Shown one piece after another: positions 1-64,000 of a stretch of 64,000 bases of DNA (position 1 is the first letter of the stretch; every line of letters begins with the position of its first letter). The notes below the pieces were generated by a model that was not told the DNA's origin, did not search any database, and saw only the letters and a list, made by a program, of their open reading frames with translations. The stretch spans positions 53,714,025 through 53,778,024 of the forward strand of contig CP136068.1 of assembly GCA_032622095.1 (NCBI GenBank), in the 5' to 3' direction. The translations under genes were made by a program, and so were the position numbers. This DNA is from Siphonodentalium dalli (lineage: Eukaryota > Mollusca > Scaphopoda > Gadilida > Siphonodentaliidae).

Positions 1-915
1 ATTCATCTCACCATCTCACTCCCTGTATACATATTCGCCATATCCATGGCAATATAGCCACTCGATGTATACATATGAACCCCACACATGACCATATAGT
101 CACCCCAGTTGTACATATATACATCACCAAAGACCATAGAGTCCTTCCAGATATACAAATACGTCGCACACACAGCCAATCATACATCCCAGACTTGTAT
201 ATACACCCACATATGACAATTCAGCCACTCACTGTATACTCATACACGCCATCCATGAGCATACAGCTACTCCCTGTATACCTGTATCCACCAATGACAA
301 TATACATCCACGGCATATATAAATATACATCCCACCCATTAGCACAAGGGCACTCCCTATATACCCACACGCTCGCAAACGACCACCCAGCTATACCCAG
401 ACATGCAGGCATGCATAATACATGACTGTACTGTCATTCCATGTACACCTATAGTCATCAAACCACTCCCTATGTATCCATACTCCCACCCATGATCACA
501 CTTACAACACATGTGTACATGTACACACACCTGTGGCAATACAGCCACCCAAGGTACACATGTACTCTCACCCATGGCCATATAATCACTCCATATATAC
601 ATAAACAACACATAGATGACCATGCAGCTACTCTCGGTATATCCACACACCGCATCATTGTCCATACATCCACATCGTGTTTACCCGTACATCCACATAT
701 AACCATACAACCATATCGTCACTCCTTGTAAACATATTCACCTCACACATGACCATACAGCCACTACTTGTATACCTATTCATCTCACAATGGTCACCCA
801 TTCATGATCATATAGACATTCCTTGTATATCTATTCACATTATTCATGACCATAAAATAACTCCATGTATACATATTCACCTCACATATGGCCATGAAGT
901 AACTCCCTGGCCGCG
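1..915. repeat. degenerate ~42-bp minisatellite
   Basis: The motif CCTGTATACATATTCACC followed by a CATGACCATA-like block and AGCCACTC recurs about every 42 bp (for example GTATAC at 25 and 67) until about 910, with heavy divergence between units. The array is already under way at base 1, so it extends upstream. Reading frames on both strands here are Tyr/His/Thr-rich repeat translations and are not genes. Confidence 0.85.
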
Positions 916-2610
916 ATCTTGACATCCTTCTTGTATCGTGTTGATTAAGTTTTATCCTAATGAGCCAGAATAGCCACCACAGATTGTGGTTCATCTTGGT
1001 TCCGTTTCAAAGTTTTGCCCATTTCCTTAAAAAATTGTGGCCAGAACCGCAAAAGAGGTTTTCGGCCAAATTCCATACTGGAACTTTAAAATGAATTTGC
1101 CATTCCCTATAATGAACTGGGACAACCACATATACTATTTAGTTGTCAGATGATTAACAAACATGCATAATAACAAAGTGAGTCAATGTGAAAAATGAAC
1201 TTTTTACCAAAGTAGGTTGCCATTTTGGAAGCCATCTTGAGTAATTTGGTTTATAAACACCTTAATGTGACACATTTACAATAGATCAAAACAATAAACA
1301 CATTTCATACCAAAGTTAGTAACAGTTTACTTTAAAAAAATTGGACCAAACATGAAAAGTCATTTTTTGCCGATATTTATGTCAAGTTTGTGGAAGTAAA
1401 ATCCAATATTTCTGGTAATATCAGTGGTTATAATACTCAAAATTAACCAAGGTTAATCAGACATGTTAGTTTTCAATGGATATAAGGCAGAATAACCAAT
1501 TTTATTCATCAACCTCAACAACTTGAAAGCGATTGCAGTGTCGCTGTGGCAATATTTACAATTTTCCATATTTTGGCGACCATTTTGGCGGTTATCTTGA
1601 GCCAAAGTAACAATTTTGGTTCCAATGACTTGGAATATTCACGGGTAATGGTATGACTCACTTACAGTTCTGTCATTCCTTGTTGAAATATGACTAGACT
1701 CCCAATTGTGATTTTTTTTGTGAACATTTTATACCGCATTCTGTAAAATCAAATATTTGAGCGACCGGAAGGCGCTAGGACCCAAATAATTTCTGATTTC
1801 ACTGCCCCAATGATCAGTTAATAGAAAAAATAAAAAATAAAGTCACAATTCTCAACCAGTTCCAAACAGCAGACACTGAATAGAAGATATTAGTGAAAAA
1901 ACGTCATATTTTCCACTTCCGGTGGCAATTTTGTCGGCCATTTTGAATATATAAAATGTATTCATTCGTATATATAAGGAGCACTCAATTATCAATACAA
2001 TAACATATCGCACGAAGTAATACCTCATAAATTCCTGAGTAATTGCGAATTGAAATTTACCTGGTTAGATATTCAATGTTGGCGGCCATCTTGGATTCAA
2101 AGACCGATAACTCTATAAAGCCTCCCCATAGCCAGATGGCAAAATCACAGGCAAATTGAAGGACTGATATAGTTCTACAAAGATATCATAACCACAAAAA
2201 AATCCACATAGGGGGAGGGGGTCTACATGCAGCTCAAGCTCTAATAGTGATTAACTGATCAATATATTGCTCGCGGTGTCGTTTCAATTTTATAAAGTTC
2301 CCCGTCAGAACACATCAGAACATCAACAGATTTAAAGATTTCGAACTGGTGCAAAATTAGCGCTGCTTCATCCGTTATGGCAGGCTGCACCCATCCCCAT
2401 ACACTACATATTGCATTGGATGTCTGAATCGAGCGTCCAATTCAATATTTGTTTTTCTCGGTAAATGCCACTATAATCAGATTGTTCCCCAAAGTAAGTG
2501 GCGTGTGATATAGCAAGTGCGAAGTAGCGGCCAATTGAGCCAGAGTCGACTGTCACACCTACAACATGCCGTTACTATTCCACCGGCTCTATATCCCCAT
2601 ACGATATAGT
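916..2610. other. AT-rich noncoding stretch with recurrent GCCATTTTGG/GCCATCTTG motifs
   Basis: No supported gene. Short GCCATTTTGG or GGCGGCCATCTTGG motifs recur (near 1228, 1579, 1938 and 2090), as do TTCCACTTCCGGTGGCAATT-like blocks resembling those at 24.1-24.5 kb. This suggests old dispersed repeat material. Confidence 0.5.
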
Positions 2611-3172
2611 CAGATTGCTAAGTTGATTAATCAAGATAGCTAAGTTGTTTAATCAAGATAGCTAAGATGATTAATCAGGATAGCCAAGTTGATTGACCAA
2701 GATAGTAAGAAACTGTTGCTTAATCAAGATAGCTAGGATGATTAATCAAGATAGTAAGATGATTAATCAAGATAGCTAAGTTGATTAGTCAAGACAGCTA
2801 AGTTGATTAATCAAGATAGCTAAGTTGATTAAACAAGAGAGATACGTTGATTAATCAAGATAGCTAAGTTGATTAATCAAGATAGTAAGTTGTTTAATCA
2901 AGGTAGCTAGGTTTATTAATCAACATAGTAAGATGATTAATCAAGATAGCTAAGTTGATTAATCAAGATAGCTAAGTTGATTAATCAAGATAGCTAAGTT
3001 GATTAATTAAGACCGTAAGTAATACCTCACAATCAAGATAGCTAAGTTGATTAAACAAGAGAGCTAAGTTGATTAATCAAGATAGCTAAGTTGATTAAAC
3101 AAGAGAGCTAAGTTGACTAATCAAGATAGCTAAGTTGATTAATCAAGATAGTAAGTTGATTAATAATGATAG
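2611..3172. repeat. 22-bp minisatellite, about 25 units
   Basis: Near-perfect tandem units of GATAGCTAAGTTGATTAATC plus AA. There are single-base variants (GATAGTAAG, GAGAGCTAAG) and two short interruptions near 2706 and 3010. The array is non-coding. It lacks unique spacers, so it is not a CRISPR. Confidence 0.95.
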
Positions 3173-3612
3173 CGAATTTTTTATTTTTTTTAATAATTTT
3201 TATTTGGTCATAAACATGGAATGATGATAGCGAAGTTTATTAATCAATATAGTAGATAAAGTGGTGTGGCGGTTCTACGCTGTCGTAAGAAGAAACATCT
3301 TATATTTGTTGAATTTATAAGCTGAGAATCAGGGGGAAATAGCCAAAACTATATGCTCAATTGGAGTATAGACTGCGTTAGGAAGAATGGGCAGCTAATG
3401 TTTGTGCAGACATGCAAGAGCATGCAACCAAACCCACACTAACACAGCTAGTGCATGTTTTAACGCTATGAGGGAAATGTTACCAAATGATAGTTCAGCC
3501 ACGTTAATGGGAAAATCCCGACACCCATACAATTCTCAGTCTGTCGATGATGGTCATGTGTGAAATCTAAGCCTGACTAATGTTCTAATGTTATTTATAA
3601 CTTCAGATCATC
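3173..3612 (+). other. 5' flank of the Reeler gene with a possible 5'UTR splice acceptor
   Basis: No coding sequence seen. Just before the start codon, CTGACTAAT at about 3572 and TTATAACTTCAG ending at 3606 look like a branch site and a 3' splice site. The first coding exon may therefore be preceded by an untranslated exon further upstream. No convincing TATA box or initiator was identified. Confidence 0.35.
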
Positions 3613-3802
3613 ATGGACCGCTCGATGTACGCATTGCTGGTCGCCGGTTTCGTGGCATGTGTGAACGCATATCCACAAGGCCCACCAACCAGTGTTTGTG
3701 CCACTATGATACCAGGCCACGATGTTCAGGCACAGTCTATGGGAAGTATAGAAATACATATCACAGAGAGCGACACCTACTGGGATAACAACACTATACA
3801 AG
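3613..3802 (+). CDS. Reeler gene, coding exon 1 (signal peptide and domain start)
   Basis: The ATG at 3613 is followed by 19 signal-peptide residues and the first ~44 residues of the Reeler domain, up to NNTIQ. The exon ends ACAAG|GTTAGA at 3802/3803, a phase 1 donor. Without splicing the frame hits TAG at 3805. Confidence 0.85.
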
Positions 3803-6756
3803 GTTAGACCCCCACCCAATCCACGTCCTGTTCAGATTGTGATGTCGGTCGATGTGATCGAAACCTGGCAATGGAGAATTTCTATCTCTATGTTCAATGG
3901 TCTCGGTGATTATTAGACTGGTTCACACTATGTTCAATGGTCTCGGTGATTATTAGACTGGTTCACACTATGTTCAATGGTTTCGGTGATTATTAGACTG
4001 GTTCACACTATATGTTCAATGGTTTCGGTGATTATTAGACTGGTTCACACTAGGTCCAATGGTCTCGGTGATTTTATTAGACTGGTTCACAATATGTTCA
4101 ATGGTCTCGGTGATTATTAGACTGGTTCACACTATGTCCAATGGTCTCGGTGGTTATTAGACTGGTTCATACACCGGATACTCGTCCTATTGGTTACATT
4201 ACTGCACATTTGGAGAGAAAAGTCAAATGAATTCGATGCGTTCTGCGACAATAGCGATGAAGCACTACTCAATTTCACCGAAGCGCAATTCATTGCAAGG
4301 GCGCAATTATTAATGCAATCTGACACCCCTGACAGATGACTAGTTAGCTGTGCAGATCACTTTGGATTGTAAGACCAAACTATTGGTGTGCTATTCCACA
4401 GCCAGCTGTGTTATTTCAATTATTACTCGGATGGGGATTAAATTTGGCCTCCCATCAAATTCAACTTATTTAAAAAAATTTACCCCGGGGGAATATGCCC
4501 CCGTAATCCCCTACCGGACTCCAGAATTCGGCGCTTGATATATTGACACCACGTGTATACTGTATGTATGGTATAAACGCAATGAATATATACCGAACTA
4601 TTCGGTACCAATGCGGTACACACCTTCAGCACCCTGATTATCTCTTCCAGGCCCCCACGGAAAGAAATACAGGGCTAAAACAAAAAAACCTCCCCAAAAA
4701 ATGTTTACCCCACTTTTTTAAGCTGTATATATTTTTTTATATCTATCAATGATCCATCCAAACTTATTGTATACTTGTATGTTATTTTTGCATGACGTCT
4801 AAGGTTATTAAATTGTGAAAAATTTCACCATTTCCACGTGGTCACCATTGACTATATATTATACGACAGATCTCTGTCCCACTATATTCTAGTGACGTCT
4901 ATTAAAATTTGGGCGATATATATTTGTCTATTGTTAAATACGATATGACAGAGTTCATCCTTATTGGTTGCGTGTTGACTTGGTGTGTATAGGAACAACA
5001 TAAATTGTTTATTTTTTTTATTTAACATCTATTAATTTTAGTTTGACGTAATTTTATTTTAAAATAACTTCTGTTAAGTTGAAATTTAATTATTGACTGT
5101 TTTTCGACCTCTATTAATTTTCATTTGACGTATATTTATTTTAATTGACTCTTGTTAAGTTAGAATTGATTTATTGACTGTTATTCGACCTCTATTAATT
5201 TTCATTTGATTTCTATTAAGTTGGAATTTATGTATTTTAGACCAAATGGCCGCCCACGCGTTTCCTCACCCGATAATGTGAATGACAATGTTTTAAAATA
5301 AAACTGTCCAAACATCATGTGTCGTTTAACAATTTAACCCTTTCATGACTGAAGCTTCCTGAAATTTTGCGAAAAACCTGTGCCAATGCATTCTCTTATA
5401 TATGCGAGTCTCCTATATGGAGCCTCGCATATATAAGATAATGCATTGGCCTAACAATATTTACCTTGACCTTGTAAGCCAGTGCATTCTCTTATATATA
5501 TGCGAGGCTCCCTCGCATATATAAAATAATATAAAACAGGATATTTAATGCTGCACAAGCACAGGTCCCACCACGAAAGGGATAAAGTAGTGGTTTCCTG
5601 ACGTATACCTAATTTTCAACCGTTGTGATTATTGAAATGATAATTATGAGAATGAGATATCATTGCACGGGTTTATTTACATGCGCTGACTATCATTGTA
5701 GTTCAAATCAAAGACACAGCGAAAGGGTTCATGGTTCAGGCAAGAAGAAAAGACAACAACAAGCCCGTAGGGTACTTCACTGCTTTGTCGAATAACGCAA
5801 AGACTCTGTCGTGTGACGGTGGCGATCGTAACACATGGGTCCATTCAGAGAATTCTGACAAGATGAACCCCCATGCTAAATGGAACCCACCCACATATTC
5901 TGCCGGCAAAATATATTTCGTGTAAGTATAATTAATATATTTCGTGTAAATATAATTAATATATTTCGTGTAAGTATCAGGGGGGGGGGGGTCGGAAAAT
6001 TTTTCCAGGCACGTATGATGGGGTGGGTGGGTGTCTCTTGGGTCCAAAAAGCAGTTTTTTCCATATGCCAATTTTTTTTCCATTCCTGCTATTCAGTCTT
6101 ATTTTGATGTGTTTTGAACAGAAACGGGTCATATATAGTTAATAGTAATGCTATACTACATATAGAGGTTATCAGAAGTTGGATCAGTTGCACAATGGCC
6201 AACAATAACCCAACTTGATAGAACTAGAAACTGCGCTATTGGAAAAATAAAATTTAATCAGGATTCCATCTACTGATACAACAAAATAAGAATAACTATG
6301 CAGAACTCAGCTGAAAATAAGTAATAGAATGAAAGCACACTTGACCATATGTGACATGGAAATAAAGATATAATAAATAATGGAATAAAATAGACTTTTG
6401 ACAACGTAAAACATAAAATCTTAACAAATAAATTGAAGGCCAGCCGGGCCAGCTTGAACAAAATTTCACATTGTTTTCCATGTTAATGTGGATCAGCTTG
6501 TATACATAATGTTAATCACAGTAACGAAGATTTTATCGTCACTGATATCGTGAGCAAAAAAGAAGTGAAATTGGGGTATCCATCCATATTATTCCCAATT
6601 ATTACGAAGCCTATTTCTTCAGGCAGTGGCTACCAGCCTGCCATTACACGCTATAACATGTTTCCTCAGTTCTGGTTTCTGAGATTCCCCAAGAAGAGTA
6701 GCGCGGGTATATCATGGTTATGTTTGGTATTAGCATTATTCTTCAAACTGGGATGA
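3613..6756 (+). CDS. secreted or GPI-anchored Reeler-domain protein (3 coding exons)
   Basis: Joining 3613-3802, 5702-5921 and 6522-6756 gives 645 nt, an uninterrupted 214-residue frame. Residues 1-19 are a signal peptide (hydrophobic core ALLVAGFVACV, cleavage predicted after VNA). A Reeler fold follows from about residue 20 to 150: YPQGPPTSVC with Cys29, the MIPGH motif, KGFMVQAR at 71-78, PVGYF, LSCDGG with Cys101, and the WVHSENSDKM and KWNPP strands. The last ~20 residues (SSAGISWLCLVLALFFKLG) are hydrophobic and end the protein, as in a GPI-attachment signal. The introns are phase 1 and phase 2 and both junctions rebuild a Val codon, strong evidence of one gene. Reeler domains occur in reelin, ferric-chelate reductase 1, and small secreted defence proteins of invertebrates; this single-domain form resembles the last group. 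The function is inferred from the family. The strand between KIYF and the C-terminal part seems a few residues short of a typical Reeler. Confidence 0.85.
3889..4170. repeat. 40-bp minisatellite in Reeler intron 1, 7 units
   Basis: Seven near-identical copies of TATGTTCAATGGTCTCGGTG + ATTATTAGACTGGTTCACAC, with a few substitutions and small insertions. Confidence 0.95.
5037..5230. repeat. degenerate ~74-bp tandem repeat in intron 1
   Basis: TCTATTAATTTTCATTTGAC and TGTTAAGTTGAAATTTAATT blocks alternate about 2.5 times. The sequence is AT-rich and noncoding. Confidence 0.65.
5383..5449. repeat. palindrome/hairpin in intron 1
   Basis: CCAATGCATTCTCTTATATA with TGCGAG at the left is answered on the right by CTCGCATATATAAGATAATG CATTGG, around a ~15-bp loop. 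A close relative at 5486-5530 repeats the stem with a 3-bp loop. This could be a short foldback element. Confidence 0.8.
5486..5530. repeat. second related hairpin in intron 1
   Basis: ATTCTCTTATATATATGCGA GG is followed after CTC by CCTCGCATATATAAAATAAT. Its stem is homologous to that of the hairpin at 5383-5449, so both are copies of one short foldback sequence. Confidence 0.75.
5702..5921 (+). CDS. Reeler gene, coding exon 2 (domain core)
   Basis: The acceptor is TATCATTGTAG|TTCAA at 5701/5702; the leading TT completes the Val codon begun by G at 3802. It encodes residues 65-136, including KGFMVQARRKD and the second conserved Cys. The donor CGT|GTAAGT at 5921/5922 is a strong consensus and phase 2; read-through would stop at TAA 5923. 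Confidence 0.85.
5905..5979 (+). repeat. triplicated exon 2 splice-donor segment
   Basis: AATATATTTCGTGTAAGTAT (or TAAATAT) occurs three times at ~24-bp spacing, starting at the real exon 2 donor. The same block recurs at 19852-19885 beside a long C tract. The coding end of exon 2 may therefore overlap a dispersed repeat edge. Confidence 0.75.
5980..6090 (+). repeat. dispersed repeat starting with a 12-G tract
   Basis: A run of 12 G is followed by TCGGAAAATTTTTCCAGGCA CGTATGAT and GGGTGGGTGGGTGTC. The reverse complement is found at 19655-19850. This is an uncharacterised transposable-element fragment lying in Reeler intron 2. Confidence 0.7.
6522..6756 (+). CDS. Reeler gene, coding exon 3 (C-terminus and stop)
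   Basis: The acceptor AATCACAG|TAACG ends at 6521; the first T completes the GT from exon 2. It encodes NEDFIVTDIVSKKEV, then a linker and a terminal hydrophobic segment, and stops at TGA 6754-6756. The polypyrimidine tract is weak, so this junction is less certain than the first, but its phase fits and the in-frame alternative AG at 6496 does not. Confidence 0.72.
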
Positions 6757-6810
6757 ACAGTTGTATTTCCAGTGCCACATGTTTTGATAAACAATTTGAT
6801 TCCAGCAATA

Positions 6811-7023
6811 CAGTAATGCCCTTATTAAACGACTCCATAACCACAGCAGAATAATGAGTTATTTTTCAGGATTTAGTCGGAAATATGGCTTGTTGTCATT
6901 CATCGGAAAGCTCTCCCCGAGAGCTTTCCGGTGAATGACAACAAGCCATATTTCCGACTAAATCCTGAAAAATTACCTATTATTCTGCAGTGGTTATGGA
7001 GTCGATTAATTAGGGCATTACTG
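6811..7023. mobile_element. TA-flanked foldback MITE (Tc1/mariner or pogo-like)
   Basis: This is an almost complete palindrome of 213 bp. It starts CAGTAATGCCCTTATTAA and ends in its complement GGGCATTACTG, with arms of ~100 bp meeting at GAAAGCTCTCCCCGAGAGCTTTC. A TA dinucleotide lies on each side (6809-6810 and 7024-7025). TA duplication plus a terminal CAGT is typical of Tc1/mariner-pogo MITEs. It lies 54 bp after the Reeler stop codon, probably in the 3'UTR, where it would form a long RNA hairpin. Confidence 0.85.
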
Positions 7024-7423
7024 TATATCACATAGCAAATATCAAAATATCAAATAACCTGAAATTTGTTGTACCGGTACCATGTATTATGTAGAATACT
7101 CAAATGTGATTATGTGACTAGATCATGTGACTATATATTATGAAAATGAATGTTAATAAAAACTTTGGCACTCTGCCTATATATCCCTTGAAATGTGATT
7201 ATGTTGACACATTTCTTGATTAATGACACTTATAGCACATTCTCAGCTAAGTGGGCCCAATGGACATGATATTTCACCGAAAAATCGAAGTTAACCATAA
7301 GAGCCAATTCGGTTAGTTTCTTGAAGTAGAGTATCCATATAATTGAAATCTGTATTGGCGGACGTTTTAACAAATTATCCCCTGACATACAACATATGGA
7401 AATATGGGCCTCCAATTTCCCAT

Positions 7424-7757
7424 GCGACAGAATACGTTACATACGTTACCACTGCCGACTAGGCTAACGTCATTATGTATAACACATCGAGATTGCATTC
7501 GGATTTGCAAAGTATTAAAATGATCTGAAACTCCTTCAAGATCACAAAACTATAGTGCTCTAATTCATTCTCTTCTCAATCCTTGGAAATTAAGCAAATA
7601 TGTATTGTGGCGGACATGCATGTTCAAAATGATATATGATTATATGATATTATAAACTAATGTATTTGGAAGTATATTATCTGCGATGGCTGTCTATTCA
7701 AATCAAGATTTTACTATTAGCATGCGTCTCGTTCACGGTGGTAACGTATTATGTCGC
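7424..7757. mobile_element. 334-bp element with CGACATAATACGTTACC terminal repeats
   Basis: The left end GCGACAGAATACGTTAC (with an internal second ACGTTACCAC) is matched on the right by GTGGTAACGTATTATGTCGC. The interior is AT-rich with no ORF. The same terminal motif is repeated at 18.76-19.15 kb. The superfamily was not recognised. Confidence 0.55.
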
Positions 7758-8383
7758 TTCATACATTAAGTGCTCACAAGCTATACATTAAACATAAAAT
7801 ACTCATTTGACATTAAGACAATCAATTTTATTCCATATCATGTCAAATGTACAAGTTTAATACTGTTAAATATGCATGCAATTAACAATTAAGCATGCAG
7901 TGACTGCGTAGTGGGTAGGTGCTACTTATACGCTCAATATTGTTTATATAGGCTAAATCTGACGTCTGCGTGGTATGGATGGGGTCTCGACGTGATATAT
8001 ATGAACGTTGTGAAGTCAGTTACATGATTGTACATTGACGCACACATCAGCCGTGCTCTTTAATATGAAAGCAAGTGATCACAATCGACTAGTCCACGCA
8101 ATCGTGTATATATACACCTTCCCAAGAAACAACCAACACGCATTTCCTAATGAATAAACAACTCCTGGCATGTCAGGCACGACGTCTATTGAAGCTGCCG
8201 AGCATTCCACAAATACACGGATCACATGTGAGATACTGCTTTGAGCTTACGATATATACATGTATGTTTAAAAAATACGATTTTTTCACGCCTATTTTGG
8301 AGCGCAAACCACCAAGTGACTTTATTTGATAAATGAAGGTCTGTTGTTGAAAGTTTTAGGTGGGATATGTGTTCAATTCTAGC
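7758..8383. other. AT-rich noncoding interval
   Basis: No gene, RNA or clear repeat was seen in this interval. Confidence 0.4.
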
Positions 8384-8560
8384 CAGGGTTGGGGCGATTA
8401 CATTCCAATGTAATTGATTACGATTACAATTACTTTTGATTTACATGATTACGATTATTGATTAAATATTTTTCAAATGTAATTGATTACGATTACATTA
8501 CTTTAGTAAAATGTAACTGATTACTTTGGATTACATCTGATTACAATGTTTAGTTTCCAA
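8384..8560 (+). mobile_element. possible hAT-type terminus with GATTAC subterminal repeats
   Basis: CAGGGTTGGGGCGATTACA is followed by many GTAATTGATTACGATTAC-like blocks. A CAGGGTTGG-like start with dense short subterminal repeats is common in hAT elements. No matching opposite terminus or 8-bp target duplication was found, so this would be a truncated end. Confidence 0.4.
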
Positions 8561-8999
8561 CCATTTTGATCCCATAGGAATAACTAATGAAATAAATCAA
8601 ATTAAAATATCAAATGTTATTTAATAACTATATAATACGCAAACAAGGAACGACTGAACAAATAAAACAACCAAGCAATAAGCACATAAACGCTTTTAAT
8701 TAATTTGTGATGTTTTGTCATGGAGTTGTGCACCAACATATTTGGAATAGACCATGTTTTATGTGTATTTATTTAATTTTATTAAGTATAGTTTTCATTT
8801 CGCTCGATTCCAAAATATCATCGAGTGAAATGTGAATACGCTCGTATATGCTTAGCTGCTAATTTGTATACGAAGCATTTATATAAATGACCCAAATTGC
8901 ACAAGTAAGCCCAAGATAGAGTTAAAACGAGCTTAATTACAAACTATATACCGGTACACGGCCTGGCTAAATCGACAAGGACTCACTTTATCGTTCATA
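8561..8999. other. AT-rich noncoding interval
   Basis: AT-rich sequence between the GATTAC-rich block and the LINE remnant. No gene recognised. Confidence 0.35.
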
Positions 9000-9902
9000 T
9001 TGCATCAATGTGAAATGACAACTGTGGACAAAATGAAATTAAAACATGTGTCCACAAGACACCATAAACACTCCCCCGATCCAAATTCTCTCGAAAAAAT
9101 TTATTTCACTTTCATTCGACCAATTTTAGAATATGCCTCCCCCGTTTGGGATAATTGTCCGGACTACTTACGAGATGATATTGAAGACATCCAATATGAA
9201 ATGGCGAGAATAGTTACCGGTGCAACCCGAAGTGTTAGTAATGCCAAGTTGATAGATGAGGCCGGGTGGGAATATCTTGACGATAGACGCAAGCAGCATA
9301 AATTGATCCAATTCTTCAAAATGAAAACCGGTAGGGCACCACCTTATATTAGTAATATGGTACCCCCAGAAAGTAACTCATTACATGACCACAACACTAG
9401 AAATACAATGAAACGCCCCCCTGATAGTAATAATGATTACTATATGCAATCCTTTCTTCCGTCGTCTGTCCGTTCGTGGAATGTACTCCCAGACTCTGTT
9501 AAAGAAGCAACTTCAATAGGCGATTTCAAACGCAATCTTAAACCTGATATATTAAAGCCTAAATACTACTTTACCAGCTATTCTAGGACAGCTCAAATTT
9601 ACCACACCAGGCTGAGATTAAGATGTAGCAATCTTAACAGCGATCTAAAAGATAACCACATCAAAGACTTGCCTTATTGCATGTGTGGTTGCATTGAAAC
9701 TGCTAGACATTTTTTTCTGGAATGCGCGCAATATACCTCTCACAGAGAAGAACTCCTTAATACCCTATCTGATTTAACAATAACTAGTGAATTATTACTA
9801 TGGGGATCTGATGAATTATCCTATGAAACTAATAAGAAAATCTTCATGGCAGCTCAGAAATTTATAATAACCAGTAATCGCTTTCAACGATTCTTCTCTT
9901 AA
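9000..9902 (+). CDS. C-terminal part of LINE ORF2 (RT thumb and zinc knuckle)
   Basis: The ~280 codons after about 9069 match the end of CR1/L2-type ORF2 proteins. FIRPILEYASPVWDN marks the end of the RT palm/thumb, ARIVTGATRSV and the LLP/NMVPPE segment follow, then SVRSWNVLPDSVK, and finally HTRLRLRCSNLN with a C-terminal C-x-C-x(7)-H-x(4)-C cluster (CMCGCIETARHFFLEC). The catalytic FADD box and the endonuclease domain are absent, so this cannot encode an active enzyme. The ATG at 9000 precedes the homologous part and is probably accidental. The related remnant at 57.1-57.9 kb belongs to the same broad group. Confidence 0.85.
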   Translation: MHQCEMTTVDKMKLKHVSTRHHKHSPDPNSLEKIYFTFIRPILEYASPVWDNCPDYLRDDIEDIQYEMARIVTGATRSVSNAKLIDEAGWEYLDDRRKQHKLIQFFKMKTGRAPPYISNMVPPESNSLHDHNTRNTMKRPPDSNNDYYMQSFLPSSVRSWNVLPDSVKEATSIGDFKRNLKPDILKPKYYFTSYSRTAQIYHTRLRLRCSNLNSDLKDNHIKDLPYCMCGCIETARHFFLECAQYTSHREELLNTLSDLTITSELLLWGSDELSYETNKKIFMAAQKFIITSNRFQRFFS

Positions 9903-10415
9903 GCTGTTCCAAAATTGCAATATTGAACTCGCATGGTACATCATAAACCGAGATGCTATTGATCTCTCCAACGTGGGTCGTCGGGTCGATGGACCACTGC
10001 AGATGTTCACATGGTTATTTTTCAATCACAAATTATGTATAAATACTTTTTATTTCCTTGAAATGTGTTATTATATATCTTTTTGGTTTATTTGAAATTA
10101 ATTATATGCATGTTCAGATATATAATTACACCTCACACTCTGTACTCTCTGACCTTCTCTCTAAAATTCTGACATTATCTTCTGTCCCTTTGTCTCGCCT
10201 CCACCTCATATTTCTTCTTTCTATGGATCTTTTTTATGCCTCTATTATTTACCCCTACTTGACTTGCAGTCAAGTAGGGCTGTGCCATTGTCAAGGGAGA
10301 GGGCTTCAAATAAGCCTATGGCTTGTTGCCTAATCCCATTTTTCTTCTAAATTTGTATCTATTGTAATTATTTATCTGAATGTCCATAGAGGGAAAAATA
10401 AATACTGTTTAAACT
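9060..10415 (+). mobile_element. 5'-truncated CR1/L2-like non-LTR retrotransposon
   Basis: The 3' end of the reverse-transcriptase ORF is followed by a ~510-bp 3'UTR that includes the GGCTTCAAATAAGCCTATGGCTTG stem typical of CR1-group tails, and ends near GGGAAAAATAAATACTG (10391-10410). The 5' part of the element is missing, as is usual for target-primed insertions. The ORF is intact to its stop, so the copy is fairly young. Confidence 0.85.
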
Positions 10416-11370
10416 AAATTCAGTTGACCGCCGTCAATTTTGATGGGGTTTGTGGTGACTGTTTAATGCGTCTTGGGGGGGGGGGGTAAATTACAGCACC
10501 CTTTGTTTTACCTTAATATATAAAGGAACCGAGAAATGGAATGGGTCACCTACATGAACCGCTCTGCGTGGGCGGCTGCCATGTTCGAATAAGGAATGGA
10601 AGTCACGTGGTTCGTATAAGTTTAATAAAAGCTGAAAAATGCGACTTTTTGAAAAAACAGTGGCGGCCATTTTGAAAAACAAAGTGGCGTCCATATTGAA
10701 AAAAAGTGGCGGCCATTTTGAATCAGTCGACCATTATGATTGGTTTGTTGGGGGAAAAAATCAGTCATCGCAGTTCACATTGGCCATTTATGTCAAATTG
10801 CATGCTTTGCGTCACAATAAAGTGAACGATTCTGTTACTACCGTTGATACATAATTACATGTATAAGAAGGCAGTGTAACTCACCAAAATTGATCATAAG
10901 TGGTGTAAATTCAACATAATTGATATTTCGTTGTTTTCACTTGGTTATTTTCACGTATCCTTCCAAATAATAGTCATCGTATTTCCCGGACAGAACCGAT
11001 TAAATTGGGAGAGAACCGACTCGATCGGGAGAGAACCGATCGATATATCACAATTCGCAGTTTTCGTCGTTGTTATTACTCGCACAATAGGATTTTCATT
11101 ATGACTACGTTATTTGGGACCATAGATTATGAGGGGAATGGAAAAACGAATCGAATTATCACCTAGATGGCTCAAAAATTGCGTTTTAACTGTCAAAAAC
11201 TCACGAAAATGTATAATTTGGATCATCAGGAACCGTCACAAATCAGTCAAGAACCATCACAAATCGGCGATAGAACGACTTCCGATGTAACAGTTCCTAC
11301 ACAGTGGGTGACCATTTCAGTCCATAAATTTGGCCGAAATTATTTAAATTATCTAAATATGGTTACGTAG
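10416..11370. other. noncoding interval with a GGCGGCCATTTTG triplet
   Basis: At 10659-10722 three adjacent copies of GTGGCGGCCATTTTGAAAA appear (one with GTCCATATTG). A 12-G tract is at 10475-10486. GAGAGAACCGATC-like units repeat three times at 10990-11045. No gene recognised. Confidence 0.45.
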
Positions 11371-11375
11371 CGTTT

Positions 11376-11625
11376 TTCCGAAGACCCATAACTCCGAAGG
11401 TCCGATTCTCCGAAGGTCAGATTCTCCGACGCCCCGATTCTCCGAAAGCCCATAACTCCGAAGTCCCGATTCTCCGAAATCCCATAACTCCGAAGACCCA
11501 TAACTCCGAAAGCCCATAACTCCGAAGGCCTATAACTCCGAACGCCCATAACTCCGAAGGTCTATAACTCCGAAGGGCCGATTCTCCGAAGGTCCGATTC
11601 TCCGAAGGTCCGATTCTCCGAAGAT
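11376..11625 (+). repeat. ~19-bp minisatellite, left arm of foldback
   Basis: Alternating units CCGAAGGTCCGATTCT and CCGAAGGCCCATAACT recur about 13 times. They are the reverse complement of the array at 14370-14657. Confidence 0.9.
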
Positions 11626-12198
11626 CATGTTTTATCGCTTATTAAATAGTGTACAGTCCAGTGGCGGGGTCAATGGGGCCTAGGGAAGACCGCCCCCAAA
11701 AAACATGTCAAATGTCATGTAAACGTCAGGAAATACCTCCTAGGCATTCAAATATTCACAGTGTTCCTGCCCAGGGGAGCCCCCGGACCAACGATTGGGG
11801 GCGACCCCTCCCATGTATGCGCTCCCCAAATCAGGCCTTCGTGATATGCTTTCGGCATATCAAATGCATGATATATCCCCCACATATCCCCCACATATGC
11901 TAATTAATGTGCACCCCTAAATGGGAACCCTGGCACCGCCACTGGTGTGCACCGGGTATATTATAACGAAACGCTGCAAGAATGTCAGAGTAGCCTAACA
12001 TGCACAGGGGCGACAAGTTCTTCCCCGTTCACCCCTGTACATTTTACTCTGGCATCTCATGGGCCAACGTAACGTTATAGTATCTGGTGTATTGTCAGTG
12101 GCGGGCCAGGATTCCCATTTAGGTGGGGGCAGTAGGAAAAGTTTGAATATTTTGATGCCCCATGAACGATTTCCGGGCGTTTACATGACATTGGACAT

Positions 12199-12420
12199 GT
12201 TTTGGTCGGTGCGTATAAAAGCCGAACACAACCGAACACAACCGAACATAACCGAACACAAGTCCAAATAATGGGAAATTACACGAATAATGTTCATAGG
12301 CGTGTGTATTCATGTTCACACTATACTTTGGTGGAGTTCGGGCCAATAATAAGTGTTTTATTCGATATTTTGTAAAACGCGTTTAGTGTTCGGCATAGAA
12401 AAGCCGAACACAAGCTTCTC
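12199..12420 (+). repeat. inner inverted arm of foldback (left)
   Basis: It contains ACCGAACACAACCGAACA units, then a block through GTAAAACGCGTTTAGTGTTC and a GGCATAGAAAAGCCGAACAC hairpin. It is inverted with high identity at 14013-14236, and a third divergent copy lies at 13755-13915. Confidence 0.85.
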
Positions 12421-13212
12421 TCGTGGATTAGTCTATAACGGCTGTCTAGCTAGGTGATAATTAATATCAGACTGATATATGGTCACTAAGCCGAAAGGCT
12501 TTAATTGTTGTTGGTGGCGGTCTCTCACCTATTGTAGTTCAGTGTTTTGACAGTTAGTTGCAATCAGTATTTGATGCCGCCTACTATTATAGAAACAAAA
12601 TGCTTTTGGTGGGCCCCGCCATGAAAGACAACGTACGATTGTAAAAACAATAGTTGAGTGACAAGAAAGTGAGTTCATGGTGCAATATCCGAGAAGTTCT
12701 ATATAAGAATGTGGTATGATATTATTTGGCAAATCACAATCTCAGCAGTATTTGGCATTCTGATCACAGGTCTGAAAATTCTACAATGCCTAATTCCAAA
12801 TTGATTTACCCATGCGAAAAATAATTATTCCTTTCATATCACATTCCTGTCATATCAGGCACATTTTTGAAAACGATCTTAAATTCCTGCATATCAGACT
12901 TTTAAAAAGATACAATACGAAACGCTCTTTATTCGTATTCAGACAATTCATTTCAATTCAATCGGTATTCGATGCATGACATTGTGTTTCTACGATAAGT
13001 TGAACACTGGCTTTATATCGGCTTCCACCATACAGCATGATATACACAAAAGTTAGGCACGCATCAGAGCCATTTCCATCCACTGACTTCAAGGAGAACA
13101 AACTCTGCCCAAATCAGTTCCGCCGAGGACAGAATTTGCCTACCTCTAATATCGGATATTCTTGAATGGCATGCATTGCATATAAGTATATATAGTATAT
13201 TGTATATTATTG

Positions 13213-13550
13213 CGAACAAAGCGTACATTTGGCCAGGAACGGCGAGCGTTGAATAAGAAATTAGCTAAAAACTGGAAAATATCCGACTAACAGGAATCAA
13301 GAACTCGCCGTTCCTGGCCAAGTGTACGCTTTGTTCGCAATATTAGTGTCTAAATGTTGCAATATTAATGAACGGGATATGCTAACCTTTCGAATGGTGT
13401 ATAATATGTATTTTTACATAGCGTAAAACGCGAGAAATGTGAGCTTATATCTCTGTTCTTGATTCCTGTTAGTCGGATTTTTTCCAGTTTTTAGCTAATT
13501 TCTTAGTCAACGCTCGCCGTTCCTGGCCAAATGTACGCTTTGTTCGCAAT
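13213..13550. repeat. nested inverted repeat, ~90-bp arms
   Basis: GCGAACAAAGCGTACATTTG continuing through GGCCAGGAACGGCGAGCGTT (13213-13303) is the reverse complement of 13457-13548. It lies within the centre of the foldback. Confidence 0.85.
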
Positions 13551-13684
13551 ATTAGTGTCTAAATATTGCAATATTAATGTACGGGATATGCTAACCTTTC
13601 GAATGATGTATAATATGTATTGTTACATAGCGTAAAACGCGAGAAATGTGAGCTTATATCTCTGTTCTTGATTCCTGTTAGTCG
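13304..13684 (+). repeat. tandem direct repeat, 209-bp period, 2 copies
   Basis: CTCGCCGTTCCTGGCCAA starts at 13304 and again at 13513. Both copies run through GCGTAAAACGCGAGAAATGT to TGATTCCTGTTAGTCG with about 95% identity. The ORF at 13620 is only a by-product. Confidence 0.85.
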
Positions 13685-13739
13685 AAATAGTCATTCTGTA
13701 ACTCGGAACTCGTTCCTGTTCCTCGTTCCGTTCCTGTTA

Positions 13740-13915
13740 CTCGAAATAGTCAATCCCCAGAAGTTTGTGTTCGGCCTTTCTATGCCGAACACAAACGCGT
13801 TATACAAAACACCCATTATTGAACCAAACTCCACCAAACTTCGTATATAGTAATAGCATGAACGTGAATACATATGCCTATGCACTTTACAATTAATTAA
13901 GGTGGTCTTATATTT
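13740..13915 (-). repeat. third, divergent copy of the foldback inner arm
   Basis: TGTGTTCGGCCTTTCTATGC and the following CAAACTCCACCAAACTTCG block resemble 14013-14130, in the same orientation. Confidence 0.7.
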
Positions 13916-14012
13916 AGTAGACTGTATATAGAGTTATATATCTCAAACGCCAGCTAACGCCACATCTATGCATATCTATGTGTTAATTAATTACCGGTGA
14001 CTGAGTGTCGAA

Positions 14013-14236
14013 CATAAACTTGTGTTCGGCTTTTCTATGCCGAACACTAAACGCGTTTTACAAAATATCGAATAAAACACTTATTATTGGCCCGAACTCC
14101 ACCAAAGTTCGTATAGTAATAGTGTGAACATGAATACACACGCCTATGAACTTTATTCGTCTAATTTCCCATTATTTGGACTTGTGTTCGGTTATGTTCG
14201 GTTGTGTTCGGTTGTGTTCGGCTTTTATGAGCTCCC
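14013..14236 (-). repeat. inner inverted arm of foldback (right)
   Basis: This is the reverse complement of 12199-12420, ending in TGTGTTCGGTTATGTTCGG repeats. Confidence 0.85.
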
Positions 14237-14369
14237 GTTTTGGTAGGGGCCCATATTGTCTGAAATAGCAAGTAGAGGTTTAATGGGGGCAATGGGAATT
14301 TTGGGACCCCTTGGCTTCGCCACTGGACTGTACACTATTTAGTAAACGATAATACCCCGATAAAACAAA

Positions 14370-14657
14370 ATCTTCGGAGAATCGGACCTTCGGAGAATCG
14401 GACATTCGGAGTTATGGGCCGTCGAAGAATCGGGCCTTCGGAGTTATAGGTCTTCGGAGAATCGGCCCTTCGGAGTTATAGGTATTCGGAGTTATAGGTC
14501 TTCGGAGAATCGGCCCTTCGGAGTTATGGGCTTTCGGAGAATCGGATCTTCGGAGTTATGGGCCGTCGGAGAATCGGGTCTTCGGAGTTGTGGGCCGTCG
14601 GAGAATCGGGTCTTCGGAGTTGTGGGCCTTCGTAGTAATAGGTCTTCGGAAAACCGG
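14370..14657 (-). repeat. ~19-bp minisatellite, right arm of foldback
   Basis: CTTCGGAGAATCGGACC and CTTCGGAGTTATGGGCC units alternate about 15 times, the inverted counterpart of the left array. The 102-codon frame on the - strand crossing it is a repeat artefact. Confidence 0.9.
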
Positions 14658-14709
14658 TCTGACACCCTAAATATGCGGGTTTTTCTTTGAAAACAATTTT
14701 GGCGATATC

Positions 14710-15425
14710 ACGTACACGGGGGTGATCCAACTGGAACACAAACCATTTGCTAATTGTCATCTCAATACATCCAAAATAGCGTACAAAAGCCTCAATAGAG
14801 TATTTAAGACCATCAAGTGTGTTCCATCCCATCCAATTGGTTTACGAAACCACGATACACTAGCTGGTTGGTTTGAGATATTCGATGATGGTTTTGTACA
14901 CTAGTTGGGACACTCATAGGTTGGGTTGTGGGACATTTTGCATGGGATGGATTTAGACACCAGTTGTTTTAGACACTTCTGATTCTGATGGTTTGAGGTA
15001 ATCGTCCGGATACATGGGACACCCATTTGGATTGTTATGAACAGTCATTAAATGGCGTGGGACACCCAGCGGATGGTTTGGGGTTCTCAATTTGATGGTT
15101 TGAGACGCTCGTTGAGTTGTTTGGGATGTTTTGGAACACTCATTTGAGCGGGGTTGGACACCATTTGGGTGATTTGGGACACTAGTGGGGTTGATTTGGG
15201 ATACATATTGGGCGTTTCGAGAATCTAGTTGGCTGATTTGTGACACCAATCTATGAACTTTTTGTTTGGTATAGCATATTAACTAAAATGTTGGATTGAG
15301 ACACTCGTTGCGTGGATTTACACTCTTTGGGTGGTTTGGGACCCTCGGTAAGTGGGATTGGACACTCATTGGATATATTTGGATAATATTTATGTTGCTT
15401 TTGACACTCATCTGATGCATATATA
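14710..15425. repeat. palindromic ~33-bp minisatellite family (copy 1)
   Basis: Degenerate TGGGACACTCATTGGATGG TTTG units start in reverse orientation (14745-14850) and flip to forward at about 14860. The flip region resembles 22440-22600 base for base in places (ACTGTCATCCCAATACATC against ATTGTCATCTCAATACATC). The two arrays are therefore related copies of one repeat. Confidence 0.75.
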
Positions 15426-16932
15426 AATTATAGTATAGCTTTGTGCAAATAGAAGTGATTTGCTTTTCAGAAATTGTGTATTGTTGATCAGTGATTCCTG
15501 GATCACTATTAATATTATAAAAATCAGCTTCGTACTCATAAGTGCAAATATAGTCATTATGGGGGGGGGGGGGGGCGTGGGGTCTCTGGAGGAATACGGA
15601 ACCTAGAAAATCTGATTTATTTGAACATTCCTGGGGTGTAACACATTTGAAGCATCAAACCTTTCGTACGCGATTGTGTAAATAAAACCCAGCAGGCTCT
15701 CGGTTAATAGCCAGTTATGTTGGAAGGGCCACGTTAGAAGGTTTATCAATCTAAACCTCCCCATTATATGAAAATGTCATAGTGTATATTTGTATCTTTC
15801 TTCTGCTCATATTACCTGAAAATCCCTCAGAATTAATATAATACACCCTTACACCAGTTTTTTATAATTGAATTGCATTATTCCATTTAGTATAAAGAAA
15901 GGGCTAAATAATTCATCTCACATGGAGATACTTCGAATTGCGTAATGTCCATGATATACCTGGATATACAGGGTATTATGCTTATCCGTGCATGCTTGAC
16001 GAGTGTTTCTATCATATGGAAATTAAGGGAGGGGAAAATGACGCTTCGTTGGTGCAGGTAATATATGCGTACACAACAAAGAACAAATCGAGTACATGAG
16101 ACATTGCGATTTAATGACCGTTTCATGCATAACATCGAGATGTCGAGCTATCATGCAGGTGTTTTATGGGCTGAAACGTTGGAATCTCGATCATGAACCC
16201 CACGTAGCTATTAATTGTATGATGCTGCAATACTCGCTATATCTATATTTGCGAATGTTGGAAGAACCCGTTGTAAACTCGATGAAAACTCGAACCTAAC
16301 ATGGGGTGCAAATAGAAATTACTGGAAGGGGTGCATTTAGAAACTATAGGTGAACACCCCACACCCCACTGATTTAACACATCATAGCCTATACTGTTAA
16401 TGACATCAGAACATATATGAAACACAAACAAACATACATGCTTTCACTCTTGCGCATGCACCCACACCCTAAAGATGATCCATGTGCCGGTCTGTCCGAA
16501 TGATAATTGGGATATTTTCAAGCAGAAACGGTCAAAATGTGAAGCATATCATTCGCATCTTTGACATCCCAGCTCTGGTTTGGCGACATTTCATTGCAGG
16601 ATCGATCTGCGGCTTTGATACCCGAAGTTATGATGGGTACCCACACTTGGACTTAGCTAGTATTTTGCGAATCGCTCTGCAGGTTGGACAATTTCATGGT
16701 TAATTAAACATATATTTTTCTATTGATACACACATTAGCCGCCATATACGACTGATAATTATCGTTCAAACGAACCACCTAACGTCAGAATGTGTCTACT
16801 ATTTATGATAAAAGCGGAAATGAGTCGGAATTTCTATTAAAGTTATCGGGTGAGAGCAAGCTGTGGTCGCTATCTCATTGAGGGGATAATCCGCTTTGCG
16901 AAGTTATGTTTTAATAGTGGATATCACCCCAT
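15426..16932. other. noncoding interval with a 15-G tract
   Basis: A G15 run lies at 15561-15575. The rest is AT-rich, with scattered short frames on both strands that resemble no known protein. No gene or RNA is supported. Confidence 0.4.
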
Positions 16933-17420
16933 TTAAAGGTACCCAATCCGAACAGAGGGTCCCCATCTCAACAGATTCCAACAACAACAATCCGATCAAA
17001 GGGTCCTATATTACTATTTCTTTGGCTTTGGGGGTAAAAAATATTTGATTCGAGTCGAGGAACCCATCAAACAAAGCTCAGAGTTATTAGATATTGATTT
17101 TAGAAATTTGTTATTTACTCGAGATGAGTACTAATAATTGCCTTCAACTGCCGTAATCTGCTCGGGATGTGTACACCAAAATATATTCAAACAGGCAAGG
17201 ATGGATAACTCTAAAATCAAGTGGTAATAATAACGCAATTTTGACTGAGTTCTGGGCCAGAAAGTATTCCCGATAATGAAAAATAATAGATTTCTAAAAT
17301 CGATATCTAACCAATCTGAGCTTTGATGGGTGACTTCCTCGACTCGAATCAAATATATTTGACCCCCGAAGCCATTGAAATAGTAATTGAGAGGAGTTTT
17401 ATCGGGTTGAGTACCTTTAA
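16933..17420 (-). mobile_element. TTAA-flanked 488-bp TIR element, copy 1
   Basis: It is bounded by TTAA at 16933-16936 and 17417-17420, with inverted termini AGGTACYCAATCCG and subterminal inverted repeats extending ~150 bp (TATTTGATTCGAGTCGAGGA against its complement). TTAA targets are used by piggyBac and Kolobok elements. On the - strand it holds a 73-codon frame (17352-17131) that is nearly identical to the one in copy 2. Confidence 0.8.
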
Positions 17421-17765
17421 CTGAGAGTTATATAGTTTCATCTGACCGAAGATATGTTCATTTATCAAAACCGCATGGTCTGGTTTGGTGATACCCTCGG
17501 GTTTGGCGATACCACGTACACGGGGTGTACCTGGATTTTTGACGCTGTTGGGTGACAATATTCAGGGGTAAAATATTTACTTTATATGCTATGGATGTAG
17601 AAATGGAATTGATGGGCGTTTGTGCATGCATGGTTTTAATTGAAAGAATAATCCATCGCCGACCCACCCTTAGCGATATCGATGCCATTGTTGGATAAAT
17701 GGGATTAATTGGTCAGACTTCAGAGTGATGGTAAATGGAGGAAAATTGTATCGACCCCCTTGTCC
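17421..17765. other. 345-bp spacer between the inverted TTAA elements
   Basis: Unique sequence. Open frames on the - strand (for example around 17458-17558, IAKPEGITKPDHAVLINEHI) are unlike anything recognised. It could be the remains of a host or transposon gene. Confidence 0.4.
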
Positions 17766-18055
17766 TTAAAGGTACTCAATCCGATAAAACTCCTCTCAAT
17801 TACTATTTCAATGGCTTCGGAGGTCAAAAATATTTGATTCGAGTCGAGGAAGTCACCCATCAAAGCTCAGATTTGTTAGATATCGATTTTAGAAATCTAT
17901 TATTTTTCATTATCGGGAATACTTTCTGGCCCAGAACTCAGTCAAAATTGCGTTATTATTACCACTTGATTTTAGAGTTATCCATCCTTGTCTGTTTGAA
18001 TAGATTTTGGTGTACACATCCCGAGCAGATTACGGCAGTTGAAGGCAATTATTAA
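17735..18055 (+). CDS. open frame inside TTAA element copy 2, function unknown
   Basis: A 106-codon frame starts upstream of the element and runs through it. From KGTQSDKTPLNYYFNGFGG onward it is conserved with the frame in copy 1 (RVEEVTHQSSDLLDIDFRN, then ILELSILVCLNRFWCTHPEQ). Differences between copies include conservative changes. The peptide resembles no family known to me; it could be chance openness of a duplicated sequence, or a fragment of a captured gene. Confidence 0.3.
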   Translation: MEENCIDPLVLKGTQSDKTPLNYYFNGFGGQKYLIRVEEVTHQSSDLLDIDFRNLLFFIIGNTFWPRTQSKLRYYYHLILELSILVCLNRFWCTHPEQITAVEGNY

Positions 18056-18253
18056 TACTCATCTCGAGTAAATAACAAATGTCAAAAATCAATATCTAAT
18101 AACTCTGAGCTTTGTTTGATGGGTTCCTCGACTCGAATCAAATATTTTTTACCCCCAAAGCCAAAGAAATAGTAATATAGGACCCTTTGATCGGATTGTT
18201 GTTGTTGGAATCTGTTGAGATGGGGACCCTCTGTTCTGATTGAGTACCTTTAA
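17766..18253 (+). mobile_element. TTAA-flanked 488-bp TIR element, copy 2 (inverted)
   Basis: This is the reverse complement of 16933-17420, the same length and very high identity, again flanked by TTAA (17766-17769 and 18250-18253). The whole 16933-18253 block is therefore a palindrome with a 345-bp loop. Confidence 0.8.
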
Positions 18254-18482
18254 TAAAACATGGGAATTAGTAATGCTGTGTACTTACCTGGACAATCCTG
18301 CCAACCTTTACAACTGGAGTCAGTTCTCAGCTTCACTTGGATGTTCGCTTTCAAAATACTATAAATCGCGTACAGACATGGGTGTGTCTGCTAACTACGC
18401 TGATTTGGTCTCTCGTGCGCGTTTATTAACCCTTACTTGCCAAACGCAATATGGGAAAATACAACAAACTACACCATATTGA
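18254..18482 (+). pseudogene. possible death-domain-like fragment
   Basis: The frame TWELVMLCTYLDNP, then NWSQFSASLGCSLSKYY, fits the death-domain pattern of helix 1, a Leu-Asp-x-Pro turn, the Asn-Trp of helix 2 and Phe-x-x-x-Leu-Gly. It abuts the TTAA element and stops at TGA 18480, after about 60 domain residues. No start, exon partner or splice donor was found. It may be an exon remnant of an UNC5/NF-kB-like adaptor or a chance resemblance. Confidence 0.25.
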
Positions 18483-18754
18483 GCGCACATAGGCCTATAT
18501 ATAGACCAACAGCCGCTGAGAGTTCGACCATTATTCATGAAGCTTGTCCAAATCCATGCTCAAAATTGCCATATTACATAGCATTATACGATAGCCTACT
18601 GATTTTCAAGAGCGAAGTATGGCCAACAAGAGCAAGCTCTCCCAGCGTCAGAATCCTTTCTCAGGGATAGTGACGCCGTTAAAACACCGATTTTTTACAC
18701 GATTCTTGTAAATCTGTAAACAACTATGGCTTAGATTGCTACAGTGGATTTATA

Positions 18755-18797
18755 ATAGAAACGGTAACGTATTATGTCGGTAACGTATTATGTCGGA
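18755..18797 (+). repeat. tandem GGTAACGTATTATGTCG motif
   Basis: GGTAACGTATTATGTC is repeated head to tail at about 18762 and 18779, with variants at 18947 and 19136. The motif equals the termini of the 7424-7757 element, so this may mark further ends of that family. Confidence 0.65.
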
Positions 18798-18799
18798 AT

Positions 18800-19654
18800 C
18801 AAACACTTATTTCAGTGGCAATTCATAAAAACTTCCAACTGGTCTAAATATGCGATGTGTATAATAAACTATATGTAATGTGCAAACAACTGAGTATGAG
18901 TAAATAAACTACTCCCAACCGTTTTGGAGATGCAGGGGAAAAGCTTGGTAACGTATCTGTCGCAAAATTTCCGTACCATTCTAAAGTGGCATTACTTATG
19001 GAATTCCTTCGAACACTAGGCGGCAAACTGAACTGAGTGGTCATTACATAGATAATGTATGGCCTTCGTGTTCACTTTTACTGAGTATTCCATGTTGTAA
19101 AAACAATTTCAAGAGCCATGTATGAGTTATTTCGTCGGTAACGTATTCTGTCGCATATTTTTGCGACAGCCACTCCCGACGCCATAAAACTGTGGAAATT
19201 ATCCAGGGTTTAGTGTCTATGCACGTGTGCTAACGCACGTGTCTTGTGGTTTAAATCGGCGATATCACGTTCCGCAGCGGATGGTAAAAACGCGGAATCG
19301 GCTGGTCGCGACGTTTCACATACATCTTGCGACAGGGTGTTTTGGGTCCATATAGACGACATGATGTAACGTGGACGCGCAGGAAGAGGCGTTATGAGCC
19401 AGTGGTGATATTTATTCATTTGATATGATCTTATGTTGTAAAACTTAGGATAGCATGTCAAATATGTCACCCGTTTTCTTTCCGAAAATCAACAGCGACA
19501 CGAAAATTGCGCATTGCGCCCATTTAGCTGAGAATATGATAAATTCAAATAGTATCGTTATCTCATTATGCACTGTTCTATTAAAATATCGCGCAATAAA
19601 TTATGATAATGCAGGATAATCAGCTATTTGGTTGCTCAATTGATAATTTTCTCA
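18800..19654. other. noncoding interval
   Basis: It holds scattered TAACGTAT(TC)TGTCGC motifs and GCACGTGTGCTAACGCACGTG at 19219. No supported gene. Confidence 0.35.
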
Positions 19655-19890
19655 AATTTAGGGGGGTGGGTGTCCAAAACTGACCGGAAAAAACTTCCTG
19701 AAACGGAAAAAAAGGGTGGGTGTCCAAAATTGCCTGGAAAAAAAGGCCGGAAGCGGAAGAAATTGGGTGGGTGGGTCCCCCGAGGCCGGAAAAAATTAAA
19801 ATGATCATACGTGCCTGGAAATTTTTTCCGACCCCCCCCCCCCCCCCCACTGTAAGTATAATTAATATATTTCGTGTAAGTACAATTAAC
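19655..19890 (-). repeat. dispersed G/C-tract repeat, inverted relative to 5980
   Basis: GGGTGGGTGTCCAAAA units repeat, then CCGGAAAAAATT, ATCATACGTGCCTGGAAA, a 17-C tract (19832-19848) and GTAAGTATAATTAATATA TTTCGTGTAAGTA. The part before the tract is the reverse complement of 5991-6070; the part after it is in the same orientation as 5905-5979. Confidence 0.75.
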
Positions 19891-20510
19891 GCGTTTGCAT
19901 AGCGGATTCATGCCCTGTCTTAAAATCATTCTTGATATTAAATTCAGATATCAGTCATAAATTCTAGGCAGGGACGTCGCGAAAGTGGATTGGGGGGAGG
20001 GTATCTCATCCCCAAACTTCAATTCCCATGCCTCACCCAGCATCAGTTGGAAATGTCACTTTCGCATAATAGATCGATATCGTTCCGATTATTTTATTTT
20101 CTGAGCAGTGTTTAGTGTGAACGTTGTTGTTGTTCATAGACCAAATTTGAGTATGTTCCTACTTTTGGTCGAATGTTTTGACCGAAAAGACTATCAGTTT
20201 GGAAAATTCCAATCATATGTGTGTTACTGACAGAGTGTTGGTTGAACATTTCTACCAGTTGGAAAATTTGAGGTACTCGTTGGAAAATTCAGACTCAAAC
20301 GGGTGAAAATGAGATTTCTCATTTCAATGCGGTGCAGATGGAAATTATAAGTTGGACACCCCTCAACGGAGACCATCAACGGAGACCCTCTAGCCACGCC
20401 CATCAACGGAGACCCTCCAGCCACGTCCATCAATTTAGTTAGACGACACACAGTATGTGTGTGAGGGTGTGAGGGGGTGTGTGTATGTGTGAGGGTGAGT
20501 GTGTGTGAGG

Positions 20511-20541
<31 letters not shown>

Positions 20542-21795
20542 GGGTCCATTGTTCGTTAGACAAGATTTTTGGTTTACTTAATTTTGTCCCAATAAAAAAA
20601 ACGCTATATTTGAGACTGCCATCTGAAAAAAAGAGATCGACTGAGCGTGGTTTGCAGTACAACTAAACTATTAACAAAAACAAAACAAAAAGCTTATTCA
20701 AGTAAATTCAAACACACTTTTCAATGTTTATTTCCCATTAAACTGTAATTTATTTGAGATTAATACATAATATAACAGACGGGGTATGCATGGAAATAGA
20801 TAATAGATACATATATGGAATATGTAAACAAAAAATGGTGAAAATTGTAATTTTCTGGTTGAGACTTGGATTTTAAGGTGAACCTATATTACATGGATGA
20901 CAAGTTGTTTTGGCGTTAATTTGTCGTGCAGAATCTGGGGAACAATATATTCAAAATTCGCTTTGGGGAAAATTGTCTACATATCTTTGAAATAGTGTCC
21001 TATGTGTGGCTTTTTGTGTGTTAATTTTGCAGTTCCTTATTAGTCCAGTCAAACTGATGGAATGAAACGCCCAAATGTGAACAAATTGCTATGCAAATGA
21101 CTTTTGGTGTTTTTGAGTGTGACTATACTCATATAATAACATGTCCAAAATCCCCATGAATTCAATTTTGGGTAAAAAAAGACTGGAATATGTATACAAA
21201 AATGGTGAAAATTGGAATTTGGAATCTGCCAAACATATTTAAACGTTCAGTCGAGTTCCCTGATTGCCAAAATGCGACCAAATAATGACATATCCAAAAT
21301 TTCCATGCGTTTCATGAAGGGAAAGTCGTTAATTTTGGATAAAAATGAAGAAAATATGTAAGAAAATGGTGAAAATTGGAATTTTTGTCCGGAAACCAGG
21401 TCAGCCAACGTGTATCCCACCAGACTGGGGCCCCAGTATTTAACTTTATCCATTTTTTTTTCGTAAGGAGTCTGCTCAAACTATTTTGACGCCAACATGT
21501 GGCCGTGTATGTACCAGGCAATATGGCTGCCATTTCCTGGAGAGTTCTACCAATCACTTCAATGTCCTCTAAATTTATTAATGTGACAGAAACCTCTCAA
21601 ACTATAAAATGGCGAATCCTAATCCGATATAATAAGTCATATCCCGAGGATTTGACAATTCGGTGTCTAAAGGAATTTAAAAAATGACAGCGAAAATGGC
21701 AGTCGGAAGTGAACAATTGAAGTGGTTTTTTTATGTTGATTTTTGTTTCTAAATCTTACGATATCGAATAATTGTATAGCCAATATTTAGTCATA
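19891..21795. other. noncoding interval with short tandem repeats
   Basis: ATCAACGGAGACCCT occurs three times at 20365-20425. The block AATATGT, then AAAATGGTGAAAATTGG recurs at about 20818, 21187 and 21355. No coherent reading frame was found. Confidence 0.4.
20452..20544 (+). repeat. GT/GA-rich microsatellite ending in a 20-G tract
   Basis: TGTGTGAGGGTG-type repeats (20452-20524) run into an uninterrupted G20 (20525-20544), a strong G-quadruplex candidate. Confidence 0.9.
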
Positions 21796-22679
21796 TATGC
21801 CACCATACGTGTTTCCAAAGCCACGAACTAGTTTTATAATAGATCAAATGAGTGTCCCAAACGACCTAATTTTACGAGTGCGCCAAACCATATACAGAGT
21901 TGCAAAACCCATCTACTATCCAAAAACCCACATGTCAGTACCCAAATCCATACGACGGGCGCCCCAAATCCAAATATTGTCCCAATCTATTGAAGGGGTG
22001 TCCCAATCCACCAAACGAGTTTCACAAACCACCCAGACTGATGTAGACTGAGGTAGGTAGTGCCCCAAACGATACTCAACTGGTGTCATTACCCACACAT
22101 ATAGTCCCCCAAACAATGCATCTGGTATTTCAACCGATCCAAATGAGTGTCCCAAACGACCAAATGAGTGTCTCAATTTACCTGATTAGGGACTCAATCC
22201 ACTCAACGAATGTTTCCAAACCACACTGGTAGTGCTCCAGACTTTTCAACGATGTTCGAAACCACACAGGTGTGTCCCTATCCATCAAACAGGTATCCAA
22301 AACTATCCAATGAGTGTCCATAACCACCCAATTGGTGCCCCAAATCATCCAACTAGAATCACAAATCATCCAGCGGGTGACCCAAACCATAAAACTAGCA
22401 ACACAAACCATCCAATAAATTCCATATCCATCCAACTGGACAGGTGTTACATACCAACTACCAACTGTCATCCCAATACATCTCCAATAATGTACAAAAC
22501 CCTCCATCGAGTATTTCAGACGACAAAGTGAGTTTATCAAACCATCCAATGAGTTTGCCAAAACATGGTTTGATATATTTGATGGGTGGTTTTGTACACT
22601 AGTTTGGGGCGCTCATTAGATGATGTGGGACATTCAGTGGGTGGTTTGAGACAATAGTTGGACGTTTTTAATCACTCCT
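21796..22679. repeat. palindromic ~33-bp minisatellite family (copy 2)
   Basis: CCAAACCACCCAATGAGTGTCC-like units run to about 22555, then the orientation flips at about 22562 to GATGGGTGGTTTTGTACACTAG units. The right side continues at 23446 after an inserted element. Confidence 0.8.
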
Positions 22680-23445
22680 GGGGTGGTATTCACCAAGCGG
22701 ATTTATTTTATAAATCAGGTAGTTTATTTGGTAGTGGCTGAACGCAAATTTAAGGTATCTCCACTTTAGCGCAAACGATACACGCTGTCGATGATGTGAT
22801 TGATCTAATCTATCAGATTTGTCACTTGTCAATGGACACCGTCTCACGACTAATTCGTGAACACTCACCGGCCACAATCAGCATGTATAGCGGTATAATC
22901 TTTGGGTATAATTGTATGGAGACTCATGCTGGCGTTTATACATCTGCAGAATGATTTTCGATGATATTATTGAGGTTTTTGAATTAGCACAGCGTGAAAA
23001 TGAAGAGCCAAGAAGACAACCTCTCAGAAGAATTTTGTTTGTCTTTTTGTTCTATTTGGAAATTTCCCTGCCATTTCCAAAGAAATTCTTTCCAGGCATC
23101 ATTTTTCCGGCACTGGTGGATGATGCCGGTTTCTTTATTCTCTAGGATTTTGATGCTTCTCTGCACAATGACCAAAAAAGTGTTTCGCTCGTCGGCTGTG
23201 TATTTAGTACCCATTCCTTTCCATCGGTTGCTCATGATTGAAATGAACCAAATGTGCACTGTTACGCGCAGCATGTTTTATGTGATCGGTGGTCAATCTA
23301 TGATTGCCGCCAATCACCTTGATTAGATAATGCTTTTCCGCGCGGCGATGTCTTCCCATCGATGTTCACCGATAGCTTCGCATCGAGCGTCGCCTCGTAT
23401 AAACTACCTGGACTATATATAAACCCAGCTGGTGAATACCACACC
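22680..23445 (-). mobile_element. 766-bp TIR element (Harbinger-like?) nested in the minisatellite
   Basis: The termini GGGTGGTATTCACCAAG (22681-22697) and CTGGTGAATACCACACC (23429-23445) are inverted copies. The interior carries a Myb/SANT-like reading frame on the - strand. A Myb-like protein beside short TIRs suggests the PIF/Harbinger group. The transposase itself is not present and the target duplication could not be read. Confidence 0.6.
22984..23235 (-). pseudogene. Myb/SANT-like (trihelix) DNA-binding protein, frameshifted
   Basis: From the Met at 23235 the frame reads MSNRWKGMGTKYTADERN, then IVQRSIKILENKETG and RKNDAWKEF. This is the first two helices of the Myb/SANT-like domain that accompanies Harbinger-type transposases. 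After DAWKE the expected third helix appears only in the next frame (ISLEMAGKFPNRTKRQTK), followed by a stop, so a frameshift of one base has broken the gene. Such proteins bind transposon DNA and bring the transposase to the nucleus; this copy cannot make a full one. Confidence 0.6.
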
Positions 23446-23940
23446 AGGTGGGTTGAGACAAACATCGTGTGGCTTGGGACATTCATTGGATGATTATGGA
23501 CACTCATATGTCGGTTTGGGAGACCCATTGGATGGTTTGTGGCACACACTTGATGGTTTGAGAAACCAATTTGTGTGGTTTGAGACACCACGTGCATGAA
23601 TTCGGTCACTCGATGGTGACATTTGGCAGTTGTTGGATGGCATGGAACACACATTGGACTGGTTTGGGCACTATTTGGATGGTTTGTGACACTATATGGG
23701 TGGACTGTGTTACATATTATGTGGTTTTGGGACACTGGTTGTCTGATTTGGGACGCCCATTCTATGGACTGGGACACCACTAATTAATTTGGTATATTAT
23801 TATGAAGGTGGTCTACACACCCTTTGCGTGGTTTTACGCTCCAATAGATGGTTTGGGACACCCGTTAAGTAGTTTTGGACAGTCATTGGATGTATTTCGA
23901 TACTAGTTTTGTTACTTTGGAACTCGTCAAATTATATTCG
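23446..23940 (+). repeat. palindromic ~33-bp minisatellite family (right side of copy 2)
   Basis: TTGGGACATTCATTGGATG and GGTTTGTGACACTATATGGG units continue to about 23935. Confidence 0.8.
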
Positions 23941-25246
23941 ATATGAGAAGATTTAGTTACAAATCAATGACAAAATTAAATTTTTTGACTTTCGATAGCA
24001 AATTTCGCCGCCATTTTGGGATAATGTAGGGACATATAGTTCATTATTATCGGATTAGAATGCGACATCATTTACAGTGGTGCTAGCCGTTACATCAAAG
24101 CATTAATCTGTCTAAATGGAAACAATCTTGTGAACTTTTGCGAAAATTGCCCAATTTTACTACTTTCAGTAGCCAAGTGAACTTAGCGAAAATTGGCCAA
24201 TTTTACTACTTTCGGTGCCAATTTTTCCCTATTGTTGGAAGTGATGGCCCCATTTCTGCTAAAATGGGCACCAGTCATTCATATCTGACATCTAATTAGT
24301 ATTCAGTACACTTGTGTGTTCGATTTGCGGTTATTCTGGACATTAAAATAATAATTGATTTCTTCTTCGAAATTTAGTACATCTATATCGAAGTACAATT
24401 GGGCATTTAAACCAAATTTCTTATAAATGGAAATGATCTGGTGAAATTTAGCGAAAATTTTCCAATTTTACCACTTTCGGTCCCCATTTTGTCCGCCAAT
24501 TTGAATTTTGACAATCGAATTGTACACAAAATGCCATACGTCTGTCATGACAACAATAATTTGTTTATGTCGCATGTTCCTGCCATATGTATAACTTTAA
24601 TTTAAATGCCATTCAAGTATATATTTCATAAGAAACGGACAATCATACATAAAAACCAGAAATAGGACCTTTTTTTTAAATGCTCGAGAAAAATTTCCCC
24701 AAAGCGGATTTCAGCGGATTTTGGGTATGTTGTTCCCCAGATTCTGCCCGACAATATGACACCAAAAGCAACTTGTCAACAATTTGTTCTATGCCCAATG
24801 CTTCAACGACCAGACGATGCCTTCGATCTGGATTCATGCGACATAACTATCACAAATTTCGTTCTTATTTTCATTATTAATAAGTCTCTAATAACGAGAT
24901 TTCGCATATCAAAACCATTGTTATGTAAACATTACTGTTATAGTGGCATTACCGATAAAAGTTCAATTAGTCCAAGATAGCAAAACATGGACGGTAAACA
25001 TTGGAAAAGGTCGAAACAATGAAAATAATATTCTGAAAATCATATTCAGACTAAAACATTTGACAATACTACACGATTAGCAATGTTTATTGATAAATCA
25101 CTATCAGTTTTGTGCACATAACAATGGTTTCAACACACGAAATTGCGTTATTGGAGAACTATCAATAATTAATATAAGAACACAGTTATTATATTTCTCC
25201 ATTTTCTTCTTAGTTGTGATGTTTTAGTAGACCTGTTTTTTCACAT
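23941..25246. other. noncoding interval with GCGAAAATTGGCCAATTTTAC blocks
   Basis: GCGAAAATT, then CCAATTTTACTACTTTCGG, recurs at about 24137, 24188 and 24452, close to GTCCGCCAATTTGAA. The 24680-24980 frames on the + strand have no recognised domain. Confidence 0.4.
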
Positions 25247-26020
25247 TTACCCACTGTGAGTGCATTGGGACCCTTCACATTTACCCACTGTGAGTGCATT
25301 GGGACCCTTCACATTTACCCACTGTGAGTGCATTGGGACCCTTCACATTTACCCACTGTGAGTGCATTGGGACCCTTCACATTTACCACTGTGAGTGCAT
25401 TGGGACCCTTCACATTTACCCACTGTGAGTACATTGGGACCCTTCACATTTACCCACTGTGAGTGCATTGGGACCCTTCACATTTACCCACTGTGAGTGC
25501 ATTGGGACCCTTCACATTTACCCACCGTGAGTGAATTGTGACTCTTCACATTTACCCACCGTGAGTGCATTGGGACCCTTCACATTTACCCACTGTGAGT
25601 TCATTGTGACCCTTCACATTTACCCACTGTGAGTGCATTGGGACCCTTCACATTTACACACTGTGAGTGCATTGGGACCCTTCACATTTACCCACTGTGA
25701 GTGCATTGGAACCCTTCACATTTACCCACTGCGAGTGCATTGGGACCCTTCACATTTACCCACTGTGAGTGCATTGGGACCCTTCACATTTACCCAATGT
25801 GAGTGCATTGGGACCCTTCACATTTACTCACTGTGAGTGCATTGGGACCCTTCACATTTACCCACTGTGAGTGCATTGGAACCCTTCACATTTACCCACT
25901 GTGAGTGCATTGGGACCCTTCACATTTACTCACTGTGAGTGCATTGGGACCCTTCACATTTACCCACTGTGAGTGCATTGGGACCCTTCACATTTACCCA
26001 CCGTGCGTTCATTGGGACCC
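25247..26020. repeat. 34-bp minisatellite, about 23 units
   Basis: The tandem unit is CATTGGGACCCTTCACATTT + ACCCACTGTGAGTG. Most units are identical; a few carry CCGTGAG, GTGAGTT or one-base deletions. Because 34 is not a multiple of 3, all three frames read through the array, giving spurious peptides (HWDPSHL/ALGPFTF/CIGTLHI). Confidence 0.97.
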
Positions 26021-27149
26021 TTTGATAGACGAGATACAAGTGAGTTACAAACGTTTGTCGTACTGTCTGCTAAAAAATAACTTTAGGCCTTGAAGCCACA
26101 AGCATGCTTCGGTTTACGGAAACAGAAGCCAGTTAAATCTCCATTCGGATTATTCGCCTTCAAAATATTCATACATAATTAATAAAATTCGAAGCTATAC
26201 AAGGCTATTTTTCGACAATTTTCAAATGTGATTTTGTTCTCTGGTGACTCTATTGATAGCGTGCCAAGCGTAGTAAGCCAACATAAGCTAATGAAGTTGT
26301 GCTAAGGGAATTGCATAGTTTCAAATTCGAAAATTAGACCCACAATCACTGAAGAGAATTGGTTCGGTTAGACATATGCCCTCCAAGAATGGAGATCCTA
26401 TATTGCAACACCACTATACCTGTTTCATAAACTGTTTCTAGGACTGACGTCTAATGTGCATTATACATGTACACTAACAGTAAATAACTGATAACGACAT
26501 ATGAGCAAAACGACACTTCACTCCACCACACTGGGACATTTTTTTGCTGAGTTGAATTGCGCATATAATATGCATGTATTTACATCGGCATTGCAATTCA
26601 GTCACATGCACATGACCATTTCATTACGTCCAAATTTAATTTGTTTGTAATGATTTAATGATAACTCAATAGCACTACATGTATTATGCACTAAATATAG
26701 AGTTATATAAACATATTTACAGTGCATGTACAGTGACATTTGGCTTCGAATTCGGGGTCCGTTGTGTGTATACTCATCGTCGTTGTCGTCGTCATCATCA
26801 TCATAATCACCGTCATCATCATAGTCGTCGTCATCGTCATCGCAGGCATTAAAAGTTAAAACCCATAACATTTTGCGAGAATCAGAATATAGTATTTCTA
26901 TAGCTAATCAGCTGTTTTTTATGATCGGAGAGTAAAACTTACAATCATGATTCTGATTCTCGTCAGATCTTAAAGATACGGTAAGCGTTGGCGGTTGGTA
27001 TTGCTTTAACAATAGTCACATCCGTTAAAATGGACATATAACAGAAAGAATATTATATTATAGACGAACTTTGTTCTTTGTAAATTGCATGTTATTGTCA
27101 TGTCAGTACTCTGTGTTATGTAAACAAACGCCATGTTATGTAAACAAAC
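26021..27149. other. noncoding interval
   Basis: No gene recognised apart from the microsatellite at 26775-26842. Confidence 0.4.
26775..26842 (+). repeat. CGT/CAT trinucleotide microsatellite
   Basis: GTCGTCATCATCATC-type repeats. Read on the - strand they give a poly-Asp tract within an 89-codon frame, which I regard as an artefact. Confidence 0.9.
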
Positions 27150-27670
27150 AGTAAGTAAAGAGCATGCGATAAGCAAAACATTCAACGCCGGGGAGACCCA
27201 CTAATTGAACTTTAGTTAGAAATGCCACCAAGTTGTTTACAACACACCGGTATATATAGCGCTCGCTAATCTTCGCCTCTCAAGATTTATGCGAAGCTTG
27301 TACGTGCTCTGTATAAACAGTCAGTAAATAATGATGTTTATGAAATACTCTCCCCAGGTGGAGATATGTGTGTTCGTTTTTGTTTTGTTTTTCTCTTTGC
27401 TTATTTTGTTTTTTATTTTCTTTCTTTGTATATGATAATATCACATATTGGTGTAATTTGTACAACCATATGCTTGTGACATTCGTGTTATCTGTAAATA
27501 ATGTTGTATATAATATACTCTCCGCAGATGGAGGCAATAAAGAAATATATAGCGCTCGCTAATCTTCGCCTATCAAGATTTAGGCGAAGAATGCTCACCG
27601 TAATCACTCTCCTAAAAAATCGCCACGGTGTTGAGTGTTTTGCTTATCGCTCACTATGTACGTGCTGTAT
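27150..27670. mobile_element. TIR element with GCGATAAGCAAAACATTCAA ends
   Basis: AAGAGCATGCGATAAGCAAA ACATTCAACGCCGG (27158-27191) is answered by CGGTGTTGAGTGTTTTGCTTATCGC (27624-27648). The TATATAGCGCTCGCTAATCTTCGCC block inside occurs twice (27250 and 27548), as does an AATAATGTTGTATATAA / ACTCTCC(CC/GC)AGRTGGAG segment. A shorter relative lies at 33050-33195. Confidence 0.6.
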
Positions 27671-27799
27671 ATAAACAAACACTCGGCTCACACGAAGTGT
27701 GTTTTGTGGATATATCGAAATCATACTATCAATATACTTTACTGTTAGTATATTCTTGAGGAAATTTTCAGAATTGGTGACTGTTATTTCTAAATTATA

Positions 27800-29328
27800 A
27801 CCTACTAGCTGGTGGACCCGACTTCGTCCGGGCTGTTTCCCCTCTGCTTTTCGGCGAATTGCGCGATTTGACCTTGAATTGTCCAGTTTGAAGGTCAAGG
27901 TCAGGTGTGGTCACGATTTGACCCGTCCAAAACACTGCCCGGATAAAAGTACCCGACAAAAGTACCCGTCGAAATCCGTCTGATTTTACCCGATTTGACC
28001 TTGAATTGATCATTTTGAAGGTCAAGGTCACATCGGGGTCACGATTTCACCCATCCAAAATACTCCATGGACCAAAGTAACCCTTGGTATCAAATTTCGT
28101 CGAAATCCCGTCAAAATTCGCGATTTGACCTTGAATTGACCATTTTGAAGGCCAAGGTCTGGTCGGGGTCACGATTTGACCCGTCCAAATCACCCCCGGA
28201 CAAAAGCTACTCTAGATATCAAATTTCGTCGAAATCCGTCCGTTTTACCCGATTTGACCTTGAATTGACCTTTTTGAAGGTCAAGGCCAGGTCGGGTTCA
28301 CGATTTGACCCGTCCAAAACCATCCCTGGGAAAAATTACCCCTAGGTATATGGGGCGCCATCCCTGCAAATATTCGTTTTCGGAGATATTTCCACGTCAT
28401 TCGGAGATATCTCCTCGGTTTCGAGGAGATATCTCCTTGGAATTGCAATTCCTAGCAGATATCTGCTTGGAATATGGTCCATTATTGAGATATCTCCTTG
28501 GATCCAAGGAGATATCTGCTTGGATTATGGAGATATCTCCTTGGATCCTAGGAGATATCTCCTCACAACTACGAGATATCTGCTTGAAATATTTCCAACG
28601 AGATATCTCCTTCAAACCGAGGAGATATCTCCATAATCCAAGCAGATATCTGCTCGGATTATGGAGATATCTCCTTGAAATAGTTTTCAACGAGATATCT
28701 CCTTGGACCCAATGAGATATCTCCATATTCCAAGCAGATATCTCCTTGAAAATATTCCAAGCAGATATCTGCTTGGATTATGGAGATATCTCCTTGGAAA
28801 ACCGCGGCCATGAAATATTAATGATTTCTCCACATATACGTGTTTTCCCATTTTTTCGAAATACATCCAAGCAGATATCTGCTCGGAATATGGAGATATC
28901 TCCTTGAAATATTTTTCAAGCAGATATATCCATAATCCGAGCAGATATCTGCTTGCATCCAAGGAGATATCTCCTTGAACATATTTCAAGGAGATATCTC
29001 CATAATGCGAGCAGATATCTGCTCGCATTATGGATATATCTCCTCGGTTTCAAGGAGATATCTCCTTGAAAATATTTCCGAGGAGATATCTCCATATTCC
29101 AAGCAGATATCTCCTTGAAACCGAGGAGATATCTCCATAATGCGAGCAGATATCTGCTTGGATCCAAGGAGATATCTCCGAAAACGAATATTTGCAGGGA
29201 TGGCGCCCCATATAGGTATCAAATTTCGTCAAAATCCGTCGGGCAGTTTTCCCGGCCATAGCTAACACACACACAGACAGACAGACAGACACACAGACAC
29301 ACAGAAGTCCCAAAATATATAGTAGATA
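27800..29328 (+). mobile_element. RTE-like 3' tail or SINE with ~129-bp internal modules
   Basis: It starts CTAGCTGGTGGACCCGACTT CGTCCGGG, a head common to RTE-like or SINE repeats in many invertebrates. Four modules of ~129 bp follow (CGATTTGACCTTGAATTG at 27864, 27991, 28121 and 28250), each with GGTCAAGGTCA-type motifs and CAAATTTCGTCGAAATCC. The 3' end is GACAGACAGACAGACACAC followed by AAATATATAGTAGATA. A complete foldback element (28349-29212) is inserted in the fifth module. No coding capacity was seen. Confidence 0.65.
28349..29212. mobile_element. 864-bp foldback element built from AGATATCT palindromes
   Basis: Perfect ~40-bp inverted termini (TATGGGGCGCCATCCCTGCA plus AATATTCGTTTTCGGAGATAT) enclose about thirty copies of GGAGATATCTCC or GCAGATATCTGC, spaced 20-30 bp and joined by TTGGATCCAA, TTGGATTATG, TTGAAATATTT-type linkers. 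The flanking hexamer TAGGTA is duplicated (28343-28348 and 29213-29218), and removing one copy plus the element restores the module sequence seen at 28088 and 28217. The insertion is therefore clean and recent. Reading frames here (EISPWIQ, RRYLLG repeats) are artefacts of the palindromes. Confidence 0.9.
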
Positions 29329-29548
29329 ACGAAGGCCATCCGTGCCTTTAAGCCCTGCATCTCGTCCATCAATGTCGTCATCGTCATCGGAGTCGTCGCA
29401 CGGGCGATCATGATTGGGTTGTTAGTGGAATACAATTACACAGCTGTAAGTTACCTGCATGTAACGACCTGAAAATGGCCAAATATATGTAACAGTGTTA
29501 TGTAGTGTTAAGAACTAGTTGAAAAGAACAGGATATGCCACAATATAC

Positions 29549-29666
29549 AGTTGTCGCCCGCTGTCGAGGGAGACATTGAGATTTGTCACCCGCTCGAGGG
29601 AGACATTCCGTTCTCGAGCGGGTGACAAATATCAATGTCTCCCGAGAAAAAGGGCAACAACTGTAT
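29549..29666. mobile_element. 118-bp foldback MITE with ACAGTTGTCGCCC ends
   Basis: ACAGTTGTCGCCCGCTGTCG with AGGGAGACATTGAGATTTGT on the left is mirrored by ACAAATATCAATGTCTCCCG and GGGCAACAACTGT on the right, around CTCGAGGGAGACATTCCGTTCTCGAG. Confidence 0.75.
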
Positions 29667-29835
29667 TGTTATCCGATTATACCACAGAAAAAAAACCTTG
29701 CCATCCAAACGCACGATGTTGCACTGAGTCACGAGTGCTTTCTTTCCCGATTATGTATATTTTCAGTAACTACTTATCGTCCTATATGATTTATGTTCCA
29801 TAAACGATAGTCAAGCCATTATAAGCGTATGATAA

Positions 29836-30251
29836 TCAGCGTTTATTTGCGATCATTTTGGTGGTAAAATCGTCAATATCGGTCCATGCAATGTAAACCA
29901 ATAAGCCACATAGGTATGTTATCACCTTCTGCATTGTGTCATATTCAATGTCGTCTTGTGCGCAGAATTTACTCGCGATGTTCATTTCATAACGGTCTTC
30001 CCCGAAAGCTATTGGGAAGTTGTCGATTTCATTAATGTACATTCATATGTGTCCATGGCGATCCTCACACAAAATAATTCTATGATCACATTGCAGATAT
30101 AGCGGAGCGGTCTGATATCGCGGATAAGCGTACAGTACCATTCATTCGCGACAAACGTATGCATTACGTTGTCCTCCAGCAAACATTTATAACCAACCAA
30201 CCTCAAGGGATCCACTCTTTCAATCTTGCACGATAATGTCGACATGAACAT
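29836..30251 (-). pseudogene. hypothetical protein, apparently frameshifted
   Basis: Two overlapping - strand frames, 30251-30009 (80 codons) and 30042-29836 (68 codons), can be read as one protein with a one-base shift near 30035. The first contains PLRLVGYKCLLEDNVMHTF and RYICNVIIELFCVRIAMD; the second contains ASKFCAQDDIEYDTM and VITYLCGLLVYIAWTD. Composition is protein-like (acidic, with regular hydrophobics) and unlike the repeats around it. No family was recognised; it may be the remains of a host or viral-type gene. Confidence 0.3.
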
Positions 30252-30494
30252 ATTGAATCACCGAGATGTTTCGATGTAAAAGGTACATAACAACGCTTGT
30301 CCAATAAAAGTATCAACTTAACAGTTCGAATATTAGTGTTCACTAAATATATGCAAATTAGCAAACACCACAACTGGTGTGTTTTGCGAATCCGTGGGGT
30401 ATATAAGATCTATGATTTTAGTACGTTGTATTGATGTGAAATAGATGAGTTACGGCAGTGTGTGTTTGGTGATATTCTTGCAATATAACATCAG

Positions 30495-30560
30495 GCGGGC
30501 GACAAAAACAATGTCTCCCGGCTCAGCAGGCGACAGTGTGATTTGTCGCCCGGCACGTGA
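30495..30560. repeat. fragment related to the 29549 MITE
   Basis: GGCGGGCGACAAAAACAATG TCTCCCGG and GATTTGTCGCCCGGC form an inverted pair sharing the GGCGACAAAT/ATGTCTCCC words of the 29549 element. Confidence 0.6.
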
Positions 30561-31249
30561 CAGGACATGGGCCAATCAGAAGGGTGGAAAATAGGGAGGA
30601 GGGTAACAAACTAAATTAATGCAAAACAGCTCATTAACCAAACAGCTCATTAACCAAATATGTTTCAGAGCGACCGTTGTGAAGTCCAAACCGATTTTCT
30701 GGGTCGATCAGAGAACTGCCGAGTTATCACCCAGAGCTAATTATCCTGTTTCCGGTGAGTACATGTTATAGGAAGGGACACACACTGAAAGTTACAAACA
30801 TGACAACTGCAGGTCACTTTTGGAACTTATTTGCGTGTGTTGAGTGTGGAATATTGACCGAACCGTTCTCGAAAAGGGGTGGCACCTTGAGATACGAGTT
30901 AACATGTGGGTGTGTTTCTATGAGGGTTTCTTGAGGGCTACCCAGTCTGAATGTTATTGTCAAACGAGAACGTTCTTTCGAGTACGAAATAATGATATAG
31001 GAAATACGTTCCTAAAATTCGCTGACGAACAAACATTAGATGAATAGTCGGAATGATTCCACTCAATTAATTTCATTACGTGGAAATTTGACTTGAGATA
31101 TTTTATTATAATAATTTATGCACTCGTCATCAATATTTTCAATGTTAAAACCACAGTGCATGTACTTAACCCATGCATCAAACAAATCAGCGATTGAAAG
31201 ACACATTAAACTCTAGGGTGACTCTTAATTTTTTCTCGATTTGTTTGAA
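30561..31249. other. noncoding interval
   Basis: TTAACCAAACAGCTCA is duplicated near 30625. The short + strand frame at 30844-31047 has no recognised domain. Confidence 0.35.
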
Positions 31250-31547
31250 AATAATTTATACCACTTCTAGGCCAGGCAAGTATGGACGTAGGTGTCGCCT
31301 CGAGAGGGAATTTATGAGACCTACATTTTTTGTTAGCGTAAATACTAAACTTTCGGAATCCGTATAGTCCAGGAGATGTTGGATTTGTCAGATAAGCGGA
31401 CTTCTTTTCTCACCGCTTGGTTTTCTTGAGGCACCCGATGAAAAAAATCGATCATATTTTAAACAGAGCCGACATTTTTGACAAAGTATTTTCACACATT
31501 TTGAGAAGAAATATGCGTTCAATTTTGATACCTGAGAGTGGGGCGAT

Positions 31548-31760
31548 AACCAGAGTAGGGTAATACATGTAACCAACGAATATCGGAATTGCAGTCATGA
31601 CGTCATGTGACGTCAAATAATATTTTGGGTGAAACAAATATGACGATTCACGAAAAGCGTTGTCTTTCGTTTCTTTTAAATCACAAATTAAGACGGCTAT
31701 GCCGCATTGTTTTATTCCATGGGAAACTACTGCCAATTGGCTATATTTTGACATATAACT
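31548..31760 (+). repeat. 213-bp direct repeat, copy 1
   Basis: AACCAGAGTAGGGTAATACA through to TTTTGACATATAACTT recurs 257 bp downstream (31805-32017) with about two differences. It contains the CRE-like pair ATGACGTCATGTGACGTCAA. Confidence 0.95.
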
Positions 31761-31804
31761 TGTCGCTGCAGGCCGCATTATTTTTTATCAGAGGCAGAAA
31801 AATC

Positions 31805-32017
31805 AACCAGAGTAGGGTAATACATGTAACCAACGAATATCGGAATTGCAGTCATGACGTCATGTGACGTCAAATAATATTTTGGGTGAAACAAATATGA
31901 CGATTCACGAAAAGCGTTGTCTTTCGTTTCTTTTAAATCACAAATTAAGACGGCTATGCCGCATTGTTTCATACCATGGGAAACTACTGCCAATTGGCTA
32001 TATTTTGACATATAACT
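31805..32017 (+). repeat. 213-bp direct repeat, copy 2
   Basis: Nearly identical to 31548-31760 (TTTTATTCC against TTTCATACC), so the duplication is recent. Confidence 0.95.
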
Positions 32018-32869
32018 TAGAAAGGGTGGAGATAATTGGTGTATACGGCAATTTCATTCCGCCTTGGATTAAAAAATTACATACTAACCCAAATGGCTGC
32101 CAATATGGCAGCCGCAATATAGGTGGAAATTGGGAAATATGTAATAACGCACAATTACTTGCTTAAATGGCTTGACCAACAAAGCGGTCGTTGATGAACT
32201 GCTAAACTATTATAGTTTAAGGTATATATCCCGATCTACAAAATCGAACAATAAAGTTAAAATATTACACAATGCACCTCCTGGCACAAAATCTTGGTAT
32301 TTTTCGACAAAAATAACCTAAAGCCATTTTTGTCATCTTCTCGGAAGCCATAAACAGCAGAATGCAGCGTGGCGGAGATGTTTGGTGTGTATGATAATTC
32401 AATGTCGTTTTCGGATTACAAAATGGCTTAATAACCCAAAGATGGCTGCCAATACGGTCGTCAGAATAAATGGTGAAATATGTCATGTTTCAGTTTTATC
32501 GCCGTCATTGCCGCCATCTAATGTCTCACGCAACCCAAATTATTATATGCATTACTATTTTTAGAACATACCGTAATGAATTGTTCATGAAATCTCAGAT
32601 AGAGATAGAGTTTTACCACTTGCTACGCTTCTATATGTACCAGTTCGATTCCATGTATTATACCAGAAAATTTGAAATAAAATAAATATTAATTTATAGA
32701 AACGTTTCTTATTTTATATCCAGGAAACTATATCAAACTTGTTATAGGAAGAAATAAAACATATTTAAGAAGTATATATATGATCGCAATAACTATAATA
32801 TGTAGTTGAATCTTCGCAATGCAGAACAGTTTTTTTCTAGGCTTTATATCCGGACCAGCTAAGCTTTGA

Positions 32870-33195
32870 ACTTAAAGGCACGGACGGCCTTGATGGTAGA
32901 TTATAATTTAGAAATAAGTTAACAAATTATGAAAATTTCCTCAAGAAATATATACTAGAAGATTATACTGATAGTATAGTATAATGATAGCTTGAATGCG
33001 ATGTTATCCACAAAAACACTTTGCGTAAGCCGAGCGTTTGTTTATATACAGAAAGTAAAGAGTGTGCGATAAGCAAAGCACTCAAAGTCGTGGTGATGTT
33101 TTATGGAGAGTGATCCATGATCAAAGTTCAAACAGTGTGGTGTCCCCGGTGATGAATGTTTTGCTTATCGCACACACTTTACGTACTGTACTCGG
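32870..33195 (-). mobile_element. relative of the 27150-27800 TIR repeat, inverted
   Basis: GTGCGATAAGCAAAGCACTC (33064-33083) and GTTTTGCTTATCGCACACAC (33158-33177) are the paired ends. The 32880-33045 segment (TCCTCAAGAAATATATACTA, ACACTTTGCGTAAGCCGAGCG) is the reverse complement of 27680-27800. GGCACGGACGGCCTT at 32877 also matches AAGGCCATCCGTGCC at 29332 inverted. Confidence 0.65.
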
Positions 33196-33534
33196 TGTAA
33201 CACAATTTGGATTTTGTTTACTAATGCAGCATACGATCTTGAAAATAACATGATATTTACGCGATTTATTTATGATTGCTATAAGAACAAGATCTGTCTA
33301 TATTTTAACATTCTTTCTGTTTATGGTGGTTTTAACGGATGTAACTATTTTAACAGCAATACCCGTCGCGAAGGCCATCCGTACCTTTTAGTTCATTTAA
33401 TTAACCATAAGATGGAGCTTTCCATTGCGGGCGAATGTTGGAAAGTCAGAACTAATATTTGTTATTCCATTATACAGTACCTTTTAACCACATCAGTCGA
33501 AAATATCTTGGTTAAACGATAATTTTGTTTAATT
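33196..33534 (+). other. interval with an unrecognised frame
   Basis: A 102-codon frame (33214-33522) reads NAAYDLENNMIFTRFIYDCY and VHLINHKMELSIAGECWK. No family recognised. GCGAAGGCCATCCGTACC at 33368 is the dispersed word also seen at 29330, so it is probably repeat-derived. Confidence 0.25.
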
Positions 33535-35010
33535 AATTTGACCTTTGAGTGGGACCTTGACCTTGTAATTAGTGTGACATTGACCTTCAAATGGCCCACA
33601 ACACATGTGGTCATGTGGACCTCTATTGGTTCTTTCATAACCCAGTGCTAATGTTGAAATAGTTTTTCAATTGTTTACTGTAAGAATAATTTAATATAAA
33701 ATCTCCAAATAACCCATCATTAGCCATCGTTGGCATGGGAACTGAAATTTATCAAATTTGTCCGTATTGGATTTTCCTAAATAAAAGATATTCTAACGCA
33801 GTATACATTCAACTACCAGTGTACCAAAATACGTCTGTGTTGCAACCAGTTCATATTAACTGACAGTTTGCATATAACAAGTTATGTTGCGATTTATTGT
33901 TTCTACAATCGACTATATAAATATCACAATTTATGTCTCGTTGTACAGAAAATTGATGTCGGTACATATTTCAAACTGCTATAGTTTCTAATGCAGCTAT
34001 CGATATTCATTCAAATTCACCTTCCCGTGGAGTCTGAATTCCGAAGTTTATAAAATATTGTTGGTGATCGCTATTGGTTATAGATCATAACTAGGTTGGT
34101 AGAAAATATGACTTCTAAAGGATAAATGACCTTGACCTTTATATGTGACCTTGACATTTCAAGGTCACCGTGGATATGTGGAAATGTCGGCCAATATAAG
34201 TGTTTCCATAAACCAATGTAAAGTTTTAGGTAGTTGTTCAATTATTCACGACACGCACAATTTAATATAAAATTCCAAATATCTGATTATTAGCCATAGT
34301 TGCCATGGAAACTCAAATTTATCAAATTTGTCCCAATGGGATTCTCCTAAATAAAAGATATTCTAACGCAGTATACATTCAACTACCAGTGTACCAAAAT
34401 ACGTCTGTGTTGCAACCAGTTCATATTAACTGACATTTTGCATATAACAAGTTATGTTGCGATTTGTTGTTTCTACAATCGACAATATAAATATCACAAT
34501 TTATGTTATGTCTCATTGTACATAAAATTGATGTCGGTACATATTTCAAACTGCTGTAGTTTCTAAAGCAGATATCGATATCCATTCAAATTGACCTTCC
34601 CGTGGAGTCTGAATTCCGAAGTTTATAAAATATTGTTGGTGATCGCTATTGGTTATAGATCATATGACTGCTAAATGATAAAAATCCTGATTTTTAACAA
34701 CGACCTTGACCTTTATAAGTGACCTTGACATTTCAAGGTCACCGTGGATATGCGGAAATGTCGGCCAATATAAATGTTTCCATAAACCAATGTAAAGGTT
34801 TAGGTAGTTGTTCAATTATTCACGATACGCACACTTTAGTATTAAATTCCAAATATCTGATTATTAGCCATCGTTACCATGGAAACACAAATTTATCAAA
34901 TTTGTCCCAATAACCTTGTATTAAAAAAATTATATTCTAATGCAGTACATATTCAGCTGTCCAGTAAACCAAAAGGCATTAGTGTTGCAATTAGTTTTGG
35001 GCTGACCCCA
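33535..35010. repeat. ~571-bp tandem repeat, about 2.6 copies, rich in TGACCTTGAC
   Basis: TTCTAACGCAGTATACATTC recurs at 33791, 34361 and (diverged) 34934. Each unit carries GACCTTGACCTTTATA and CATTTCAAGGTCACCG, ACCAATGTAAAG and GCCATNGTTGCCATGGAAAC. The TCAAGGTCA words equal the extended half-site of monomeric nuclear receptors, but such words are common repeat components in invertebrate genomes. Confidence 0.9.
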
Positions 35011-36599
35011 TTTTTCGGCTAGATCGCCTGTACTATTGTACCATGTTACTCCGGGACATAATGATGCGTAATTCTATTTAAAATTGCTACCAGAATGGTG
35101 CCCATTATTGACGAATCTTGCATTCATGAGCATTCGTGCTCAGGTAATCCGTGTCCCTTGAAATAGGTGGCAATTTGAGCGAGGTATTTACAGATGAACA
35201 GGATTATTTAAAACGAAGAACCGAGTGACAGTATGAATGCCAGTTACCTTTGACATAATCAATATGAAATTTCTTAAACCCGACAATAGAAGGTCAATTT
35301 TTCTAAATGAATATTATTCCAAGTGCTACCAGATATAATGGTACATATGAGGTGGACATGTCGCGGATACCATTATCGAAGTCTGGGCTAGACGGGTTGA
35401 TGCGGGTTCACACACCCGACTTGATTGGGCGAAAATTGGGACCGATTTTAAAGCTAGATGTGGAAACACCTCATTGTGCTATCCGATAAATACATGACCT
35501 CTTCCATAAGAAATGATCATTTGTTCACACTCACTTGAGCAACCACATTTGAAGCAATGATTTTGATTCTGAGTCAGTGTCTCCATTAATCTGTTATATA
35601 CACAATGTACAATTGCTGTATAATAGCTTCGACCCACAGAAGACGGCCGTGATAACACCGACTGAATTGTTCCAGAACCTAAATCACAATCGCCGCTTTC
35701 ATTGACTAGTGTCCAATAACGCAAAGATGATATTCAGAAAAAGATAGCGCTCGTCGTACAAAATTAGTTCAGATTTTGCATCTTCGGAAAATTATCTGAT
35801 CAGTGATAAACATAATAATAGTCATGTCCAGAATGAGAATCCCTCCTGTGTGTCTAACTTAATTGTGCGGCTTCTGTTGAACAAGATCGTCATGAAGGAC
35901 CGCTTTATTTGCAATATATGAATGCGATAACCTTCATAAATATCAAATGCTGTTTCCAACTTGGTGGAAAAGTAAACTTGTCTACGTTATGTTACATCTG
36001 AACGGGTCATATTCAGACCAAGAGACCTGCTGCTGTTGCAAGCACCATTGGTGTTTGAAACGTAAAACCCATGTCATTAATGTATCAATCGGGCTGTATT
36101 CAATATTCGTATTTACAGGCAACACCGGCGGAAAACAATATGGCGAATAATTTCTCGTCCCCACATCGTCCCGATTGTACAAAGACATATGCATGTATTT
36201 CCTACACGCTGTTCAGTAAATACTAAACTACGGCTATCGTGTCCAGTTACTGATTTCGCTCAGCACATTCGGAGTTGTTATGGATGAGTTATCATAGATC
36301 AGATTCTGGTCTGCACAGAAGTTGTTGCTATATGTCATTTCTGAGATGGAGCGACAAATTACACCAAGACTCGTGATCCCATTTTGTTTTACCCATTTGC
36401 ACATCAAACACCACCACAATATAATATTAGGATACGCACTATACACGGTCCACTCACGTCGCGCATGTTGGGATAACTATATATCCTCTCGCTGGTGGGT
36501 ACCAATCTGGTTGTCATTTTAATAGAACTGGCCACTGTTACGTCCTAGTATTGCAAAATGATATGAATATAATAGGACTATTGGTTTGATAAGACAGTG
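35011..36599. other. interval with weak coding candidates
   Basis: A - strand frame at 35724-35479 (81 codons, ending NHCFKCGCSSECEQMIISYG) is Cys-bearing and protein-like but unrecognised and without clear splice sites. Other frames are short. No RNA gene seen. Confidence 0.3.
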
Positions 36600-38085
36600 C
36601 ATTGCGATGGTGGTGCTAATTGCGACATGACAGGTTTTACAATTTCCATCCATATACCGGCCACCGTATTGGCAGCCATCTTGGTGTTAATATGTCATGT
36701 AGTAACCGCCGACGGCATAACATTATCGTATATACAAATTATATCCACCCACGCTACACTATTGTCTTTATGAATTTCCGAGAAGATGACAAAAATAGGT
36801 TTTCGATTAGTTTTGGACTAAACTAATTAAATATTTAATAAAAACATGGGACCAGGAGGTGCTTTGTGTACCGGAGTCACTTAAGTGTTCTAGTCGATGG
36901 ATCGGGATATATATATATTACATAAAACTGTAGCAGTTTATCGACGGCCGTTGTGTTAGTTAAGCCATTTTGGCAAGTAATCGTGCGTTCTTAGAAATTT
37001 CACAATTCCCACCTATATACCGGCCACCATATTGGCAGCCATCTTGTGTTATTCGGCCAGTTTTTAAACCAAGACGGAACGAAATTACCATATACACTAA
37101 TTATCTCCACCCTTTATACATTATTTCATTTTTGCCTCTCGGAAGAAGGCAAAATGCATTTTAGATTATCTTTTTGTGGAAAAAATCTAAAATTTTGAGT
37201 CAGGAGGTACATTATGTAATATTGTTACTTTATTGCTCGACTGTATCGATCGAAACATATATATTAGACAAAACCTTAGCAGATTATGATGATGATGATG
37301 TAGATTATGATGATGATGATGCTGATGGTGATGAAGATTAGCATAATACAGTTGACGATTATAGTGATGACGAGATGATGACGATGACTATGTTGTAAAT
37401 AGTATATATATGTTCACATTCATCTCTAATTTCATGTTAATTCATGATTGAGTTAATAAAGCATTCCATCACGACCGTTGTGTTAATATCGTAATTTGGC
37501 ACATAATCGTGCGTTCTGTGTGCCTTACACCACAGCCCGACGCCTCTCAGCTTTATGGGGAGGGTTGATTTTTCTGCCTTTGATACAAAATAATGCGACT
37601 AACAGCGATAAGCAATATATTATAACGTAGCTAATTGGCCGTAGTTTCCCATGGTATAAAATAATTGGACAAAACCATCTTACTTCTGATTGTATAAGAA
37701 ACGAATGACAACGCTTTGCTTGAATCGTCATATTCTTCTCATCCTAAAAATTATTTGACGTCATTGACTGTCATTCCGAGATTCAATGGTTACACGTATT
37801 ACCTAACTCTTGTTATCGCCCCATTCATAGTTATCAAAATTGGATGGATATCTCTTCTCAAAATGTGTGAAAATACTTTGTCAAAAATGTCGGCTCTATT
37901 TAAAATATGATCGATGTTTTCATCTGGTGCCTCAATAAAACTACGCGGTGCGAAAAAGTCCGCCTATCTGACAAATCCAACATCCGGATTCCGAAAGCTA
38001 AGTGTTCATGCTAATAAAAAATGTAGGTCTCATAAATTCCCTCTCCAGGCGACACCTATGTCCATATTTTCCTAAACTATTCGGA
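36600..38085 (-). repeat. large repeat, inverted counterpart of 31250-32490
   Basis: CCGGCCACCGTATTGGCAGC (36657) and CCGGCCACCATATTGGCAGC (37020) are two tandem ~365-bp subunits that match, inverted, the subunits at 32090 and 32440. 37540-38085 matches 31250-31800 inverted (TTTCCCATGGTATAAAAT, TTATTTGACGTCA, CGACACCTATGTCCATA). Confidence 0.7.
37286..37345 (+). repeat. GAT trinucleotide microsatellite
   Basis: Two GATGATGATGATG runs separated by TAGATTAT or CTGATGGTGATGA. Noncoding. Confidence 0.85.
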
Positions 38086-39849
38086 CATGGGATGTTTCTC
38101 CCGGAATAGCCCACATAATATACGCTTTTTCCTTTCTTCGGGGAATTGGGTGATTTTATATCATATTCTGGACCAAATAGGACCAAATATATGTCCATTG
38201 TTAACGACATGCTTTCTGTATTTTACAGGCGCGGAAAGGAATCACTGCTTGGGTATCGTCTCCACAATTCTTACAGCATTCATTCTATCGAAAATCACAT
38301 CATAGTCATTGAACATTGTAGAGCAAAATGATGTACATATTGGTTTTGTATCGTGATTCGTCTTTTAGTGTAATTAAATGTCTTGCTTACACTTCTCAAA
38401 TTACTGACATGTTAAACATTTGCGAGGCCTCATGTAGATCGACAGCTATATAATTATGTTGGAAAAAACTATTCCGTGCAACAGTTCACATCGGTTTCTA
38501 CGTAGACACCGGTTTCATAAATGTGCAATATTTTAGTCCGCATTATGTGATACCGCTATAATTGTGCAAAACAATTAACAATTGGGTGTTATATGTTGAG
38601 TTTATCATAGTTCATACCATTGGACGGGTTTTCCGCCAAACAAATGGAACATTACAATCTATTTATGGTTAATTTTTGGCGTGGTTATATTGACCCCTTA
38701 TATTGGAGAGAAATAAAACATACGTATAGAATCTTACATATATATTATAAACTAGCAGGGTTACCCGGCGTTGCCCAGGTTAATGTATGCTGTGGATATG
38801 TGTTGGGAATAGAGAATGCTCTTGCTTAAAGTGTTATACATTTTATCATAAATTGTATATTCAAATAGCATCACAAAACAGTGATTATTACAGTCATGAA
38901 ATATAAGTAATGGCTCACGATTATGTTTATCGCGATTAATCCGTTCCACCAATAATGAAGTATTTATTTATTTACAACTGCGTATACATTAGACGTTATA
39001 ATATGACACATGAACATCATAAACACATTAGTTCGATAAAAGATGATAATTGGGTTTTACATATTGAGATGCATCAATCAATATAGTGGGTTGGACTAAG
39101 ACCTGGCTATCATATCTCCATGAAGATACAGATGTTTCAAAGAAATTTCCAGGTGCTCCTCTGTTCATGGTGCTATATATTGGCTAAATATTCTTAGTTT
39201 AAACGAAATGTTGCCGCGCACGTATATCAGCTACATGTGCCAGGCACAGAGCGAGATTTTGAGTTGTTTATGTCAGTCGATGAGTCTGTTCTAAAACCCT
39301 TGTCAGATGTCAGTATTGGTAGGATCCTGAAATGTCTTGTGCTACTAACTGCATTTTCCGAAGAAACTATATTTGACTGCACACTGTGACCACTATTTTT
39401 GAACAGGCCTTCCATATCTCTTGACAAATTGTTACTTTTTGTGGAAACTGTATTGAATGGAACAGACTAAATTGTGTTATTATATATATGCAATCCTCTG
39501 ACGGTTCGATGTCTCTCAGTTTGCACGAATATATGTATCTCTTCAATAGAATGATAAATATACGTTTAATGCTTCTTCTAGTTATCTCTTTTTGCTAGCT
39601 CATTGTGTGAATGCCTTGATTGCCATTCCCATATAAATATGACTGTTAAGAAGATATAATTGTTCAAGTGACTTATATGGGTCACCATATGTCGGGATTG
39701 TGAAATGTGAACGCCCAACTACTTAACATGATATGGAGATGACCTGGTGACTGTATATAACTTATATGTGGATATAGGCGAATAGCAATCTTATCAATGA
39801 TAGTGCATATCCGCTCGCCACCCGTGACGCAAAGGACACCAAATGTGAT
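38086..39849. other. noncoding interval with an RTE/SINE-like head at about 38752
   Basis: ACTAGCAGGGTTACCCGGCGTTGCCCAGG (38752-38780) resembles the head of the 27800 repeat and of RTE-like or SINE families. Its body is not preserved. Remaining sequence is AT-rich; the - strand frame 39427-39227 is Ser-rich and unrecognised. Confidence 0.45.
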
Positions 39850-41545
39850 TTAATTCATGGTATATCATTAGAGAAAAAAGTGTATGAATTTGGTGGAATT
39901 TGGTTTATTAAATCAATGGTTGATGCAACGCTGACTCGAACAACGCCATATTGCGAAGGTGATTATGTATTCGTTTGGTGGAAATCAGCGACAAAACTGT
40001 TTCACCATATTTTTTTTAATTTCCCCTCCCACCAACAGCGTCATTTTAGAACATTTTTACCCGCACCATTATCTTCCTTGTAAAAAGTTACCCCTCTTAG
40101 AACGCCTTGGTGCCATCTCGACTGTACCGCGTGAAGTTATATATAGAACGTACACAGACAGACAAAAAAACAGACAGACAGCACGATTTTATTTCTTGTA
40201 TCATTTGAGAAGAACGTGTCTGAATTTGATGGTCATTGGTACTAAAAATATTTTGTATCAGTTTTGGTGACACTCCCGTCCCTATTTCGGACTCAAGCTG
40301 CACACACTAAGACTCATTAGAGATTAGAGATGCATATATATGAAATTGGTGAAAATTGGCGATTATACAAATTCGTATCAAATTTAAGGTCCCCATATAT
40401 CTCGCCCATAGGGCACCAATTTGGTGTATCTAAACCACACGATAAGATTCCTCGTATCACGGAGAAGAATATGTATCAATCTGGTGGAAATATGCACTAA
40501 AAATATAGATATAATTTTTTGTGTCCCTCTCATCTCTATACACTACTGACTCGAATGGCCCTACTTGTGACATCCTTAAACCACACGATTACACTCCTGA
40601 TATCATGGAGATGATTGTTTATAAGTTTGGTGATAATCGGCGACTAAACAATTTTTTTAATCAAATTTGGTGCCAATCCCTCCCCTCTCCATCTCTCACC
40701 AAACAGCACCACTATGGCGTCTTTAAATCACGATTAGATTCCTCGTATCATGGATAAGAACGTGTGTCAATTTGGCGGAAATTGGCGCTAACAAAAATTT
40801 GTGTATCAATTTTGGTGCCCCTGTCCCTTTCAATGCAACCCTGACTCGAATGAGGCCACATTTGACAGATAAAAGCCACACCATTAGACTCCTCATACCA
40901 TGGGGATGATTTTGTATCGGCGACTTACTTGTATTATCAAATTTAGTGCCCACCCCTCCCAATCTCGCATCCAAAAACAACAATTTGGCGTTGTTAAATC
41001 GCACAATTAGATTCCTTGTATCATGAAGAAGAATATATATCAATTTGGTGGAAATCGGCGCTAAAATTAATTTTATCAATTTTTGGTGCCCCTCTCCCCT
41101 TCCGTTCATCCCTGACTCAAACGACGCAACTTTTGACATATTTAAACCACACCGTTGGATTCTTCATATCATGGGGATGATTATATGTAAGCTTCGTGGC
41201 AATCGGCGACAGAAAAAAAATCTGCCCACCCCCTCCTTCCGGACACCCCTGACGCGAACGGCGCGACTTTTGCCATATTTAAACCATGCCATTAGATTCC
41301 TCATATTATGGGGATGATTATATATAAGTTTGGTGGCAAACGGCGACAATTTTTTTTCTGCCCCTCCCCCTTTTATGCCCCTGACAACAACGGCGTCACT
41401 TTAGAAAATTCTAACCCCGACCATTATCTTTCTCGTAAAAGGCTACTCCTAGTAGATCCCTTTGGCATCATCTATAGATGGTCCCCTGTGAATTTCTATA
41501 GAACACAGACAGACAGACAGACATTCGCAAATATAGATATAGACT
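39850..41545 (+). mobile_element. RTE-like/SINE tail with degenerate ~135-bp modules
   Basis: CTGACTCGAANRRCGCNAC, TTTAAACCACACNATTAGATTC, CTCATATCATGGGGATGATT and TTTGGTGGAAATCGGCGACA follow one another and repeat (41113, 41249 and 41383 are ~135 bp apart; earlier copies at 39930, 40548 and 40846). Two subtails with CACAGACAGACAGAC occur at 40151 and 41504, so two insertions or a duplicated tail may be present. Architecture parallels the 27800-29328 repeat. Confidence 0.65.
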
Positions 41546-42364
41546 AACTGATATCAATAGAGATATTCCGCTTGTAGCGTTTGTAGGGATTGTATCGATT
41601 GTGCGTGTGTACCATTCGTAACTGCGCACTTCGTAGATATATATCCGTGTGTATCACGTGAATAAGGCTGGACGCCAATGATGATATATACTGTATAGTA
41701 CTTGTATAGCTGTTGTAACACAATTTTCAATCGAAAATATTGGAAAACTTTAGTTATAAAAACAAAAATACTAAATTATTGTCACAAAACGGTCCCGCGT
41801 TGTGTCTTCACAATTGGTGATTAATGGTATGCGACCTCGCCTTAATCCAGAACGGACTAGTCCCGGTCGTGTTTTATGATCTGATCTGACAGTATATTGC
41901 GTGGTGGCACACATATACAAACTGCTCAAGGCTACGCGCAAAAAAACAATTTCGGTTTTCGAGGAAATATGACACCGAATTATTAAAAGAGGAGAAAATG
42001 GAATGTGAATTTGGCAAGATGGGCTGAAAGTAGATGGAAGGAGAGAATATAGCAGAGTTATGATTGTTTGTACATCGCACCTGCAAGCACAATATATCAA
42101 AAGCGAGTTTGCGATTTCAAACAGGTGCGGGTACGTTTCCACCAATATAAGACCGAGTTGGCCCCTTGTTTAGGCGAAAATTTACTCATATTCAGCGTTG
42201 GGTTGGAATCTTTCAACAGTTTCGAAGTGTCGGAGCACAAGATGGTCAAAAATGATCTCAAGATAAATTGGTATTATGGTCTGGAATTAGGCCGGTTGGG
42301 GGTGGGTCGGTTGGATATTTGAACTTAGAAACAATAAAGAGCGTTCAATGTTTTTGTTTGTTTA
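41546..42364. other. interval flanking the LINE remnant
   Basis: Overlapping frames on both strands (42145-41771 minus, 42068-42322 plus) have no recognised domain. AATAAAGAGCGTTC at 42339 includes a polyadenylation-like word on the + strand. Confidence 0.35.
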
Positions 42365-43745
42365 AAAAAAAGAAAGTTTTTATTGATCAAGATTAAATGT
42401 ATATAAATATTGTAACAAGATTTGCAAAAAAAGATCACACACTAACTCTTTCATCCCCAGTCTATCAGTAACTTTCATACCTCCTTTCGCTCACATGCTC
42501 TTTCACTCATCGCGACAAGTTTATAATTATACACGTTTCTGGTATGGGTCCCGCAAGCTATGTTAGACATATGTTTAGTCAAAGAGCTAATATCGGTAGG
42601 TTCAAGGCTTATAAGATATTAATTGTGTATATATAGCTCTTTGCTAAGTATAATGGGATTTTGATTGATGTTGAAATAAGTTTTTTCCCTTTCTGGTGGG
42701 TCAACTCGGCGGTTTTTCGGCACTTATTCCTCGGGAACGATATTTTGATACATCATGGTTTGTTTGCTTCTGACGTTTTGTTAAGAGCTTCAATGATTAA
42801 AAACCAGTTTTTCTCAAAAGAGGGTAATTTCATTTGGCACTGTGCCAACAATTTCTCCTGTAAATATCTAGATTGTAGTTCTGATAGAAAGGATTTTAGT
42901 GATAACATATCAGGATTAAATTTAGTTTTGTATATGTATTGTTTTATCAGTAGCCAAAACAGATTCATCATAGAGTTACCGCCCATTGATAGGGATCCAA
43001 GAATTGCAATCTTTCTTGTGGCTAACAAGGCGATACCATTTGATTTGCACCAAATAGTAACATCATTTATAAAGTTTTTTACAAGCGGGCAGTCCCAAAA
43101 AATATGGGATATATCTTCAGATGTTGTGCCGCAGCGATTACATAAATCATTTTGTTCTAGGTTGACCATTTTAAGAAATTTCTTTGTGGAAAGTATTCTA
43201 TGATTAATTCTATATTGTAACCACCACATTTTCGTGTCAGGCGTCGTGGTGAAAGCAAGCCGGTTGTAGTTTTCCCATTGAATGTCATTATCCTCAAATT
43301 CAGCCTGCCATTTTGTATGGGATTTTGGTACGATATTCATTGAATTTAAAATTTTGTAGAAGTCCTGTCCACCATGAGTATTGTTCAATGGGATAACAAA
43401 ATTACTTGGAAGGAAAGGGCTTTCAATACGAAATAAGGGTTGGTTGAGCTTTTGTGACATAGCTATTATTTGTTGGCGGATGCTGTTCATTGTCAGAAAA
43501 TCTGTACGTATATGATAACATTCGAATAAAGATTGTTCTGTGTGTAATATGCCACCTCTTTGAAACAAGTCATTTACATATATAATTCCTTTTTTTCGCC
43601 ATGAAAACAAATTAATGGTATGTCCTTCCAGTTTTATATCGGGGTTGTTCCAAACAGTGCATGCCTGAAATCGATTTTGTTTCTTATTTTTTTCTAACAT
43701 ATTTGCAAAAGCCAGTAGTACGTCATGCCAGAAAGGATTGTTCAC
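42365..43745 (-). mobile_element. 5'-truncated L1/Tx1-like non-LTR retrotransposon
   Basis: The C-terminal ORF2 region is followed on the - strand by a ~390-bp 3'UTR ending in AATAAAAACTTTCTTTTTTT near 42365. The 5' part, including endonuclease and RT catalytic boxes, is missing at about 43745. Confidence 0.8.
42753..43745 (-). CDS. C-terminal part of L1/Tx1-type LINE ORF2
   Basis: The 330-codon frame starts NPFWHDVLLAF, followed by WNNPDIKLEG and RKKGIIYVNDLFQRGG, and later WWLQYRINHRILSTKKFL and CNRCGTTSEDISHIFWDC. This order, a His-x(4)-Cys zinc cluster after Cys-x2-Cys and a Trp-rich tail, is typical of the ORF2 end in the L1/Tx1 clade of fish and invertebrates. The frame is intact to its stop despite the truncation, so the copy is not very old. 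The + strand frame at 42661-43203 is its shadow. Confidence 0.8.
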   Translation of the reverse strand: MNNPFWHDVLLAFANMLEKNKKQNRFQACTVWNNPDIKLEGHTINLFSWRKKGIIYVNDLFQRGGILHTEQSLFECYHIRTDFLTMNSIRQQIIAMSQKLNQPLFRIESPFLPSNFVIPLNNTHGGQDFYKILNSMNIVPKSHTKWQAEFEDNDIQWENYNRLAFTTTPDTKMWWLQYRINHRILSTKKFLKMVNLEQNDLCNRCGTTSEDISHIFWDCPLVKNFINDVTIWCKSNGIALLATRKIAILGSLSMGGNSMMNLFWLLIKQYIYKTKFNPDMLSLKSFLSELQSRYLQEKLLAQCQMKLPSFEKNWFLIIEALNKTSEANKP

Positions 43746-44125
43746 GACATTAGCTTTGTTTTTTAGAAAAGCATGGTTGTATGTCAGAAATAGGTGGTCT
43801 TTGGTGATAGGAAGGTCGGTTCAAGAGCGTTCAATGTTAGTCTATTACTTATATGTTATAATAAAGAGGGTGTGTTTCACTACCGTCTGTGCGAAACATC
43901 GAAAACAGATGAAAAATCGCAACATTTTTCATTTCGTTTCAATTTAATTAAGGCTTGGTCCCTATATACCGCACTAATTTGCCTATACATCATTCTCAAA
44001 GTCCGTTCAAGGGGTAAACATCTATTTAAATGAGCAATCAGTCATCAACCACACGCGATGATACCACCATCAAGTAACTAAAGGGTTGTCTCCAAAAGAG
44101 TAATAAATGTACATGTATAATTCCA
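43746..44125. other. noncoding interval
   Basis: AAGAGCGTTCAATG at 43825 repeats a word from 42343 and 59.4-59.75 kb. No gene. Confidence 0.35.
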
Positions 44126-44903
44126 CGGTATATAAACACCTCAAAAAATAAAGTCCCCCCCCTAATATATTCGGTAATATTTTATGAGATATTGGATGGA
44201 TTTTGACGAAACTTTACGCTAATACTTAGTGGTGTCTGATACACAACCTATGTGAGGCACCGTCCTGTGAGTTATGTTATGGCCGGCTGAGCATGAATTT
44301 AATGGAAGAGGGGTGCTTTTCAAAAGTTGCAAAACACTGAGGTAGAGTTGACAGTCAATCCATTGTTCACACACGTTGTTACTGGCTGTAAATGTGGTCT
44401 AAAAGTGACACTGTGAGTCCACGATAACATGCGTGTCACATTCGGGACACAATGTTCCTGCTGAATGCCCAGGCCATTCAGTCTAACCACATTCCTTTGG
44501 AATGACACCTTGAAGTTTCATGCTGTGAGCAACACAGAGTTATTGAAATCAGTCTCTTTGAAGCCATTTTTCAGTAAACCATGTTCCCACCATGTAGGCC
44601 ATTGAGGTACCAACAGATAGGGATGTTCCTAGCCTGTGCGAGAAGTGGGGACCAAGGCCCAGCTAAATGTCTGTGATCACTCTACCTGTGTTTTTGCAAC
44701 TTTTGAAAAGTGCCCCTCTCTCATTCAATTTGTGCCCACTCAGCCATATCTCACAGCACAGTAATTAGCACACATGATGTTTTGGTAACACAAATCATTT
44801 GTGGAAAGTTTCATCAAAATCCATCCAATATCTCATAAAATATTACCGAATATATTTGTGGGGGGGGGGGGAGACTTTTTTTTTTGGAGGTGTTTATATA
44901 CCG
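44126..44903. mobile_element. 778-bp element with long inverted ends
   Basis: CGGTATATAAACACCTC, a C8 run and ATATATTCGGTAATATTTTATGAG ATATTGG are mirrored at 44815-44903 with G12 at 44860-44871. Further inside, GGGGTGCTTTTCAAAAGTTGC AAAAACAC pairs with its complement at about 44692. The whole is a foldback with ~210-bp arms. On the - strand a 62-codon frame lies between the arms; it is unrecognised. Confidence 0.8.
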
Positions 44904-46092
44904 ATGCCCATGCTTGTATTAAAAGTGGGATACATAAACTTCCAAATGTTTCATCTGCTTGAAATATGCGTTAGAAATCTGCCTTAATTTAAATCACATT
45001 GAAAATGAAATCATTTTCTTTTATTTTGGCTATTTACAATCAGATTATGGTACTGACATATATAGCAATGTCCAAAGTGGTCACAGAACAGACGTCAATT
45101 TGAGCGCAAATCTAATTCTATTTACCCTTTGCTACTTTTGCCAAATGATGTTTTCCCCTGTATGCAAGATTTCTGCAAAACCATGTCACACTTTAAATGT
45201 CATTGTCAGAGTGACTCCCTCAGTTACTGTTACAGTGAAAAAAAGTCTTCGTGGGTAGAACACTTTATTTAACTTTGTTCAACTGATTAAATTATAATAC
45301 ATTTCTTTGACCCCGTAATGGCATAATTTACATTGAATTGGTCATGTTCGCATGTATCCGTTGATTATATGATACCGAGGATTTCTGAAACGTTGGTTAG
45401 CCTGGGGTATACATCTGAGAACCTCTAACGGGAAGAATTACAGCGACTTCCACCCAATAACATACTAACGTTTTTCAATACCATTGCACACACTTTGTCC
45501 GAACGAAACAACTCTATTTTGTCTAGAGCTAATGCAGTATATACATAATTGAATGTGTTAATTCGCGGCCATCTTGTTAACTAGCTCGTTGAGAGAAGTC
45601 TCTATATCAACGGCGAGATTTGTAGATCGGGGTTACTCGGATCAAAGTTCCAATCTTGGATATCCATGCAAATCAACGTTTTGGAAATTCTGGGTACCGG
45701 GTACTCTATTCAATGGAAACACACGAACCTGAATAGTCGGCCCGTCATTTACTACATACCAACATCACAGTGGCTAAACAAACATATAATCGGAAAAATT
45801 CTATTTAAGAACATAAATACTACAGAAGAATCAAAACAACACCATAAAAACAAGTTTTTAGACCGGATAGACGGTTTCCCAACAGCAATAAACGTCAGTA
45901 TAAATTGTACATACACATTTGCCGATCGCAAGCGGACTCCATTTGAGCGAAGGACTCTTTTCTATAGATAAAAACGGCCTTTGATCACTTCAGAATATAA
46001 ATTTTCTCGCAAACATTCCCTCTTCAAATGTCATTTTAACACATATAAAGCATCTGTCGGAAATCCCACTATATTGCAACAGAAAGGCAGTT
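44904..46092. other. interval with unrecognised frames
   Basis: The + strand frames at 44959-45258 and 45666-45971 have no recognised domain and no obvious splice context. Confidence 0.3.
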
Positions 46093-47638
46093 GTGTGTGC
46101 AACATATATTGACATTACCTTGGCTCGAGTGTATTCTCAATATGAAAGTAGAGACTATTTATTTGGACACCCCACTCGTCAGTCTCTGTACGCCTAGTTG
46201 TTTACGTTGCAGATCACTAGTTTGTCAAAAATATGTACGTAAAGTTGCGATAATGGGATTTGTGTGCAAAGACGAAACCATGAATTAGGTTTCCATATTA
46301 GACATGTTCCACCTCCCGATGGTAATTATTAACCTTCAGTCACACGACGAAGGTGCACATGTTCCCTTCCACATCCGTTTTCCAATTTCTCGACAAAATT
46401 TGTTCTTATATCAAGCACCGAACGTAACTATATGTATTAATATATACCGTTCTGAAATCTTTAAGTGTATTTGTAATCTATTTTAAAATGTATTAATACA
46501 TTTAATTACATGATGTATATAGTTCCTCGAAAAGCATGGTACGTAATTGAATACTTCTGCTCTACAAGTATACATATCATGCATATTACTTCTCGTTTTC
46601 CGGTGACTCAAGAGATGAAACTCTAGCTTTTCAATATAAGTACCAAAAGCATTTCAAATAAAATTAAGTAAACATAATATAATAATGTAGAATTAAACTT
46701 ATTGAAAAACATAAAACTTCAAGTCTTGAATGTTCGTTATCAGCACTTGGAGTGATTTGTTGATATAAGCGACAGGAAACTGAAATTTGCATGAACAATC
46801 AATATCGACATCGCATGACCTCTCTTAACGGGATACCTCTTTACATAACACACTTTTTCAGATCGATATTATGATCAGAAGACATATTTAGGCACAGTGA
46901 GCCGTAAAATACAGTCTATCTCTCCAGTTAACGAACATTGACAATTGCGATATTGTCGTCCCAATTATGATACAATTTGTCTTATCCACACATATCTTAG
47001 CCAAGTCTACTTATGTGGACATCTGTGGTTTTATTGGAGACACTGTGTCTAAAATGTGGGCATATATAGTCCTGTATCCAGGGAATTTGTGATTGTTTTG
47101 GGTTTTCAATATGAATCTAAATCGAACTACCAATGCATGGGCAGGGTGGGGTTGGGGGTAATTTTCTCCAATCGTTGGTCTGTGAGTCTCTGCCGGAAAA
47201 TTCCAACCGAAGAGGTGCAACTCGAAAAGCTAGCACTTGTAGGACTTTTCTGGGCTGGCCAGTGTATGTTTTATTAGTAAATTCCCACGTATACACAATT
47301 TCAACACAGAATATAACATACAGCCCCCACCCCAAATACAGTTTGTTACTTGCCGAGTGGAATAAAAGTCGCTAAATGTTAATAAGAATACCATGTATGA
47401 TTTATACAGAGTCTATAAGTTCAATGGCGTGACATTTCGAAGATATAGTTATGTTTAAATGGGTCGAAAGGAACATATCATTACTGTACGATTCCTGTAC
47501 AACGTCGCAACTGACGATTGTCGTCGTACACAACTAGGCGTACAGAGACTGACGAGTGGGTTGTCCAAATAGATAGTCTCTACTTTCAGATTGTGAATAC
47601 ACCCGAGCCAAGGTAATGTCAATATATGTTGCACACAT
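46093..47638. mobile_element. 1.55-kb element with ~125-bp terminal inverted repeats
   Basis: TGTGTGCAACATATATTGAC and on through ACCTTGGCTCGAGTGTATTC at 46093-46216 is the reverse complement of 47515-47638. The interior is AT-rich. No transposase was recognised, so it would be non-autonomous. Confidence 0.75.
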
Positions 47639-47943
47639 AACCAGCACCCACCCACCCCCACTAGATTTAATAAGTAACCGTTAATTAGTATATATAGAAT
47701 TATCCGGCGATATAATCCATAATTTAAAATTTGCCATTACATCGCTGAATTGAAGGTCATTCTGATACAAGTTGCATGTTATATACCAAATCAGTAATTT
47801 GGGGCGGCATGTTCATGTGATGAACTCAATAAGCAAACATGTAAGTTGTTTGTTAAGATCATTATCCGAACATTCCCAGTAGTGTAGGCAGTTAGCGACA
47901 AAAAATGCTCGGATCGATACAAGTCGGATAAAAGCGCCATTTT

Positions 47944-50900
47944 TTAGTATCTTGTAGGACAGCATCTCTAGTCTAGGAATTTTCTCAAGAACCAACTTTT
48001 TGACCGACGTAGAGCCGAAAATTCAAGATGGCGTCCAAGATGGCCGCCAGTTTGACGGTGGCACACCTAATAGATCTGCTTCTCGATTTGATATGGTAAA
48101 CATGATGAATTTCCCCACATTGTATAATAATGGTGTTTATAGAATAACAACCTTGACTCTTAGTCGAAAAATGGCCACAATTATTCAAGATGGATGCCAA
48201 AATGGCGGCCAAAACATGAGAAATTGGGTTTTTTCATTATTTTGTTATTAAATACTTTACAATTTTCGAGATAATATAAGAGAAGATATCAACTATGTGT
48301 TCATTATTTGATGTGATAACTTCTGTGGAAAAGTCATGCACATTAAAGGTGAAGTAGTATTGTTCGTTCTGGTAGTAATGTGAGATAGAATATGTGCTAT
48401 ATAAAATGAATGAAATTATTCTCAGACTGTGTTTAATTCTGTAAATGCTTAATAACCAACCGTGAATGACACTAATGTCACCAATTATATTTGCGACACT
48501 ACTATATGGTTGGATCAATTGAATACAACTTTGTATGTCGAGATGTTTACGAATAAAAAATCAATTTAGTAGTGGATTTACCACGAATTTAGGAAACACT
48601 AAACGACAGACCCCATATTCTTCAAACTCAATTTGGTTCTCAAAAAACAAGAACATATGGAAGGTATTCTGCAACATATCTTCATCATCAGGCCTCGTAT
48701 TCAAATTACCAATACTTAAATTCAGTGTTTTATGTCAAATTATACACAAAATGATTGAAGCATATACTCGAAAGTATATTTGAGTTCGGAATAAGAAATA
48801 ATATTATTTCCTTGTATCATATAGTGTCCTCAATTATTCCCGCAACAGAACATGAAGCAATCATGCGAATAGCACATATTCAACAGTATATACATTAGTG
48901 CAATGTATTGCATATATATGCATATGTATAATTTTGTATGTTCTATTGTTGCTGGGATATACTCCATGGGGCCATGTTGTGGGAAGACGGGATCAGCAAA
49001 TATTAAACTACACTTTGTTTTAATAAATTGAATTGACAATTCACTACTCACAACCACATCTGCACAACTACGTACATGGAAGTTTGCTTTTTGAACATTT
49101 GCACCTGGAACAAACCGATTTGCAAACACAGTTATTCAATTCGGTGCACACTCTCGCCACTTCTGTGGTTGTCATCCATACAGGAACAAAATAATCATTA
49201 TACCCACCAGAAGGAGTCACATTGGGGGGGGGGGACTGTTTCACCAGAATCAATTATATCACCCTTCCGGTTCCGTCTCCATCAAATTAAGTTCCGACTC
49301 TTTCGCGGTTTGTTAAAAAAATATTCGATAGGTTTTGATAGGTTGTTTATACACTGACTGTCAATACAGAAAGTATTCTCCAATAACAATCGACAGATTC
49401 GGTCTTTGTATGTGCAAAAATCGGGTGCTTGTTGTGCACATTTAGAGACGTGCATTTGAGTGTATTTCCCACGAGAATTAAGCAGCAGTTTGATGCTCAG
49501 ATTTTATTACATTCAATTTGGGCTGGAACTTGTCAGGTTTTATGATAGAAAATGTGGTTATTATAGTGTTCGATCATACAGAGATATATGTTCCAGCCCA
49601 ACTAAAAGTGTCAAGGCCGATAAACTTATCAAATTGCTGCTTAATTTAAATAGGAAATGCACAAAAATGCATTATGCCTCTAAGTGTGCACAAAATTGCT
49701 GATTTCGCATTATTATCATCAATAAGCACGAGCAAAGACCTAATCTACGGATATTTGTTTAGAAAATAGTTCTGTTTTGACATTTAGTGTATAAATGGCG
49801 GTCAAAACTTTGAAAATATTTGTTTTAAATCGCGAAAGAGTCGGGACTTAGTTCGATAGAGACAGAACCAGAAAGGCGATAGAATCGATTCTTGTGAAAT
49901 AGTTTTCCCCCAGTGAGTCAGATGCTGGACACTTTGCATCTATTATGGGGCTTACAGTCCATATACCAACCTGATATATACTAGTAGCACGATTTATTTG
50001 GTGGTAACTGTTCGTGTGCACGGCCTTTGCTGAACATTTCATGTCTATCTTCATTAACTGAGGTCATGTTCGCAGATTTGTCATAAACAATCACGACGAA
50101 ATGCTAAATACACACAAATAGTGGTGATGGAACATTAAGTACCACAAAAGGATTCCTCGTAATTGACATCAAGCATTCTGTTAGCCATGGGTAAGCTTTT
50201 CAATCATCCCAAAATGTGCGCTTGCCCTTACCAAAGAAAAAGGAAGTTGAGTCGCATCCTGATATCGCATGGAAATTATGTAATATTGGAAGTTGAATTT
50301 TTTTCTGAGCCCAATTGAATTGTACATATCAACTATGTTGCGGATAACATGGGATTTAGACTTGCCGAGAGACACAGTTTAAAATCTTTGCATTGGAGTA
50401 GCATAACATGCAGATGTCACAACAGAATCACGATAATATCCTTGTCAACAGTACGAACAATAATCGATGAATAATGAGTGTGTAGCATATGAGATATATG
50501 TCCGACTAATCTACTGTCAGCTTCTTCATACGTATATCCAAAGAGTATAGGTTACACATTTGGACGGTGTCACCATCCTCCGTTACGAAGATGGTTTTCC
50601 CTGTTAGGGTTTCCAATTTAAAGAGACATTCATTGACCAATGCAAACAATTCTTGCCTGTTGTGGTGTTTCTGAGAAAGTCATTCCAATTCGGTTGATTT
50701 TTTGAAGTAAGCCCCAACCTTACCTCGAATGCCACAACCACGTTTCTCTCACGTTCCTGTTTCGATACTACCCTATATTTACCTGTCCAAAACCAAGTCA
50801 ATACTTCTACAATCTGCGAGCTGCATCATAACATATGGAATAAACTTTGTGCTGATATACATTGAGAAGGTAAGCCCGACTTCAGGTGTCAGTAAATGTA

Positions 50901-52632
50901 TCAGAGCACCTCCGTCGAACACCTTACACTCGACCTTTGGATTTGGCTCTGCAGTTTCTATGCAGTTTGAATCAGATGGGACCTTCATGCAGCTTAGGAA
51001 GTCACATTTATTACCGCCCCTCCTTTTATAGATGGGGGAATCGCTGGTTTTGGTGTGAGAAGAACATATATTTCATATGCTACAAACCGATAATTCATCG
51101 ATTATTGTTCACACTGTTGACACATATATTATCGTGATCATGTTGGGACATCTGCATGCTATGCTTCTTCAATGCAAACATTTGAAACTGTTTGTCTTTC
51201 GAGAAGTCTAAATCCCATGTTACCTACAACATAGTTGATATGTGCAATTCAATGGGCTAAACAAAATTCAACTGTACTTCCAATATTCCATCCGATATCA
51301 GGATGCGACTCAACTTCCCATTTCCTTGGTAAGGGTAAGCGCAATTTTGGGATGCTTGTAAAGCTTAGCTCACAGAATGCTTGATGCCAATTACGAGGAA
51401 TCCCTGTGTGGTTCTTGATGTTTCATCACCACTATTGAGTGTATTTAGCATTTCGTTGAGATTGTTTATGACAAATCTGTGAACCTGACCTCAGTTAATG
51501 AAGCTAGACATGAAATGTTCAATACCACCAACGAGGAACATGCTCTTTCAAATGAATATCGTGCTATATATATCAGACTGGTATCTGGACTGTAAGCCCC
51601 ACAGTAGATGCAAAGTTTCCAACACCTGACTTCTTTGGATGGAAATTGATTGACAGTTCTTTTGTTACTGTATGGATGACAACCTAGACGCAGCTAGAGA
51701 GTGCACAGAGTTGACTAAATGTGTTTGCATATCGGTTTGTTTCAGGTGAAAATGTTCAAGAAGCAAACTTCCATGTACGAAGTTGTGCAGCCGTGTGGTT
51801 GTGAGAAGTGAATTGTTCAATTCAGTTTTTTTAAAACAAAGTGCATTTTAAAATTTCATAGTATTTATAATTTGAATACGAGTCCGGATGATGAAGATGT
51901 GTTGCAGAATACCTTCCATGTGTTCCTGTTTTGAGAACCAAATTGAGTTTGACGATTATGGGTTTTGTCATTTGGTGTTTCCTAATTTCGTGGTAAATCC
52001 ACTACTAAATTGTTATTTGTAAATATCTCGATATTAAAATGTTTATTCAATTTATCCAACCATATAGTAGTGTCGCAAATAGAATTGAAGACATCAGAGC
52101 CATTCATGGTTCGTTTCTAAGCATTTACAGAATGAAAACCTGTCGGAGAATAATTTTGCTCATTTACATAGCACATATTCTACCTCACATTTGTACCAGA
52201 ACAAACTACACTACTTCGCCTTTAGTGTGCATGACTCTTTCACAGAGGTTATTCCATCGAATAGTCAACACATTGTTGATAGCTTCTCTTATATTATCTC
52301 TAAAATTGTAAAGTATTTAAACAAAAATAAGGAAAAAAAAAAACATTTCCATGTTTTTGCCGCCATTTTGGCATCCATCTTGAATAATTGTGGCCATTTT
52401 TCAACTAAAAGTGGGGGCTATTATTCGATAACCACCATTCTTATATAATAGGGTGGAATTCGTTATGTTAAACATATAAAATTGAGAAGCAAAGCTATTA
52501 AGTGTACCACCGTCAAACCGGCGGCCATCTTGGACGCCATCTTAAATTTTCGGCTCTACGTCGGTCAAAAAGTTGGTTCTTGAGAAAATTCCTTGACTAG
52601 AGATGCTGTCCAACAAGATATTAAAAAAATAA
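47944..52632. repeat. 4.7-kb imperfect palindrome (long inverted arms)
   Basis: Segments of the left arm (48000, 48250, 48500, 48660, 49080, 49900, 50200, 50440) reappear in reverse complement and order in the right arm (52570, 52330, 52070, 51930, 51790, 51620, 51300, 51080). The left arm is longer because of extra material around 49130-49850. Identity is moderate to high (CAAGATGGCGTCCAAGATGG CCGCC at 48026 against its complement at 52520). Unique spacer: about 50500-51060. It resembles a large foldback transposon or an inverted duplication. Confidence 0.8.
50515..50990 (-). pseudogene. broken fragment of a widespread repeat-associated protein family
   Basis: Three - strand frames read as one protein with frameshifts. 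First (50988-50779): VPSDSNCIETAEP, VFDGGALIHLLTPEVGLTFS, IPYVMMQL and IDLVLDRY. Second (50795-50640): VVSKQERERN then NQPNWNDFLRNTTTGK. Third (50640-50515): LETLTGKTIFVTEDGDTV. The order D-G-A-A-I-hydrophobic-H, F-x-x-Y, D-x-V-x-D-R-Y, basic block, N-W-x-x-F-L is that of large uncharacterised proteins scattered in many copies in cnidarian, molluscan and fish genomes. The function of the family is unknown to me. It occupies the spacer of the palindrome and is clearly inactive. Confidence 0.6.
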
Positions 52633-54869
52633 ATTTTACGAAGGAAAAGATTTTTATAGACGGTCGACCTTAATATTGTATCGACCTGCGACCGGGGTCA
52701 GCGGTTTAGAAATTTCGAGGTCAAGTGAACAGCTGAGCGCCAACCACGAGAAAGTCGGGTACCTTAATTGATTGATTGTCTTCGTGGTGACGTTGTCGAT
52801 ATCCGACTGCCCATTCAAACGAATTTCGCACAGACCACAAGGTCAATAATTTCTCGCTCCTGTTTCGAGATACCTTTGGGTCTACTGTTGTATCATCACC
52901 ATCTATGTGTTTGCTATGTGTGCAGTCTATTCCAGTCTGGGGATGCTGTCTTGAAATGATTGTCTGTGTTCATGTGAGATGCGTGGTTAACCAGAGCGGT
53001 GTTAGGCTTATGCATGACGTTTGCAAAAATGCTATGAGGACTTATACAGGTAATATGAACTTTCCATTGACCCTGCCCACCAGGAATGAGAATTCATTGA
53101 CTGCCAAAGCTGACTCAATCAATTTAATGTCAGGCTCGAGGACAGTTATCTTGAATGGACCACTATACCCCTTTGACTAGTTTCTAGGGCTATGTTTGAA
53201 GATTAAGGTTTTCGTCATTCCATTCTTATTTTTCACAGGTATATTTGGATTGAGACATTTGACTTGGCATTCAGCTAGGTTTCCCGTAGGCGAGAGCCCA
53301 CCTTGTTAGGAGCTCCATCACTGTTTTAGCTCCAATTCATCGGGGCAGCCACCCTTTATCCGTTGCACGCGAATATGTGGCGATTTGCTTTTTATGACTA
53401 CTTTGTGGTGGGTTGCCAGGTGCGCAATGCAGTGGGCTGGCTCTTCAGCGGATGGCAAGTTTGGTCAATGTGGCCACGGCGGATTACACCCTACATCCCG
53501 ATGAGCACTAATTACTCACCGGCCTAGAATGGATGAACTTAATGTTTTTCACACATAATATTCAATAATCAACAAAGTTCTCGTCAGTATAAGCTCTATG
53601 TGTGTGTCTGATAACCGACAATTTCTCGATTACTTTATATTTCCATTTTATAAACCGTACTTTTCTTCGCGATTGTTTTCTTACAGTGCACCAAACTAGC
53701 ATTGACCGGAAGCGATCCCCCACCGTGAGTCCGTCGTGAAATATGACATATTTCGTCGGAATACGGTACTTTCCCATTTATAAATTTGTTTTTTAATATA
53801 TAAAACATGTAAGTTTTCTAGTTATGTACTTTGGGTCTTACTACGACATCTTGTAATCTCGCTTTCGACTGGAGTAGTAATTCTAATCTTTTAGAGTATC
53901 AACATTTTCATCTGTAAACGGTACAAAACTTATATAAATCGTGGATAATCAGGCGATGAAATTAATTCCAACGACTTGAACAAACGGTCAGCATCTATTT
54001 CACATCTTACATTTGCCCGATAGACGGATCGATTTGCTTTCGTGGCAGAATTTCATGTACCTGCCACGAATTCATAAATGACAACATCAGGAACATGTGT
54101 CTACAATAGAAATATGGCGACTAGCTCCCCAAGAGAAACTGACTGACAGGTTTTAGCGGACGTTTTTCACACGTTACCGTAAACACTAATCAAAAGAATT
54201 GTTCCTTGGCGCTTCATTGTATGTCACTTTTCATAATGGGCTGACTAATGTTACTGTTGAGATATAGTTTTTTTTTTTACATTTGACTGCCCAAACATTG
54301 TCATAATAGTGCAGATATCTTCTGTTTCCAAGTCACTTTTCTGGTACATAAAGCTTTTTAGTTCACATCTATTAGTGCCCCCCCCTTTACCACGATGTAT
54401 GCTCTAATTTTTCTCATGTTGTTATGTCTATTTATGTCTGATTTTAGGTGGACAGGGGCATTTTTGTCAGCCCGTTTGTTCGACATTTTTCGTGAAACGG
54501 ACTTTTCCATCCCCTTAATTCAATTCCGTTGGGTTATTCTGGTCATCATATAGGATATTCGCGTTGTTCCTATTACAAAATCTGTTACATAATAGTTATG
54601 TATGCGGGCACATAGGTTATCATGTAGATTGAGCGGATTTCTACGACACTATGGTCATGTTCAAAATAATTATTATTTTAGATTTGATCATTGTGGTCCA
54701 GTGAGCGGGGTTTGTGCTATGAGGGCTAATTAGCCTCACGAGGACTGAACTCGTTTGGGTCGTGATTCTTTCGCGTTAACTTTACTCAGACGAGATTGGT
54801 TGCATACATGCTTACTTATCAATGAATTTATAGTAACTTATGCCTTCCTTCAAGGTTGGGGCAGACCAT
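52633..54869. other. noncoding interval
   Basis: GC content is slightly higher at 53240-53520, where no sustained frame was found. TTGAGATATAG followed by T10 is at 54267. No gene recognised. Confidence 0.35.
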
Positions 54870-55415
54870 TTGCCATGGCAGGATTCTCATCGTGACAATT
54901 AATACTATATGGGTATCACCCGCAGTCTATCAATATCCTATGAATTTTGGGTAGATCCCACCACATTGCGACCGGTTGCCATAGCACCTTCTTTGCGGAA
55001 ATTTATGAGGTTGGGGGCTGTAATTTCGCTATATGCTGTTATGTTTGAATATAATATAAATGGTTTTTCTAAAGCTAAATGATCCAGGGCTATTTTCCAA
55101 CATCTTGAACTAACCTTGCTCTCAAATCTTCCTTCAGCCTGTGGGCGCCATTCAAAATGGCCACCGAACCACCCTTTCTAATGTTACAATGCTTACTTTT
55201 CTATAACTTTATAGCCATGTACGCGTTAATTTCATGCTGTGTCCGACTATTTGGCATGACGGAATTATCCAGGTGACAACTCATGTTATACGGGTCATCA
55301 GTCGTGGTCTATACATCCTCCAAAATAATTTGGTCAATGCCCCCAATTTGCGTCCGGTTGACGGGGCAACCCATTTTCGGAAAGTTATGCGTTTGGGGGC
55401 TGTATTTGCGCTTTC
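54870..55415. repeat. degenerate ~380-bp tandem duplication
   Basis: AATTAATACTATATGGGTATCACCCGCAGTC, TTTTGGGTAGATCCC, GCGACCGGTTGCC and GAGGTTGGGGGCTGTAATTT CGCT (54895-55035) have diverged counterparts at 55270-55412 (CGTCCGGTTGACG, GCGTTTGGGGGCTGTATTTG CGCT). The frames at 55234-55470 lie in this repeat. Confidence 0.65.
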
Positions 55416-55559
55416 CGAGATGTCGACATGCGACATTTTGAAACAAAAGCAATTAATTGCCACATACTAGGGTCCAGGAATATATTTAAAATACTCGCGT
55501 TTCTTGTCTTTCCGCGGAAGTGGTAAAGATTCGCCTGCCATGGAGATTTCCAACCGAAG

Positions 55560-56400
55560 TCTTGTCTGCGCGTCTATGACTTCGGCTTCTCGGCGCCAAC
55601 ATTTTGGAACAATGACGTCACGGAGTCACGCGACCCCCGCGTGCCGCCAAAGATAGGTTACATCTTCCTGGACCCCTCGCTGCGTGATCGGCCTATCGAC
55701 TGAATACCTGATACTAGGCGCAAACATTTAATTATAACCGATTCATTCGCTTCTTTCAAGTGCATGGATTGGGAAACGGACAACAAGTCTCAGCCTTTTC
55801 CGACGACATTCGGCAAGTTCCTTGTTACGTGCGCTCGCGCAACAGTATGGCGATCAGACGGATTCGAACCTTGGTGTCGCTCTACTCCGTTTCACTCCAT
55901 GACGTCACCAAAAAACGACGTAAAACCTCGTGGCGTTCTGACATTTTTACTGTGCCGCGTTTTTGCTATGTTTATTTTATGTGTTTTCGATTATTTGTTT
56001 GTCGCCGATTTCGCCATTTGTCGGGATTCCCCGTTTCTATATTTAAAACTGGCATGCTCGTAGTGAGCCTCGGTTTCGATTTTTTCTCCCAGGTCAAAAT
56101 TCGTCCGAGTTATGACAATAATAGATCGACCTACATTTTCTCCATCAGAACTCCACATCAAAGAGTCTATGGACTCCTTCGGGACCTACCTAGACTTCAT
56201 TTGGGTATTTTTACTTATATTTGGGAAGTTTGATCGTTTTTGGTTCGTGCGAAGACCTCTTTTTATCATGCGGGAAAAGACATTCAAAACGCGATTTCGT
56301 AATTCGACGCAATTGGCTGCATAGCCTAACCGTCAACCGAGTTCCGGGTCACATACGACGAATGACGTAACGCAAAACTTTACGCATTGGTTGACATCGT
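55560..56400. promoter_or_regulatory. CpG-rich segment with CRE-like sites (possible promoter)
   Basis: CpG density rises sharply relative to the flanks. ATGACGTCACGGAGTCACGCG at 55612, ATGACGTCACCA at 55900 and ATGACGTAACG at 56363 are CRE/ATF-like sites. A B-box-like GGATTCGAACC at 55859 (minus strand GGTTCGAATCC) was also seen. Three overlapping + strand frames (157, 99 and 70 codons) have no recognised domain. It could be the promoter/first exon of an unseen gene or a repeat with high CpG. Confidence 0.3.
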
Positions 56401-57130
56401 TTGAAGAGCTTATTGTTACATAAAATGATCGTTATTGATTAATTATTGATTAATTCTTGATATTTATTGTTGCATATTGGCTGTTATCAATATTTACATC
56501 AATGGTTTTAATTATTTCTTATAATTGCTCCTTCGGTCAACTTTGACTATCGGAAAATGAAAATGAAAATATGCCGCTGTAAATACAAATGTAATCGATA
56601 TTAAAGTCTCATCCTTTCGGCAACATGGAATTGGTTTTAATTAAATGATTAATATTGTAATTTGCCTTTTATCGGTGATGAAATGCGATATGGTAATTGT
56701 CTTGTTTTGCTAACATTAAATTAAATTACATAAATTAAGTAAAATACAGTGAAATTATTTTTTAATTATTACCTTGTTGCGCACGTTGGCATCTCTCTGA
56801 GTGCATTTTAGTTTCTTTTTGGTTTCGTGAGTTACGTCATTGCAGTAGGGTCCTCAAGCTAATCGGCCGTAGCTCTTTACATAAAACATCACCAGCAATA
56901 CGCTCACTTGTATATATTTACTTCTCGATTCGGGACGCAGATTTCGGCGACTATACAACAAACCCATTTGTCATGGAGGGCCGCTGGATTTAATTAATCT
57001 ATCATAATGACAGTGTCTTCTATCAGTTTGGATTTAAATAAAACACAAACGTAACAATACAAAACAAGACACAAGATGTCAGCATAACTCACTTTCTAAC
57101 AATCGTGTGAGGAGGTACTCACAAGTGAGT
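56401..57130. other. AT-rich noncoding interval
   Basis: ATTGATTAATTATTGATTAAT and similar simple sequence. No gene. Confidence 0.4.
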
Positions 57131-57164
57131 CAGCACTTCTCCTTCTTCCCCCGGGCGGACAGCT

Positions 57165-57990
57165 CGGGTGACCCGTACACTCGTATGGTTACAGGTTGTA
57201 CAAAATCGGTCCCCCATGATAGGTTGCTCTTTGAACTCGAATGGGAGAAGCTGGACAGTAGGCGGTATGTTAAACGAATGAGTATATTTTACGATATTGC
57301 AAACAGCAAAGCCCCCGCCTACTTAACTCGGCTTCTTCCGTCAAAGGTTAAGGATAACTGATTACGAACTGAGAAATACATCAAATTTATATCGTCCCAT
57401 TTCAAATAGCAAATGAACAGATAACACTTTCTTCCCCATATGCGTTATGGATTGGAACAAATTGGCGGACAAAATAAATAACACAAAAAAAACAAACGAA
57501 CAAACAAACAAACACAGGATGAAACATTCCACTCGATAGGTTCAAGAAAGCACTAGTAACTAAGCCATTCCAACTACCAACATGTTTTTCATATGGTAAA
57601 CAGCTATTAAACATCCTTCATTGTAAACAGTGGTGTGAATGTGTTAATCTCCAAGCTGATAAACTTAAAAATTATATAGCAATTTCTGCTACAGGTAGGT
57701 GGGGACATTCTGTAGCGAATGCTTTCCACTAATGTTTTGTATGCCAACCACACTTTGAAGAAAGAATTACACGCCGTAATAATCTTCTGCGCTTTCATAT
57801 ACAGTCAGTTATGGCACTTATATTTGGGGACCCGAACTTCGAACAATTATAAACTGAACATATATCTTTCAAGCTGTGCAAAATTACTTCCGAGATACAA
57901 CTCAAGAGGAAAATCCGACAAAGTTCTGTTAAGGCGCTCGAATCATTTGAATGCAAATTGTACAAATGTTAACAATGCACCATGAGGTAC
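57165..57990 (+). pseudogene. decayed CR1/L2-like LINE ORF2 fragment
   Basis: The frame to 57361 contains TRMVTGCTKSVPHDRLLFEL EWEKLDSRR and then ANSKAPAYLTRLLPSKV. This matches the same C-terminal ORF2 region as the 9-kb LINE (RIVTGATRSV, YLDDRRKQ, APPYISNMVP). After 57361 the homology continues only in pieces with stops and shifts (SPYALWIGTNW, then RFKKALVTKPF). No 3'UTR end could be fixed. Confidence 0.65.
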
Positions 57991-58435
57991 ATGTATCACA
58001 TTTAAAACAGCTACTTGCAATCATTAATGAAATTATTTAGAATTGGTGGGGTGCTGAGACTATACACTATACTTCACATAATATACTATGATCCACTGTA
58101 TGTATACACTTGTACATTATATTATACCTATCGTGTTGACAACCCACATTATTATGTATCGGTGTTAAAACGGAAATTGGGAGAGGGGGTTATGTATAAG
58201 TGGATCGCACTTGTCCTCCAATCCCAATATGTATTGTTATATACTTATTGGTAATAAATATGTTTACAGGAATACGGTCCTGAAAAAACAACAATAATAT
58301 TTTCTTTCAATATACCGAAAATACATATATAAAATGTCCATTGGGCGCATATCATCTAATATTCGGCCGCCAATCGTTCTTTTTATAACGACTAAATAAA
58401 AAATTCCGAAGTTAGCCGAAGATTTTGTTGTCGAC
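57991..58435. other. AT-rich noncoding interval
   Basis: No gene or repeat recognised. Confidence 0.35.
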
Positions 58436-58510
58436 GTGGTCACGTGATCGGCCCGATCACGTGATTGTCACATGTACACAGAAGCATAGCACGTGATCGA
58501 TCACGTGATA
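58436..58510. promoter_or_regulatory. cluster of four CACGTG E-boxes in GATCACGTGATC palindromes
   Basis: CACGTG occurs at 58441, 58458, 58490 and 58502, each as TCACGTGAT or its complement, forming two larger palindromes (CACGTGATCGGCCCGATCACGTG and CACGTGATCGATCACGTG). The TCACGTGA word is bound by USF/MITF/TFEB-type bHLH-ZIP factors. No adjacent gene was found, so the regulatory role is inference. Confidence 0.4.
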
Positions 58511-59339
58511 ACTCATTGACAACGCATAGATACGCATCGGCGGTGTTTTAAGTTTGCATGTAGTCGATCGCGGCCTTTGAAGATTGTCGTGTTATCACAC
58601 TGCGAATGCAAAACTTCGCCGAAAACATCGCCGTTCTCGTAATTAACTGTCTTTATCGTGTTATTATTTTTATATGCGTCGCGATGTGCTGTTACTATAA
58701 AGCCATGCCTGTATATTATTCAGTTTGGCGCGCATTTATCTATATAAACACGTGATGTATTTATATAGTTTTTTTCGTTACCGGAATAGTCCAAGTTATA
58801 TTATATATTCATATAAAGAGTGCATATATATGCGAAGACTTGCACAGTTATTAGGCAATTATCATCTCGTAAACATTCCAATTTCCAGATGCCCTTAGTC
58901 GTGTGTGAATAAAGAGCGTTTTCGTTTTAATTTATTGTAACGCGGTAGAACAAAAAAAAAAAAAATCGGTTTATTGCTGTCGGATTTAATCAATTATAAT
59001 CAATTCATTCATTACCAATATGATATGATAAATTCATTTTTTCTTGGTTATGAATCGTGTATATATTTGGGCAATATGGTGTTTATATATATTTCGGAAT
59101 ATTGCTTCCCACACCCCAACAATCTTGCCGACTGTCACTGATGGAAATTCACTGCGTCTATGCATGGTTATTGGCCTATATAATTAGCACTCTAGCGATG
59201 CGGTCTATTGAATATCCAGGTCATAACTCGACCTATGTGTCAATTACGCATAACAATAGGATTATAAAATATATAAACGTTCGCCGGGGTTCGTTTAAAC
59301 ACCCAGTCATATATAACACTTTTTGAAGGAGGGATAATA
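58511..59339. other. noncoding interval
   Basis: AATAAAGAGCGTTTTCG at 58909 and an A13 tract at 58951-58963 could mark the 3' end of a transposon or transcript. The 89-codon frame at 59057 is unrecognised. Confidence 0.35.
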
Positions 59340-59765
59340 ATCCAGTTTAATATGTAATCACATATACAAGCACTCTTTATTCGAAATATATCGTACTAGT
59401 GAACGCTCTTTATTGCGTCAAGGTAAAGAGACTCGACTTAGAACAATTGTCATCGTGATTGTTTATTGATTACACAAATACAGGTCAATACAATCATGTA
59501 CACGTATTTCCTATATGCATGCTTTATATATCCTTCCAAGTCATAGCAATTCCCGCTTTATTAAACTCTTTTTATTCGTACCATATTAGGAAAACTATTA
59601 ACATGGAACGCTCTTTATTGAGCCATGGTGAAGGAAATGGGGACTCGACTTAGTACAGTTGTCATCGTGAATTATTCTTCAACATACTCCCCACTTTAAC
59701 TGCAACTGTATGTATTAGTAACCATTACTGACTCGTCAAATTAAACGCTCTTTATTTGGTGTATG
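59340..59765. repeat. duplicated segment carrying AACGCTCTTTATT
   Basis: GAACGCTCTTTATTG at 59401 and 59606 is followed in both by AAGG then GACTCGACTTAGNACANTTG TCATCGTGA. A third AACGCTCTTTATT lies at 59751 and a shorter ACTCTTTATTCGA at 59373. The period is about 205 bp. Confidence 0.8.
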
Positions 59766-61388
59766 TAATCGGTTTCTGATTTTGCGCAACGGGTTTCCCA
59801 CAGGACTCCCGCCAAATGTCACGTAAACGATCATCGTTTGGAAATGAATACAGCATTATACCTAACCGAGAGTCACTAGACCGGCCACAGCCGATAACAC
59901 TGCATTTATATGGCATTGTCACGAATGAATGATTGTAAATACGGGAATCTGGATTGCTTTATTCTTTGATCCAATTAAATAACATGAATAGATATTGAGA
60001 AAACGATTTTATATACATAAGATGGACAGAATAACGAAAAGTATTTATATACAATATATACAGTGTGACAGATATACAACATCGCGAACACGCACCCGAA
60101 TAATGTTCACTTGCCGGCTCGTGTTTTCATAAGCTTTATTTTTGACACGACAGTGTTATCTACCCCGCTCAATCGGCCTTCTATAGTTTTTGTCAAAAAA
60201 TTACCTTTCCAAACAGCACTTAAGATAAATCACAAGTGAAGATAACTCACCGTGCGATGACAATTCACCATGTGTACACAATGCTATTGATATGCCCCGC
60301 AGTAATTACATTACACTATCGCGCTGATAATTAACTCCGACTCCGATTCCCTGTTTTTAAATTAGTTTACCTCGCTTGACGTCATGCGAGGTTTTGCGAC
60401 GGAGATAGCCGACAACCGATGGTGGTATTATTTATTTATTTCTCGGCTTATTTATTACGCGATTTTTATGGGACTTGGATCATTGTGATCACAATAGGGG
60501 TGGCTTTCCGATGGAGTTTTGTTGTTTCATGAGGATAGTAATCCTTTAAACCAAACTCGGTTAGGCAATATTCCTCATGGGGAGTGGTGTCGCGGTGATC
60601 GCATGGTATCCATATGGTCGTGGTCCGGTTTTACCACTTGTTTGTCCGTCTGTCCGTCCGTCCGTCTGTCTGTAGACACTTTACGCATGGTGCTATAACT
60701 GACCTCTTTTCACGCTGATCGGTGCCAAATGTTGTGTATGCATTTCTCCGCACTAAATACAGATCGAAATCCGATATATTTTAAAGGATTATGGCCCATT
60801 GCCATTGAAATCATGCATGCTTCGACAATTCACCCATTTTTCAGCTGTTAGGTTTCATATACTTGGTCTGAGTTCTCAACGCACGACTATAGATCGAGTT
60901 CGATTTTGGTTTGCTCCGATATTCTTCATGCCGTTCTGCCCCTTTGATTATTTTCTTCCTGTCTAACCATATATCTTAGTTGCATAGTATGCACTGTCCC
61001 GGTAGTCTGTTATAAAACCGGTTTACAATGCCATGCAGTTTTTCCCCACATGTGTGTTGGCCATCATATGCGATATCATTGAGGGGAAGGTTTCTGCTAT
61101 CATTTTTATACCCATGGTTATTTCCATTGCAGCGTAGAGGCCTAACCTGGTTTTACTGTTTAGTAGCATTACTGTTGGTGGTTAATGCAGTGATTGTGTT
61201 AAGTAGATGGTTGGTTGCTTCGGCTACCCTAGTTGGTGTGGGCGCTCGCCATGATGTAACGGTGGGTTTTGGTGCATCATACGGTGGTCTCCGGGCTATA
61301 ACGGTCGTCATCCGGTACGGCGTGCTGGCCGGGGCGTCGGTTACGCCTCTTTTTATGACCTTAGTACTTGTTTTCTCCTTTTTTTCAG
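59766..61388. other. 5' flank of the recombinase element
   Basis: GTCCGTCTGTCCGTCCGTCC repeats at 60644-60672 mark an RTE-like (ACAG)n tail in reverse or a simple repeat. TTGACGTCATGCGAGG at 60377 is CRE-like. Just before 61389, TGTTTTCTCCTTTTTTTCAG is a textbook 3' splice site, so the coding exon may begin after an intron. The frame at 61028-61609 crosses that junction and is not favoured. Confidence 0.4.
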
Positions 61389-62905
61389 ATGCCAAAAGCG
61401 ACAGCAATGACCTGACACCGATTAGTACCCGACGTCCCGGTGGAAGTGGTTGGGCCATCGCGGGGGACCAGGCATGCATTACCAGCCGGCGTCCCTGCCC
61501 GTTCGAAGGGGAGGCCCGCCAGGAGTGGTACATATTCTACGGCCGCGCCTTCAATTGTTCGTCCCGTACGGCCGCGGGTCACGCGTGTGCCTGGCAGTGT
61601 GCGTCATAGGTCGGTGCGGTCGACTACAGCGTCATCGGTTGGTGCGCGATCGTCGTGTGGTCGGGTGCGTGCTGTGGTCATGTCCGAGGAGGTTGCAGCG
61701 GTCGCTGCTTCGGCCGATATTCGCTGGGAAGACGAGCAGTGTGTTTTCCGGGTCAGTATAGCGGGCCTCTCCTCTCAATCCCGTTAGTGCTTTCTGCAGA
61801 GGACAAGGCGCGTCTGGCTCCAAAGTTGCAGGACGCATGGCTGGGACTTGGTGGCATCGTCTCCCGTTCAGGGTGCCGCGGTCCCTCGTCGGCATTAGGA
61901 CAGCCACAGACTTACGCTACTGTGGCTTCTGATCTCGATATTCCACCGGCTGGCCCCATGGGCCGACCCGGAACAGACTCCGTTGCCTGCGTCGCTGACC
62001 ATCGACACCTTGTGGGAACTATGACTCGGTTACTCGATGCTGCCCTTACTTGTTCATCTCGGCAGTATACGCCCGAAAGGGTTTTTTTTGTTCAGTTTGC
62101 TTCCCGCTTTAACGTCCGTCCATATCCGCCCGTTAACGTGAGCACGCTGGGGCTCTTTCTCGCACATCTTTTCCAGATCGGGTATAGCACCGCCACGGTG
62201 CGTAGTGTTTTGTCGGTCATCGCATATCAGCACAATATTCAGGGCTTAGCGACTCCCACTACACATTTACGGATTCACAAAATGCTCGCGGGCTTTCAAC
62301 GCTTGCGCCCGAGCGGCGACCCGCGCCGACCAATTACTGTTCCCATTTTACACTCTATGATCGCTGTATTGCCCTGTTGCGTGGCATCACACACGGAATT
62401 GTCCTTTTACGCGCACTATTCGTATTCGCGTTCTACGCGCTGGCCCGTATTGGCGAAATGTGCACTTCACTCTCTGCCCCTCATCTAACTGTCCTGCTCG
62501 TTTCCGATGTCTCGGTCACGCCCGCCTCCATCGACATCTGCTTCCGGCATGTCAAGCACGGAGTTAATAGATTGCCCCAAGTGGTCGCTATTGGCAAGTT
62601 AGAGGGTCCCACCTTTTGTCCGCATACCCATTTCCGTCTTCACTAAACGTCGCGTTTCGACGGCGGGCCCCTTCTTCTGCTCACCGGACGGTCGGGGCAT
62701 AACACGGGCGCATTTCAATGCCGTTCTCCGGAGAGTGTTGTCAATTCTGCGATTGGATGACCGGGATTTCAAGTCTCACTCCTTTCGGATAGGCGGGGCA
62801 TGCTTGGCAGCATCGCGGGGTTACTCCGATGAACAAATCCGGATGCTCGGGCGCTGGACATCCGATGCGTTTCGCAAGTACATCCGTCCTCCGCCGTTGT
62901 CATAA
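61389..62905 (+). pseudogene. tyrosine recombinase of a Crypton/DIRS-type element, frameshifted
   Basis: The recombinase core runs from about 62020 to the stop TAA at 62903. The SAM-like N-terminal part (RVFFVQFASRFNV, NVSTLGLFLAHLFQIGYSTA TVRSVLS, RRPITVPILHSM) is in the frame of 62020-62380. The first catalytic Arg (FAFYALARIGEM) and the beta-hairpin (VSVTPASIDICFRHVKHG) are in the next frame, 62380-62640. The HxxR box (SHSFRIGGACLA), the Trp (MLGRWTSD) and the Tyr (FRKYIRPP, near 62880) return to the first frame. Two compensating frameshifts (about 62380 and 62635) thus break an otherwise complete R-H-R-W-Y enzyme. The upstream part (61440-61787 frame) is basic, Arg/Pro/Ser-rich with GRPARSG, an AT-hook-like word. 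Such enzymes integrate circular DNA. No reverse transcriptase was seen, which favours a Crypton-like element, but a DIRS fragment cannot be excluded. Confidence 0.8.
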
Positions 62906-63309
62906 CAAGAGTTCCGCGATTGCCCGTTTCCGTTCGTGCGTCTTGCCACCCTCGTATATCAGTCACAGCGGCCGAGCGGGCACCCTTCCATCAATGCCGG
63001 GCGTCGTTATCTGCAGTTCCGTTTGCCGACTCGACGGGCACGCACAGTCAGATTTCCGCAACTGGGAGGGGTTTGGCATGGGTTATCCGGCCTGTAAGTC
63101 GTGTCGCAGCACGCGTGGGGGATCTCGCTGCCCGGTCTCTCCCTGTCCTTTGTTTTCATGTTTTCGGACCCCCCCCCCCTTATTTTCTGTTTCAAGCAGG
63201 GCCCGAGCGTTGTCCGCGTATGCGCTACCCAGTTTACATGTACTTCATGTCCCGGTTTCCGTTTCATGTCCGACCGGCATCCGCCCCCTGCCTCTGCTGG
63301 TGGTGCGCA
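62906..63309. other. GC-rich 3' flank of the recombinase
   Basis: Still GC- and CpG-rich, including C11 at 63169-63179. Long frames on both strands (up to 185 codons) result from the composition and show no domain. Confidence 0.5.
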
Positions 63310-63975
63310 ATGGTTGCACTGGTTGCACTGTGCTAGTGATGGTTTTTTGGTTGTTAATTGTAGCGCCGGTTTCACTGTTCCAGTGATGGTTTGTTTTGGT
63401 GGTTAATATTTAATTTTTTTAAGCGCTCATCAGTCTCTGGTGGCGCCGGTTTCACTGTTCCCCAGTGATGGTTTGTGTTTTCTTTTTCACTGTTACAGTG
63501 ATAGTTTTTTTTTGGTTATTCTTCACTATTGTTTTTTTGGTGATTCACTTTTATAGTGATGGTTATTTGGTTGCGCTCACCAGTCTATGGTAGCGCTGGT
63601 TTCACTGTTACAGTGATGGTTTTTTGGTGGTTAATATTTTTTTTTTTTTAGCGCTCATCAGTCTCTGGTAGCGCCGGTTTCACTGTTTCAGTGACGGTTT
63701 TTTGGTGGTTAATATTTATTTTTTTCAGCGCTCATCAGTCTCTGGTAGCGCCGGTTTCACTGTTCCAGTGATGGTTTGTGTTTTCTTTTTCGCTGTTACA
63801 GTGATAGTTTTTTTTTGGTTATTCTTCACTATTGGTTTTTTGGTTATTTTTTTTTCCGCGCTCATCAGTCTCTGGTAGCGCCGGTTTCACTTTTATAGTG
63901 ACTATTTTTGGTGTTTTTTTTTCAGCGCTAATCAGTCTCTGGGGTTGCAGTGGGTTTTTCTCATTTCCGTAATTT
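63310..63975. repeat. array of hairpin-forming repeats downstream of the recombinase
   Basis: GCGCTCATCAGTCTCTGGTAGCGC (a 5-bp GCGCT/AGCGC stem) recurs at 63423, 63573, 63651, 63728, 63858 and 63925. It alternates with TCACTGTTACAGTGA or variants, a near-perfect palindrome, linked by T-rich and TTTGGTGGTTAATA stretches. Unit lengths are about 77 and 130-150 bp. The array runs to the window end. Confidence 0.85.
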
Positions 63976-64000
63976 CCGTAATTTTACACTTTCTTTTTAT

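Follow-up and report, generated by a model that had tools for sequence, protein, structure and literature searches.

The window, which is the whole 64-kb stretch of DNA analysed, contains an 864-bp foldback element with a 6-bp duplication at its edges. The features of the locus, in window coordinates, were as follows.

27864..28320, + strand: tandem repeat with a 129-bp unit next to the insertion, belonging to the target and not to the element
28343..28348, + strand: target-site duplication TAGGTA, left copy, from the sequence
28349..29212, + strand: complete non-autonomous foldback element of family 1, 864 bp, edges fixed by the 6-bp duplications
28349..28389, + strand: left terminal inverted repeat, 41 bp and perfect, beginning TATGGGGCGCCATCCCTGCAAATATTCG, from the sequence and the inverted-repeat match
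28382..28799, no strand: left palindrome array, 17 exact AGATATCT and degenerate units, most at distances of 21-22 or 27-28 bp
28800..28868, no strand: central core without repeats that parts the two arrays, the longest stretch free of palindromes
28869..29183, no strand: right palindrome array, 12 exact AGATATCT and degenerate units
29172..29212, - strand: right terminal inverted repeat, from the sequence and the inverted-repeat match
29213..29218, + strand: target-site duplication TAGGTA, right copy, from the sequence

The initial annotation had placed the element at 28349-29212 between TAGGTA direct repeats, and both the coordinates and the repeats proved exact. The inverted ends, which had been described as perfect over about 40 bp, are perfect over the first 41 element bases and match at 98% over 47 nt. 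About thirty palindromes had been counted, and this agrees with the 29 exact copies of AGATATCT in the element (30 in the whole window; shuffles gave a mean of 1.2 and a maximum of 5), with the minor correction that the units are of two main kinds, GGAGATATCTCC (14/29) and GCAGATATCTGC (7/29), together with mixed units (8/29). Two bases out from the core, the two sides of the palindrome are complementary in 25 of the 29 units, with 18 G-C, 7 C-G and 4 unpaired (Fisher p 0.0007). Where the spacer TTGGATCCAA is present it is itself palindromic, and that stretch therefore alternates 11-base half-units in opposite orientation. Folding the element as single-stranded DNA gave -328.8 kcal/mol, compared with -98.2 (sd 4.2) in 20 shuffles (z = -55), and the self-pairing spans nearly the full length, in agreement with the earlier proposal that either strand could fold at many scales. 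The core of about 70 bp that parts the left array from the right contains no palindromes, and the reverse complement of the right arm aligned with the left arm unit by unit, 259 of 334 aligned positions (77.5%) being equal.

The insertion sits at the edge of the 129-bp tandem repeat. Removal of the element and one TAGGTA gives the empty site CCCC-TAGGTA-TCAAATTTCGTC, which resembles the adjoining repeat, one unit of which is CTCTAGATATCAAATTTCGTC; the empty site could thus be reconstructed as had been claimed. The 64-kb window gave no tRNA or Rfam match. Elsewhere in the window, positions 11377-14657 hold mirrored array pairs, with four copies of CCGAACACAA at 12222-12261 and four of TTGTGTTCGG at 14182-14221, outside which lie 16-bp CCGAAGG-type arrays at 11377-11623 and 14372-14657; the arrangement may represent a second foldback element whose arms contain tandem repeats. 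A tandem repeat with a 34-bp unit (23 copies, 95% matches) occupies 25240-26022, and 61016-63386 is GC-richer and contains several long open frames, some of them overlapping.

The genome (2.23 Gb in nine long contigs) was searched with the 26-base element end at up to three mismatches, which gave 704 sites (341 forward and 363 reverse) and 0 for the reversed control. In a similarity search 40 of 493 candidates were scored, comprising the window copy and 39 others at 91-96% identity. Forty-nine distinct two-ended elements were read, L018 twice, and with L067 assigned to another family they gave 48 members of family 1. When each set of duplicated host sequence was represented by one member, and L067 and the repeat reading of L018 were left out, the number of independent insertions was 31, of which 24 had an exact 6-bp duplication and 27 a duplication with at most one mismatch; none of these 27 matched exactly at 7 to 11 bp. 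Clean duplications were absent from L019, L031, L036 and L055, the last having a 6-bp repeat shifted by one base. The initial annotation was to be refuted if the genome had no further copies sharing these ends and flanked by a hexamer duplication; such copies do exist. The sequence around the duplication showed only weak symmetric preferences in the 27 insertions, and the targets were varied. The 26 family-1 copies of 820-950 bp, picked by length from the 49, carried 1.1-5.5% substitutions relative to the majority sequence, indicating recent spread. The exact element end had no match in viral contigs. A mobile family with these ends is practically certain, and the window element is one copy of a young, non-autonomous (MITE-like), protein-less foldback DNA transposon.

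The ends of the element read TATGGGG...CCCCATA. FB of Drosophila/MuDR has a 9-bp target duplication and was rejected, as the duplication here is 6 bp with no longer exact match in the 7 to 11 bp range. IS481EU was likewise rejected, since its duplications are about 4, 15 or 25 bp and its ends TNT..AYA in the part of PMC10045372 available, compared with the 6-bp duplication and TATGG...CCATA ends seen here. IS3EU/GingerRoot elements have 6-bp target duplications and TA..TA ends, and fungal IS3EU families have TAYGG..CCRTA ends and terminal inverted repeats of over 30 bp, as given in the available portions of PMC10045372 and PMC12730594. Both end signatures, the duplication length and the repeat length are all found in the window element, and its TATGG...CCATA ends and 6-bp duplications therefore fit this superfamily; on these sequence features it is probably of IS3EU/GingerRoot type. 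The initial remark that no named family has this composition is amended accordingly at the superfamily level, where the duplications and TA..TA ends agree with published IS3EU.

In length the 48 family-1 elements range from 352 to 1,482 bp, and they contain 12 to 42 exact AGATATCT, so that the unit number, which was to be compared among copies, varies widely. Distances between neighbouring palindromes are quantised: 1,012 of 1,454 lie at 21-22 bp (553 at 21 bp and 459 at 22 bp) and 250 at 27-28 bp (133 and 117), with a further 42 at 30 bp and 47 at 31 bp, in a table that takes in L067 and both readings of L018. Strict helical phasing does not accommodate the spacings of 27-28 and 30-31 bp. Within family 1 the palindromes were not better conserved than the spacers, substitutions amounting to 263/10,052 (2.6%) in the 12-base palindromes and 166/8,944 (1.9%) in the spacers. 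Both sides of a palindrome pair were changed in 10 cases, compared with 4.7 by chance, and 3 of the changes were compensatory; changes on a single side numbered 261. This pattern is as expected from the decay of dead copies and is neutral on any role of the palindromes before insertion. The central core was the most changed part (110/1,850, 5.9%), compared with 33/1,682 (2.0%) in the terminal inverted repeat. The core may be less well preserved than the arrays and ends, or take less part in exchange among copies, but a misalignment of the core may also be the cause.

At least three further families, grouped by eye, have the tip TATGGGGCGCCAT in common with family 1 but differ from it in their arrays (GTGATATCAC, GGATATCC and AGATATCTCT units), in which GATATC recurs mostly every 20-22 bp. 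A tip pattern that accepts any base but G at position 18 matched 40 places (control 0) and also catches family-1 variants. The units of family 2 (L065, L066, L067) are AGATATCTCTAAATCACTAG-like and mostly follow one another at 21-22 bp, and its 6-bp duplication is exact in L065 and has one mismatch in L066 and L067. Family 3 (L068, L069, L074, each known from a single end) has GATATC[CA]ATAAT-like units with 10 of 17 listed steps at 21-22 bp and the rest irregular. Family 4 (L071-L073) has GTGATATCAC-like units whose 11 steps comprise nine at 20-22, one at 28 and one at 61 bp, and 560 of its ends were found when up to three mismatches were allowed (control 0). Between families, the bases on either side of the core differ in complementary ways (GGA/TCC, GT/AC, ATG/CAT). 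A likely fifth family is given by the array at C1:1375918-1376351, which lies behind a different tip, TATGGGCAGCCA, and has GATATCTCTAATTCATTTGGA-like units at 21 bp (L075 = G000:C1:1375790-1375925); its right end was not recognised. Three tip-bearing loci fit none of the families: L062 keeps only 20 bases of the family-1 end, L063 resembles a fusion of two such ends with no array between them, and L064 has one GGATATCC followed by unrelated sequence.

Over the whole genome, 46,034 pairs of GATATC lie 14-30 bp apart, compared with 21,753 for the reversed-pattern control, and 24,159 of them are separated by 20-22 bp (control 1,228). At 23-25 bp the pairs number 3,635 and the control 13,277, many of the listed places being a 23-bp satellite; the high control indicates that periodic hexamers at other steps exist in this genome without this biology. 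Units of the satellite such as GATATCTAAAATCGAGACAGATG were read in direct arrangement from G000:C1:6890560 onward, and further places were listed from G000:C1:6905505 and 7830548 onward. Family 1 is estimated to give roughly 5,900 of the 24,159 pairs (about 350 copies at 16.7 pairs each, from 801 pairs at 21-22 bp in 48 elements), so that most of the 20-22 bp class would sit in other arrays.

An autonomous partner creating 6-bp duplications, which the initial annotation had proposed to seek, was not identified. The IS481 profile gave 67 scored matches among 4,423 candidates over the genome, none above the curated cut-off and 32 of them in frames of more than 1,000 aa, as in LTR elements; the rve_3 profile gave 30 matches among the best 150 scored. 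The nearest of these matches lay 65.8 kb from any of 208 end positions (40 from the pattern excluding G at position 18, 100 of family 4 and 68 from the search with the 26-base end), with none within 65 kb, but both lists are partial, and as about 100 places were listed for each of the searches that found 704 and 560 ends, this absence is weak evidence. A tip pattern that does not allow the GG found in the GGAGATAT interior matched 83 places (46 forward and 37 reverse; control 5 and 0). No transposase was seen in 30 loci (L029-L058) and 12 stretches (L059-L070, some repeated) from this list, which were mostly family-1 copies with changed interiors, some members of families 2-4 and some single ends. 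Ten chosen open frames were compared with Pfam, and matches were found in three, a reverse transcriptase in L065 and LTR-retrotransposon domains in two frames of L059, and in none of the other seven. The frames in L059 (1534-6288, minus strand) contain the protease, reverse transcriptase, RNase H and integrase domains of an LTR retrotransposon and lie about 2.4 kb from a family-1 copy. The best candidate for an autonomous partner is a pair of facing family-4 ends 7,372 bp apart (G000:C3:66261916-66269287), the longest facing pair among the 100 places listed. Shorter facing pairs lie at C2:82289547-82293439 (3,893 bp) and C4:60750268-60752030 (1,763 bp).

Taken together, the best explanation of the element is an IS3EU-type foldback MITE that contains binding arrays and changes in length by slippage, which as a whole is given somewhat better than an even chance. 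An integrase-like IS3EU transposase made elsewhere would recognise the TATGG...CCATA ends and paste the element into its target with a 6-bp stagger. A less certain step is that the GATATC palindromes, at intervals of about two helical turns, may serve as a series of binding sites for a protein that acts as a dimer, probably a domain of this transposase or a host factor. Slippage and unequal exchange between near-identical units would generate the arrays and alter their length again and again, and long-array copies would be favoured because they load the protein well. A protein-loading array is suggested because the GATATC core and its step recur in several families while the flanks of the core differ complementarily; from the sequence, a role as binding arrays falls a little below an even chance. 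A transposase or host-factor role had been offered for the palindromes at the outset, with hairpin slippage as the other option. The first found no more than indirect support, in the recurrence of GATATC at a 20-22 bp step across families, and is the better bet for the persistence of the palindromes; the second held for changes of unit number and is the better bet for those. A more specific version, which we regard as less likely than not, is that the genome contains a clan of IS3EU-type elements built round a phased GATATC scaffold on one face of the helix, along which a dimeric transposase domain or host protein loads side by side. It is similarly doubtful, though possible, that each family rewrote its core flanks complementarily and that long arrays out-compete short ones; complementary rewriting is what would be expected if the array protein and its sites co-evolve. 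The irregular steps of family 3 count against a phased array.

The change of array length could be followed after insertion. Five sets of elements have shared flanks across the insertion point, and each set is therefore most likely derived from one insertion that was copied with its surroundings. Array lengths differ within four of the five sets. The seven members of set A, with flanks 90-98% identical over 594-599 bp, are 360, 458, 726, 748, 876, 919 and 920 bp long; set B contains six elements of 669 to 947 bp, some of them linked over just 48-67 bp, set C four elements of 732 to 826 bp, and set D two of equal length. The two elements of set E (L029 and L030) lie 6 kb apart with flanks identical over 468 bp and differ by one 22-bp unit. 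Twelve pairwise comparisons gave 24 gaps of at least 10 bp, of which 12 have 8-25 bp of exact homology at the junction and are 22, 43, 44, 70 or 114 bp in size; as some gaps are common by descent, these 12 are not independent. The remaining 12 have 0-5 bp of exact homology. The natural reading is slippage or unequal exchange between units, often of whole units. In L012, L013, L020, L024, L025, L027 and L028, one family-1 insertion with the duplication TTCACC was copied with its host repeat at least seven times.

These observations also bear on the strongest alternative, in which the array is a functionless mutational by-product: hairpin slippage and template switching would correct the palindromes to perfection and multiply the units, and the transposon would simply carry the result. 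The length differences in four sets, the range of 360 to 920 bp in set A, the homology-flanked gaps and the single-unit difference in set E are all in keeping with it, as is the stem-loop copying model for tandem repeats in MITEs (Izsvak et al., in the description given in the accessible part of PMC8268682). However, half of the gaps have little junction homology and some are shared by descent, and slippage accounts for the number of units but not for the recurrence of GATATC and a 20-22 bp step where the other array bases differ. A by-product is a serious possibility, but one that we doubt.

An alternative that is unlikely is inheritance of the arrays from one ancestral IS3EU MITE with a GATATCCATAATTCGAATTATG-like 22-bp double palindrome, too little time having passed for the core to be lost. 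By eye, families 2, 3 and 4 have TAATTC-like spacer bases and a CTATTTAT-like stretch after the tip in common, and common descent could by itself account for arrays being shared between families. Against this, the common family-1 spacers TTGGATCCAA and ATAATCCAA look unlike those of families 3 and 4, although the core and step are the same.

It is very improbable that the fold itself is the function, with the element selected for, or tolerated, because it yields long hairpin RNA (siRNA or piRNA). The near full-length self-pairing at z = -55 and the unit-by-unit alignment of the arms at 77.5% speak for it, but the 3 compensatory changes stand against 261 single-side changes inside palindromes, and the arms differ by 22% when copies are just 1-5.5% from the majority. 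The placement in another superfamily with 6-bp duplications, Dada or hAT6, can hardly be sustained: hAT ends begin with CA and not with TATGG as here, and Dada, although it too makes 6-bp duplications, is described as lacking terminal inverted repeats and as targeting small RNA genes, whereas the present element has 41-bp ends, varied targets, an insertion beside a 129-bp tandem repeat and a window free of Rfam and tRNA matches. For hAT6, 6-bp duplications are known from the title of a work cited in the available text of PMC12730594.

Foldback arms filled with repeats are known, and binding arrays, inhibition and mutational junk are the options for explaining them. In this genome one hexamer at one spacing recurs in several families whose other array bases differ, two of these families having over 500 ends apiece, and duplicated insertions record the change of the arrays, which makes the choice between a transposase-binding array and a slippage by-product testable. 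Of the known systems, piggyBac targets TTAA and belongs to a different superfamily. The parallel with piggyBac and piggyBat is one of working, since in piggyBac-type transposases two cysteine-rich domains of a dimer bind palindromes inside the ends (PMC11707139, in the portion available); there, however, the palindromes are three and imperfect, and here there are about thirty. Galileo, a foldback-like element of the P superfamily, resembles the present element in its dynamic long arms with internal tandem repeats, which are about 140 bp in D. willistoni (from the accessible text of PMC4168063) and in D. buzzatii reportedly carry extra sites for the transposase (a citation in the available part of PMC4079207), but it differs in its P-type transposase, 7-8 bp duplications and longer repeats. 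Long inverted arms of tandem repeats, the feature of the Tetris-like foldback class, are present here. Tetris of Drosophila virilis is itself non-autonomous, with units of about 220 bp in its inverted arms, a repeat number that differs between two near-identical alleles and, in the portion of PMC4079207 available, no autonomous partner found. The likeness thus extends to a non-autonomous foldback structure, repeat-filled arms, variable repeat number and a partner not found, whereas the units here are 21-22 bp, are each a palindrome and are accompanied by a 6-bp duplication. With IS3EU/GingerRoot the element shares 6-bp duplications, TA..TA ends and long terminal inverted repeats, but it has no coding capacity and nearly its whole body is a palindrome array, which the available portions of the IS3EU literature do not describe. 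The GGAGATATCTCC string occurred in no paper searched; four strings from the tip and units matched 22 papers, and the 20 of these that were listed all matched GTGATATCAC and had unrelated titles. Among the papers listed by further literature searches, title and opening of the abstract revealed no element of such a kind, and in one of these listings none of the ten papers contained GATATC. An architecture of almost nothing but regularly spaced palindromes, present in several families, was therefore not found in the literature searched. In terms of transposon biology the element is a new family of a known kind, a foldback MITE and probably IS3EU, and would give this little-studied superfamily a large example.
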